A stretch of 42,970 bases of DNA from a virus. Below the pieces are notes generated by a model. That model was given only the letters and a program-made list of their open reading frames with translations. It was not told the DNA's origin and made no database searches. Each line of letters starts with the position of its first letter. The first letter of the stretch is position 1. A program made the position numbers and the translations under genes. Of this stretch, positions 1 to 42,970 are shown one piece after another. Where the stretch lies: the IMG/VR virus record IMGVR_UViG_3300013102_000017, positions 1-42,970 of that record. One strand, 5' to 3'.

Positions 1-123
1 GAGCGCATAAATTCAACAAATACACGTCATTCATCAAACAGAGGTGTGACGACATCGGTATCCAATACGAGGCGTTTCTGAATACCAGCCGCCGCCGGAA
101 GGGGAGTATGGATCTATCTTACA
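1..123. repeat. Terminal direct repeat, left copy
   Basis: The first 123 bases are identical to the last 123 bases of the window. This makes the molecule circular or circularly permuted, with a unit length of about 42847 bp. The repeat lies inside a coding sequence that reads through the junction in frame, so it is more likely an assembly overlap of a circular or permuted molecule than a true packaged end. Confidence 0.95.
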
Positions 124-278
124 AACGCCACCGAATTCGTTGGGAGGCGAAGAAACAGTTTCCGGAGCTTACGCTGCCTCAATTAGCTAAGATTTGCGGA
201 GGATTAGATCATACATCGCTCATAAATTCGATCAAAAAAATGAACAAGCTTACGGGGGAAGAAAATGCCAATCTCTAA
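1..278 (+). CDS. DnaA domain IV-like DNA-binding protein, C-terminal part (gene split by the window ends)
   Basis: This is the continuation of the gene that starts at 42664. Joined through the terminal repeat, it encodes 153 residues. The last ~40 residues resemble the DnaA C-terminal helix-turn-helix: a segment reading LTLPQLAKICGGLDHTSLIN has the spacing and the GG-DHTS core of the DnaA-box-binding signature (GGRDHTTV in host DnaA). There is no AAA+ ATPase domain. A role in binding an origin or DnaA boxes is inference. Its last codons overlap the start of the GcrA-like gene at 265. In the window the reading frame starts at base 3. Confidence 0.7.
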   Translation, partial: AHKFNKYTSFIKQRCDDIGIQYEAFLNTSRRRKGSMDLSYKRHRIRWEAKKQFPELTLPQLAKICGGLDHTSLINSIKKMNKLTGEENANL

Positions 279-861
279 TCCGCAGACGGACAAGGTTGAT
301 ATCAAAAAGGCTTCCCGAATGTGGAGAAATGGGCATAGCGCCTCCGAAATTGGCGCATTGTTCGATGTCTCCAGGAATGTTATCATTGGTCTAGCATCAA
401 GGAACCGTGACCTATTCCCGGCAAAGGCAAAGACAAGGGAAGAAAACGAAGCGGATAACGCCAGAAACGCAGAAGCTATCGATCTGGAGTTGATGGCTGA
501 AATGTGGGAGGCGGGAAAGACTGTAAATGAAATAGCCCTTTCATTTAACGTTCATATGAGGGCCGTAAAGAAGGTCATCAGGCAGAACAGAGCGATGTTC
601 AAAAAGCGCGTTCGTAGTGGTATATGGCATAAAAATGCTCCCGAAAACAGATTCGGGACTGAGCCGCCACGTCCGCCAAAAATACTTTCAAACGCCTATG
701 ATGAGGCTCGATTGCCATTCTCAAAGACACTGATGGATCTGAAAGCATTCGAGTGCAAGGCTCCACTGAATGATGGATCTCCATACCTGTTCTGCGCAGA
801 AAAGGCAGTGGGGAGTTACTGCCAGCACCACACCCACAGATTTTTCAGAGCTGCAGCTTGA
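265..861 (+). CDS. GcrA-like cell-cycle transcription regulator with two HTH repeats
   Basis: This 198-residue protein has two related N-terminal helix-turn-helix units (about residues 10-45 and 72-108), each with a W-x-x-G-x-(S/T)-x-x-E-I-x-x-x-F pattern. The first is close to the GcrA N-terminus (MWRNGHSASEIGALFDVSRN). The C-terminus (about 155-195) has the GcrA-type ending: a Cys near FECKAP, then FCAEKAVGSYCQHH with paired Cys and His. GcrA is an alphaproteobacterial sigma70 co-activator that works at promoters carrying methylated GANTC sites. A second HTH-like repeat is unusual. The start overlaps the upstream DnaA-like gene and has a GGGGGA ribosome site. It may turn host or phage promoters towards replication; that is inference. 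A strong terminator follows. Confidence 0.75.
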   Translation: MPISNPQTDKVDIKKASRMWRNGHSASEIGALFDVSRNVIIGLASRNRDLFPAKAKTREENEADNARNAEAIDLELMAEMWEAGKTVNEIALSFNVHMRAVKKVIRQNRAMFKKRVRSGIWHKNAPENRFGTEPPRPPKILSNAYDEARLPFSKTLMDLKAFECKAPLNDGSPYLFCAEKAVGSYCQHHTHRFFRAAA

Positions 862-948
862 AACAAACAAAAGGGTACTGTAATTATTAACCATTCGACG
901 TTGAGCGCTTGAAGCTTCCTCCCCCTTGGCTGAGTTCCGTTGAATCTT

Positions 949-988
949 AAGGCCCTGGCTGTTCCCCGGCTGGGGCCTTTTCTTTTTT
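949..988 (+). terminator. Strong intrinsic terminator after the GcrA-like gene
   Basis: An 11-bp stem starting AAGGCCC is closed by GGGGCCTT (two G-T wobbles, 9-base loop at 960-968), followed by TTTTCTTTTTT. It separates the DnaA/GcrA-like pair from the small early genes. Confidence 0.85.
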
Positions 989-1008
989 CATTAATGGTAG
1001 TTTTATGG

Positions 1009-1037
1009 TTGACATTCCGACTACGGTAGTGCATATT
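1009..1037 (+). promoter_or_regulatory. Sigma70-type early promoter with a palindrome in the spacer
   Basis: TTGACA (1009-1014), a 17-base spacer, then CATATT (1032-1037). The spacer holds the palindrome ACTAC-G-GTAGT (1020-1030). It lies just after a strong terminator and just before the first small early gene. Confidence 0.7.
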
Positions 1038-1040
1038 CTA

Positions 1041-1068
1041 ATCATCAAAACGCAGACATTAAGGGGAA
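1041..1068 (+). repeat. Early-gene leader repeat, copy 1
   Basis: ATCATCAAAACGCAGACA followed by an AAGGGGAA ribosome site. Close copies lie at 2120-2147 and, shortened, at 2432-2450. Copies 1 and 2 both sit directly downstream of a sigma70-type promoter. Confidence 0.75.
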
Positions 1069-1074
1069 ACGAAA

Positions 1075-1257
1075 ATGGACGCTCTTATCGCAAAAGCAGC
1101 CAGCGCAGCCACGGAACAGCTTATGGAAATGGCAATCCTTCTGAACGACGTAACAGCTAAGGAAGGTGTGATGTCTCGAATGGCAGTCATGGTTGCTTTG
1201 GAAAAGCGCCTTGGTTCTGAAGCATTTGAACTCTTTTGCAACGAAATGGAGGCGTAA
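1075..1257 (+). CDS. Small early protein, unknown function
   Basis: 60 residues, mostly helical (A, E, L and M rich), no family recognised. It starts 6 bases after an AAGGGGAA ribosome site, in the leader of the promoter at 1009. The stop is directly followed by the TTG start of the next gene, which suggests coupled translation. Confidence 0.65.
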   Translation: MDALIAKAASAATEQLMEMAILLNDVTAKEGVMSRMAVMVALEKRLGSEAFELFCNEMEA

Positions 1258-1479
1258 TTGGAAATCAGCCATACTGAATGCAGGCGCAATGAAAGATTTT
1301 GTGAACACTGCAACAAAGCAAAGCCTCTTTCGGCTGTACCGTCCATGACTATGTATTATTGGGATGGAGAAGGCGAAAACCCAAATCGAGACCAGTTCTT
1401 GTGCAGGGATTGCGAGGATGAGCACAGGGAATATTGGAATGAAAGATGGGCTGAATACAGGTCATCTCAGGGGTTTTAA
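1258..1479 (+). CDS. Small zinc-ribbon-like protein
   Basis: 73 residues, TTG start immediately after the previous stop. It has two CxxC knuckles, FCEHC near residue 15 and FLCRDC near residue 48, which could hold one zinc ion. Between them is an acidic, aromatic segment. No enzyme motif is seen. Such small zinc-ribbon proteins are common in phage early regions, often as host-interaction factors, but no specific role can be given here. Confidence 0.65.
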   Translation: MEISHTECRRNERFCEHCNKAKPLSAVPSMTMYYWDGEGENPNRDQFLCRDCEDEHREYWNERWAEYRSSQGF

Positions 1480-1483
1480 ATAG

Positions 1484-1735
1484 ATGGCAATTCAGTTCAA
1501 AGAAATTGACGACATAGCTCAACGGACAGAGCAGAGACTTTCTAAGTCTCATGTTGATGGCTCAAGTCCATCTGTCGTCTCCACTCCAAAGCCCAAGCGA
1601 GGCCGCCCACCAAACGGCTTCGACAAACTGGCTTACAACCGTCAATTCATGGCAGACAAACGCGCCGCCACCAAACTAGGAATATCCGTAAAGGAATTCA
1701 GAGCTGCCAGGAATACCCCTTCCCAAGCCAAATAA
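1484..1735 (+). CDS. Small basic protein with AT-hook-like motif
   Basis: 83 residues. KPKRGRPP at about residues 36-43 is a classic AT-hook core (RGRP), which binds the minor groove of AT-rich DNA. It is followed by a segment (NGFDKLAYNRQFMADKR) similar to one in the next gene product (NTFDRKAYMAEYMRQY), so the two genes are probably distant duplicates. DNA binding is inferred from the motif only. Confidence 0.6.
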   Translation: MAIQFKEIDDIAQRTEQRLSKSHVDGSSPSVVSTPKPKRGRPPNGFDKLAYNRQFMADKRAATKLGISVKEFRAARNTPSQAK

Positions 1736-1746
1736 ATTGTTTTATG
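1734..1746 (+). promoter_or_regulatory. AAAYWGTTT-type motif
   Basis: AAATTGTTTTATG, identical to 4950-4962 and nearly identical to sites at 2102, 5835 and 9222. It lies about 25 bases before the start of the gene at 1771. No good -35 box stands at the right distance, so it is not an ordinary sigma70 promoter. Confidence 0.45.
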
Positions 1747-1770
1747 ATATCTCCAAACCAAGGAGATACA

Positions 1771-2085
1771 ATGGCTATCAAGATCAAGACAGACACCGCG
1801 CCTGATGAGCGCAAGAAATCGACGGCAGCACGGAAAGCAGACGTGCAGGTGACTGAGGTGAGGGAGCGTTCCGGTAAACCGGATGAGTCCGATAAGGCTG
1901 CTATTGCAGCGCCGACAAAACTCTCAGAGGGAAGTAGCGCCCCTCCCGTCGATACCCCTTCACGCACATTCCGAACACGAGCGCCGAATAACACGTTCGA
2001 CCGCAAGGCGTACATGGCTGAATACATGCGACAGTACAACGCAAAGAAAAAGGGGAAAAAGATTCCGTATGCAGGCTCAGAATGA
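1771..2085 (+). CDS. Small charged protein, duplicate-like partner of the preceding gene
   Basis: 104 residues from the ATG at 1771, chosen because AAGGAG stands 5 bases upstream; an in-frame start at 1744 has no ribosome site. The N-terminal two thirds are rich in K, E, S, T and P and probably disordered. The C-terminus (NTFDRKAYMAEYMRQY, then a K-rich run) matches the corresponding part of the upstream protein. Function unknown. Confidence 0.65.
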   Translation: MAIKIKTDTAPDERKKSTAARKADVQVTEVRERSGKPDESDKAAIAAPTKLSEGSSAPPVDTPSRTFRTRAPNNTFDRKAYMAEYMRQYNAKKKGKKIPYAGSE

Positions 2086-2087
2086 TG

Positions 2088-2116
2088 TTGACTGACATAT
2101 AAAACTGTTTTAAGTT
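2088..2116 (+). promoter_or_regulatory. Sigma70-type promoter overlapping an AAACTGTTT palindrome
   Basis: TTGACT (2088-2093), 17 bases, TAAGTT (2111-2116). The spacer contains AAAAC-T-GTTTT, a palindrome that spans the upstream edge of the -10 box and belongs to the AAAYWGTTT motif family. Confidence 0.65.
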
Positions 2117-2119
2117 CAA

Positions 2120-2147
2120 ATCATCGAAACGCAGACACCAAGGGGAA
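2120..2147 (+). repeat. Early-gene leader repeat, copy 2
   Basis: ATCATCGAAACGCAGACA plus AAGGGGAA. It differs from copy 1 (1041-1068) at only a few positions. Confidence 0.75.
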
Positions 2148-2152
2148 TGAAA

Positions 2153-2407
2153 ATGAGCTACACTGGTTACAACATGGAATACCGCGCTGCATTCATCGCA
2201 GAGGTAAAGAAAGAACTTCTTCCTAACGGCCAGATTTCTAGCGCCACGTTCGACAAGTTCGAAGCCATTGCAAAGGCTGACCGTCACGCCCGTAAGATCG
2301 AATCCAACGAATATGGCATCATTTGGGGTTATCTGTCTCAGACGATGCAGGGCGTTGGCATGAATGGGAACCGTGGCCTCAACCAGCCATATCGCGGTAG
2401 GTTCTGA
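2153..2407 (+). CDS. Small early protein, unknown function
   Basis: 84 residues from ATG 2153; an ATG at 2147 overlaps the ribosome site and is less likely. It starts MSYTGYNMEYRAAF and has a helical middle and a basic, glycine-rich tail. No family recognised. It follows the promoter at 2088 and leader repeat 2. Confidence 0.65.
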   Translation: MSYTGYNMEYRAAFIAEVKKELLPNGQISSATFDKFEAIAKADRHARKIESNEYGIIWGYLSQTMQGVGMNGNRGLNQPYRGRF

Positions 2408-2410
2408 AAA

Positions 2411-2431
2411 GTGAGGGCTTCGTCCCTTTTT
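2411..2431 (+). terminator. Weak terminator or attenuator
   Basis: GAGGG, a CTTCGT loop, then CCCTTTTT. The stem is short (4-5 bp) but a T run follows. It is placed before leader repeat copy 3 at 2432-2450. Confidence 0.4.
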
Positions 2432-2458
2432 ATCATCGAAACGCAAGGGGATACGGAA

Positions 2459-2650
2459 ATGAAAAAGGCAATCTTCGCAAACCTTCAGGAAGCCATCGAC
2501 GTACTGGGCCGCACGAACCGCACCTGGACTCAGATCAAGGTCGAGGGAGGCTATCAGGCCCGCATGCTCTTCCCTACTGGCTGGCGCTATGTCGAAGAGA
2601 TCGACGTTTTTCACATTCTCGCCAACAACATGTACAGGGTTGCAGCATGA
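2459..2650 (+). CDS. Small early protein, unknown function
   Basis: 63 residues from ATG 2459, 7 bases after the AAGGGG of leader repeat 3. It starts MKKAIFANLQEAIDVLG. The stop overlaps the start of the next gene (ATGA). No family recognised. Confidence 0.65.
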   Translation: MKKAIFANLQEAIDVLGRTNRTWTQIKVEGGYQARMLFPTGWRYVEEIDVFHILANNMYRVAA

Positions 2651-2850
2651 GCGATTACAATAACAATCTTGTAACCATGATTGCTTTCCAGCTTGCATTG
2701 CAAAGGGTGCGAGAGAATGCGGTTCATAAAGGGTTTTCCGATATTGAAAAAGATATCGAGCAGCAAATCAATGATGTTAGGCCAGCAGCCATTGATATTT
2801 TGGATTCTATGCGCCGTCTTGGGTATCTGACAGGAAAAGTACTGCAATGA
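2647..2850 (+). CDS. Small helical protein, unknown function
   Basis: 67 residues, ATGA overlap with both neighbours, so translation is probably coupled. Charged, helix-forming sequence with no cysteine and no membrane segment. Confidence 0.65.
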   Translation: MSDYNNNLVTMIAFQLALQRVRENAVHKGFSDIEKDIEQQINDVRPAAIDILDSMRRLGYLTGKVLQ

Positions 2851-3029
2851 GTTACACAGATCGTATTGGCGATAAGAATAGAAAGACTGTGTGGTGGCAT
2901 GAGGGGTGGGAAGCGTTTGATGAATTCCAGCGCGATGACAACCCGTATAGTGAGAAAAGCGATAAAACAAAACACGAAGACTGGTTAGATGGGTACAACG
3001 AAGCCATTTATGAAAAATATAGGATGTGA
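2847..3029 (+). CDS. Ribosome-modulation-factor-like small protein
   Basis: 60 residues. The pattern of a helix, DNPYSE, then HEDWLDGYNEA recalls the RMF family layout (G-x-x-A, then PY, then W-x-x-G-x-x-A). A second protein with the same layout is encoded at 37648-37860. The similarity is to the pattern only; ribosome binding is not shown. Confidence 0.6.
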   Translation: MSYTDRIGDKNRKTVWWHEGWEAFDEFQRDDNPYSEKSDKTKHEDWLDGYNEAIYEKYRM

Positions 3030-3033
3030 TGAA

Positions 3034-3255
3034 ATGACCTTCAAAGCAAACTATCACTATATCGAGGCGGAAGGTAAATACTTCTTCGGCTGGTGGGATC
3101 TGGAAACAATGGAAAAGCCGTGCTTCAGTTCTGACGAGGAGTGCGTAATGATGTATTCTCTTCCATACCATACTTCCGAAGCCCAAGAAGATTACGCAAG
3201 ACTACAGGAACTAGGATACGACGCAGAGATCTGCAGTGCGTATGTGGGGAGATGA
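3034..3255 (+). CDS. Small protein, unknown function
   Basis: 73 residues starting at ATG 3034. An upstream in-frame start at 2989 would lie inside the previous gene. Rich in aromatic residues (YFFGWWDLE near residue 17). It ends in an ATGA overlap with the next gene. Confidence 0.6.
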   Translation: MTFKANYHYIEAEGKYFFGWWDLETMEKPCFSSDEECVMMYSLPYHTSEAQEDYARLQELGYDAEICSAYVGR

Positions 3256-3593
3256 AGATGGAAGATAATGAAAAGGCCCCCCCGCCACAAACACAAATGG
3301 TTTGGAGCGATGGCCTAGATGAGCGCGCATTCGACGCTGCTCGCGTAGCGTATCATCGGACTGCCGTTGGCGACTATGGAACACTTCGAGCTGCCATATC
3401 AGCTTATCTGTCCACCGTGCAGAAATCTAAACAGCGTGCTCTTAAACTCGCCGAAGGTCGCCTATCTTTGTTGCTTGAGGCCTACCCGGAAGAGAGCAAC
3501 ACGATAGATCACCCATCTGCCACAAGGTTTGTCCTTGAGCAGGTCCGCGCCGCTCTCTCCGCACCGGAGGCAGAAGGTTCGACAAACACCTAA
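3252..3593 (+). CDS. Hypothetical protein ending in the shared RAALSAPEAEG tail
   Basis: 113 residues, start overlapping the previous stop. The C-terminus carries RAALSAPEAEG, encoded by a 31-base stretch (3544-3574) that is identical to 39366-39396 in the gene at 38777. The body is helical and has no recognised domain. The identical tail in two otherwise different proteins suggests local gene exchange. Confidence 0.6.
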   Translation: MKMEDNEKAPPPQTQMVWSDGLDERAFDAARVAYHRTAVGDYGTLRAAISAYLSTVQKSKQRALKLAEGRLSLLLEAYPEESNTIDHPSATRFVLEQVRAALSAPEAEGSTNT

Positions 3594-3631
3594 CATTCAG
3601 ATAAAATAAAACAAACAGGAGATGCACGGAT

Positions 3632-3790
3632 ATGGGTTTGATTGAGCTTCTTGTGGTGCTGGTTTTGATCGTAGCCTTGTTCGGCGCGTATCCTGGATGG
3701 GGCTGGAATAACGGCAACTATGGCCCGCTGGGACTGGTTGTGTTTCTGATCCTCGTTATCGTCCTTTTGAGGGTTGTTCACATTGTCTGA
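3632..3790 (+). CDS. DUF3309-like tiny membrane protein
   Basis: 52 residues: an N-terminal hydrophobic segment (LLVVLVLIVALFG), a short loop PGWGWNNGNYGPLG, then a second hydrophobic segment. This is the layout of the DUF3309 small membrane proteins that are common in Proteobacteria. An AGGAG ribosome site lies before the ATG. The last codons overlap the next gene. Function unknown. Confidence 0.65.
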   Translation: MGLIELLVVLVLIVALFGAYPGWGWNNGNYGPLGLVVFLILVIVLLRVVHIV

Positions 3791-4016
3791 CATTCCAGAC
3801 TTCAAATGCGTAGAGACAACGCTTCGAGGCAATAGGGAGATCTACTGGGGACCCTTGCCTGCCGCGTTCGAAGGCGAGCGTGACCTAAAGAACCGCAGCG
3901 TAGTGATCAACGGAGAAATCCGCGTCATTCGAGACGTAGAATTCTTCCATAAGGTAAAGCCAGTAGCCGGTGACTATGTTGGCATCAGTTTATATCACAA
4001 GGGGGAAGCGAAGTGA
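3783..4016 (+). CDS. Small protein with VKPVA-x2-YVG C-terminal motif
   Basis: 77 residues from TTG 3783, which has GAGGG about 8 bases upstream; TTG 3774 is the alternative. The C-terminus VKPVAGDYVGISLYHKGEAK is copied in degraded form at 4282-4365. Function unknown. Confidence 0.6.
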   Translation: MSDIPDFKCVETTLRGNREIYWGPLPAAFEGERDLKNRSVVINGEIRVIRDVEFFHKVKPVAGDYVGISLYHKGEAK

Positions 4017-4306
4017 CTTACGAGAAATCCCGATTAAGGCTATCAAGAGGCATAATTTCAATGACTGACGAAGAGCGCTCTTTGAAGCTGAAAGAAGAGG
4101 CTTTGCGTCTTGAGCGCATCAGGATTTCAAAAATGTTTCCTAAAACATTGGCTTTTCTTCATGAAAGCGAGAAACATGATAGAGTTGGCCAAAGAAAACT
4201 GGATGAAAAGCGGTATGAAATGTGGAAACTTTCCGTTCGAGAGCCGGAGGAAAATACAGAATTTTTGAAGCTTATTGAAAGATGGAAGACTGTGGGCGGC
4301 GCGTAA
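4013..4306 (+). CDS. Charged helical protein, unknown function
   Basis: 97 residues, GTG start overlapping the previous stop, behind GGGGGAAG. Very rich in K, E and R, probably all helical. It sits between a gene and a partial copy of that gene's tail, so it may have been inserted into, or duplicated next to, the upstream gene family. Confidence 0.6.
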   Translation: MTYEKSRLRLSRGIISMTDEERSLKLKEEALRLERIRISKMFPKTLAFLHESEKHDRVGQRKLDEKRYEMWKLSVREPEENTEFLKLIERWKTVGGA

Positions 4307-4365
4307 AACCAGTAGCTCATGAATACGTAGGATTGAGCTTGTATCATAAAGGGGAAAGCCGTTGA
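4282..4365 (+). pseudogene. Remnant copy of the C-terminus of the gene at 3783
   Basis: In the +1 frame relative to the end of the preceding gene, 4282-4365 reads MEDCGRR and then VKPVAHEYVGLSLYHKGESR and stop. This matches 14 of the last 19 residues of the protein at 3783-4016 from K-P-V-A on. It also supplies the AAGGGGA site for the next small ORF. It could be a tiny 27-residue gene but looks like a leftover of a duplicated gene. Confidence 0.55.
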
Positions 4366-4448
4366 ATGAAGACAAAGAGGCTCAAAACGCCATAGAAGGC
4401 CGTACACGCTTCATCCGCCCATCAGTTAAGCGCAGCAAAGGGGAATAG
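4362..4448 (+). CDS. Possible 28-residue basic peptide
   Basis: TTG start 7 bases after AAGGGGA; reads MNEDKEAQNAIEGRTRFIRP and then a basic tail. Too short to classify. Its ribosome site and position between two genes support it. Confidence 0.4.
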   Translation: MNEDKEAQNAIEGRTRFIRPSVKRSKGE

Positions 4449-4450
4449 AT

Positions 4451-4681
4451 ATGGCAATAAATGAGTTGATAAACAGGTTTTCTGGTAATCCGAAAAAGGA
4501 AAAACGCGCTCCAGAGAAGGAGTTTAGTGAACAAGCAGACGACCTTGAGGCTTTGATAGATAAGGCCGGAAGATCAAAAGTGTTTGCTCGCGCTAGGCAG
4601 TTAGGATGGCTGGATGGAAATATGCCGCCCATCTGGGTTTGGCGGGGGATTTGCTACGAAGTCATGAAGGAAGGGGAATAA
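4451..4681 (+). CDS. Small basic protein, unknown function
   Basis: 76 residues, ATG preceded by AAAGGGGA. The first half is rich in K and E, and the second half ends with an aromatic segment (PPIWVWRGICYE). No family recognised. Confidence 0.6.
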   Translation: MAINELINRFSGNPKKEKRAPEKEFSEQADDLEALIDKAGRSKVFARARQLGWLDGNMPPIWVWRGICYEVMKEGE

Positions 4682-4682
4682 C

Positions 4683-4943
4683 ATGGAAATACCAGAGACA
4701 GTATGGGCTGAGGCTAAGGCTTTTGTCATTGATGATGTCGGGGAATATGGGGAAATCACTGCGTTTGCTGTCGCCCGTGCAATAATGGCTGAAAGAGATC
4801 GGTGTGCTGAGTTGGTAGAGTCTTACGGCACCGAAAAGCATAAATTTTTTGATGATGAGCTGGAGGAGTATGTTCTTAGGAAATCTCCCGATGCCTTTGA
4901 AATCTCCCAAGCCATCAGAAACCCATTGCATAAACAGACATAA
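4683..4943 (+). CDS. Small protein with an AIMAERDRCAELVE helix, unknown function
   Basis: 86 residues. The helix ARAIMAERDRCAELVE is of a type often seen in small rhizobial phage and prophage proteins of unknown function. It is the last gene before a short non-coding stretch with the tRNA-like element. Confidence 0.6.
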   Translation: MEIPETVWAEAKAFVIDDVGEYGEITAFAVARAIMAERDRCAELVESYGTEKHKFFDDELEEYVLRKSPDAFEISQAIRNPLHKQT

Positions 4944-4949
4944 CCATGT

Positions 4950-4962
4950 AAATTGTTTTATG
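4950..4962 (+). promoter_or_regulatory. AAAYWGTTT-type motif
   Basis: Exact second copy of AAATTGTTTTATG (compare 1734-1746), 19 bases before the tRNA-like gene. Confidence 0.45.
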
Positions 4963-4980
4963 TGGAATACAGAGTTTGGG

Positions 4981-5064
4981 GTCGGTTAGGCGAAAGTCCA
5001 GGTGGCGTGTTATTGTTGAAAGATACAAATTCTGCCGTTGGTTCAATTCCAACAACCGGCTCCA
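4981..5064 (+). tRNA. Divergent tRNA-like gene, best-fit anticodon UGA (Ser)
   Basis: The 7-bp acceptor GTCGGTT (4981-4987) pairs with AACCGGC (5054-5060), followed by T73 and an encoded CCA (5062-5064). The T-arm GTTGG-TTCAATT-CCAAC matches the tRNA consensus exactly. A D-arm (GCG with CGT) fits 4990-5008. The best anticodon stem-loop (5010-5026, four of five pairs) gives loop GTTGAAA and anticodon TGA at 5017-5019, with a 10-base variable region. U73 is unusual for serine tRNA, and the anticodon stem is imperfect, so identity and function are uncertain. The stem could extend 6 more pairs (4975-4980 with 5061-5066), which is odd for a tRNA. Confidence 0.55.
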
Positions 5065-5088
5065 AAGCCAATCTAAAGGGGAACTAAA

Positions 5089-5247
5089 ATGGAAAAGTCC
5101 ATAAAACATTTACTGGGTTCTGCAAAAATCCCTGATGCAGCGCCATTCAAGACGGTAGAAAACAAGTCTGAAGTCCATATGCTTTATGTTGAGCAGGATG
5201 GAAAATGGTATGCTGCGCCTCCAGGTAAAAAGGTTGAACTAAAATGA
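5089..5247 (+). CDS. Small protein, unknown function
   Basis: 52 residues; starts MEKSIKHLLGSAKIPDAAPF behind AAAGGGGA. The C-terminal half (YVEQDGKWYAAPPGKK) looks like a small beta unit. The stop overlaps the next ATG. No family recognised. Confidence 0.6.
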   Translation: MEKSIKHLLGSAKIPDAAPFKTVENKSEVHMLYVEQDGKWYAAPPGKKVELK

Positions 5248-5426
5248 ATGCAGACGAATATAACAAGCAGACTGATTATAAAGACGTAAGGCACTTAGTA
5301 TTGGGCTGCATGACGAACGAGGAACGTCTTGTAGAGAGGATTGGAGAATTTTTCGATTTGCGGCCTTCCGACGCGCGTCAAGCTTTTGATGCTCTTAGGG
5401 AATACGTAAGGGAAATGAGCCAGTGA
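5244..5426 (+). CDS. Small acidic protein, unknown function
   Basis: 60 residues, ATGA overlap upstream and GTGA overlap downstream. Helical, no recognised motif. Confidence 0.6.
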   Translation: MNADEYNKQTDYKDVRHLVLGCMTNEERLVERIGEFFDLRPSDARQAFDALREYVREMSQ

Positions 5427-5719
5427 AAACTCTCCTAACCATCCTCCTAATAACAGCTTCAACACCAGTATATGCAGATGGAATAAAGGATGCTGCTATC
5501 CTGGCAATCGATAAAACACTTTGCGGCTTCAACGTCCCTCAGACGCTCATTGACTCCAGCATTGTCCAGGGAATGAGGGAATACCGCATTAACTACGATC
5601 AGGCCATTCTAGCGGCAGGGTACGTAGGGCAGGATCTCGAAAACCGCATCATTGCCAAAAACGTGCCGACGCAGTATTGTGAAGCACGGAGACAGACGTG
5701 GATTAACATGCTTCAATGA
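5423..5719 (+). CDS. Exported (periplasmic) small protein
   Basis: 98 residues, GTG start coupled to the previous stop. Residues 1-18 form a Sec signal peptide: MK, a hydrophobic core LLTILLITAS, then a PVYA-D cleavage site. The mature part has two cysteines (about residues 34 and 86) that could form a disulfide in the periplasm. No enzyme motif seen. An early exported phage protein may alter the envelope or exclude other phages; that is inference. Confidence 0.65.
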   Translation: MKTLLTILLITASTPVYADGIKDAAILAIDKTLCGFNVPQTLIDSSIVQGMREYRINYDQAILAAGYVGQDLENRIIAKNVPTQYCEARRQTWINMLQ

Positions 5720-5756
5720 GCCAGGGACTTTCAAAAATACTGCTGAGAGTATTCCA

Positions 5757-5855
5757 ATGCCCTATCTCGTACGCCTAAGTAAGCTTCCGGCCTTGGCTCG
5801 ACCTTCACGCCCGGAGAAGACAGGGAACTCAGTCAAACAGTTTATGGGGAATTAG
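5757..5855 (+). CDS. Possible 32-residue peptide
   Basis: ATG 5757 to TAG 5855 with a weak GAGAG upstream. The region 5720-5858 holds no other candidate. Its end carries AAACAGTTT (5835-5843), a member of the AAAYWGTTT motif family, so this stretch may be regulatory rather than coding. Confidence 0.25.
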   Translation: MPYLVRLSKLPALARPSRPEKTGNSVKQFMGN

Positions 5856-5858
5856 TTT

Positions 5859-6047
5859 ATGGAAGACGCTGTAAAAAAGTTTAGAGAGTGGGAACGGGAA
5901 TCTGCTAGAGGGTACGCAGGGTTCGCACACAACGTTTCATTCAAAGGCATCGAGTACCTGATTGATAAGAAGCATCTTGAGGAAGCTTATGAGATTGGGG
6001 CAAAACCAGCGTCTTTTAGTATTTTTCCTTGGGGAACAAATGATTGA
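5859..6047 (+). CDS. Small protein, unknown function
   Basis: 62 residues, ATG at 5859 behind GGGGA. Starts MEDAVKKFREWERESARGYA. The 3' end overlaps the next gene. Confidence 0.6.
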   Translation: MEDAVKKFREWERESARGYAGFAHNVSFKGIEYLIDKKHLEEAYEIGAKPASFSIFPWGTND

Positions 6048-6204
6048 AGCTTTGCTGATATTTATCTGGTATTCAATTGGTTTATTCGGTGCTGCTTATT
6101 ATCTAGTCTGGGATATGAGAAACGCCGGATTTATAGCTTTGTTTGTATCGCTTGGACCAGTTTCGTTAATTTTGGCGTTTGCCAGCTCAAAGGGGATTAT
6201 TTGA
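6040..6204 (+). CDS. Small two-segment membrane protein
   Basis: 54 residues from ATG 6040 (GGGGAA at 6031). Two hydrophobic segments, roughly residues 4-24 and 31-50. Not clearly a holin, and far from the lysis genes. Confidence 0.6.
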   Translation: MIEALLIFIWYSIGLFGAAYYLVWDMRNAGFIALFVSLGPVSLILAFASSKGII

Positions 6205-6407
6205 TGCCTAGTCGGCTCATTGATTGGTTCGCAGGAATGTGCATCTCAGAATGCATGAGGCAATTAGCAGAGTGTTCTGAAGAAGAATATTTCAGCATCG
6301 CTGCGTCTGTTGGGTTTACAGGCTCTATGCCTTTGGCTGAGGTCGCCGCAGCCATGGCTTACAAGCAGGCAGCAGAGTTGGTTAAAAAGAGTGTGACAGG
6401 TAAGTAA
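6204..6407 (+). CDS. Small protein upstream of terminase, unknown function
   Basis: 67 residues from ATG 6204 (TGATG overlap with the previous stop; a TTG at 6201 is possible). Contains several cysteines in the first third and an alanine-rich C-terminal helix. Confidence 0.6.
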   Translation: MPSRLIDWFAGMCISECMRQLAECSEEEYFSIAASVGFTGSMPLAEVAAAMAYKQAAELVKKSVTGK

Positions 6408-6408
6408 C

Positions 6409-6792
6409 ATGCCAGCAGGACGCCCAACAGATTACACAAAGACAATGGGTGATGAGATCCTGAAGCTTATGGCTCAGGGTCTTTCGCTTGCTGCAGCGGC
6501 TGCTGAAATTGGTATTCATCGTCAACGTGTTTATGAATGGGTAGACAGGCATCCTGATTTTGCGGACACTGTAAAGCTGGCGCAGTCAAAGAGACAGCTA
6601 TTCCTTGAGCGTAGGCTTCTGGATACTAGCTTGGCAGGCCCTCAGATTACCTCAACCATCTTTGCACTCAAGAACACCAATCACGAAGACTGGCGCGATA
6701 AGCGCGAGGTAGAGCATTCCGGAAATATGGAAGTCACCTCTAAAGAACAGAGAGACGCAGCCGTTGCAGCCGCTACCCGCGCCGACCGCTGA
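6409..6792 (+). CDS. terS: Terminase small subunit
   Basis: 127 residues. The N-terminal helix-turn-helix (about 10-45: MGDEILKLMAQGLSLAAAAA, then EIGIHRQRVYEWVDRHPDF) is the DNA-recognition domain typical of small terminases. A helical middle (about 55-100) likely forms the oligomer, and a charged tail follows. It recognises phage DNA and hands it to the large subunit. Its 3' end overlaps the large-subunit gene by 29 bases, the usual pairing. Confidence 0.85.
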   Translation: MPAGRPTDYTKTMGDEILKLMAQGLSLAAAAAEIGIHRQRVYEWVDRHPDFADTVKLAQSKRQLFLERRLLDTSLAGPQITSTIFALKNTNHEDWRDKREVEHSGNMEVTSKEQRDAAVAAATRADR

Positions 6793-9070
6793 AGACTTTG
6801 CATTCAGCCGTCTCATCTCCTACGCAGCCTACCAATGGCCTGGATACAAAGACGCCTATCATCACAGGCTCATAGCTCGTCACCTAGAGGCAGTAGAGCG
6901 AGGCGATATCAAGCGCCTTATGATCACGATGCCTCCGCGCCACGGAAAGTCCATGCTGGCGTCTGAGTTCTTCCCCGCATGGTATATTGGCCGCAATCCA
7001 GATCACTACGTCGTCACAGCCACATACGCTCAGGAGCTAGCCGATGACTTCGGACGCAAGGTCAAGAACCAGATTGAGGACGATGCTTACCAAGCCATTT
7101 TCCCCGGCGTTTCTCTTGCTGATGACTCTAAATCTGCAAAGCGCTTTCATATTGACGGCTCTCTCGGTGGTTATGAACACTCTACCGGGCAAAGAGGCGC
7201 TTTTTATGCTGTTGGCGTTGGTGGGCCTCTTACAGGTCGCGGCGCTCATCTTCTGCTCATTGATGATCCAGTCAAAAACAGAGAAGACGCAGAATCAGAA
7301 GTAATCCGCAAGAAGACGAAAGACTGGTACACCTCTACAGCTTATACACGCCTCATGCCTGGGGGCAGAATTGTCATCATTCAGACTCGTTGGCATGAGG
7401 ATGATCTGGCCGGTTGGCTTCAGACTGAGCATGGGCATGAAGGATGGGTTGTTCTCAATCTTCCGGCCATCAATGAGGCTGGTGAGGCGTTATGGCCTGA
7501 GCAGTACGACATTGGCGCTCTAGAGCAAATCAAACGCGCACTGCCTCCCCGTGATTGGTCGGCACTATACCAACAGGCCCCAAGCCCTGAGACAGGCGAC
7601 TATTTCAAGCGAGAATGGATTCACCTCGTAGACAAAATGCCACCCAAGGAAACGCTATCGGTCTATGGCGCTTCTGACTATGCAGTAACCGCAGATGGAG
7701 GCGACTACACGGTTCACGTTGTAGTAGGCGTTGATCATGAGGGGCGCATGTGGCTGCTGGATATGTGGCGTCAACAGGCAAGTTCAGACGTATGGGTAGA
7801 GGCATTCTGCAACCTAGTCCGCAAGTGGAAACCGATTGGATGGGCTGAGGAAACAGGGCAGATCAAGTCAGGTGTAGGACCGTTCCTTGTCAAACGTATG
7901 CTTGAAAGCCAGTCCTACGTCGCTCGTGAGCAGTTCCCCACTCGTGGTGGAGACAAGGCAATCCGTGCGCAGTCTATCCGTGGACGCATGGCGCTGCAGG
8001 GTCTGTATATCCATCGTGATCAGCCGTGGCTATCGGATCTCATAAGCGAGATGATGAGCTTTCCCGTTGGCGTGCATGATGACCAGTGCGTGACTGGCGA
8101 GACCCTTGTATCTACGCCTTATGGACTAAAGCGAATGGACTGCCTTAAGGTTGGTGATGGTGTTATGACACCTGAAGGAGAGCGCACAATTCTAGCTCAT
8201 GAGAAAACCAGCGTATCCGCAGATCTGGTTCGCATATCAATGAGTAATGGCGGTTACTTGGATTGCACTCCCAATCATCCTGTTCATGTTAAAAACAAAG
8301 GCTTTGTTCGCGCCGATGCATTGGGTATAATGGACGAATTAACGTTCATTGGAGAACCTGTATGCAAAGAGGAAGTTCAAAGGCCGATTTGGTGGAATAT
8401 CTCGGCAATCGATATCTACGCTATCCAGAAGGAAAGAGCCGAACGCATCAGCGATATTATTATGGCACAGAACCAAGGCGCGGGTTCCTCCATCGCCACA
8501 AGTGGGAAGATGCCAATGGGCCAATCCCCGACGGATATCACATCCACCATATCGACGGCGACACCACAAACAACGAGCTATCCAACCTTGAGTGCTTATC
8601 AGCCAAGGATCATCGCCAGCGCCATCCAATGGACGAAGAGCAATACAGCAGACAAATGGAGCATCTTGAACGCATTCGCGACAAGGCTTCAGAGTGGCAC
8701 AAATCTCCTGAGGGGCTGGCTTGGCACAAGCAGCATGGCAAGAAGTCTTGGGAGGGCCGTGAGCCATTCAAAACGATTTGCGTTGAGTGCTTGTGGACGT
8801 ATCAAGCCTACTTCGAGCGATCAAAGTTCTGCTGCCGTGCATGTGCTCAGCGTAACAGAGCTAAGCGAAAGAAAGCCGGTCTATAATATCACGGTTGCGG
8901 GTGAGCATGTCTATTACGCTAATGGTATCCTCACCCATAACTGTGACGCTCTTGGCCTCTGCGGGCAGTTGATGGATAGAATGTTCATGGGCAACAAGCC
9001 AAAGCAGCCGCAACGTAAGCTGGAGATTGGGGCTATTTATGCTCCTGCATTGCCAAGGGTGCGGCGCTAA
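6764..9070 (+). CDS. terL: Terminase large subunit interrupted by an intein
   Basis: 768 residues from TTG 6764. The ATPase domain has a Walker A-like PPRHGKS (57-63), Walker B LLLIDDP (163-169) and a coupling motif IIQTRW (205-210). The RNase H-like nuclease domain has D305 (GASDYAV), EE (362-363) and the HDD pair (438-440). Directly after HDDQ, at C442, an intein of 285 residues begins; it ends at N726, and the C-extein continues with CDALGL. After splicing the enzyme would be about 483 residues, a normal size for this family. It packages DNA through the portal and cuts the concatemer. Splicing should restore the HDDQ-CDALG segment at the nuclease site. Confidence 0.92.
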   Translation: MQPLPAPTAEDFAFSRLISYAAYQWPGYKDAYHHRLIARHLEAVERGDIKRLMITMPPRHGKSMLASEFFPAWYIGRNPDHYVVTATYAQELADDFGRKVKNQIEDDAYQAIFPGVSLADDSKSAKRFHIDGSLGGYEHSTGQRGAFYAVGVGGPLTGRGAHLLLIDDPVKNREDAESEVIRKKTKDWYTSTAYTRLMPGGRIVIIQTRWHEDDLAGWLQTEHGHEGWVVLNLPAINEAGEALWPEQYDIGALEQIKRALPPRDWSALYQQAPSPETGDYFKREWIHLVDKMPPKETLSVYGASDYAVTADGGDYTVHVVVGVDHEGRMWLLDMWRQQASSDVWVEAFCNLVRKWKPIGWAEETGQIKSGVGPFLVKRMLESQSYVAREQFPTRGGDKAIRAQSIRGRMALQGLYIHRDQPWLSDLISEMMSFPVGVHDDQCVTGETLVSTPYGLKRMDCLKVGDGVMTPEGERTILAHEKTSVSADLVRISMSNGGYLDCTPNHPVHVKNKGFVRADALGIMDELTFIGEPVCKEEVQRPIWWNISAIDIYAIQKERAERISDIIMAQNQGAGSSIATSGKMPMGQSPTDITSTISTATPQTTSYPTLSAYQPRIIASAIQWTKSNTADKWSILNAFATRLQSGTNLLRGWLGTSSMARSLGRAVSHSKRFALSACGRIKPTSSDQSSAAVHVLSVTELSERKPVYNITVAGEHVYYANGILTHNCDALGLCGQLMDRMFMGNKPKQPQRKLEIGAIYAPALPRVRR
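8087..8941 (+). mobile_element. Intein in the terminase, with its endonuclease gene in another frame
   Basis: Intein residues 1-285 correspond to terminase residues 442-726. Block A is CVTGETLVSTPYG with Cys1. Block B is TPNHPVH with the TxxH pair. Blocks F and G are VYNITVAGEHVYYANG and ILTHN, followed by Cys+1. All residues needed for splicing are visible. Between block B and block F (about intein residues 92-266) the protein frame has no LAGLIDADG or HNH motif. It reads as a serine/threonine-rich, low-similarity linker. In the same DNA a different frame encodes a complete HNH endonuclease (8362-8886). The element is therefore a splicing domain plus an overprinted homing gene. Confidence 0.88.
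8362..8886 (+). CDS. HNH homing endonuclease nested out of frame inside the intein
   Basis: 174 residues, ATG preceded by GGAGA 6 bases upstream, so it can be translated on its own. The HNH core is at about residues 54-89: PIPDGYHIHHIDGDTTNN, then the N-L-E segment and H84/H88. This is the classic phage HNH homing type. A C-terminal zinc knuckle has C140, C143, C157/158 and C161 followed by a basic tail. It lies in the +2 frame relative to terL and stops at 8884-8886, exactly where intein block F starts. Its likely target is an intein-free terL of a related phage. Confidence 0.85.
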   Translation: MQRGSSKADLVEYLGNRYLRYPEGKSRTHQRYYYGTEPRRGFLHRHKWEDANGPIPDGYHIHHIDGDTTNNELSNLECLSAKDHRQRHPMDEEQYSRQMEHLERIRDKASEWHKSPEGLAWHKQHGKKSWEGREPFKTICVECLWTYQAYFERSKFCCRACAQRNRAKRKKAGL

Positions 9071-9078
9071 GGTATAAA
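9050..9078 (+). promoter_or_regulatory. Sigma70-type promoter for the structured RNA
   Basis: TTGCCA (9050-9055), 17 bases, TATAAA (9073-9078). The expected start site (about 9084) falls at the 5' arm of the structured RNA. Confidence 0.6.
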
Positions 9079-9081
9079 GCG

Positions 9082-9181
9082 AATGGGAGTAGACGAGACT
9101 GGCCGCGTCATTAAACAAAGGGTACGGATTGCCTTTGGCATAGTCGTTTGGTGGTGAGCTGCCGGAAACCACCCTCCCATT
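9082..9181 (+). ncRNA. Cloverleaf-like structured RNA
   Basis: An 8-bp closing stem AATGGGAG/CTCCCATT (9082-9089 with 9174-9181) encloses three hairpins: GACG/CGTC (9092-9095, 9106-9109), CAAAGG/CCTTTG (9116-9121, 9132-9137) and GGTGGT/ACCACC (9150-9155, 9168-9173). The last stacks directly on the closing stem, as a T-arm does. No tRNA T-loop, anticodon loop or CCA is present, so it is not a normal tRNA. It lies between terL and the next gene, with no ORF. Function unknown. Confidence 0.6.
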
Positions 9182-9186
9182 ATATA

Positions 9187-9233
9187 AAACTATTTACAAT
9201 GGTGTAAAATAGTTTATTGTAAAATTGTTTATG
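9187..9233 (+). promoter_or_regulatory. Cluster of AAAYWGTTT-type sites, possible operator/promoter
   Basis: AAACTATTT (9187-9195) and AAATAGTTT (9207-9215) form an inverted repeat around ACAATGGTGT. A third site AAATTGTTTATG follows at 9222-9233, 15 bases before the next gene. TTTACA (9193) and TATTGT (9215) could serve as -35 and -10 with a 16-base spacer. Confidence 0.5.
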
Positions 9234-9247
9234 AAAGGGGAGCCGGA

Positions 9248-9460
9248 ATGGCCTACGGCAACTATGACATCAAAACTGAACATATGATTAAGCTGGTTGA
9301 ATCCGAGCTTGATGATAAGATCAAGAGAGCGGATGCAATTGATAAGAAGGTTAAGGAAATCCAAGACCTCAGTGATTTGATTGTGGCGGCTTTGGTTGAT
9401 TCAGGGCATCAGCAGCTTGCAACTTATATCGTGAACAGGATCGCTATTTTGAATAAATAG
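9248..9460 (+). CDS. Small helical protein, unknown function
   Basis: 70 residues, ATG behind AAAGGGGA. Charged coiled-coil-like first half, then a hydrophobic helix. It lies between terL and portal; possibly a packaging or head accessory, by position only. Confidence 0.6.
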   Translation: MAYGNYDIKTEHMIKLVESELDDKIKRADAIDKKVKEIQDLSDLIVAALVDSGHQQLATYIVNRIAILNK

Positions 9461-9511
9461 GAACATTCATGCTATAAACCCGTTCTAACGTCATCCACAG
9501 GAGGATATGAC

Positions 9512-9769
9512 ATGTCGCGACACAAGAATGCAGATCCGGCCATTGAGGCAGCAGCCAAGCAGCGTGAAGAGGAAATGACGCCGACTCCGGTTGTCCATGA
9601 ATCCTTCGACGCCATGCAGGAACGCACTGAGGCTGACCGTAAGGGCACGAATGAAGACCCTTCGATTGCCAACGATCCGACCCGCGCCCGTTTTGAGGCT
9701 ATGGAAAAGGCTAAGGATGAGCAGAACAAGCTCTATCTGAAGCAGCATGACGGCAAAGCTAAGGTATAA
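9512..9769 (+). CDS. Small charged protein before the portal gene
   Basis: 85 residues, strong CAGGAGG ribosome site. Rich in E, K, D and A, with no hydrophobic core, so probably partly disordered. Position suggests a virion-assembly accessory; no family recognised. Confidence 0.65.
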   Translation: MSRHKNADPAIEAAAKQREEEMTPTPVVHESFDAMQERTEADRKGTNEDPSIANDPTRARFEAMEKAKDEQNKLYLKQHDGKAKV

Positions 9770-9776
9770 CCTTGGT

Positions 9777-9805
9777 TTGACGTTTAAGCAGTTTTGCGCT
9801 AATTA
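9777..9805 (+). promoter_or_regulatory. Sigma70-type promoter for the head operon
   Basis: TTGACG (9777-9782), 17 bases, TAATTA (9800-9805). The predicted RNA start is about 9812. A hairpin AGGCCCG/CGGGCCT (9806-9832 region) lies right at the 5' end of the message and ends 4 bases before ATG 9835. Confidence 0.6.
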
Positions 9806-9834
9806 TAGGCCCGTTCATGAACAGAGCGGGCCTT

Positions 9835-12228
9835 ATGTCATCTGAAGACGATACCGAACTTGAACCGGCAGATTCCCTGAAAGAACCAGACGACGCAAAA
9901 TCGTCCGCTATTGTATTGAAGCAATTGCGTGAATGGGAAAAGGCTGAACGCGAATGGCAAGACATTTGCGACCAGATCGATGAAGTCTATTCCCGCACGG
10001 ATCGTAATTACACGGCTCTAGAGCGAACTTCTCCTGGCGTATGGGCTGATGCAGAGCTAGACCTGTTCTGGGCGTCTTATGAGATCCTGAAGCCAGCCGT
10101 TTATGCGCGTCCTCCCAAGCCTGTTGTATCTCCCCAATTTAAAGACCGCCGTCCTGTTAAGAACAAGACTGCTGAACTTCTAGAGCGCACGTCTATTTCT
10201 GCCTTTGACAGGTCGGATATCAACAACGTCATGTGCGAGATCAGAGATGACCTGATCTTCACTAATCGCGGCGTCATGTGGCTTACGTATGAGACTGAAG
10301 GCGGGCAGAAGGTTTGCTTTGAGCAGATCGACCGAAAGGACTTCCGTCACCAGCCCGCCCGCAAATGGTCTGAGGTAGGCGCAGTAGCCCGCCGCGCATG
10401 GATGACGAAGCGTGACATGAAGAAGCGCTTTGCCTCACATTCGGGAGATGCGTACAAGGACGCCAAATTCACGGTAAAGCGTGACGAGGAAGAAAACGGC
10501 TCCGTAGATCACAGCCGCAAGGCCAGTGTATGGGAAGTCTGGCACAAGGTAGACAACAAGGTCTATTGGGTTTCTGAGGGTGTGGAAGTTCTGCTTGACG
10601 TGAGCGAGCCTGAGCTGAAGCTGCGCGACTTCTTCCCTTGCCCCAAGCCTGCATTCGGAACACTTCAGCGCCGGTCTCTCATTCCCGTTCCTGACTATGA
10701 GCGGTACGCGGTTCATTTCGGCAAGATCAACACTCTCACAAGCCGAATCTATCTCCTCCTCGACAAAGTGAAGATGAAGGGTCTTATCCCTTCTGGCGGT
10801 GACGTAGCAGATGCTATCGAGGAGCTTATCCGCTCTGATGATGATGAGATCTTGATCCCTGTTCCGAGCGCGTCTCTTACAGGCGATATGGCTAACTTTG
10901 TGCAGTGGATGCCCATTGCTGATGTTGCCACGACGATTCAGGGCCTCATTACGGCGCGCTCGCAGCTTATCGATGACTTTTACCAGCTTTCCGGCATCTC
11001 AGACATCATGCGTGGGGCAACTGAGGCTGAAGAGACACTAGGCGCTCAGCAACTCAAGACCCAATACGGTTCCGTTCGTGTAGAGCAGAAGGTACGCGAA
11101 CTGCAGCGTATCGCTTGTGACGCGGTAAAGATTGCTTCGGAGATCATTGCGGAGAAGTTCTCTCAAGAGACGCTTCTTGAAATGTCGCAGATGGAGATAC
11201 CCACCAAGGCGGATATTACCAAGCAGATCGAAGGTATCGAAAAGGCTGCAAAGCAGGAACTGAAGGCGCTTGAGGACAAGGCTCGCGAGATGGCTTCCCA
11301 AATGGGCGGTCAGGTCGATCCTCAGCAGGCTCAGCAAGCGCAACAGGAATTCCAGCAGGCTCAACAGCAGATCCTCGCCAAGTATGCGCCTATGCTCAAT
11401 GAAGCAAAGGCCGAAGTACCGATTGAAGATATCATGAAGCTCCTGCGCGATGATAAGGCGCGGGGCTTTGCGTTCGAGATCGAAGACGAATCCACCATCA
11501 TTGCCGACGAACAGGCGGAAAAGCAGAGCCGTAACGAATTTATGGCTGCATTCTCCACTGCGGCACAGGCATTGGCTCCTCTCGTCCAGAGCGGGCCAGA
11601 TGGCGCTAAACTTGCTGGCGCGCTTCTCAAGTTCCAGCTTGCTCCATACCGTGTAGGCCGGGAACTGGAATCCATGATTGATGATTGGATTGACAGCGTA
11701 GCCAATACACCTCCTCCGAGCCAGGATGACGGCAGCGCAGAACTTGCCGCCGCTCAAAACAAGCTTGCTGAGGCAGAACAGGTCAAGGCTCAGGCCGCGA
11801 TGGCTAACGTTCAGGCGAAAGCAGCACTCGATAAGGCTGAGAATCAGCGAAAATTCCTGGAGCTTCAGCAGAAGGGCAATGAACAGGCACAGAAGGCGCA
11901 GCAGGAGAATGACAAGCTTCGCCTGCAATTGGCCGACGTTCAGTCTAAAGCCGAGAAGACCTTGGCTGAAATCGATTATCTACGCGCTCAGACGGCAAAA
12001 ATCCTCTCCTCTATCGGTCTCGACGTTCGCAAGCAGGATCTTGACGAGTATAAAGCGGCAAATGAACAGCAGCAGAGGCAAGTGGACACGGCGATGGCTT
12101 TACAATCTGAAGACCGCGCTCAGCGTGGCGAGGATAGAGCAGATCGCCAACAGGACTTCAGTGAACAGCAAGGAACACGCCAGCAGAACTTTGCTGAGCG
12201 GCAGGCCATGACGCAAGGAGACGACTAA
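9835..12228 (+). CDS. Portal protein (P22-like)
   Basis: 797 residues from ATG 9835. ATG 9817 would begin only ~5 bases after the predicted RNA start. The long portal layout is typical of podovirus-type P22-like portals: an N-terminal wing, a core with DFYQLSGISDIMRGATEAEE (about residues 382-401), and a long Q-, A- and E-rich coiled-coil C-terminus (about 460-797) like the P22 barrel. The dodecameric ring forms the DNA channel, docks the terminase, and starts head assembly. It is followed directly by the next gene. Confidence 0.85.
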   Translation: MSSEDDTELEPADSLKEPDDAKSSAIVLKQLREWEKAEREWQDICDQIDEVYSRTDRNYTALERTSPGVWADAELDLFWASYEILKPAVYARPPKPVVSPQFKDRRPVKNKTAELLERTSISAFDRSDINNVMCEIRDDLIFTNRGVMWLTYETEGGQKVCFEQIDRKDFRHQPARKWSEVGAVARRAWMTKRDMKKRFASHSGDAYKDAKFTVKRDEEENGSVDHSRKASVWEVWHKVDNKVYWVSEGVEVLLDVSEPELKLRDFFPCPKPAFGTLQRRSLIPVPDYERYAVHFGKINTLTSRIYLLLDKVKMKGLIPSGGDVADAIEELIRSDDDEILIPVPSASLTGDMANFVQWMPIADVATTIQGLITARSQLIDDFYQLSGISDIMRGATEAEETLGAQQLKTQYGSVRVEQKVRELQRIACDAVKIASEIIAEKFSQETLLEMSQMEIPTKADITKQIEGIEKAAKQELKALEDKAREMASQMGGQVDPQQAQQAQQEFQQAQQQILAKYAPMLNEAKAEVPIEDIMKLLRDDKARGFAFEIEDESTIIADEQAEKQSRNEFMAAFSTAAQALAPLVQSGPDGAKLAGALLKFQLAPYRVGRELESMIDDWIDSVANTPPPSQDDGSAELAAAQNKLAEAEQVKAQAAMANVQAKAALDKAENQRKFLELQQKGNEQAQKAQQENDKLRLQLADVQSKAEKTLAEIDYLRAQTAKILSSIGLDVRKQDLDEYKAANEQQQRQVDTAMALQSEDRAQRGEDRADRQQDFSEQQGTRQQNFAERQAMTQGDD

Positions 12229-12642
12229 ATGGCACAGAATAACCTAGGCGCTCCCGTCTATATTACCAATGGCACAGGCACTACAGACGCCATTCAAACG
12301 GCTCCTGCTTCTGGCTCTTCCGGTACGGTAGCCACATCGCCGTCATTTAGCCGCTCTGTAGGCTCTGCGACTATCGCAACGGGACAGTCTACGAGTTCTA
12401 TTTCTCCAGCCGCCGCAACTCTTGTTGTAGCCGCCCGCTCTGGACGCCAATCAGTTATGATTTCCAATATCACCGGGACGCAGCCGGTTTACTTAACGGC
12501 TACCGCCTCTACGACTGGAGCAACGACAGGATTCTTCCTTGCTGCAGCGGTAGGCGCTTCAGTAACGATTGCCACTGCTGCTGCTATTTATGCTACTTCT
12601 CCAACGGCTGGTCAGACCCTTAGCTATTTGGAGAACTACTAA
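12229..12642 (+). CDS. Putative head decoration or fibre-like virion protein
   Basis: 137 residues, directly after the portal stop. Very rich in T, S, A and G (many TATAS and SSG runs), beta-type sequence with no charged helices. It resembles small virion surface proteins, but no family is recognised. Its stop overlaps the next gene (ACTAATGG). Confidence 0.6.
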   Translation: MAQNNLGAPVYITNGTGTTDAIQTAPASGSSGTVATSPSFSRSVGSATIATGQSTSSISPAAATLVVAARSGRQSVMISNITGTQPVYLTATASTTGATTGFFLAAAVGASVTIATAAAIYATSPTAGQTLSYLENY

Positions 12643-13115
12643 TGGCTGATGATAGCGTTTCATATCCTCCGGCTAATCTTTCTAGTCTCCAAAGCCAAAT
12701 TAACCAGAAGGCAGACACAAGCGCTATTCCTCAGCCTGCTACCGCAATGCCCCCAGGCGTAGCCGATAACGGTCTGAAGGGTACGGATACCCGATATGCT
12801 TTGGCCGACCACACGCACGCCTCAAAAGCGCGTAAAGAGATCAAGGTTATGCCATCTGCGGCATCAACCTATACATGGACATACCCAACGGCATTCGGGG
12901 CGGGTGTTGTGCCTGTCGTATCGGGTATTGTTCAGGTGCCGAATGGGACGACAGACCTGTTTAACGTCCAGATTGTTGGAACTCCGACAAATACACAATG
13001 CACGTTACAGATTAACCGTGTCTCTGCTGGGCTTCTATCGCTCTTGCTTGGGGCGCTTTCAATCAACCCCAACCCAATCGCCGCAACTCTTCACCTGATT
13101 GCTCTTGAACCGTGA
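12642..13115 (+). CDS. Putative virion protein with fibre-like N-terminus
   Basis: 157 residues. The start of the protein, SLQSQINQKAD and then KGTDTRYALADHTHASK, is of the type found in phage tail fibre and collar proteins. The C-terminal half looks like a beta domain. It sits inside the head gene block, so it may be a head or neck fibre. Confidence 0.6.
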   Translation: MADDSVSYPPANLSSLQSQINQKADTSAIPQPATAMPPGVADNGLKGTDTRYALADHTHASKARKEIKVMPSAASTYTWTYPTAFGAGVVPVVSGIVQVPNGTTDLFNVQIVGTPTNTQCTLQINRVSAGLLSLLLGALSINPNPIAATLHLIALEP

Positions 13116-13150
13116 AGATGGTAAAACGATTAACCAAAGGAGACTAAAGC

Positions 13151-13396
13151 ATGGCAACTTCTCTTACACGCCTCACTGAACGCAGCATGGTCCCTGAACT
13201 TGCTCGTGAGATCGTCCGCAATCTTCCTGGCAGCAATACCGCTGTTGTAGCCCTTACGCCTCTTACTGGCGCATCTGGCACGACTGGCAACGCTATCGTT
13301 GATGTTGGCGCATCTTTCTCTCAGTCCACGCTCAACGATAACTTCCGTCGCCTTGAAGACAAGGTTAACGCTATCATCGCTGCACTTCAGTCATGA
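13151..13396 (+). CDS. Small virion-region protein, unknown function
   Basis: 81 residues, AAAGGAG ribosome site. The end (NDNFRRLEDKVNAIIAALQS) is a coiled coil, a common trimer-forming tail in small fibre proteins. Stop overlaps the next ATG. Confidence 0.65.
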   Translation: MATSLTRLTERSMVPELAREIVRNLPGSNTAVVALTPLTGASGTTGNAIVDVGASFSQSTLNDNFRRLEDKVNAIIAALQS

Positions 13397-13743
13397 TTGA
13401 AAAGCGTTGGTACACATTGGATAATGGAAGGCAAGTCTACCGGGCTGTGCCTTCCATTGCGTCTTCTGGATCAGGCTCTTCTTTCCCATGTCCTCGATTT
13501 GCAAGAGACGAGATAGAACCAACGTGGGGAGCGGACGGCAAGCAGTACACCAGCATGGCAGCTTACAGGCGAACTCTCAAAGCAGATGGAAACCCACGCG
13601 GTGAAGAGTTCATTGAATACGGGAATGAGCCTATTCCAGAGTACAAGGCTCCTGAGTTCAACAAAGCCGAACGCATTGAATCCATCAAGAAAGCAATCCA
13701 CGACGTAGAGACCGGCAACGTGCCTCTCTCCGTATCTGATTAA
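13393..13743 (+). CDS. Conserved-type phage protein, unknown function
   Basis: 116 residues. A segment about residues 36-65 (RDEIEPTWGADGKQYTSMAA) with a following Y-R-x-T-L-K is of a type seen in head-region phage proteins where a short motif flanks DGKxYxS. No catalytic motif is evident. Confidence 0.65.
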   Translation: MIEKRWYTLDNGRQVYRAVPSIASSGSGSSFPCPRFARDEIEPTWGADGKQYTSMAAYRRTLKADGNPRGEEFIEYGNEPIPEYKAPEFNKAERIESIKKAIHDVETGNVPLSVSD

Positions 13744-13774
13744 ACGTTACACCTTCTCAGACGAGGTAAAACAC

Positions 13775-14008
13775 ATGAATCAAGTTTATGCACTATGCGG
13801 GACAATCTTCTTCGGGGTCTTTGTCGTTTCCATCATTGTGTTTGGGGATGAGACAGCCAGAAACATTGCAATCCTTTCGGCTTTCTTTGGCGGACTCTCG
13901 CAATTTCTAGCTCAGGATGGTCGGCGCTCTGTGTCTCTGGCCTCAATCATCGTGGCGTATGTATCTATGATTACCGCGTTGGCGGCATACATCGTAATGA
14001 TCAACTAA
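13775..14008 (+). CDS. Small membrane protein in the head region
   Basis: 77 residues with hydrophobic segments at about 5-22, 29-45 and 53-75. Begins behind the recurrent CTCAGAC leader (13757). It could be a holin by size and topology, but it is far from the lysin; function unknown. Confidence 0.6.
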   Translation: MNQVYALCGTIFFGVFVVSIIVFGDETARNIAILSAFFGGLSQFLAQDGRRSVSLASIIVAYVSMITALAAYIVMIN

Positions 14009-14036
14009 CCTTCCTCAGACAAAGGTTTACGGGAAC

Positions 14037-15251
14037 ATGGAAAACACTCAAGTTACTCAGGACATGCAGACGGACTCCACTGTCATTGATACGGATATTG
14101 ATGGTGTCAAGTCCGGTGGCGGCAAGCCTCCCGTCGAGCAGAAGCCTGAGCCGAATCGCAAGGCAGAATCCGCCCGCGAAAGTCTGGAGGCTGAAGCCAA
14201 GAAGCTCACAGACAATCCTCCCAAAGACGATGACGATGAAGACGAAAAGCCAGCCGTAAAGGACAAGGCAGAAGCCAAGACCGAAAAGGTTGAGGAAAAG
14301 CCTGCAAAGACTGAGGAATCTGCCCGCAAGGTAGATGCTAGCGAGCAGGAGGCTAAGAACCCTAAGCCGTCTGAGGGCCGCAGGAATATCGAGGCCCCTG
14401 CTCGTTTTCTACCGAACGCGAAAGACGCGTGGAAAAACGTTCCTCAGCTTGTGAAAGAAGAATGGGCGCGTTCCGAAGCTGAACGTGAAGCTGAAATTGC
14501 TCAGTACCGCGAACACAAGGTGTTTCGTGAAGAACTGAAAGACTTCGAAGATCTCGCCAAGCGCCACAATGTCCCGTTCAAGCAGGCCCTGGATAATTAC
14601 GTAAAGATTGAGAAGGATTTTGCAGAAGATCCCGCTAAGGGCTTCCGGCAGCTATGCCAGAATCTCAATATCTCTGCACCGCAGGCCATCGGGCATATTC
14701 TTCGATCCGCTAACGTCACCATTCCGCAGCTTATCGAGCATATGCAGCGCGAGCCGCACCAATACACGAGCCTAGCTCAACGCCCGCAGCCACAGGTAAC
14801 GCAAGAACAGCAGCCACAGGTTACTCCTGAAGTTCGGGAGCTTCAGCAGCAGATCCAGGCTTTGCGAGCTGAACAGGTTGCAAACGCTGTAATCGCCCCA
14901 TTCGCGCAAGATTATCCCGAATATCATCAGCATGAGGAACAGATTGCTAAAGTTTTGCAATCTGGTATTATCGAACAAATACATGGCTCTGGCCTAAGTC
15001 CGCGTGACAAGCTCGAAGCCGCTCTTTTTATGGTTGCCCCGCATGTTCGCAGGGTTTCTCAAACTGCAGCGGATGAAGGTCTCTCGGCTCAAGAGGAAAG
15101 CCAACTCCCAACGCCTGCTCAAGACGTTCAAGGCGGCAAATCCGTAAAGTCTTCCATCGGTGGCGTCACAGAGACGACGGTTGCAGATCGGAAGATGTCC
15201 ATGAGAGACATGCTCGAAGAGGAAGCCCGTAAGATCTCCCGCCGAGCGTAA
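14037..15251 (+). CDS. Head scaffolding protein
   Basis: 404 residues. The first ~110 residues are very rich in E, K, D and A and probably disordered. The middle (about 115-270) is helical with PARFLPNAKDAWKNVP, and the end is a basic helix. Composition and position between portal and coat are those of a scaffold that directs coat assembly and leaves the head before or during packaging. An internal Q-rich section lies at about 240-280. Confidence 0.8.
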   Translation: MENTQVTQDMQTDSTVIDTDIDGVKSGGGKPPVEQKPEPNRKAESARESLEAEAKKLTDNPPKDDDDEDEKPAVKDKAEAKTEKVEEKPAKTEESARKVDASEQEAKNPKPSEGRRNIEAPARFLPNAKDAWKNVPQLVKEEWARSEAEREAEIAQYREHKVFREELKDFEDLAKRHNVPFKQALDNYVKIEKDFAEDPAKGFRQLCQNLNISAPQAIGHILRSANVTIPQLIEHMQREPHQYTSLAQRPQPQVTQEQQPQVTPEVRELQQQIQALRAEQVANAVIAPFAQDYPEYHQHEEQIAKVLQSGIIEQIHGSGLSPRDKLEAALFMVAPHVRRVSQTAADEGLSAQEESQLPTPAQDVQGGKSVKSSIGGVTETTVADRKMSMRDMLEEEARKISRRA

Positions 15252-15266
15252 ACAGGAGCAACATAC

Positions 15267-16277
15267 ATGCCGATTACTACAGATCGTCAGTATCGCCAGC
15301 TTCTCACTGCAGCCGTAGCCCGTCGCAGCCGAGAAGTTCAGGATATTGTCTACAACGCAACCCCACTCTCCCGCATCCTTCGCGATGAAGGCCGCATCAA
15401 GACGAAGCGTGCCGGTGGTCCGGAACTCCGCGTTCCGATCATGTTCGACAAGCTTCAGGCTCAGTGGTTCACTGGCTATGACAAGATCGAAATCACCCCG
15501 AAGGAACTGCTGAACTCGGCAGTCTTCAACTGGTCTCGTGTCGTTAGCATGTTCTCCCTTACGGGTACTGAACTGCTGTACACTCGCGGCCAGGAAGAAG
15601 TCATCGACCTGATGGAGACCTATCTTGATGCGGCTGAAAAGTCCGTCAAGGAAGAATGGGAAATCTCCCTCGTAGGCGATGGTACCGGCCAGGGTGGCCG
15701 TCAGATGATTGGTCTTGGCGGTGCGATTCCGATCATTGCCAATACGGGTGTTTACGGCGGTATCGACCGTGCCACGGTTCCGAACTGGCGCACGTCCACG
15801 TTCAACATTCCGGCTGGCGACGTTGCAGGCTTCACGACGTGGGATGTTTCCACGGTTCGCCCGATCATTGACCGTATCTCTCTGGCCCGTTCGCGTAACG
15901 GTCGCTATGCGGATCTCCTGATTGCCGATGCCCGCGCTTATGAGCCTATCGCAGGTTCGTTCGTTGCGCATCAGCGTCTTGGTTCCGAGCGTCTTGGCCG
16001 TCTTGGCTTTGCCGGTCTGACCTATATGACTCCTGCGGGTCCGGTTGATATCGTGGCTGCTGGCGGTATCGGTAACGTCATGCCGACCAATACTGTTTAC
16101 GGCATCGATACTCAGGGCCTCGCCGTCTACACCTTCCCAGGTCAGGAATTCGTACCGTTCCACTCTGGCGATGGTATGCGCCCGATTAACCAGGATGCCT
16201 ACGCGCAGGGTATCGTATGGTCTGGTCAGTTGGTTCTTGAGAACCCGCTCTTCAGCTACCGTATCGTTACCGTATAA
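15267..16277 (+). CDS. Major capsid protein
   Basis: 336 residues with AGGAG upstream. Predicted as an HK97-fold coat: N-terminal helix, then beta-rich body with extended segments (VPIMFDKLQAQWFTGYDKIE), and a C-terminal strand. Codon use is even and strong, as for highly expressed phage genes. It directly follows the scaffold, and a stable hairpin lies after the next gene. It forms the icosahedral shell. Confidence 0.85.
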   Translation: MPITTDRQYRQLLTAAVARRSREVQDIVYNATPLSRILRDEGRIKTKRAGGPELRVPIMFDKLQAQWFTGYDKIEITPKELLNSAVFNWSRVVSMFSLTGTELLYTRGQEEVIDLMETYLDAAEKSVKEEWEISLVGDGTGQGGRQMIGLGGAIPIIANTGVYGGIDRATVPNWRTSTFNIPAGDVAGFTTWDVSTVRPIIDRISLARSRNGRYADLLIADARAYEPIAGSFVAHQRLGSERLGRLGFAGLTYMTPAGPVDIVAAGGIGNVMPTNTVYGIDTQGLAVYTFPGQEFVPFHSGDGMRPINQDAYAQGIVWSGQLVLENPLFSYRIVTV

Positions 16278-16289
16278 GGAGAAACGACC

Positions 16290-16628
16290 ATGGCGAACTC
16301 TCAGCCTTTCCGCACTACTCCGCAGCTTGGTCAGCAGCTTAACGTCATTGAGACGACGCTGCCGTACTACGACCTGCTTGCAAATATTACCACGCCTTCT
16401 CCCAAGCTTGGGAACAAGGAAGTCGGCAACGATGGCGCAGATTATGTCTATGTTCAGGCATCCGCTCTTATCGCTGCAACCGCTACGACCGGTACCCAGG
16501 TAACGGTAACGTTTCCGGCTTGGACCGTAGCAACCGGCGCTGGCGGCTACTACACCCCCGTCAACACCGCCGTTCCCTCTGGTGCCTACTTCTGGGCGCG
16601 CAAGGGTGCATACAACGCAGTACCGTAA
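16290..16628 (+). CDS. Putative head decoration or stabilisation protein
   Basis: 112 residues immediately after the coat gene (AAGGAGA site). Small beta-rich protein, rich in T, A and V (TTGTQVTVTFPAW). Position and size fit head-decoration proteins; no sequence family is certain. Confidence 0.65.
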   Translation: MANSQPFRTTPQLGQQLNVIETTLPYYDLLANITTPSPKLGNKEVGNDGADYVYVQASALIAATATTGTQVTVTFPAWTVATGAGGYYTPVNTAVPSGAYFWARKGAYNAVP

Positions 16629-16632
16629 TAAT

Positions 16633-16650
16633 GGGGAGCTTCGGCTCCCC
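16633..16650 (+). terminator. Stable GGGGAGC-UUCG-GCTCCCC hairpin
   Basis: Perfect 7-bp GC-rich stem with a UUCG loop at the end of the coat gene unit. The following TCACCCCTTTC has only a weak T run, so it may be a partial terminator or a message-stabilising 3' end. Confidence 0.6.
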
Positions 16651-16679
16651 TCACCCCTTTCTCAGACAAAGGAAAACAC

Positions 16680-17381
16680 ATGACTGAACTTGCACAGATT
16701 GACGTTCGTGACATTACCGTAACTCCCGTATTCCGCTGGATGGATATCGAGAACATTCCGAAGTCGGAAGATGCGGGATATCTCATCAAGGAAAACCGCG
16801 AAGTTGTTCAGGTCCGATTTGCCGGATCGAGCAATTATTCTCCCGTGTTCCCTGTTGATGCTTTCTGGAAGCGTGAGGGAAACCAGATCGTAACCTATCG
16901 CGAGCGGTGGGCCGAGCAGTACCGCCAGTTCAAGGAAGGCAACCCGCAGGAAGTCAGCGGCACGCCTCTTGAGCAGCTTCGCCCATACGGCATCACTCCT
17001 GAGCAGCTTTCCTTCTGCCGCACCATGCGCATTTACAGCATCGAGGCTTTGTGCGCCCTTGAAGGTACGCCTCTCAAGAACCTTGGGATGGATAGGAACA
17101 AGCTCAAGGACATGGCAAACCGCTACATCGCAGATCATCGCACCAGCAAGGATGCAATGGCAGAGATCGAAGCCCTTAAGGCTCAGATTGCCGCACTCCA
17201 GGCTTCTCACGTTACGGTTCCGGTTCCCGCTGAGGACTCTACGCCCGAAGAAATCCAGCAGGCCATGCTTTCTCAGATGACGGAAGACGAACTTCGGACT
17301 TTCATTGAAGAGAAGACTGGTGCTAAGCCGGATGGCCGCCTGAAGCATGAAAGCCTCGTGAATCTCGCCAAAGGACTCTAA
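16680..17381 (+). CDS. Head/neck region protein, unknown function
   Basis: 233 residues behind a CTCAGACAAAGG leader. Beta-type N-terminus (about 1-85), a helical middle with an HhH-like segment (about 95-135), a coiled coil (about 155-180), and a C-terminal helical domain (about 190-230). Part of the connector region by position; no firm homologue recognised. Confidence 0.65.
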   Translation: MTELAQIDVRDITVTPVFRWMDIENIPKSEDAGYLIKENREVVQVRFAGSSNYSPVFPVDAFWKREGNQIVTYRERWAEQYRQFKEGNPQEVSGTPLEQLRPYGITPEQLSFCRTMRIYSIEALCALEGTPLKNLGMDRNKLKDMANRYIADHRTSKDAMAEIEALKAQIAALQASHVTVPVPAEDSTPEEIQQAMLSQMTEDELRTFIEEKTGAKPDGRLKHESLVNLAKGL

Positions 17382-18086
17382 ATGTCTGTTTTGACCGCTC
17401 TACAATCCGCAGCAATTAGACTGATTGGCCGCAAGCCGTCAGTCTTTTTCTCGTCTCAGAACCAGTTTGAGATGGAGCTTGTAGATCTGGTCAACGATGC
17501 GGCAAACGACATCATGCAGTACAATGATTGGCAGTCCTTGGTAGGGGTTGCCAATTTTACCGGAGACGGCACAATTTCATCGTTTGATATCCCGGATGGA
17601 TATGACCGAATGATGCTGACTGCTGAAGTCCAAGACCTCAACAATTGGGTTTGGGGTTATCAGCATGTTCCATCAGTCAACGATTTCATTCGAGTTCAGG
17701 CGCGTGAACTTGGTCCGTATCCTGGTATCTGGTGCATCTTTGACGACAAGTTCAACTTCTACCCCGCTCCTCCCGCAGGACAGTTGGCTACGTTCCCGTA
17801 TATCAGCAGGAACTATGCCCTTGCTTCAGATCTGGTCACTACCAAACCTGCCTTTACGAAAGACGATGATATCTTCCGTGTGAAGAATGGTGAGAGTCTT
17901 TTGGCATTGTGGCTGGTTTGGCGCTGGAGAGAGAATAAGAAGCTGGACTATACCGGGGATCAGGAAAATTTTACCCTTGCTATCGATACCTTGGCGGCGA
18001 AAGACAAAGGCTCCCGAGTCTATCGTTCCTACACAACTCGTCTGAGAGGCAACTTCAGGACCGCATGGCCGTATACGTTGGGCTGA
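17382..18086 (+). CDS. Putative head-tail adaptor (P22 gp4-like type)
   Basis: 234 residues, directly after the previous stop. Helical N-terminus (ELVDLVNDAANDIMQYNDWQ at about 29-48), then a beta region and a C-terminal helical segment with WLVWRWRENK. N-terminal layout and position just before the tail hub fit head-completion adaptors of podovirus-type phages. Confidence 0.65.
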   Translation: MSVLTALQSAAIRLIGRKPSVFFSSQNQFEMELVDLVNDAANDIMQYNDWQSLVGVANFTGDGTISSFDIPDGYDRMMLTAEVQDLNNWVWGYQHVPSVNDFIRVQARELGPYPGIWCIFDDKFNFYPAPPAGQLATFPYISRNYALASDLVTTKPAFTKDDDIFRVKNGESLLALWLVWRWRENKKLDYTGDQENFTLAIDTLAAKDKGSRVYRSYTTRLRGNFRTAWPYTLG

Positions 18087-18095
18087 GGAGAATGA

Positions 18096-19922
18096 ATGTA
18101 CTACCGCCCTACTCTGAAGCAAAAAAAGCCCGCGCCTCGCGCTTCACAGGTCAAGATTTTCGGATCTCCCGTGGCCGGATGGATTTCCAACCGATCTATC
18201 TCTAACCCGCAGTCTGGCGCTCAGGGTGCCGCCGTCCTCGATAACTTCTTTCCGACCGCTACAAGCGCAATGCTTCGTCGTGGCAAGGAACTATTTGCCA
18301 CTTTAGGCGCTGGTGATGAGGATGTGCTTTCACTGTTCTCATACAATTTCGGCAGCATTGAGAAGTTCTTCGGAGCTATTGATTCGGGTATTTACGATAA
18401 CGTAACGGAAACTCTGGTTTACGCCGGAACGACAAATGGGCGTTGGAAAACTGTACAGTTTGCCGCAACTGGGAACACGTATCTTTTGGGAGTAAATGGC
18501 TCTGATCAGGGATTTATTTATGATGGTGCTAACTTCTGGCCGAACGTCAAAAATGGGGTATCGGCACTAAATTATGATGCGCGTACTGTTGCGTTCGTTG
18601 GCGGTACGCTGACAGGTGGAACCTCTGGGGCGACAGGAACTATCTATAAGGTAGTCATTGGCTCTCCAACGACGATTGGAACGATCTACCTAACCAACAT
18701 CACCGGCACATTCCAGGATAATGAAATTATCACGGCTAGCGGTGGGGGATCTGCTACAGCAAATGGCGTTACCTCCTTGTCTGTTCCAGGGGTTGATTTT
18801 GGCGTGGGCCGCACGTCAGCTGATATGAGCTTTGTATGGGTTTATAAAAATTCCCTCTACTTCCTTCGCAAGGATAGCTTGTCGTTTTATTACCTTCCGG
18901 TGGATAGCATCGGTGGAACAGCAACAGAAGTAAGTCTTGCTGGTGTGTTGACCATTGGCGGCAAGCTTATGATCGGCCAAGGATGGTCTCTCGACACAGG
19001 ACAAGGGGGCGGGCTTTCGGAGCAATGCGCTTTCATCTCGGATGAAGGCGAAGTCGCAATTTATCAGGGTCTTTCCCCCGCCCCTAACCAAGGATGGAGC
19101 CTAGTTGGCGTTTACCGTATCGGCTCTCTTTTGGGAGATAAGGCGTTCGTCAGAGCGGGCGCTGACCTTCTGATTTCAACATCAGTTGGCATGGTTTCTC
19201 TCGCACAAGCAATTCAACGTGATGTAGCAGCCATTGCTCCACAGGCTGTGTCCTATCCTATCAATGACGCATGGAATCTCGCCCTTACGGTTAGGGGGAT
19301 GACAGACTGGCAGACTGTTCTATGGCCTGAAGGGCAAATGATTGCCGTGTCGCCTCCTAACATCATTGGTGGAGATGAGCCGGTTATCTATGTCGTTAAT
19401 GCTAACACGATGGCCTGGTGCCGCTTTACGAACTGGAATGCTCTTTCCTTCGCCACGTTTCAAGGTGGATTATATTTCGGATCTCCGAACGGAGAAGTGT
19501 ATAGAGCCAACGTCTCCGGTTATGACGCGGGCCTACCGTACACGGGTGCATATATCCCATTGTTTGATGACCTTGGCGCTCCATCAAACCGGAAAGTTCC
19601 CAAAATGGGCAGACCGGTAACGCGATCCTTGGCTCATGTTGATTCATCGCTGGAATTCAGAAACGAATACGATATCACTCTCAATACACCGCCTTCTTCG
19701 GGTATCGCGCCTGCTGTGTCGGTATGGGGTTCTGCCGTATGGGGAACGGGCGTATGGGGAGATATCTCTGATACAGTGATTGACGAACCTTGGGTTTCTC
19801 TTGGCGGTACTGGTTACGCCTGCTCCGTTGCCATGCAGGTTACTTCAGGCGCTATTGCCCCAATCGATACAGAAATCATTCGAGTAGAAATGACCTACGC
19901 GACAGGAGAACTCGTGTCGTGA
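18096..19922 (+). CDS. Putative tail hub / packaged-DNA stabilisation protein
   Basis: 608 residues. N-terminal basic segment, then repeated beta-strand patterns (FIYDGANFWP, VWVYKNSLYFL, VIYVVNANTMAW) that suggest a beta-propeller-like fold, as in P22 gp10-type tail hubs. Two WGTGVWG-type aromatic repeats lie at about 548-558. It likely caps the head-tail joint and keeps the DNA inside. The stop overlaps the start of the GNAT gene. Confidence 0.7.
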   Translation: MYYRPTLKQKKPAPRASQVKIFGSPVAGWISNRSISNPQSGAQGAAVLDNFFPTATSAMLRRGKELFATLGAGDEDVLSLFSYNFGSIEKFFGAIDSGIYDNVTETLVYAGTTNGRWKTVQFAATGNTYLLGVNGSDQGFIYDGANFWPNVKNGVSALNYDARTVAFVGGTLTGGTSGATGTIYKVVIGSPTTIGTIYLTNITGTFQDNEIITASGGGSATANGVTSLSVPGVDFGVGRTSADMSFVWVYKNSLYFLRKDSLSFYYLPVDSIGGTATEVSLAGVLTIGGKLMIGQGWSLDTGQGGGLSEQCAFISDEGEVAIYQGLSPAPNQGWSLVGVYRIGSLLGDKAFVRAGADLLISTSVGMVSLAQAIQRDVAAIAPQAVSYPINDAWNLALTVRGMTDWQTVLWPEGQMIAVSPPNIIGGDEPVIYVVNANTMAWCRFTNWNALSFATFQGGLYFGSPNGEVYRANVSGYDAGLPYTGAYIPLFDDLGAPSNRKVPKMGRPVTRSLAHVDSSLEFRNEYDITLNTPPSSGIAPAVSVWGSAVWGTGVWGDISDTVIDEPWVSLGGTGYACSVAMQVTSGAIAPIDTEIIRVEMTYATGELVS

Positions 19923-20368
19923 TCGAAACTGAATATTACGGGCCACAAACACCGCAGCAAAACCGCATTGTAGGAGATTTTGTTTCTAATCTCGTATGGA
20001 AACAGCCTGGAATGTTGGAAAAATATTGCACAATGGGTGTTTTTGACGATGGTGAGCTTATCGCCGGTACGGTCTACCATAACTGGCATCCAGACGAAGG
20101 AATCATTGAATTGTCTTCGGCTTCGCTAAGTAAGAAGTGGCTGACAAAGCGTGTTATTTCGGCTATGTTCGCGTTACCATTTGAGCTGCTAGGATGCCAG
20201 TTGGTTGTCTTGAGGGTTTCGGAGCGAAATACAGGAATGTGCAAGATAGCCCGCCGCTTTGGTTTCGATGAGACTTACATTCCGAGATTGAGGGGACGGG
20301 ACGAAGGCGAGATGATCTTTCGCTATACAGATGACCAGTGGCGTGAATCGCCCTATAGAGGAGATTAA
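19919..20368 (+). CDS. GNAT-family N-acetyltransferase-like protein
   Basis: 149 residues from GTG 19919 (GTGA overlap with the previous stop; a longer upstream reading is out of the upstream gene's frame). The segment VLRVSERNTGMCKIARRFGF at about 100-120 is the helix/loop typical of the GNAT acetyl-CoA fold, preceded by beta strands. Such genes often sit in podovirus tail modules; the substrate is unknown. Confidence 0.7.
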   Translation: MIETEYYGPQTPQQNRIVGDFVSNLVWKQPGMLEKYCTMGVFDDGELIAGTVYHNWHPDEGIIELSSASLSKKWLTKRVISAMFALPFELLGCQLVVLRVSERNTGMCKIARRFGFDETYIPRLRGRDEGEMIFRYTDDQWRESPYRGD

Positions 20369-20371
20369 CCA

Positions 20372-21160
20372 TTGGGAAAGTCCGCTCCGAAGGCTCCAGA
20401 TCCTGCCAAGACCGCCGCTGCTCAGGGCCAGTGGAATAGCTTCACTGCACAGCAACAGCAGGCGATGAACCAGACCAATCAGGTTTCTCCGTGGGGAACG
20501 CTCACGTATGACCAGACTGGTTCCCAAACCATTATCGATCCTAATGGTAAAGCCGTCCAGGTCCCCAGGTACACAGCCACAACCGCGCTTACTCCTGAGC
20601 AGCAAAAGATTTATGATCAGTCGCAGCAGGCAGATATCAACCTCTCGCAGATTGCTAACCAGCAGTCGGCAAAGGTTGGCGACCTTCTAAACGACCCGTT
20701 CAGCTTTAATAACTCTGATGCTGAGCAGTGGGCATATGACCTTGCATCTCCCCGCATCCTGAAACAGCAGCAGCAGAACCAAGCGTCTCTGGAGACCCAG
20801 CTTGTGAACGCGGGTATTCGTCGCGGCACACCTCAGTGGGATGCTGAAATGTCGCGTCTCACAAACGCTAATAGCGACCAGCTTAACCAGCTTGCTTTGA
20901 CCGGTCGCTCCCAGGCGTTCAGTGAAGCTCTTGCGCAGCGAAACCAGCCGCTTAACGAAATTATCGGCCTTATGTCGGGAACGCAGATCCAGAACCCCAA
21001 CGCTACCTTTGCTCAAACTCCTCAGAGCCAAGTGGCAGGCGTGGATTACACGGGATTGGTCAATCAGCAGTATCAATCTAAACTTAATGCTTATAACTCG
21101 CAGATGGGTGCTCTTGGTGGCCTGTTTGGTGGAGTTGCATCCATATTTGGAGGACTTTAA
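20372..21160 (+). CDS. Internal virion / tail-associated protein
   Basis: 262 residues, TTG start with AGAGGAG 9 bases upstream. Very rich in Q and N (QQQQAMNQTNQ; NQQYQSKLNAYNSQ), helical, with a glycine-rich hydrophobic end (LGGLFGGVASIFGGL). Such proteins are ejected with the DNA or form an inner core. It is the first of three virion-protein genes with overlapping ends. Confidence 0.65.
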   Translation: MGKSAPKAPDPAKTAAAQGQWNSFTAQQQQAMNQTNQVSPWGTLTYDQTGSQTIIDPNGKAVQVPRYTATTALTPEQQKIYDQSQQADINLSQIANQQSAKVGDLLNDPFSFNNSDAEQWAYDLASPRILKQQQQNQASLETQLVNAGIRRGTPQWDAEMSRLTNANSDQLNQLALTGRSQAFSEALAQRNQPLNEIIGLMSGTQIQNPNATFAQTPQSQVAGVDYTGLVNQQYQSKLNAYNSQMGALGGLFGGVASIFGGL

Positions 21161-23244
21161 TGGTTGGAAACCTGCGAGACCTTCTTCCGGCAGTCTTCAC
21201 CGGACCAAATGGACAACCATTGACTCCTGATCAAGTTAGGGCGAGGCAGGCTATTGCGGCGTCCCTTCTAGAGCGAGCGACAGATACATCCCCTACGGCA
21301 GGAGGTTGGGCTAGTGTATTGTCAAAGGGCGTGCAGGGCTTTGCTTCCGGTTATAAAAATCGCTCTGCGGAAAGAGGATCTGAAGCTGCAACGAAAGCAG
21401 ATTCCGATCTGTCATCCGCTCTTCTTGGCTCTTTAGGCGGCGGTTCTACATCCACTGTGCCGATGACTGATGCCAATGCGCAAGTAGCGGCGACTTCTCC
21501 TGCCAGTCTTCCTTCCGGTGACAATGCGGATTACATCAGAAATGGCCTGATCAGCCGTGGCTTTTCTCCGCAGGTTTCCGATGCCTTCCTTGCCAATTTC
21601 CAGGATGAAAGCGGACTCAATCCAGGAATTAATGAGCAGAACCCCGTAGTAGCAGGATCTCGTGGCGGATACGGTCTGTATCAGCTTACAGGTCCTCGCC
21701 GTGTGGCTTATGAGAACTTTGCCAAGGAGCGCGGTGTCGATCCCTCCAATATCGACGCTCAGCTTGATTTCCTGAAGTATGAAATCAATGGGCCTGAAGC
21801 AGCCGCAGCCAAGACATTTATGGATGCGCCTGATACGGCAACAGCCGCACAAGCGATTGTGAATAATTTCTTGCGTCCAGCGCCTCAATATCGTCAGGAG
21901 CGCGCCGCTCGCTATGCTTCTTTGCCTTCAGTACAGACGGCTGCCGTCTCTCCTGTAGAGGTTGCCTCTATTGCTCCGGTAACGGCAACTGATGCTTCTC
22001 CAATCAGCCAAATGCAAACTCTTGCTGATCCGACTGTAGCCGCACCACAGAATATCTCACCGGTTGCTCAGGCTTTAACAGCACCTGTAAAGGGTGATCG
22101 TCTAGGCGCAACAACGATGCAGAACTTCAACGACCGGTTCGGTTCACCCGCGCCGGTATCTGACGCTCCAGAAATCTACAGCCAGCCGCAAGATTTCCCC
22201 GCTCCTCAGCAGGCTCCCGTTCAGCCTACCCCACAGCCAGCCCCCGCTGCGGCTGTTACGTCTCTGCCCGCCGTTCAGCCGCCCCCTGCGCTGCCGCCTG
22301 CCGTTATTCAGGCGCTCTCCAGCCCTTACGCTAGTGAGAGCACAAAACGCGTTGCCTATTCTCTTCTGCAACAGAACCAGGAACAGAAACAGGCATATCA
22401 GGAACAGGTATTGAAGCGTCAGGCAACACAGCAGGCATTGCAGCAGCGTCAATCCGTAGCGCAAAGCCTTGGCATCAATCCGCAGTTGGCCGCTGATGAT
22501 GATGCTTGGAAACAGGCCGTATCGGCCGCTAGTGGCGGTGCTAAGTTCATCAACGCAGGGGATGGGAATATCTACAATTCTCAGACAGGCCAGTGGATTC
22601 AGGCCCCTAACGCAGGAAGCAAGTTCCGTCAGGCTACTCCCGAAGAAGCAAAGGCATTCGGAACTAATGGGCAGGTTGGCCCTGATGGGCGTTTTTATCC
22701 TGTGACTCCTCCGCAGGGTACGTCTCTAAGTGTTGACCCGAATACGGGAGCCATCAGCTTCAACCAAGGCGCGGGGGTTAAGCCTCTCACTGAAGGACAG
22801 TCTAAAGACACATTCTTCCAAACCCGCATGTCTTCCGCTCTCCCGACACTAGAAGCCAATGAAAGCGCCCTGCTAAATCTTGGTGGTAAACTGGCGGATG
22901 CCGTGCCTATGAACCTTGGTAACTATGCTCAGAGCGAGGATTACCAGCTTGCGCGTGATGCTGGCCGTGATTTTGTGACCGCTTATCTTCGCAAGGATTC
23001 TGGTGCTGCAATTACGCCGCAGGAAGAAAAGGTTTATGGAGAACTCCTCCTGCCTCAGCCAGGGGATAGTGCCGCCACTATCGAAGCTAAGCGAACCCGT
23101 CGTCGTGTTGCCGTTGAGGCAATCAAGTCGGGGATGCCCCAGCAGGCATTGGATAATGCTGTGCGTGCGATCAAGGCAAGCGGGGGCGATAAAGCCATCA
23201 CGCCTCGAACGACCAATACCGGTGTGAAGTGGAGCGTTGATTAA
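21160..23244 (+). CDS. Internal virion protein with phage tail lysozyme-type domain
   Basis: 694 residues. About residues 122-255 carry a tail-lysozyme-type domain: FQDESGLNPGINEQ (catalytic-type E150), then GGYGLYQLTGPRR and FLKYEING. It cleaves peptidoglycan when the DNA enters the cell. A proline-rich linker (about 335-385) and a Q-rich segment (390-440) follow, then a helical C-terminus. It overlaps the neighbouring gene ends. Confidence 0.8.
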   Translation: MVGNLRDLLPAVFTGPNGQPLTPDQVRARQAIAASLLERATDTSPTAGGWASVLSKGVQGFASGYKNRSAERGSEAATKADSDLSSALLGSLGGGSTSTVPMTDANAQVAATSPASLPSGDNADYIRNGLISRGFSPQVSDAFLANFQDESGLNPGINEQNPVVAGSRGGYGLYQLTGPRRVAYENFAKERGVDPSNIDAQLDFLKYEINGPEAAAAKTFMDAPDTATAAQAIVNNFLRPAPQYRQERAARYASLPSVQTAAVSPVEVASIAPVTATDASPISQMQTLADPTVAAPQNISPVAQALTAPVKGDRLGATTMQNFNDRFGSPAPVSDAPEIYSQPQDFPAPQQAPVQPTPQPAPAAAVTSLPAVQPPPALPPAVIQALSSPYASESTKRVAYSLLQQNQEQKQAYQEQVLKRQATQQALQQRQSVAQSLGINPQLAADDDAWKQAVSAASGGAKFINAGDGNIYNSQTGQWIQAPNAGSKFRQATPEEAKAFGTNGQVGPDGRFYPVTPPQGTSLSVDPNTGAISFNQGAGVKPLTEGQSKDTFFQTRMSSALPTLEANESALLNLGGKLADAVPMNLGNYAQSEDYQLARDAGRDFVTAYLRKDSGAAITPQEEKVYGELLLPQPGDSAATIEAKRTRRRVAVEAIKSGMPQQALDNAVRAIKASGGDKAITPRTTNTGVKWSVD

Positions 23245-25349
23245 TGGCAACATTGACGATTAACGGCCAGAAAGTCACGGTTGACGATAGTTTCCGAAAC
23301 CTTCCTCCTGACCAGCAAGAGGCGACCGTTAACGAGATTGCCGCAAGCCTTGGTTCTAAATCTGAGGCGAAACCAAGCGGTCCAAATCTTGATGAGTATT
23401 ACTCGTCAGGAATATATTCAGGTGCCTACAACCCACTAGGCCCAATCGCAAAGACCGTCGATGCTTTCGCCACAAATGCGCAATCCGCTCCATTATTTGG
23501 GTGGGGAGATGAGGCTGTAGGTGGTCTTTCAGTTCTGGGTGGCGGAGATTACCAGAATAACACTAATGCAGTTCGCTCAAGAGAAGAGCAGCTATCGAAT
23601 AGCAACCCCATTGCTTCCACAGCAGGGACGATTGCCGGTAGCGCCTTAACTGCAGGCGGCTTGTCTCAGGCCGGTGTTCTGCCATCGGGAATGTTGCCGC
23701 AGGGCGCATCGCTGCTGTCTCGTGTAGGCGTGGGTGCTGGTGAAGGATTTGGTCTGGGCGCTCTTCAGGGGGCAGGAACCGGAGAGGGTGATGGTAGTGT
23801 AGAAAACGCACTGTATAACGGTGCCATCGGCGCTGTTGCTGGCGGCGCTCTTCCTGCCGTGGCTCAAGGCATATCGTCTGGATATCGTTCTATTGCGGAT
23901 ATGCTGGCGCGTAACAATGCGGCGAATGCAGCCGGAACAACGCCGGAAGTGGCATCCAATCTGGCGCATATCCTTGCCGCAGATGGATCTCTTGGCCCGC
24001 AAGGGCTAAACAACATGCAGGCTGCAGGTCGTGAGGCGATGCTTGCCGACGCCGGACCCAACGCCCGTCAGGTTCTTGACCGCAACATCCAGCGCGGAGG
24101 TCAAGGCGGGGTTCTTGCGAGGGATCGTATTGACGCCAGGGTTGGTAGAGATGCACAAGCCTTAACGGATGTTTTGGACACGACCCTTGGTTCTCCGCAG
24201 GGGCTGACTTCTGCCGGATCTTCCATCCGTCAGGGTACGGCGGCAGCTCGTGGGAATACCTATGATGCAGCTTATGCAGCGCCAATTAATTATGCAGACC
24301 CTCGTGGCGTGGCTATTGAGGATATGGTTAAAAATCGCGTTCCTCGCTCAGCCATCGCCAAAGCAAATGAGTTGATGCGCGTCGAAGGCCTTAAATCTCA
24401 GCAAATCAAGGCAAACTTTGCAGATGACGGGACTGTAACCTTTGAAACGCTACCTGACGTTCGCCAGCTTGATTACATTACTCGCGGACTGAATGATGTC
24501 GCCAGTGAGGCAGACGGCGCGGGAGCGATGGGCGGCACAACAGCAGTAGGCCGAGCTTATGGGGATCTGTCCAAGGAACTTCGCGGCAATCTCAGGGATC
24601 TTGTTCCAGAGTACGGCACCGCACTCGATACGGCATCGGACGCCATATCTCAGTCCAAAGCTTTGAAGCTAGGGGCGAATATCCTTTCCCCCTCGTCTAC
24701 GATGGATGATATTGCCATCGCTACGCAAGGCATGTCCGCTTCGGAACGAACGGCCTTGAAGCAGGGCATTCGCTCTAATATTGAGAACCGCGTGGCAAAC
24801 GTCACAAGGACCGTTAAGGATGGCGACACAGACGCACGTGAGGCCATAAAGGCCATCAAAGATCTGTCCAGCCGCGCCAATCGAGAAAAGGTTGCATCGG
24901 CCATCGGCGCTGATGACGCGAAGACCCTTTTCGATGAAGTTGACCGCGTTTCAAAGTCTTTCGATCTTCGAGCTTCCGTTGCTGATAATTCAGCGACATA
25001 TGCGAGGCAAGCCGCAGACAAAATGTTGACTGACATTAACGCGCCTGGGCCTCTAGGGAAACTCCAGCGTGGAGAGCCTTTGAAGGCGGGTAAGTCTGTT
25101 GCACAAATTCTTACCAATACGACGCCCGAAGCGGATCTCCTCAGAGAGGACGCTTTGTCGGCACAGATCGTTGATCTTCTAACTCGCCCCTCACAGCAGG
25201 CAATTCCAGCTTTCCAGGCGATGCAGAATTACCAAGGTCAGACGATTGCAAATCAAGCAAGGGCCAACCGGATTGCTGAATTGCTCTTGAGCGCAAGGTC
25301 TGGCGTTTATCCCAGCGCGCCGCTCCTAAGAGGAGACAGAAAACGATGA
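23244..25349 (+). CDS. Large internal virion protein
   Basis: 701 residues. The N-terminus reads GQKVTVDDSFRNLPPDQQ and then EATVNEIA, a short segment also seen at the start of other phage virion proteins. A glycine/alanine-rich, weakly hydrophobic region (about 135-205) could insert into a membrane, followed by a long helical part. By order it corresponds to the last ejection protein. A homing endonuclease gene follows on the other strand. Confidence 0.7.
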   Translation: MATLTINGQKVTVDDSFRNLPPDQQEATVNEIAASLGSKSEAKPSGPNLDEYYSSGIYSGAYNPLGPIAKTVDAFATNAQSAPLFGWGDEAVGGLSVLGGGDYQNNTNAVRSREEQLSNSNPIASTAGTIAGSALTAGGLSQAGVLPSGMLPQGASLLSRVGVGAGEGFGLGALQGAGTGEGDGSVENALYNGAIGAVAGGALPAVAQGISSGYRSIADMLARNNAANAAGTTPEVASNLAHILAADGSLGPQGLNNMQAAGREAMLADAGPNARQVLDRNIQRGGQGGVLARDRIDARVGRDAQALTDVLDTTLGSPQGLTSAGSSIRQGTAAARGNTYDAAYAAPINYADPRGVAIEDMVKNRVPRSAIAKANELMRVEGLKSQQIKANFADDGTVTFETLPDVRQLDYITRGLNDVASEADGAGAMGGTTAVGRAYGDLSKELRGNLRDLVPEYGTALDTASDAISQSKALKLGANILSPSSTMDDIAIATQGMSASERTALKQGIRSNIENRVANVTRTVKDGDTDAREAIKAIKDLSSRANREKVASAIGADDAKTLFDEVDRVSKSFDLRASVADNSATYARQAADKMLTDINAPGPLGKLQRGEPLKAGKSVAQILTNTTPEADLLREDALSAQIVDLLTRPSQQAIPAFQAMQNYQGQTIANQARANRIAELLLSARSGVYPSAPLLRGDRKR

Positions 25350-25467
25350 AGCCGCACAAAAAAACAAACGGGACGACGGAAATATTTTCTGATAAATCTT
25401 TCATGAGAAAGATAAGCGGAATTATTAGAATGGCCGCAATGGCATTGGAAACAAAGTTAACCTTCAA
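25141..25467 (-). CDS. Doubtful antisense ORF with two hydrophobic segments
   Basis: 108 residues, TTG start overlapping the end of the HNH gene. The first ~52 residues have two clear hydrophobic stretches, but the rest is antisense to the 3' end of the virion-protein gene. It could be a small membrane gene carried with the endonuclease or pure chance. Confidence 0.25.
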   Translation of the reverse strand: MKVNFVSNAIAAILIIPLIFLMKDLSENISVVPFVFLCGFIVFCLLLGAARWDKRQTLRSRAIQQSGWPLLDLQSSDLGNSASPGKLELPAVRGELEDQRSVPTKRPL

Positions 25468-25924
25468 AAGAGTGCGCCCATCTTTTGCCAGTTTTAATTC
25501 GGGATATCTGGTACTGCCCTACTCCGAAAACCTTAGCAAGTTCGGTTCCGCTCATGTTAGATGAACGAATAAAGGAAACGTCATCCTCTGTGATTTTGGA
25601 CATTGGGCTAGATTCGCCAAACCGGTGCCGTCTTTTTTCGCGCATATCTCTGTTGTTGTCGGCTCTAGTTCCTTTGAAAAGGTGCTCAGGATTAACGCAG
25701 GGCCTTACGTCGCACTTATGGCAAACTACTTCTTCATCTGAAAGGTCACCGCAAAATATGCGGTATGATTCTCGATGGGCAGCTACGTGCTTCCCATCCT
25801 TCCATATTCCTCCGTACCCTGTAGACATCTTTGCGCCAGTAAAAATCCAGCAGCCGTTTTCATCCACAAGGATCTTAGATAGAATGCGTTCTTTAGTCGG
25901 AACTGGTTTTCGCCCACCTGGCAT
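25457..25924 (-). CDS. HNH homing endonuclease with C-terminal HTH
   Basis: 155 residues from ATG 25924 (GAGG 9 bases upstream; a TTG start at 25933 is possible). The HNH region has the pattern CWIFTGAKMSTGYG, AHRESYRIF, VVCHKCDVRPCVNPEHL and GTRADNNRDM, the I-HmuI-like group. C-terminal SKITEDDVSFIRSS and ELAKVFGVGQYQISRI is a helix-turn-helix used for site recognition. It lies antisense in the late operon, between an internal-protein gene and the tail fibre, as mobile homing genes often do. Confidence 0.88.
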   Translation of the reverse strand: MPGGRKPVPTKERILSKILVDENGCWIFTGAKMSTGYGGIWKDGKHVAAHRESYRIFCGDLSDEEVVCHKCDVRPCVNPEHLFKGTRADNNRDMREKRRHRFGESSPMSKITEDDVSFIRSSNMSGTELAKVFGVGQYQISRIKTGKRWAHSFEG

Positions 25925-25961
25925 TGTAAACAACCTCGTTATTCATCAAGGAGAATAACAC

Positions 25962-27383
25962 ATGTGCCCTGATGATAGCAACGGCAACTACACAGTTCCA
26001 TCAGGGACTCTTGTAAACACTGGCGACACGGTTCTTCCGTCGCAGCATAATCCATGGGCAAACGATAGCTCTACAGCTATTTCCAACCGTTTTAGCAAAG
26101 ACGGTCGCGCTCCTGCTACCGGAAATTGGAACCTTAATGGATTCCGCATCACTCAGCTTGGAACCCCTTCTGCTGCTGGAGACGCCACGACTAAAACTTA
26201 CGTCGATACTGCAATTACTGCAGTAAACAGTTCACAGCCAAAAATCGAGAATCTTGCAGCAAACCGGCTTGCATTGGCGGCTGATAAAGGAACGTCTTTC
26301 CGTTTTTCTGGTAATAGAACCCTCACATTCCAGCCCGCCGCAACTCTCGGCCCTAACTGGTGGTGTGAGGTTTGGTCCAAGAGCGGCGTCGTCACGCTAG
26401 ATCCTGACTCCGCGGAGACCATTGAAGGATCGGCAACAATGCTTATCCAAACAGGAGAGCGTTGTATTGTCTTTTGCACTGGAACCCTGTTTTACGCAAT
26501 TACAGCTTCAACATCGTACTCCGGTCCTCAGCTTCAGGGCTATTACTTCGGTCTTGGCCTGACGACTGCAGCCGATGCGGCCAACGATATCACTGTAGCA
26601 ACGGGTGCTGCCGCTTCCGACACTACCAATTACGACCTCATGCAGCTTACGTCTGCCATCACCAAGCAGATTGATGCGGCGTGGGCGGTAGGTAACAATG
26701 CAGGCGGCCTCGATACCGGTTCTGTTGGTAACAACACCTATTACATCTGGCTTATCCGCCGTCCTGATACGGGGGTAGTGGACGCCTTGTACTCACTGTC
26801 TTCGACAGCGCCGACGATGCCAGCGAATTATACACAGAAGCGGCTGATCGGGCAGGTCACGCGGACAAGCGCGACAAATGGGCCTGTAGTCTCCCGCTTG
26901 CTAACGGGCCAGCAGTATTACGGGGACTTCTCGCTCAGCACAGCAACGACTGATATACTCAGCGTCATCCCGTCTAATGCCGTATCTGTCCAGTTTATTT
27001 TGAATAACGCTGTTCCTAGCGCAACAGCGCAATTGCTGCTTCAGGCCGTTACCGGAACTAATACTATCGTCAGTTCTGGCTATGCGTCTATTTCGGCAGG
27101 CATATCTTCAGGTGGCGCCCAAACAGCCACAAATACTTCTGGATGGCTTCTGGATTACTCAACAACTCTAGGCGTAGCCCGAAGAGATGGAATTGTTCGT
27201 TTGATCCGACGAACCCCATCTACCAACCTCTGGTATATTGAAGGGTCCGTCCAAGGGTCCACACAGGTTTCAGAAGAAAGTGGTTACAACAGCCTTGGTG
27301 CGGCGTTGACTGGTGTTCGATTAACTACAGTAGCGGGTACTGCCACACTTTCCGGCGCAGTGTCTGTTTTCATAACAACGTAA
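25962..27383 (+). CDS. Tail fibre / receptor-binding protein
   Basis: 473 residues with AAGGAGA upstream. N-terminal RFSKDGRAPATGNWNLNGF, then DATTKTYVDTA, is a common phage tail-fibre repeat type that attaches to the tail. The rest is beta-rich with T, S, G and A, as in fibre shafts and tips, and ends in SGAVSVFITT. It probably determines the host receptor. Confidence 0.8.
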   Translation: MCPDDSNGNYTVPSGTLVNTGDTVLPSQHNPWANDSSTAISNRFSKDGRAPATGNWNLNGFRITQLGTPSAAGDATTKTYVDTAITAVNSSQPKIENLAANRLALAADKGTSFRFSGNRTLTFQPAATLGPNWWCEVWSKSGVVTLDPDSAETIEGSATMLIQTGERCIVFCTGTLFYAITASTSYSGPQLQGYYFGLGLTTAADAANDITVATGAAASDTTNYDLMQLTSAITKQIDAAWAVGNNAGGLDTGSVGNNTYYIWLIRRPDTGVVDALYSLSSTAPTMPANYTQKRLIGQVTRTSATNGPVVSRLLTGQQYYGDFSLSTATTDILSVIPSNAVSVQFILNNAVPSATAQLLLQAVTGTNTIVSSGYASISAGISSGGAQTATNTSGWLLDYSTTLGVARRDGIVRLIRRTPSTNLWYIEGSVQGSTQVSEESGYNSLGAALTGVRLTTVAGTATLSGAVSVFITT

Positions 27384-27398
27384 AACAAGGAGCTAAAA

Positions 27399-27593
27399 AT
27401 GATCCTCAAAGATCCAACAACTGATATCGAGTACGAGACCATTGGCGATCCCATATTGGTCGATGTAGGGGCAGGTTATCCAAATCTTTCCTACCTGGTA
27501 AAATTGGCCACGGACCCAGGCACCGAAGCCACGCACCGCCTGCGGCTTGTCGCTTTTGCCATAGCGGAAGAGTTGCCGTCAGAGGAGCCATAA
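27399..27593 (+). CDS. Small protein after the tail fibre, unknown function
   Basis: 64 residues, AAGGAG ribosome site. Acidic. Position suggests a fibre-associated protein; no family recognised. Confidence 0.6.
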   Translation: MILKDPTTDIEYETIGDPILVDVGAGYPNLSYLVKLATDPGTEATHRLRLVAFAIAEELPSEEP

Positions 27594-27594
27594 T

Positions 27595-28026
27595 GTGATC
27601 CTCCGCTACGTCCTCTACTGGCCCGTCAATCTCGTGCTGGTGCTTCTGGCTTATATCCTGTCCCCATTTCTCGCTTTATGGTCGATGAAATATGGACCTG
27701 TCCTCCCCGGAAAGTGGCGCTGGTTCTCTACCTTGAATGGCACACTAGACGGCGGCATTGAACAGCACGTCCCAGGGTTCGACACGAACGCCAAGGGCTT
27801 CAAACTCTGGTGGCAACGTACACGCTGGACGTGGCGCAATCCCTGCAATGGCTGGCAGTCTGAGCTATTGGGGATTAAGAGCATTGACCAAGGCTTCACG
27901 GTCAAGAAAGACATTCCGCTGTTTGGCAAGTTTTATCTCAAGCTTTGGATGGGTTATAACCCAAACAAGCGCGGTGGCAACTACTACCCCTACATGTTCC
28001 AGTTCGCTCCTAAGAGGAAAGCCTGA
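27595..28026 (+). CDS. Membrane-anchored phage protein, unknown function
   Basis: 143 residues, GTG start one base after the previous stop, with GAGGAG upstream. One N-terminal hydrophobic segment (about 4-28), then a tryptophan-rich part (KLWWQRTRWTWRNPCNGWQ). Similar W-rich proteins near phage lysis genes belong to an uncharacterised family (perhaps DUF7338; uncertain). It precedes the lysin. Confidence 0.6.
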   Translation: MILRYVLYWPVNLVLVLLAYILSPFLALWSMKYGPVLPGKWRWFSTLNGTLDGGIEQHVPGFDTNAKGFKLWWQRTRWTWRNPCNGWQSELLGIKSIDQGFTVKKDIPLFGKFYLKLWMGYNPNKRGGNYYPYMFQFAPKRKA

Positions 28027-28880
28027 TGGCTATTAACCAGTTTCAAAAAAGCTTGCAGAAAGTCCTCCTCCATGAAGGAGGCTACGTAAACCATCCGAAA
28101 GATCCTGGCGGCGCTACCAACAAAGGCGTCACTCAGAAGGTTTATGACGATTATCGTTCTGGGAAGGGTCTGAAGCAACGTTCCGTCAAAAGCCTCGAAG
28201 ATGACGAACTAGAAGAAATTTATCGGGTTCGGTATTGGTCTCTCATCAAGGGCGATTCATTGCCTGCTGGCGTCTCCTACGTTGTTTTTGATGGCGCTGT
28301 GAATTCCGGGGTAGCTCAGTCCGTAAAGTGGCTGCAGCGCGCCGTAGGAACTAACCCTGATGGCGTCATGGGTCCAGCGACTATCAATGCCGTTAAGGAT
28401 TGGAAGAATTACGACAACCTTATCGATAAAATCTGTGACCGGCGCTTGGCATTTCTCAAGGCTCTTAAGACTTGGCCGACATTCGGGAAGGGATGGCAGT
28501 CGCGAGTTGAGCAGGTCCGCGCTGTAGGCAAGGCATGGGCGGACGGTGATGTTTCTCCTGAGCCAACCAAGCTCTTTGATTCCGATGCGGCGGCGAAAGC
28601 CCGGTTGTCCGATGCAAAGTCTGCGCCTCCTGTGTCTGCTGGTGATGCAGCCGCTGGTGTAGGTGGTGGCGGCTTTGGTGTCGGATTGCTTCTGGACCAG
28701 GCGAAAGACCAGCTAATGCCTTTCTCAGGGCAGAATACGGCAATCGATAAACTGATTTCCATCGTCATCATTGCTTCACTCGTGATTGGCGTTGGTGGCC
28801 TCGCATATCGCTTCTATGCGGCCTATAAGAAGAAGCAACGCGCTGAAGCCCTCAACATTGAGACGAAACCGAATGTTTAG
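28026..28880 (+). CDS. Endolysin: GH108-type N-acetylmuramidase with C-terminal membrane segment
   Basis: 284 residues. The N-terminal catalytic domain (about 8-90) has LLHEGGYVNHPKDPGGATNK with the catalytic Glu of the EGGY motif; the following peptidoglycan-binding part (about 92-175) has VFDGAVNSGVAQSVKWLQRA and PDGVMGPATI. A linker rich in A, S and G leads to a hydrophobic segment (about 240-265) and a basic tail. It cleaves the glycan backbone. A C-terminal anchor is unusual for a soluble lysin and may hold it in the inner membrane. The gene overlaps the i-spanin gene. Confidence 0.85.
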   Translation: MAINQFQKSLQKVLLHEGGYVNHPKDPGGATNKGVTQKVYDDYRSGKGLKQRSVKSLEDDELEEIYRVRYWSLIKGDSLPAGVSYVVFDGAVNSGVAQSVKWLQRAVGTNPDGVMGPATINAVKDWKNYDNLIDKICDRRLAFLKALKTWPTFGKGWQSRVEQVRAVGKAWADGDVSPEPTKLFDSDAAAKARLSDAKSAPPVSAGDAAAGVGGGGFGVGLLLDQAKDQLMPFSGQNTAIDKLISIVIIASLVIGVGGLAYRFYAAYKKKQRAEALNIETKPNV

Positions 28881-29187
28881 CTTCCTGACTGGCGACGTCT
28901 TTAAAATGATCGGGGTAGGCGTCATATGCGCCTTCCTCTTCGGAACTGGAGGTTACTTTTACGGGAAGAGAGAGGGGAAACTCCAGGCGGCGACCCAAGC
29001 CTTAGAGCGATCTGTAACCGTGCTTCGTGACAGGAATAAGATAGATGAGAACGTCACTGCTTCTGATTCTTCCGCTTTGTGCGCTGATTTCTTCGTGCCA
29101 GACAGCGCGGACTACAGCGAATGTATGCGACGGTTGGAAGAAACTAACACCAAGCCCGTCAACGGCAGCGACAATCATTCAAACTGA
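28873..29187 (+). CDS. Inner-membrane spanin (Rz-like)
   Basis: 104 residues from ATG 28873, overlapping the lysin stop. N-terminal membrane segment (about 10-28), then a helical periplasmic region (KREGKLQAATQALERSVTVL) with cysteines near 70 and 84. It works with the o-spanin encoded in another frame inside its 3' part to fuse inner and outer membranes in the last step of lysis. Confidence 0.8.
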   Translation: MFSFLTGDVFKMIGVGVICAFLFGTGGYFYGKREGKLQAATQALERSVTVLRDRNKIDENVTASDSSALCADFFVPDSADYSECMRRLEETNTKPVNGSDNHSN

Positions 29188-29251
29188 TCGTCCATTTGCC
29201 AATCAGGTCGCCGCCCATAACCGGTTCGGCAATTCACAGAAATGCTGGTAA
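29045..29251 (+). CDS. Outer-membrane spanin lipoprotein (Rz1-like), embedded in the i-spanin gene
   Basis: 68 residues starting inside the i-spanin gene in another frame. Signal peptide MRTSLLLILPLCALISS with lipobox LISSC (Cys18), so it is lipidated and anchored in the outer membrane. Mature part has a PSPST segment and ends KCW. The embedded, alternative-frame pair is a well-known spanin layout. Confidence 0.82.
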   Translation: MRTSLLLILPLCALISSCQTARTTANVCDGWKKLTPSPSTAATIIQTDRPFANQVAAHNRFGNSQKCW

Positions 29252-29361
29252 AGCTCAAGACATATATGAGCATAGGCGAACTTGGCAGGCTCTTCAGCGT
29301 TGGAATAGTCTGCTTCGCCTTAGGACTTCTTTCTGGCTTATATATCAACAGTTTGATATAA
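29242..29361 (+). CDS. Tiny single-span membrane protein
   Basis: 39 residues, start overlapping the Rz1-like stop. One hydrophobic segment (VGIVCFALGLLSGLYI). It may be a holin-type or lysis-tuning peptide by position. Confidence 0.45.
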   Translation: MLVKLKTYMSIGELGRLFSVGIVCFALGLLSGLYINSLI

Positions 29362-29395
29362 CCCATTTGAATTAGAAATAGCGGTGCTTCATGAA

Positions 29396-29674
29396 ATGCC
29401 AGACTCAATTATAGGCAAGGCCGGAGAGCAATTTCTGACAGGTGGGGCTGGTGCGGGCTATGCACTGGCTCTTCTTTTTGCCTGTGCTATTATATGGCTG
29501 GTAAACCGCTTGCTAAAGTCTCAGGACGCGCTGATAGCGGCAAAGGACGAGCATAGAGCAGACGTTACCAAATATGCTGCCCTGAGTGAATCCTTGAAGA
29601 ATGCCATGAATTCCATGGTTGAGAATAATAAGTCAATTCTCGACGCATACAGAGATGAAAGGCGCAGGCAGTGA
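29396..29674 (+). CDS. Membrane protein with coiled coil (holin candidate)
   Basis: 92 residues from ATG 29396 (GTG 29384 is possible). One strong hydrophobic segment (about 18-38, YALALLFACAIIWLVNRLL) and a charged helical tail. Size, location after lysin and spanins, and topology make it one holin candidate, but no family is recognised. Its stop overlaps the next GTG. Confidence 0.55.
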   Translation: MPDSIIGKAGEQFLTGGAGAGYALALLFACAIIWLVNRLLKSQDALIAAKDEHRADVTKYAALSESLKNAMNSMVENNKSILDAYRDERRRQ

Positions 29675-29862
29675 AATTGCTAGCCCGTCTCTTCAGTAGC
29701 CCTAAAAAAATATCCGATGAAATGGATAAGGATATAGCTGCGCATCAGGCAACCTTGCGGCAGAACGCTCAGGTTGTACAAAGTGGCGCGAGAGTGATAG
29801 AAAACATTAGTGGAGCCATGCGCATTATGATGGAGCTGGAACGTGAAAAAACTTCTAGGTAA
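29671..29862 (+). CDS. Small helical protein, unknown function
   Basis: 63 residues, GTG start coupled to the previous stop. Charged helix throughout, no membrane segment. Its end overlaps the next gene. Confidence 0.55.
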   Translation: MKLLARLFSSPKKISDEMDKDIAAHQATLRQNAQVVQSGARVIENISGAMRIMMELEREKTSR

Positions 29863-30622
29863 TCAGCTCCTTTTTGGAAGTTTGGTAGCGTTCACAATCT
29901 ATTGGACGCTCGGCCTAATCTTGCCTAATCCGATTATTTCCACAACCGCTTCACTGCTGCTTTTCATCGGTGGTTGCGTGTCCTCATGGAAATACGTTCC
30001 ACCCGCTTTCGAAATCGTCGCCCTGAACCGTAGAGTTGAAGACGTACAAAACGAGAGGGACTATTACCCTGTCTACGGATCGGCGCTCCTTGCTCTCGGA
30101 GCGGTCTACACTGGCCTGTTCGGTCTTACGTGGTCACTGACTTGGTGGTTTACCGGAACACAGCCAGATTGGTCAGGGACGGCTATCAGCGCGTTTGGCC
30201 GTGCATTGATGGCTGGTGGGTTTCTATTCCTGTTCCTTGGCCCTGCTGAGCCTCGTGACGGGCTTCGACTACCTAATGTAGCTTGGCTGGCGTTCGTCAT
30301 CTTCCTTTGCATCGCGGCTGCATTCCTGGCTGGCGTAAAGGTCGCCACCCCAGAAGACACCCAAACTTTCTTCAAGATCCACGGACGTAATATTGCGGCT
30401 TGCGATGCCTCTAATCCATACTGGATTTCCAGTTCAGGGCGCATTCACGGCCCTCTTTCCCCGTATCGCTGGCAGATAAAGCCCAAGCAGTGTTTCCCCA
30501 CTCAGCAAGCCGCTATTGACGCTGGATACCGCCCTATTGGTTGGGCTAAATCAGATGCTACGTTCCAAATGCTAAAACGATCAGCCACAGACAAGCAGCC
30601 CATGCCAGAAGCGAAAGAGTGA
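29843..30622 (+). CDS. Multi-span membrane protein, last gene of the late operon
   Basis: 259 residues, GTG start inside the previous gene's end. Hydrophobic segments at about 8-26, 33-50, 78-100, 115-132 and 148-166. The C-terminal part has a cysteine pair and FPTQQAAIDAGYRP near 225-238, which recalls small Ada-like/zinc domains but is not firmly one. Its last ~65 bases lie antisense to a tiny gene of the minus-strand cluster, so the two units converge and overlap. Confidence 0.6.
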   Translation: MKKLLGNQLLFGSLVAFTIYWTLGLILPNPIISTTASLLLFIGGCVSSWKYVPPAFEIVALNRRVEDVQNERDYYPVYGSALLALGAVYTGLFGLTWSLTWWFTGTQPDWSGTAISAFGRALMAGGFLFLFLGPAEPRDGLRLPNVAWLAFVIFLCIAAAFLAGVKVATPEDTQTFFKIHGRNIAACDASNPYWISSSGRIHGPLSPYRWQIKPKQCFPTQQAAIDAGYRPIGWAKSDATFQMLKRSATDKQPMPEAKE

Positions 30623-30656
30623 CGACTGCTATCATTCCATATCCGCGTGCTGTCAT
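30558..30656 (-). CDS. Tiny membrane protein at the end of the minus-strand cluster
   Basis: 32 residues, ATG coupled to the previous stop (TGATG) with GGGGAG upstream. Reads MTARGYGMIAVVTLSLLAWA and then a second hydrophobic part: a single long membrane helix. It partly overlaps the plus-strand gene end. Confidence 0.5.
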   Translation of the reverse strand: MTARGYGMIAVVTLSLLAWAACLWLIVLAFGT

Positions 30657-30745
30657 CACAATCTCCCCGTAAAGTACAGATACACCACAATAGGAATACA
30701 CAGGCATAAGCCTATAATGAAACGGTTGAAGGTGTGGTTAAACAT
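30656..30745 (-). CDS. Tiny single-span membrane protein
   Basis: 29 residues, ATG overlapping the previous stop. MFNHTFNRF, then IIGLCLCIPIVVYLYF, a clear membrane helix. Coupled on both sides, which supports real translation. Confidence 0.5.
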   Translation of the reverse strand: MFNHTFNRFIIGLCLCIPIVVYLYFTGRL

Positions 30746-31007
30746 TCAAAGGGTCTTTCGCGTATATTTCTCCATGGTCATCATCGTGGAGCCAAGAAGA
30801 AGCTTCCGCTATTGAGCAATTGAATGTGCTTGGTGCGTATGTATTTCTACCATCAGCGTATCTACGCGCCATCCACCATATTTCTCTAACGATTTTCCTG
30901 GCCTGCTTCATGTCATCGTACATTTTCCAAATCTGGCAGGATGAACAATCCTTGTCGTATTCAGGGCAACGCTCGCCCCAATCCTTGATGATTTCTTCTT
31001 CAGTCAC
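30738..31007 (-). CDS. Small early protein with Cys pair, unknown function
   Basis: 89 residues, GTG start overlapping the mini-lipoprotein stop. Three cysteines within 10 residues (CPEYDKDCSSC at 14-24). No family recognised. Confidence 0.6.
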   Translation of the reverse strand: MTEEEIIKDWGERCPEYDKDCSSCQIWKMYDDMKQARKIVREIWWMARRYADGRNTYAPSTFNCSIAEASSWLHDDDHGEIYAKDPLNV

Positions 31008-31113
31008 ACGCCTTCTCCCTCACACATACAGCTTCGTACAGATCCTTCTCAGTCCATTCCCTAGAAGACTGACAACCGGATATTAATAGGCTTAGGAGGA
31101 TGATGTATCTCAC
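31000..31113 (-). CDS. Mini-lipoprotein
   Basis: 37 residues, GTG start overlapping the upstream stop and stop overlapping the downstream GTG. MRYIILLSLLISGCQSSREW: signal peptide with lipobox L-I-S-G-C, then a short mature tail of about 24 residues with two cysteines. Small phage lipoproteins in other systems (such as T5 Llp) block receptors against superinfection; the same role here is a guess. Too short for standard ORF cut-offs. Confidence 0.65.
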   Translation of the reverse strand: MRYIILLSLLISGCQSSREWTEKDLYEAVCVREKACD

Positions 31114-31397
31114 TTTGGCGGCTCCGGTAGTGGCATCCAGTGTGTCGGTTCTTTACTGAGAACAAGCCAATCTTTAGGACCCCTTAACCAATTCATAAAT
31201 CTGCTTTCTGTTTCTAAATGATAAACGGACCAATATCCGTCAATAAATCTAACAACCGCATTTTTTGATCCATAAACAAGCACCAAAATTGCCGTTCCGT
31301 CTTTTGGAGCTGTTTCGATAGGTTCCCACTGCGAAAGCTCGGGGATGTGGGTAAGGTTAACGAAATCCGTCACCTTGTCGTTTCCATCAAACTTCAT
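31110..31397 (-). CDS. DUF551-like protein
   Basis: 95 residues with WEPIETAPKDGTAILVLV and a C-terminal THWMPLPEPPK, the DUF551-type layout. A second, shorter member is at 34119-34328. Such proteins are frequent in phage early operons; role unknown. Confidence 0.7.
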   Translation of the reverse strand: MKFDGNDKVTDFVNLTHIPELSQWEPIETAPKDGTAILVLVYGSKNAVVRFIDGYWSVYHLETESRFMNWLRGPKDWLVLSKEPTHWMPLPEPPK

Positions 31398-31792
31398 TTC
31401 TTCCCTCGATCATTGATGCGTTGCATAATAGCAGATACCGCAAACGGTGTCCCCTCATCTCCATATTGGCTGTAGATTGCCCAAAGCACAACAGCCAGGG
31501 AATGCGGGTTCTCTCCTACTTCAGACCAGTATGCGACCTCTGAACCGGAATGCTGAATTCGATGCTCTTCAGGGCATAGAGGGAGAGCCCAAATATCTGA
31601 AGCCTTCGTCCCGCGCGCTCTTCCGTAGTGACCGTATCGAGGATTTGCGTAGGAAAGGTGTGCAGCCTCTACTCCATACAGGCCCGTAACAATGCATGGA
31701 AGCTGATGAAGCCAAGCTAAGTAGCCCTTGTCCTTCTTTCTCTTAGCCTTTGGGAAGTACGTTTCAGTCCTTGGCGCTATCCTGCTTGCCAT
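31394..31792 (-). CDS. DUF968-like HNH-fold nuclease (putative recombination endonuclease)
   Basis: 132 residues. LPCIVTG, then AAHLS, DIWALPLCPEEHRIQHS give the C-x-H-x-C-x-H layout of DUF968/Ref-like HNH-fold proteins, which act in phage recombination. It sits with ERF and SSB-like genes. Zinc and catalytic residues are inferred from the pattern. Confidence 0.65.
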   Translation of the reverse strand: MASRIAPRTETYFPKAKRKKDKGYLAWLHQLPCIVTGLYGVEAAHLSYANPRYGHYGRARGTKASDIWALPLCPEEHRIQHSGSEVAYWSEVGENPHSLAVVLWAIYSQYGDEGTPFAVSAIMQRINDRGKK

Positions 31793-31937
31793 CTTTAGAA
31801 ACCTTCTCTAGTCGATATTCCGCAAATGAATCCAGAATCATCATGGCCGCAAATGCCAATGACCAGATTGGCTTATCTTGTCCAATTGCGTATCCAGCCC
31901 AAAAAGCTATAAAGGCGCTCCAGCCAGTGAATTTCAT
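31764..31937 (-). CDS. Small membrane protein
   Basis: 57 residues from ATG 31937, chosen because GGGGGA stands upstream. MKFTGWSAFIAFWAGYAIGQ, then a second hydrophobic part (WSLAFAAMMIL). Overlaps the nuclease start. Confidence 0.55.
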   Translation of the reverse strand: MKFTGWSAFIAFWAGYAIGQDKPIWSLAFAAMMILDSFAEYRLEKVSKDGKQDSAKD

Positions 31938-31997
31938 GTATTTCCCCCTGTGAACTAACCGTAAAGCTAAATGACCTTGCACTGACACGAGCGGCGA

Positions 31998-32192
31998 TCA
32001 TGTCGGCCACATAGCTGCAGAGGCGTACATGGCAACAACAGAGAAAAATAGGCAAACCATCATGCCTTTAAGCAACTGTTCGTCACCATGTCTCGAAAAA
32101 GTAAAGATCATTGCTACAATTGTTAACAGGCCAAAGAACCCGCCTACTGCTAGAAGCAAACATGCGGCTCCCATGTAGATATAAACTGGCAT
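31998..32192 (-). CDS. Small two-span membrane protein
   Basis: 64 residues from ATG 32192 (GTG 32195 possible), TGATG overlap with the upstream gene. Hydrophobic at about 7-30 and 43-62. Confidence 0.6.
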   Translation of the reverse strand: MPVYIYMGAACLLLAVGGFFGLLTIVAMIFTFSRHGDEQLLKGMMVCLFFSVVAMYASAAMWPT

Positions 32193-32494
32193 CACTTCGT
32201 CTCCTCCCTCAACACCTGGGTTTTCTTTTCCTGAAGCTCCTTACGAAGCGCAGGAACTCCACCCTTCTTCGCCTTCACTGCGGCCTCTAGACGCTTCTTG
32301 CAGTCGTCAAGGTCTTTGTGAAGCTTCTTGAGCTTCAGATGCTGAAAAAGAGGATTGTGCATGCGGATCATAGCCTCAATTTCCTTTCCTCTCTCACTTC
32401 TGAGCGTTGACATAAGAAGCTCGTTATATGTGACAGGGATAGGCTGAGCTTTAGGCTTACGAAACCAGCCGCGAATCCATTTAATGACGTTCAT
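32192..32494 (-). CDS. Coiled-coil protein with basic helical part
   Basis: 100 residues from ATG 32494 (AGGGGA upstream; an in-frame 32551 start has none). Basic N-terminus, then a long K- and L-rich helix (LKLKKLHKDLDDCKKRLEA), typical of a coiled coil. Confidence 0.6.
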   Translation of the reverse strand: MNVIKWIRGWFRKPKAQPIPVTYNELLMSTLRSERGKEIEAMIRMHNPLFQHLKLKKLHKDLDDCKKRLEAAVKAKKGGVPALRKELQEKKTQVLREETK

Positions 32495-32657
32495 GGTTAT
32501 TCCCCTCAATTGCCTTAATAATTGATGACGTTGCAAAACAAATCCACGCAAGAATAAACAGAGTTGCGCTCCTTACGTCCTCAACACCCGTTGCCACAAA
32601 ATAAAGTCCAAGCCCCATAAACCAAAGAGAGCTTAGACTAAAGAAAATCCTTCCCAT
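32481..32657 (-). CDS. Small membrane protein
   Basis: 58 residues from ATG 32657, behind AAGGGGA. Two hydrophobic segments (MGRIFFSLSSLWFMGLGLYF; then ATLFILAWICFATSS). Function unknown. Confidence 0.6.
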   Translation of the reverse strand: MGRIFFSLSSLWFMGLGLYFVATGVEDVRSATLFILAWICFATSSIIKAIEGNNHERH

Positions 32658-32658
32658 T

Positions 32659-33075
32659 TCATTCCCCTTCAAAAACCATCTCTGGTGTTATGCCAAAACT
32701 CTTTGCTATGAATTCCTCTGCCAGGAAGCAGAACTTGGCAAAGTCTTCCTCAGACATTGACCCAAACGCTATGCTCTTAGGCACCAGTACGTTGTATCCC
32801 TTGATCTTGACAGGCGTACTGTACCCAATCTCAAGTTTAATCAGTTCATGCAAGCTCTCGACATTTGGAGAGCAGTCCGTAGCGTCCCGAACCTTGCCAA
32901 GAAACGCCCAGTACCATCTGAGCCTTGATGGACTACGCCCTGTCGAGAGCGTAACCTTGATGCGTTGGTTTTGAGGAAAGGACTCAAGCATTCTGAGGTC
33001 CGCTGCCATTTCTGGCTCAAGCCTGTTTCCTTTCCTCAAGCAGTAAAATTCAGGAGTCTCCGATTTTTTAGCCAT
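32659..33075 (-). CDS. DUF1367-like recombination-module protein
   Basis: 138 residues from ATG 33075, overlapping the upstream stop. It has SRLRWYWAFLGKVRDA and, near the end, VPKSIAFGSMSEEDFAKF, the signature of DUF1367 proteins, which commonly sit beside lambdoid-type recombination genes (the NinB region). Role in recombination is by context. Confidence 0.65.
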   Translation of the reverse strand: MAKKSETPEFYCLRKGNRLEPEMAADLRMLESFPQNQRIKVTLSTGRSPSRLRWYWAFLGKVRDATDCSPNVESLHELIKLEIGYSTPVKIKGYNVLVPKSIAFGSMSEEDFAKFCFLAEEFIAKSFGITPEMVFEGE

Positions 33076-33365
33076 CACCGCCACTCAGAAGTGAATGGAA
33101 TCTCGTCCCCTTCAAGATCATCATGGAAGTTGGCTTTAGTCTGCCTCGCCGGTTCTTGGCGCTGAGGCTTAGACTGTTGCTGCTCCTTTGGCTTAAACGC
33201 CAGACTGAAGAAACGACCGTTATTCCCTTCCTTCAGCCATCCATTGATCCACATCTCAACGCCGTTGATCATGACGGTTCCCTGGTAGTCAGGGTGTGTA
33301 TCTTTTTCCTTCCGTGTATTCCGGAAAAGAGCGCCGCTGTTATCCTTCTGTTCAAACTTGCTCAT
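33075..33365 (-). CDS. SSB-like / DUF736-like single-strand DNA-binding protein
   Basis: 96 residues. [39 protein letters not shown] and [11 protein letters not shown] form a small OB-fold of the phage DUF736-like type, followed by a Q-rich, then acidic tail ([10 protein letters not shown]) like SSB C-termini. It lies just downstream of the ERF gene, as an annealing partner would. Confidence 0.75.
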
Positions 33366-34069
33366 TCGCCAGCATCCAGGTTCGAGTGATATCTTTCGTC
33401 TACGATAATGCCGCCAACGGCATCCGCGATCTGCTTCTCAGGTGATGCGGTAGCCAATTCCTTGCCGCGCTGCGTCCATTCCTTCTTAAGCTCTGAATCC
33501 CAATCATTAGGAAGCTTGCGACGAAGCTCCATAACGTCGGCATCCGTAAACCACCGTCGCATGTCGTCAACGCTGTTGATTTTGCGCATGTCGTCTTGGA
33601 GGTATTTGTACGCCTTCCTGGCTTCTTCGTTATTTGGCTTTTTAGGCTCTTGAGCGGGTACGTGTTCGATGCTTTCCGTATCAGGATCGTCACCGGTCTC
33701 AAGGCCAAGCGCCTTTAGGAGAGCATATTTGACCGCATAGCTCATAGCTTTCCCAGGACCCTTGTCCTGCGTATCAATTCCGTATCCGAACGTAGGCACA
33801 TCGAAGAAATCCGAAGGCTCGTCAATGTTGACAAAGCGAACCGACATAGAGCATTCAGCGCGGTTCCCATCATGGGAATGATCGCAACGGACAGGGTAGT
33901 AAACGATACCGTTCTTGAGCAAAACAGGGCGAACCTTTGCCGTCACTGCATCGTGAGACACAATCGTGTAGCTCATGCCCTTCTTGGATTCTTTTTGGAT
34001 ATAATCAACCTCACCCATAGCATCAGCAAGGCGCTGATGCACGTTTTTATGTTTCTGAATTTCTGTCAT
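33362..34069 (-). CDS. erf: ERF-family single-strand annealing protein
   Basis: 235 residues with AGGGGA upstream. N-terminal core: [20 protein letters not shown], then [13 protein letters not shown], and [20 protein letters not shown], the ERF signature ending in G-D-D-P-D. The C-terminus is charged. ERF promotes annealing and recircularisation of phage DNA. Its own promoter is at 34094-34122. Confidence 0.88.
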
Positions 34070-34093
34070 CTGATTTCCCCTAATGTCTATAAA

Positions 34094-34122
34094 TTGTTAA
34101 ACCTTTTTATGGTGGTTGTCAA
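34094..34122 (-). promoter_or_regulatory. Sigma70-type promoter for erf
   Basis: On the minus strand TTGACA (34122-34117), 17 bases, TAACAA (34099-34094). The -10 side overlaps AAATTGTTA, close to the AAAYWGTTT motif. Confidence 0.6.
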
Positions 34123-34328
34123 TCTTGCTTTGGAGGTTCGGGAAGGGGCATCCAGTGAGTAAATGCTTTTTCATGGTAACTTATTCCGTCATTTGTGTGC
34201 CAGACCCAATCATTACCCTCTACCACCTCAAAAGAAACAACGGTCATAAAGCCGCCAGAAACTCGCTCATCAGCCAGAAGAATTTCCGTACCGTCTTTCG
34301 GCGCAGTTTCAATTGGCTGCCACATCAC
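34119..34328 (-). CDS. Short DUF551-like protein
   Basis: 69 residues, WQPIETAPKDGTEILLADER to HWMPLPEPPK. Paralogue of the gene at 31110; 10 or more C-terminal residues are identical. Lies upstream of the erf promoter. Confidence 0.7.
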   Translation of the reverse strand: MMWQPIETAPKDGTEILLADERVSGGFMTVVSFEVVEGNDWVWHTNDGISYHEKAFTHWMPLPEPPKQD

Positions 34329-34834
34329 TTCGTTCTCACAGTTAAAGACTCAACACCGTCCACTAGCTTAGCTCCTGGAACGTCTGCCCCTGCCTTAAGT
34401 GCGTCCCCGATCTCTTTCTTCTTCGCTACCTTCTCAGTGGTATAGAAGCCCTGACCGAGAGAATCGATATCCTCAATCTCCACCCGCTTCTTGGCTGCGT
34501 TCAACGTGATGGTGGCCTCGATAAGCGGTAGTGACTTGTTACCAGTCTGCTTCATTAGCGACAGCATCTGAGACTTGGCCCAGTCCGATACGCTCTCCTG
34601 ACGGGAAATGCGCTCCTCTAGTGCCTTCTTCCTCTCCTTAGCTCCTACAACGCCTTCCTGAGCGCGTAGGTGAATGCTTAGGAGCCTGTCCATGATCTCG
34701 GTAAATGAGGTTTCGCCGTCTACCATGTCCCTGAGAAGCTGATCATCAAGCTCAAGCTCTGGGTTATCCCTCTTCAGGGCATCGATAGAGCGGTAAAGGG
34801 CTTCTGTGTCTACGCGGATGAATTTTTCAGTCAT
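34325..34834 (-). CDS. Gp157-like phage protein
   Basis: 169 residues from ATG 34834 (GGAGAA upstream). A helical protein with IDALKRDNPELELDD, then SVSDWAKSQMLSLMKQTGNK, and LPLIEATITLNAAKKRVEI, the signature of Siphovirus Gp157. This family accompanies Erf/SSA recombination genes, possibly affecting phage resistance in lactic phages. Confidence 0.7.
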   Translation of the reverse strand: MTEKFIRVDTEALYRSIDALKRDNPELELDDQLLRDMVDGETSFTEIMDRLLSIHLRAQEGVVGAKERKKALEERISRQESVSDWAKSQMLSLMKQTGNKSLPLIEATITLNAAKKRVEIEDIDSLGQGFYTTEKVAKKKEIGDALKAGADVPGAKLVDGVESLTVRTK

Positions 34835-35156
34835 GCTGCTTCTCCGAGCTGATGGCGCGCTTGATGGCTCGGTCGAAGAGGGAAAGAACCTCGTCATGCC
34901 GGTGAGTGTCGTTGAACTTGGAAATGCTCCGGCCGTATCCGACTTCGACAGCAAGGACGTGCCGAGCGTTTATGCGCCCACAGTAGTCTGGGCATACTTT
35001 CTGCAGAGCTCCATTGATGCAGAAGGAACAAGCAGTCGGTCCTTCCGCAAGCGTCGGGTGCCCATTTGCATCACGCGCTTCGGAGAGCTGCGTCCAGTTC
35101 TTCTCATCCGAGATCAGGTCTCGGGCCTTCTGGAGGATTTCAGCGGTGGTGGTCAT
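34827..35156 (-). CDS. DUF6197-like protein
   Basis: 109 residues with AAAGGGGA upstream. ILQKARDLISDEKNWTQLSE and CSFCINGALQKVC, then DTHRHDEVLSLFDRAI are DUF6197 features. Three cysteines about the middle may bind metal. Function unknown. Confidence 0.65.
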   Translation of the reverse strand: MTTTAEILQKARDLISDEKNWTQLSEARDANGHPTLAEGPTACSFCINGALQKVCPDYCGRINARHVLAVEVGYGRSISKFNDTHRHDEVLSLFDRAIKRAISSEKQHD

Positions 35157-35168
35157 CTCAATTCCCCT

Positions 35169-35405
35169 TTAAACCAATTCCAGAACCTGAGACTTTTGCT
35201 TAGGAGCATTGGCCTCATAGATTGCTGGTGTATTCAACCACTTCTCTCTGTGAATCTTCGCTAGCTGCAAAGAAAAATAAGCATCGTGCCACAAGGCTTT
35301 TGAAGAGCGGTGCCAATGAATTCGGTGGTGCCGAATGGCGGCCTTGCGTAGCGCCAGTGCATCGGCAAGGTAGTGGTGCATCATTTCACGGTTCGGGTTG
35401 AACAT
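35169..35405 (-). CDS. Small helical His-rich protein
   Basis: 78 residues from ATG 35405 (35408 possible), AAAGGGGAAG upstream. Rich in H, R and W (AIRHHRIHWHRSSKALWH). Its start overlaps the end of the previous gene by 20 bases. Confidence 0.55.
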   Translation of the reverse strand: MFNPNREMMHHYLADALALRKAAIRHHRIHWHRSSKALWHDAYFSLQLAKIHREKWLNTPAIYEANAPKQKSQVLELV

Positions 35406-35562
35406 CATCTTCCCCTTTGATTTCATGGTCTCGTTCCCCATCAAGGCTTTCTAGCAGTATGATCACTTCTCCCTTGCTCAGGAGGCCAATGCTCGACTGA
35501 TAAATCCAAGAGATCAGAGTGCCAAGGACGTACTTGTTGCGCTCTTCCTGTGTCACTTCCAT
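35386..35562 (-). CDS. Small early protein, unknown function
   Basis: 58 residues; reads MEVTQEERNKYVLGTLISWI and ends acidic. It is overlapped on both ends by its neighbours. Confidence 0.5.
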   Translation of the reverse strand: MEVTQEERNKYVLGTLISWIYQSSIGLLSKGEVIILLESLDGERDHEIKGEDDVQPEP

Positions 35563-35711
35563 TGAACCAACTCCTGCGCCACCTTGGCATCATAAGCCAT
35601 CTTCTGTTCCTCAGCCATCATAGCCAGAAACACAAACCCGAAAGACAATGCCATTACACATGCACAGTACAGGATAGTACGGGTGCTGAATTGGATTGTT
35701 GGTGTGTTCAT
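35553..35711 (-). CDS. Tiny single-span membrane protein
   Basis: 52 residues: MNTPTIQFSTRTILYCACVM, then a hydrophobic stretch ALSFGFVFLAMM and a charged tail. Its ends overlap both neighbours, typical of coupled translation. Confidence 0.5.
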   Translation of the reverse strand: MNTPTIQFSTRTILYCACVMALSFGFVFLAMMAEEQKMAYDAKVAQELVQWK

Positions 35712-35893
35712 TGGTCCAGATCCTTGATTTCAATCGTTACCTTTCGGCAAACTGAAGACTCGTAAACAAATATGCCGTCAACGCTCACTTGGTCGTCAAC
35801 AAGGCTCTTTATTGTATCGATTGCCGACTCACGAGTGACGTGGACTGCGCATCTCGTTTCTTCAGCCCAAACTACAATCCAATGATTATTCAT
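35708..35893 (-). CDS. Small protein, unknown function
   Basis: 61 residues from ATG 35893 (AAGGGGAATGAG upstream). MNNHWIVVWAEETRCAVHVT, beta-alpha type. First gene behind the promoter at 35919. Confidence 0.6.
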   Translation of the reverse strand: MNNHWIVVWAEETRCAVHVTRESAIDTIKSLVDDQVSVDGIFVYESSVCRKVTIEIKDLDQ

Positions 35894-35918
35894 CTCATTC
35901 CCCTTGGTTGATGTGGAG

Positions 35919-35946
35919 AGAATAGCATGACAAAACGTCATGTCAA
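35919..35946 (-). promoter_or_regulatory. Strong promoter with a perfect palindrome in the spacer
   Basis: Minus strand: TTGACA (35946-35941), 16 bases, TATTCT (35924-35919). The spacer is filled by CATGAC-AAAAC-GTCATG (35926-35942), a perfect 6-bp inverted repeat, so a repressor or activator could sit between the two boxes. Confidence 0.7.
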
Positions 35947-35962
35947 GGACTATTTGTCCTAA

Positions 35963-36151
35963 TCATTGCCCCACGACTACAAGCATTGTCCGAACGCGAT
36001 AAACGTAGAACGATTGGTTTCCTGCCTTGGTGTAGGCGCATCCATTGTTGATACCCATGCGATCCGGGTACGCAGTGCTAAAGTGCTTTACGCAGTCGAT
36101 GGCATCATCAACATTGTTCAAGCTCACATTCTTTACCTTGATGTCTTCCAT
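35963..36151 (-). CDS. Small protein, unknown function
   Basis: 62 residues, CAGGAGA ribosome site. Contains an NNVDDAIDCVKHFS helix and a GNQSFYVYRVRTMLVVV strand. First gene of the minus-strand cluster. Confidence 0.6.
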   Translation of the reverse strand: MEDIKVKNVSLNNVDDAIDCVKHFSTAYPDRMGINNGCAYTKAGNQSFYVYRVRTMLVVVGQ

Positions 36152-36175
36152 GATATTTCTCCTGTTGGTTGGTCA

Positions 36176-36205
36176 ATCATAGAAGGACATGTTGTCACCA
36201 GTCAA
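36176..36205 (-). promoter_or_regulatory. Main minus-strand promoter
   Basis: Minus strand: TTGACT (36205-36200), 18 bases, TATGAT (36181-36176). The spacer has GACA-ACA-TGTC; TGACAACATGTC there resembles TGACAAAACGTC in the promoter at 35919 (10 of 12 bases). Confidence 0.65.
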
Positions 36206-36259
36206 CCGATATCGTTGAGAAGGCTTGTAATTATTTCCGGATGGGCGTAGATTGTTCGG

Positions 36260-36298
36260 GAAATGAAAAGCCCCGCATCTCCTCCAAGAGACCGGGGC
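36260..36298 (-). terminator. Intrinsic terminator, minus strand
   Basis: On the minus strand GCCCCG and TCTC pair with GAGA and CGGGGC (one small internal loop), followed by TTTTCATTT. It stops transcription coming from the control region before the minus-strand cluster. Confidence 0.75.
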
Positions 36299-36586
36299 GC
36301 GGCAGGCGGAATTCGTGTGAGAGCGAGAAACCTGCAAGAAGAGATATACAACACTCCTCTTGCGATTTCAATCTCCCCCTCAAAATCATCCTGTCTGAAT
36401 GCTTCTCGGCGTAGCTGGTTTCGGTTGTCGTCCGGTCGAGAAGTTAATTCGCGAGGACGGGACCGTATATAGCGCATTCACCCGCTAATAGGTGGTAGGG
36501 ACTGGCAAGCGAAACGGGACGAGCAGCCCCGCCAGTGATTTCAGGCTTCTTGGGCCTATAGAAATGCTCGTATGAAGCGGACAGGC

Positions 36587-36596
36587 TATGCACCGT
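36587..36596 (+). repeat. TATGCACCGT repeat, copy 1
   Basis: Ten-base direct repeat; copy 2 is at 36683-36692 inside the plus-strand terminator loop. Confidence 0.6.
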
Positions 36597-36666
36597 CATA
36601 TGGTGTACCGTGGATGCATACGGAAACTTCGGATACTCAGTTGCGTGGCCGATAATTGACGTGTGG

Positions 36667-36708
36667 AAATCCCTGGAGCGGTTATGCACCGTTCGCGCAG
36701 GGATTTTT
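36667..36708 (+). terminator. Intrinsic terminator, plus strand
   Basis: AAATCCCTG (36667-36675) pairs perfectly with CAGGGATTT (36698-36706), then a T run (36704-36708). The loop holds a second small hairpin CGGT-TATGC-ACCG. Confidence 0.7.
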
Positions 36709-36765
36709 GCGCCGTTTCTTGTGAGCCTAGTTGTTGGCTGATAGGGTTTTAACAGGAGAGATAAG

Positions 36766-37302
36766 ATGAACAGGATGAGACAGATTGAAGCCTTCCTAGG
36801 ATGCTGGGGAGTAAAAACCAAAGGTATGACTGCAGATGAAATCATCAGCATGGCTGAAACTGTCTTCGAAACAGGTCGATGCCATTATGAAGCACTTGCA
36901 GAAAAAATTGACGCGCTTGGAAAAACAAAACGCCGGGAGCTGGCGGCTAAAAACCTTCCCCACTACGGAATCCACCTATTCCAAAAGCTGAACAAGACAA
37001 AAATTACAAATGAGGGAATGGATAGGATGATGGAGCGCTCGTCTCCTAACCTAATCAATGGGGATTCGATGGATGTTATTGGAGAGCTTGATATCGATCC
37101 AGCAGCGCTTTTGCAGAAGGTTGTAACTGCCGTCATCAACTACGGTCATCAGGACATTCTTTGGGAGTTTCCCGAAGTGCTGGCATATTTTGGGTCCCGT
37201 ATACCAAACCGGGGAGAGCTTGAGGGGCACCACAAAGTTAATGAAGCGATGTTCGAAGCAAAAAAGCGCTGGCCTAATTTGAAGGCTGGCGTTGATCTAT
37301 AA
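36766..37302 (+). CDS. Phage protein, unknown function
   Basis: 178 residues, CAGGAGAG ribosome site, first gene of the right plus-strand cluster. Helical N-terminus, a KRRELAAKNLPHYG part, then a mixed segment ending WPNLKAGVDL. No catalytic motif or known domain recognised. Confidence 0.65.
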   Translation: MNRMRQIEAFLGCWGVKTKGMTADEIISMAETVFETGRCHYEALAEKIDALGKTKRRELAAKNLPHYGIHLFQKLNKTKITNEGMDRMMERSSPNLINGDSMDVIGELDIDPAALLQKVVTAVINYGHQDILWEFPEVLAYFGSRIPNRGELEGHHKVNEAMFEAKKRWPNLKAGVDL

Positions 37303-37327
37303 TTTTTCCGCAAGCAGAAAATTCCTC

Positions 37328-37359
37328 TTGACCTTCGAGGACAGCAGGTCCACTATGAT
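37328..37359 (+). promoter_or_regulatory. Possible promoter before the second tRNA-like element
   Basis: TTGACC (37328-37333) and CACTAT (17-base spacer) or TATGAT (20-base spacer). The region carries GACCT (37330) and AGGTC (37346) as an inverted repeat. Confidence 0.4.
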
Positions 37360-37364
37360 GATGC

Positions 37365-37453
37365 GGAGAGGGAGAAAGCCCTACGCAGCTAGCGACTGCG
37401 ATAAATGAGCACTGGAAACGGAGGTAAGCAGGTTTGAGTCCTGCACCCTCTCC
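37365..37453 (+). ncRNA. tRNA-like element without a D-arm
   Basis: GGAGAGGG (37365-37372) pairs with CCCTCTCC (37446-37453). A T-arm-like GCAGG-TTTGAGT-CCTGC (37428-37444) and an anticodon-type arm CGCAG-CTAGCGA-CTGCG (37384-37400, triplet AGC in the anticodon place) are both perfect. A long variable region with CTG-GAAA-CGG follows, as in serine tRNAs. Only 11 bases lie between the first stem and the anticodon-type arm, so there is no room for a D-arm. Either a decayed or an unusual tRNA-derived RNA. Confidence 0.5.
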
Positions 37454-37472
37454 AACAATTCAGGGGAATAAA

Positions 37473-37655
37473 TTGAACATTAAAGACATTCAAAAGAGAG
37501 CAATCAAACTCGGTGCCGGTGAATGGGCAGTGAAGAAGTGGCGCGTCCGCAAGAAGATCCCGCTGGAATGGCAGGTCAAGCTTATGCAGGACGAGCCAGG
37601 GGTTCTTTCCTTTTCTGACTTCAAGCGCATTCATGAGGAGATGAGACGTGGGTGA
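37473..37655 (+). CDS. Possible small HTH (Cro-like) protein
   Basis: 60 residues from TTG 37473 (CAGGGGA upstream); an upstream in-frame start would lie inside the tRNA-like element. DIQKRAIKLGAGEWAVKKWR and PLEWQVKLMQDEPG suggest a small helix-turn-helix of the Cro type. Not certain. Confidence 0.5.
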   Translation: MNIKDIQKRAIKLGAGEWAVKKWRVRKKIPLEWQVKLMQDEPGVLSFSDFKRIHEEMRRG

Positions 37656-37860
37656 TTTTATCAAATGGACGCATTACACTGACGGAAGCGATGATGTATC
37701 CGTAGAGCCGTCACAGGCTTACAAAGAGGGGTTTGTGGCGTATGGCCGTCATTACATCGATGATAACCCGTACGAAGAAGACACGGAAGAACACGACGAC
37801 TGGCGTCACGGTTATGACGACGCTGCTATAAAAGAAGTCCTTGAAGGACCGTCATCCTAA
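37648..37860 (+). CDS. RMF-like small protein (second copy)
   Basis: 70 residues, GTG start overlapping the previous stop. Helix AYKEGFVAYGRHYIDDNPYE, then HDDWRHGYDDAAIKE, the same layout as the protein at 2847. Ribosome-modulation-factor-like pattern; role unproven. Confidence 0.6.
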   Translation: MGDFIKWTHYTDGSDDVSVEPSQAYKEGFVAYGRHYIDDNPYEEDTEEHDDWRHGYDDAAIKEVLEGPSS

Positions 37861-37903
37861 GCCCAAGAATGGAAACGAATCGAACGTAACAAGGGGAATT
37901 GAG

Positions 37904-38116
37904 ATGAGGGAATGGCCTAAGGCTGGAGATAGGATGCGCTTCTTAAGCAGGAATGGATACGAAAACGAGTTGAAGGCAGCGCAGGCCAAGATCAAAGAAG
38001 GTGAGATTCTTACGGTCTCAAAATTTCACCTTGGGGGATGGCATAGCTCAATCGAGTTTGAGGAGCTTACGGGGAGGTTTAACAGTGTTATGTTTGAGCC
38101 TGTTAACCATCCCTAA
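37904..38116 (+). CDS. Small protein, unknown function
   Basis: 70 residues from ATG 37904 (AAGGGGAATTGAG upstream; the leader GAATGGAAACG at 37867 recurs at 38123). Mixed alpha/beta, with a KFHLGGWHSSIEFEELTGRF segment. No family known. Confidence 0.6.
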   Translation: MREWPKAGDRMRFLSRNGYENELKAAQAKIKEGEILTVSKFHLGGWHSSIEFEELTGRFNSVMFEPVNHP

Positions 38117-38159
38117 TACAGAGAATGGAAACGCATTTAAAGGAGTAAGGGGAAACGAT

Positions 38160-38360
38160 ATGTACGCATCTGAACTGATGGCCGCACTTGATAGGCTTAT
38201 GGACAAGTACGGAGACTTACAGGTTAGGCTCTATGATGAGCATAGCGACCTTTCCGAAGCGTATCTGGTGACGGCTTATGATTTGAAAGGCCATAATTCT
38301 TATGATCCTGATTTTGATGAAGCTACGGTCTACGCCCATCTTCATCACGCCAAGAAGTGA
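38160..38360 (+). CDS. Small acidic protein, unknown function
   Basis: 66 residues from ATG 38160 (AAGGGGAAACG upstream). Acidic with H-rich end (HLHHAKK). No family known. Confidence 0.6.
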   Translation: MYASELMAALDRLMDKYGDLQVRLYDEHSDLSEAYLVTAYDLKGHNSYDPDFDEATVYAHLHHAKK

Positions 38361-38410
38361 GATCCTACCTACCAAAGAACATAACTACATAGAGCGCAAG
38401 GGGAAGTGAG

Positions 38411-38752
38411 ATGGAGATAAGTGACGAAAGACTGACAGATACGATCATCATTAAAATCGAGGAACAAGGTAAAATCCTTGATAAGGAAGTTCCGGCAAAA
38501 ATCATTGGAAGCCTAGCTATTCACGAGAAATATGAAGACGAGGAGTGGCTTGTTATTTCTTCTGTCAAGCAGGGACTTCGAATGCCGGGATACACAAAGG
38601 GATTTAAGGCTGCAGAAGCTTGCTGCGATGGCCTTCAGTCAATCGGGGTTGATTGGGATAACTTCGACGGGAAAAGCAATGATGAAAAAGCTGCTGCAAG
38701 ACAAGTTCTGAACGATTGGGGATTTGACCCGCCACCGCCTGTATTCTCCTAA
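38411..38752 (+). CDS. Small protein, unknown function
   Basis: 113 residues, AAGGGGAAG upstream. Alpha/beta composition, ending in PPPPVFS. No recognised motif. Confidence 0.6.
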   Translation: MEISDERLTDTIIIKIEEQGKILDKEVPAKIIGSLAIHEKYEDEEWLVISSVKQGLRMPGYTKGFKAAEACCDGLQSIGVDWDNFDGKSNDEKAAARQVLNDWGFDPPPPVFS

Positions 38753-38776
38753 GCCCAATAAAAAGGGGAAATAAAG

Positions 38777-39403
38777 ATGAATGAAGATAAAAAGGTTTGC
38801 ACCCCATCGCCCCTGGCACAAATGGTTGGGCTACAGACGGTTTCGGAAGATCGTCTGAAGGAAGCTTTGAAGCTTCTGCCGCAGGTCATGCGCTCATCTC
38901 TGAGCGACACGATTATCGCCGCCATCAACGAGCAGTCCGCGATTATCGACAGCATGAAGCGGACGTCGCATGCTCGACGTCTCGCCTACGAGGGTGTGAT
39001 GTCCGAAGCGACAACGCCTGCGGATCATGTGGTGGGGAGCCAAGCATCCGAGATTGAGCGCCTTACGGCCGAGCGTGACGAGCTTCAGAAGGCCCTCGAC
39101 AGCGCGGAGATCGAGGCTGGCATCACCAGCAACGGCAATCTGTGGCGCTTCTGGTCGTGGCGGGCGAAAGAGCTGGCCGTCAAATACACAAAGCTGCAGG
39201 CTATCAAGGTTGCAGCCTCGGCCTACGTCGCGTCCGTCAACGGCGAGCCTGAGAAGGATTGCTGGGACACAGAAGACGGGAAGGAAGCGCCCGGCGCTCT
39301 CCGCTTTGCTTCGGATTGGGCTTGGCAGGAATACGATATCAAGAAGCAGAAAGCGTTTGACGATCTCCGCGCCGCTCTCTCCGCACCGGAGGCAGAGGGA
39401 TGA
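38777..39403 (+). CDS. Coiled-coil protein ending in the RAALSAPEAEG tail
   Basis: 208 residues, AAAGGGGAAATAAAG upstream. A coiled-coil middle (about 89-112, SEIERLTAERDELQKALDSA), then a W-rich part. The last 31 bases of the tail (39366-39396) are identical to the gene at 3252. The gene is visibly more GC-rich than its neighbours, suggesting a different origin. Confidence 0.6.
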   Translation: MNEDKKVCTPSPLAQMVGLQTVSEDRLKEALKLLPQVMRSSLSDTIIAAINEQSAIIDSMKRTSHARRLAYEGVMSEATTPADHVVGSQASEIERLTAERDELQKALDSAEIEAGITSNGNLWRFWSWRAKELAVKYTKLQAIKVAASAYVASVNGEPEKDCWDTEDGKEAPGALRFASDWAWQEYDIKKQKAFDDLRAALSAPEAEG

Positions 39404-39696
39404 GCAGTGAGCGCGAAATAGCCTTCTCAAAGTATTGGGAAGGCAAGGAAGGTCGGAAGCTAACCATCAATGTCGTCAAGTATGCCTATTTCGCCGGATG
39501 GAGCGACCGCCCTTATTTTCCGACAAAGGCAAACGACACAGAGCCACCGGTTGCGTGGAGATGGCGCGATAGGGAGGGCGATGCCTGGAACATCGTCGAC
39601 TTCGATCCCGTCCAGTTGGACTACCGTTTTGTCGAGCCGCTCTACGTAGGAGCCCCACCACCCGCAGAGACGATGTCGGAGGCTTCAGATGTCTGA
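39400..39696 (+). CDS. Hypothetical protein, GC-rich block
   Basis: 98 residues, start overlapping the previous stop. It has a GWSDRPYFPTKANDTEPPVA segment and an acidic end. Part of the GC-rich block 38.8-40.0 kb. No family known. Confidence 0.55.
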   Translation: MSSEREIAFSKYWEGKEGRKLTINVVKYAYFAGWSDRPYFPTKANDTEPPVAWRWRDREGDAWNIVDFDPVQLDYRFVEPLYVGAPPPAETMSEASDV

Positions 39697-39997
39697 AGAC
39701 TTCTCACCCGATGAGGCTGAGTTCCGTTGCCTAGTGCCATTCCCGGATCAATCGGCAAGCTTCGTACATGGCTTCGAAGCAGGCATGATTTGGCAGCGGA
39801 TGATCAAGGGCGAACCGCAGATTGGCGGTTTCGACGACGAAATCGCCACTCACGTCGAGAACGCAGCCGTGTTCCGGAAAATGGCCGACGCTCAGGGCTA
39901 CGATCTTGATCTATCGGACTGCGGCAACGGCTGGATCATTGCGACCTTCACCAAGAGGCATCGCCGCTTCGGCGTGATCGAAGGAGGTGCAGCATGA
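39689..39997 (+). CDS. Hypothetical protein, GC-rich block
   Basis: 102 residues, start in the previous gene's end. SASFVHGFEAGMIWQRMIKG is a segment found in various rhizobial phage/prophage hypothetical proteins. The C-terminus is a small beta domain. Confidence 0.55.
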   Translation: MSEDFSPDEAEFRCLVPFPDQSASFVHGFEAGMIWQRMIKGEPQIGGFDDEIATHVENAAVFRKMADAQGYDLDLSDCGNGWIIATFTKRHRRFGVIEGGAA

Positions 39998-40034
39998 CCA
40001 AGCAATCGCCAGCACCCTTTATGAGGGAGGATGA

Positions 40035-40253
40035 ATGAAAAGCCTTGACCTATTCCGCTCTGGCTTCAACACCTACGAAATATCTCAAAAGCTTCATAAG
40101 CCAGAACATGAAGTAAGCAGAGCAATATACATGGCACGCTGTAACGAGAAGGGTTTGGAGATCCGCACACAGAAATCTCCATACGCATTGAAGCTGACTG
40201 GAAAGCCGCATACCGGCAAGAATCCAGGAAGGGTTTGGAAGAGTCATGCCTGA
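40035..40253 (+). CDS. Small HTH-like protein
   Basis: 72 residues, GGGAGGATGA upstream. LFRSGFNTYEISQKLHKPEH is HTH-like; a basic tail follows. It could be a DNA-binding regulator. The stop overlaps the RusA-like start. Confidence 0.55.
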   Translation: MKSLDLFRSGFNTYEISQKLHKPEHEVSRAIYMARCNEKGLEIRTQKSPYALKLTGKPHTGKNPGRVWKSHA

Positions 40254-40599
40254 AGCGAAGCTCTTTTTATCCTGGCCTGACAAAAAGCTATCACCCAATT
40301 TCAGAGGACATTGGACAGTAGTTGCCAAAGCCAAAAAGAAGGCTAAGAATGACACCTACTACGCAGTTCTAGAGCAGGGCATAGGAAAGATAGAGGCAGA
40401 CCGTATAACGGTGCGGTACTCGTTCTATCCTCCTAACCGTCATCACTACGATACCGACAACTTGGTTTCCAGGATGAAGGCCGCAGGGGATGGAATAGCG
40501 CTGGCGATTGGAATCGATGACTCCAAATGGGAGCTGCAGATTGCGCCGCGCGGGCCGATTCAGAAAAATGGGCTCGTGAAGGTGGAGTTAGAGTGGTGA
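40246..40599 (+). CDS. rusA: RusA-like Holliday junction resolvase
   Basis: 117 residues. YDTDNLVSRMKAAGDGIALA and IGIDDSKWE give the conserved RusA acidic motif (D-x-DN, DG, DD), with a basic N-terminal part. The dimer cuts four-way DNA junctions formed in recombination and replication. It completes the ERF/SSB-like recombination set. Confidence 0.85.
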   Translation: MPEAKLFLSWPDKKLSPNFRGHWTVVAKAKKKAKNDTYYAVLEQGIGKIEADRITVRYSFYPPNRHHYDTDNLVSRMKAAGDGIALAIGIDDSKWELQIAPRGPIQKNGLVKVELEW

Positions 40600-40610
40600 A
40601 GGGGATGTAA

Positions 40611-41291
40611 GTGATTCATTACCACGGGACGCCTATTACGCCTGTGGCCGCGCTGATGGATGTAAGGGGATGCCACTTCTGCGTTTCTCATGCCAATCCT
40701 CAAGATGTTGAGCGTGTCCACCAAATTGGACAATCTGTGATGCTTGATAACGGAGCATTTTCAAAATGGAAAAAGGGGAAAGAAACGAATTGGGAAAAGT
40801 TCTACGAATGGTGCGAGAGATGGCTGCAGTTCCCGACGACATGGGCAGTAATTCCTGACGTGATTGACGCGGGGTCTCAGATGCAGGACGCCCTAATAAG
40901 GGAATGGCCATTCGGACAGCGTGGAGCACCGGTTTGGCATATGGATGAACCAGTCACACGCCTTCTCAAGCTCACAGACGAATGGGGAAAGGTTTGCATA
41001 GGTTCGACAGACATTTATGCGGTTGTTTTGTCGGACGACTGGAAGCGCAAGATGGATGAAGTTTGGAACGAAGTATCTAAGCGTCACAGGTTTCTACCTT
41101 GGCTCCACATGCTTAGAGGAATGCAGCTCAGCGGCGGAATTTATCCGTTCGCATCGGTTGACAGTACAGATATTGCTCAGAACCATCACAGGGATCAAAA
41201 CACTCCCCGAAAGATGGCTTTGAGATGGGATGCACTTCAGACGCCAGGACACTGGCACGTTAAAGAACACGAACAGATGGAATTGGTTTAA
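40611..41291 (+). CDS. DpdA-like (TGT-superfamily) transglycosylase
   Basis: 226 residues from GTG 40611. Motifs in the order expected of the TGT/DpdA barrel: MLDNGAFS (44-51; compare the DSGGFQ motif of TGT), PDVIDAG (82-88), GSTD (131-134), LHMLRG (165-170) and ASVDSTD (181-187) with a candidate nucleophile Asp. DpdA enzymes exchange guanine in DNA for a 7-deazaguanine such as preQ0. The adjacent gene is a VUT-type transporter, which supports this. No queC, queD, queE or folE gene is present, so precursor would come from outside. The assignment is from motifs, not a search. Confidence 0.6.
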   Translation: MIHYHGTPITPVAALMDVRGCHFCVSHANPQDVERVHQIGQSVMLDNGAFSKWKKGKETNWEKFYEWCERWLQFPTTWAVIPDVIDAGSQMQDALIREWPFGQRGAPVWHMDEPVTRLLKLTDEWGKVCIGSTDIYAVVLSDDWKRKMDEVWNEVSKRHRFLPWLHMLRGMQLSGGIYPFASVDSTDIAQNHHRDQNTPRKMALRWDALQTPGHWHVKEHEQMELV

Positions 41292-41818
41292 TGGGGAAAT
41301 ATCTATCACTAATGGCTTTCGTAGCCACCGTGCCAGCCGCAAATTGGATGATCGCCAACGTTGGAACGTGCTATCCAGGTGGTCCATGCGTAGTTCCGGT
41401 AGGTTTTGGACTTTCGGCACCGTCTGGAGTCCTTATGGTTGGTGCCTCTCTTGTCTTGCGTGACATCGTTCATGAGCGCCTAGGTGCGTCTTGGGCCATC
41501 CTGGCTATTGTTGTGGGTGCTGCTCTTTCTGCAGTTTTCGCGCCTCCTGCTTTGGTTATCGCGTCTACTGTTGCATTCCTTCTCTCTGAGCTTGGCGATA
41601 TGGCAGTCTATGCCCCGTTGCGTGAGAAGAAGCTATATGCAGCAGTCTTTCTTTCGGGGCTTGTAGGAAGCGTAATTGATAGCGCTGTGTTCCTGCTGTT
41701 GGCCTTTGGATCGCTTGAATTTATTGAGGGCCAAGTAATCGGAAAAATGTGGATGACAGTTGCGGCGATTGGTGCTTTGATGGCCTTTCGCTCAATCAAA
41801 AAGGGGGAATTAGCATGA
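41291..41818 (+). CDS. VUT/YhhQ-type (queuosine precursor) transporter
   Basis: 175 residues, start overlapping the DpdA-like stop. Five to six hydrophobic segments; MVGASLVLRDIVHERLGASW is the family-type signature of VUT/YhhQ (DUF165) proteins, which import queuosine precursors (preQ0/preQ1) in bacteria. The overlap with the DpdA-like gene means the two are translated together: one brings in the base and the other could place it into DNA. Confidence 0.7.
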   Translation: MGKYLSLMAFVATVPAANWMIANVGTCYPGGPCVVPVGFGLSAPSGVLMVGASLVLRDIVHERLGASWAILAIVVGAALSAVFAPPALVIASTVAFLLSELGDMAVYAPLREKKLYAAVFLSGLVGSVIDSAVFLLLAFGSLEFIEGQVIGKMWMTVAAIGALMAFRSIKKGELA

Positions 41819-42060
41819 GTGGTTCAAATGAAGGTGGGTACGAAGAGCGCTTCATTATCGAGCGTAAAGACGGAAAGCCAATTCCATCTGATAGGCGATA
41901 TATGGTCCTTTCTTTTGACGGAAGCGACCCTGAAGCGGTAGAGGCATTGAGGTTTTACGCCTTTCTATGTGCCACTAAAAAGGGAAACCTGCAGCTTTCA
42001 AAAGAAGTAATCATGAATACCATGAACCCTTCTGAAGCTCCTAAGCAGCATCGTTACTAG
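41815..42060 (+). CDS. Small protein, unknown function
   Basis: 81 residues from ATG 41815 (AAGGGGGA upstream, ATGA overlap). MSGSNEGGYEERFIIERKDG, then YMVLSFDGSDPEAVEALRFY; alpha/beta. No family known. Confidence 0.6.
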   Translation: MSGSNEGGYEERFIIERKDGKPIPSDRRYMVLSFDGSDPEAVEALRFYAFLCATKKGNLQLSKEVIMNTMNPSEAPKQHRY

Positions 42061-42069
42061 GGGTAAACT

Positions 42070-42435
42070 ATGAAGCGCAAACTGACGAAGTCAGACGAAA
42101 CAGAATCTTTCGTTGAATTTTGGGATTTTTGGAAACAATACGCCAGAGATACAGATGGACGAGGACTAGCACGAGACGCATTCTTCAAGCATGTATGGGC
42201 AGGAGCAGACCCAAGGGATATCATAGACGCTGCTCACTTCTTCATCCTCCGAAAGCTGAAGGACAAGAACTTTATCCCTCTAGTGGCAAGCTGGCTGAAC
42301 TCAGGGGCCTATGAAGACCTAGCTGACGAAGAGCGCGCATACCAAAAGCGCCTCCAGGAACGCCAGACACAGCCGACAAACGTAGTCCGCATAGCAGCCC
42401 TACCGGCGCACCACTTCCTAAACCGCAGTGCCTAA
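42070..42435 (+). CDS. Replication-protein C-terminal-like protein
   Basis: 121 residues, GGGGTAAACTATG. FVEFWDFWKQYARDTDGRGL, then AARDAFFKHVW-type helices, and FIPLVASWLNSGAYEDLADE resemble the C-terminal domain of phage replication initiators/helicase loaders (FWxxWP and PxxWL motifs). A full initiator domain is missing. With the DnaA-like gene downstream it may form the replication start module. Confidence 0.6.
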   Translation: MKRKLTKSDETESFVEFWDFWKQYARDTDGRGLARDAFFKHVWAGADPRDIIDAAHFFILRKLKDKNFIPLVASWLNSGAYEDLADEERAYQKRLQERQTQPTNVVRIAALPAHHFLNRSA

Positions 42436-42450
42436 ACAAGGGGAAAATCA

Positions 42451-42645
42451 ATGGAAAAGACATACACATTCGATGCAGATGGACTTTCTGAATGGGATGG
42501 TTGGGACCAATCAAATCTTCCGTGGTCTCATTGCCATCATCAAGACGAGGTATGCCGAGCGCTATTTGGACCAACGTGGTCAATGGAAGATGCATACGTT
42601 TTAATTCAGTTCATTGAGCAAACATGGCCTAAAAGAACATCGTAA
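42451..42645 (+). CDS. Small acidic W-rich protein
   Basis: 64 residues, AAGGGGAAAATCA upstream. GLSEWDGWDQSNLPWSHCHH; acidic and aromatic. Function unknown. Confidence 0.6.
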   Translation: MEKTYTFDADGLSEWDGWDQSNLPWSHCHHQDEVCRALFGPTWSMEDAYVLIQFIEQTWPKRTS

Positions 42646-42663
42646 GCAGAATAGGGGAAACAC

Positions 42664-42970
42664 ATGATACATTCAGAACTGCTCAGGCAGCAAAATCACT
42701 ATGGAGCAATCCGCAAACGGCTATGGGGAAAGCCACAGAAGCCCAAGGCTGCAAATGAGAACATTCCCGTAGTAACCGAGCCTCCAAAGCCAAAGCCTTC
42801 ATGGCGTTTAGCGGCTAGCTTCTTTGACGCTCATGTAAATTCCTATAGAGCGCATAAATTCAACAAATACACGTCATTCATCAAACAGAGGTGTGACGAC
42901 ATCGGTATCCAATACGAGGCGTTTCTGAATACCAGCCGCCGCCGGAAGGGGAGTATGGATCTATCTTACA
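42664..42970 (+). CDS. DnaA domain IV-like protein, N-terminal part (continues at 1)
   Basis: Starts at ATG 42664 behind AGGGGAAACAC and runs off the window end; its remaining codons are at 1-278. The N-terminal half is basic and P- and K-rich (KPQKPKAANENIPVV). See the entry at 1-278 for the DnaA-like part. Confidence 0.7.
   Translation, partial: MIHSELLRQQNHYGAIRKRLWGKPQKPKAANENIPVVTEPPKPKPSWRLAASFFDAHVNSYRAHKFNKYTSFIKQRCDDIGIQYEAFLNTSRRRKGSMDLSY
42848..42970. repeat. Terminal direct repeat, right copy
   Basis: Identical to bases 1-123, so the window is a circular or circularly permuted genome plus a 123-base overlap. Confidence 0.95.

Follow-up and report, generated by a model that had tools for sequence, protein, structure and literature searches.

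The terminase gene (terL) of the virus analysed here contains an intein whose middle part is written over, in another reading frame, by a complete HNH homing-endonuclease gene. This double-coded layout is real and widespread, since it was recovered in more than 100 related viral and prokaryotic sequences. In textbook inteins, the endonuclease is an in-frame domain, so that there is no nuclease apart from the intein. The insert found in the window, by which we mean the whole stretch of 42,970 nucleotides, departs from this canonical arrangement, since its HNH sits in the +2 frame. We consider it very probable that the insert is a homing mini-intein with an endonuclease translated separately from an internal start, and thus a dual-coded mobile element of terL. 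The parts of this locus are as follows.

6764 to 8086, plus strand: terL N-extein, with the ATPase and most of the nuclease domain (Terminase_6N, E = 6e-12; phrog_38 terminase, E = 1.5e-113)
8087 to 8941, plus strand: intein of 285 aa, Cys1 to Asn285, matching Pfam Intein_splicing and TIGR01443, with a predicted Hint fold and a site that is empty in close relatives
8087 to 8361, plus strand: N-terminal splicing half with blocks A and B (CVTGETLVSTPYG ... LDCTPNHPVHV), pLDDT ~97, dN/dS 0.27 versus L081 in the terL frame
8351 to 8354, plus strand: Shine-Dalgarno-like GGAG, 7 bases 5' of the HNH ATG, with SD enrichment over 91 clusters
8362 to 8886, plus strand: HNH homing-endonuclease ORF, 174 aa, ATG to TAA, +2 frame relative to terL (HNH_3, E = 1.1e-16; pLDDT 93; dN/dS 0.21 versus L081)
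8363 to 8836, plus strand: terL-frame reading of the HNH DNA, a low-confidence intein linker at about residues 93-250 (pLDDT mostly 43-55; dN/dS >1 in the terL frame)
8488 to 8616, plus strand: HNH_3 domain (Pfam match), residues 43-85 of the HNH ORF
8879 to 8941, plus strand: blocks F and G (VYNITVAGEHVYYANGILTHN), in which the HNH stop TAA at 8884-8886 arises from the block F codons for Tyr and Asn
8942 to 9070, plus strand: terL C-extein from Cys+1 (CDALGLCGQLMDRM...) and the terL stop, placed by alignment to the empty-site terL of L399, where HDDM is followed directly by VDAIALCGQLMD

The preliminary description of this locus, made from the letters alone, had proposed these coordinates for the intein and the HNH ORF, and all of them are right. 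As it had also stated, the terL frame stays open over the HNH: terL is a single frame of 768 codons (6764-9070, counted from the listed TTG; the real start may differ) that continues unbroken through the insert. The insert is close to the end of the TerL nuclease domain, its Cys1 codon being at 8087, Asn285 at 8941 and Cys+1 at 8942. The splicing blocks claimed for terL are in place, with A, B, F and G all represented (C1, TPNH, VYN...GEHVYYANGILTHN, HN285 and C+1), and the intein is matched by Pfam Intein_splicing (E = 2e-10) and TIGR01443, together with a TIGR01445 match below its cut-off. In the AlphaFold2 model, residues 1-90 and 251-285 reach a pLDDT of ~97 and the residues in between mostly 43-55; the best structural match of the two splicing halves is the gp41-1 intein, with a Hint fold and a target-normalised TM-score of 0.86. 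The nucleophile residues, the modelled fold, the open host frame and the existence of an intein-free homologue thus identify the insert as a standard-class Hint intein that is predicted to splice.

Profile searches of the window intein found no endonuclease domain in the terL frame, in line with the claim that its middle part is devoid of such a motif. The complete enzyme described for 8362-8886 is there in the other frame, with its ATG, a GGAG ribosome site, a TAA stop and, besides the HNH_3 domain, a match to the PHROG HNH endonuclease (E = 4e-23). Its AlphaFold2 model, whose underlying alignment was built without three phage-record rows, has a pLDDT of 93. A Foldseek comparison of this model with the PDB gave no significant match, I-HmuI being at the top (E = 0.41). 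The end of the gene coincides with block F as had been noticed: the stop TAA is formed by the third base of the block F Tyr codon (TAT) and the first two bases of the Asn codon (AAT), so that the HNH terminates within block F.

To see how general this layout is, we used the HNH as a query against viral and genome collections and classed the matches with profiles for the HNH and for both intein ends. An out-of-frame HNH within a continuous intein was found at 121 HNH places, which form 91 clusters at 80% HNH identity; the HNH is in the +2 frame of the host gene in 115 of the 121 and in the +1 frame in the other 6, and an in-frame HNH was seen in none of these 121 continuous-intein cases. Cys1 is present in 89 of the 91 clusters and Asn followed by Cys or Ser in all 91. 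Within the HNH family, H62, H63, N71, H84 and four Cys are invariant, the H-N-H residues and the Cys pairs being intact throughout, and the Pfam intein splicing domain was detected in 27 of 30 aligned host ORFs, a set that includes one intein-free control. Most of these inteins share a common terL position immediately 5' of a D-A-x-R-Y motif, whose Asp we take to be part of the nuclease active site. Among the relatives of the window, L081/L082 carry an intein ~45% identical to its own, with an open terL frame and an HNH at the same place that likewise ends in KAGL before the stop, and L416 is a third independent case with an intein of 285 residues, as in the window. The HNHs of L081 and L416 are both about 60% identical to that of the window.

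Carriers among genome records are labelled as Gammaproteobacteria, Nitrospiraceae, Thermoplasmatales and Nitrosotalea, and some of these may be prophages or virus contigs binned with genomes. The records of the named carriers, Tetrasphaera phage TJE1, Acinetobacter phage Highwayman and phage LS06, annotate only a long terminase at the site and miss the nuclease. More elaborate loci were also encountered: a Clostridium MAG (L109:1331-4732) has a terL-like gene with two inteins at separate sites, each with its own out-of-frame HNH, and an archaeal Nitrosotalea MAG contig (L101:420-4793) has a terL with an out-of-frame HNH intein and apparently further large inserts. A second scan with an alignment of the intein C-terminal motif, biased toward this terL intein group, returned 80 loci: 75 with a full HNH out of frame, 2 with a remnant, 2 that are mini-inteins and 1 edge case. 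None of them had an in-frame endonuclease. The full mini-inteins, L249 and L296, are devoid of HNH. The remnants, L250 and L251, are terL inteins of ~152 aa in which only a C-terminal piece of the HNH is left in the +2 frame; they were not counted as full cases and are probable intermediates in endonuclease loss. The proposal to ask among relatives whether the HNH is in frame, out of frame or absent was answered by out-of-frame genes and a few losses.

Signals for separate translation of the HNH are found across the family. The HNH starts near the same place in nearly all of the 91 clusters (84 ATG, 4 GTG and 3 TTG), and anti-SD pairing upstream of these starts has a median of -5.4 kcal/mol versus -2.4 kcal/mol for other ATGs inside terL (p = 3.5e-10). 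In the window, this pairing is moderate (-6.4 kcal/mol), and in many relatives the SD is weak or oddly spaced. In 37 of the 91 clusters, the HNH stop falls exactly on the Tyr-Asp/Asn codons of block F; another 15 have it at a second position of that block. Ribosomal frameshifting is common in phage genes, and the HNH could accordingly be thought to lack a start of its own and to be reached by a programmed shift from the terL frame, which would produce a TerL-IntN-HNH fusion. In the window, the HNH frame is indeed open for ~23 codons 5' of the ATG (8293-8361). However, this scenario is at odds with the conserved and SD-enriched start and with several relatives (e.g. L022, L033, L035, L042 and L048) in which an HNH-frame stop only a few codons 5' of the start leaves little room for frameshifting, and we regard it as improbable.

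Another line of evidence comes from selection, whose comparison in both frames the preliminary description had recommended. Between the window and L081, dN/dS is 0.21 for the HNH, 1.39 for the terL frame of that stretch and 0.27 for the N-terminal part of the intein, and seven further pairs gave, where estimable, 0.12-0.23 for the HNH and 1.09-1.70 for the terL frame of the same DNA, all these figures being simple pairwise estimates that are near saturation and not overlap-aware. In addition, the most variable positions of the HNH are its third codon positions, though these are second positions for terL. Together with the AlphaFold2 pattern, these ratios indicate that the same DNA encodes a filler in the terL frame and a folded enzyme in the other, and that the HNH is the selected sequence. 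Because many free-standing relatives exist, the HNH is considered as an old coding sequence, and the terL-frame reading of that stretch is newer, almost unselected and just kept open. These results also bear on the view that the HNH is a decayed and unexpressed passenger in an element that is now just a spliced insert. Expression of the HNH is a prediction here, and the mini-inteins (L249, L296) and remnants (L250, L251) show that HNH loss does occur. Nevertheless, purifying selection on the HNH frame in all estimable pairs, the family-wide preservation of the H-N-H residues and Cys pairs, and the confident HNH fold make such a decay unlikely.

Phage group I introns often carry HNH genes that are read independently of the host gene, which could suggest that the insert is a group I or group II RNA intron in which the intein-like frame is secondary. 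This interpretation has very little to recommend it, and we rejected it: with Rfam at gathering threshold, neither the window nor seven relatives matched an intron; every intein block is in place and has a high-confidence model; and the host frame stays open through the insert, which is needless for an intron. Even less credible is a disguise of an ordinary in-frame HNH intein by sequencing or assembly frameshifts, for which two compensating indels in one record would suffice, as the same offset recurs in 115 of 121 HNH places and in independent, divergent lineages, and as the two coding frames are open in DNA whose third forward frame is crowded with stops. An indel near 8362 or 8886, which had been named as a reason to abandon the dual-coding reading, is excluded by the same independent relatives, and an in-frame fusion, the other such reason, is absent from the 121 inteins, the 80 loci of the motif scan and 17 loci of a terL P-loop intein (see below).

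Could the overlap have arisen by chance? We kept the HNH protein fixed, resampled synonymous codons and scored the openness of the other frames. For the window, the terL frame has 2.8 expected stops and was open in ~4% of trials, whereas the other forward frame has 13.5 expected stops and was open in 0 of 4,000 trials. Since an open terL frame arises that often, the single window is weak evidence and chance could not be rejected from it alone; the recurrence of the layout in L081, L416 and 91 sequence clusters does reject chance as its source. Across relatives, the resampling predicts 1.5-7 stops for the host frame that is commonly used and 8-31 for the alternative one. The locus L006, which has the rare +1 arrangement, has kept its frame open although 14 stops are expected. 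The summed log10 P is -76 over 29 loci, which should be read merely as very small because kin loci were treated as independent. The few stops expected in the usual host frame and the stops supplied by block F would both favour the +2 arrangement.

The distribution of the insert fits a mobile element. Of the 81 terL loci nearest to the window (itself included), 4 are occupied and 74 have a clean empty site; of the other three, 2 reach the contig end and 1 is shifted. The occupied ones are the window, L081 and its twin, and L416, which represent 3 lineages only. The closest TerL to the window, that of L399, is 91% identical and has an empty site, and the residue at +1 is usually Val in empty alleles versus Cys in occupied ones. 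Between the three occupied lineages, the exteins are 83-84% identical, the intein N-parts 52-56% and the HNHs 60-67%. In the same vein, the terL group of L038 comprises 74 empty and 6 occupied loci. Both the patchy occupation and this mismatch between extein and intein divergence are those expected from mobility. Elsewhere in the window, 33362-34069 (minus strand) encodes an Erf-like protein for ssDNA annealing; such proteins serve phage recombination, and this one could aid recombination in homing. The window also has a PHROG 'queuine tRNA-ribosyltransferase' match at 40611-41291 (plus strand), possibly a deazaguanine-type DNA-modification gene, and a tRNA-Arg with anticodon tct at 1508-1583 (plus strand).

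These observations lead us to propose the following mechanism. The terL frame would be read through the entire insert, and the two Hint halves would fold together while a disordered linker of ~160 residues loops out; the intein would then excise itself and leave a working terminase. The DNA of the linker would also be translated as a full HNH gene in the +2 frame, from its own internal ATG and ribosome site, until codons of the intein's own block F end it. The resulting endonuclease would presumably cut intein-free terL near HDDQ^VDALG, and repair would then copy the intein across, Cys+1 codon included. The overprinted homing gene with its own start in a mini-intein, as put forward in the preliminary description, is thus supported from several sides: the layout is conserved, the HNH frame is under selection and equipped with start and stop signals, the predicted structures fit, and empty sites exist. 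That the HNH is expressed and active is a prediction.

Related HNHs also occur outside continuous inteins. Split inteins in which a free-standing HNH lies between IntN and IntC were found at 16-29 loci, depending on the threshold. Those with a related HNH ORF between the halves are mostly in terL (L014, L018, L020, L024, L097, L100, L102, L103, L107, L110, L235, L237 and L238); in L238 (Brochothrix phage BL3), the HNH is a remnant only, and L237 is Vibrio phage 1.245.O, annotated with a terminase and a 'hedgehog/hint domain protein'. Continuous, split and free-standing forms are intermixed in the HNH tree, which implies that these forms have interchanged, without indicating a direction. Besides, a different endonuclease follows the same principle: in L044 and 16 further, partly redundant loci, a terL P-loop intein carries a NUMOD4-HNH in its +1 frame (L044:1731-2633, with NUMOD4 and HNH_3; also L319-L333 and L365), and an in-frame NUMOD4-HNH was found in none of those 17. 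The P-loop intein is an independent example of an out-of-frame endonuclease. It seems fairly likely that a general second architecture exists among phage inteins, with an HNH homing gene written over the intein in a different frame, so that a single stretch of DNA gives the splicing protein and the endonuclease separately. This architecture would be the norm in this terL intein group and would have arisen more than once, in the main HNH family (largely +2, with a subgroup in +1) and with the NUMOD4-HNH; it would grade into split inteins, suggesting a path from out-of-frame invasion to natural split inteins.

In the window, one DNA stretch codes for an unstructured intein linker and for a folded nuclease that could be made independently of splicing, although the nuclease gene is bound to an essential gene that needs an open frame. 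The family also provides many natural gene overlaps with almost no protein constraint on one of the frames.

Among known systems, canonical homing inteins such as PI-SceI share with the window the Hint domain, the Cys1 and Asn/Cys+1 chemistry and an endonuclease between blocks B and F, but the endonuclease of the window is encoded out of frame and would form a protein of its own, and the middle of its intein is a disordered filler. The mycobacteriophage TerL inteins, canonical homing inteins described in 2016, are likewise inserted in terL, although in the ATPase domain and not near the end of the nuclease domain (PMC5050341). In the literature covered, the published element that comes nearest is the ShiLan domain. 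This out-of-frame HNH of a methylase has no splicing domain and, in the view of its authors, stays in the protein (PMC11855218). We confirmed its +2 frame and found its HNH to be distant from that of the window (37% over 48 aa). Both elements have a +2-frame HNH in an uninterrupted host ORF and a patchy distribution; ShiLan is devoid of splicing blocks and is not an intein, whereas the HNH of the window is enclosed by a full one, and the present layout is best seen as a variant of the homing intein. A literature search for out-of-frame endonucleases in inteins returned nothing beyond the ShiLan paper and the announcement of a genome that has a ShiLan-like insert in a methylase; judged by its title, the 2025 preprint of Gosselin et al. 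(cited in PMC11855218), which deals with actinobacteriophage inteins of 'non-canonical architecture', may overlap with this work and could remove its novelty. Phage group I introns with an HNH gene, such as that of I-HmuI, also have an HNH read independently inside an insert, and I-HmuI is the weak best fold match; however, splicing in the window would be that of a protein and not of RNA, and the intron search gave no match. Finally, the fractured genes of Dassa et al. (2009) reportedly consist of split inteins whose halves flank a free-standing endonuclease gene. They resemble the window in combining IntN, an independent endonuclease ORF and IntC in one locus, and split relatives with the same HNH family do occur. 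In contrast, the host frame of the window is unbroken (a single ORF) and splicing would take place in cis from one polypeptide, a layout that may offer a route between continuous and split inteins.
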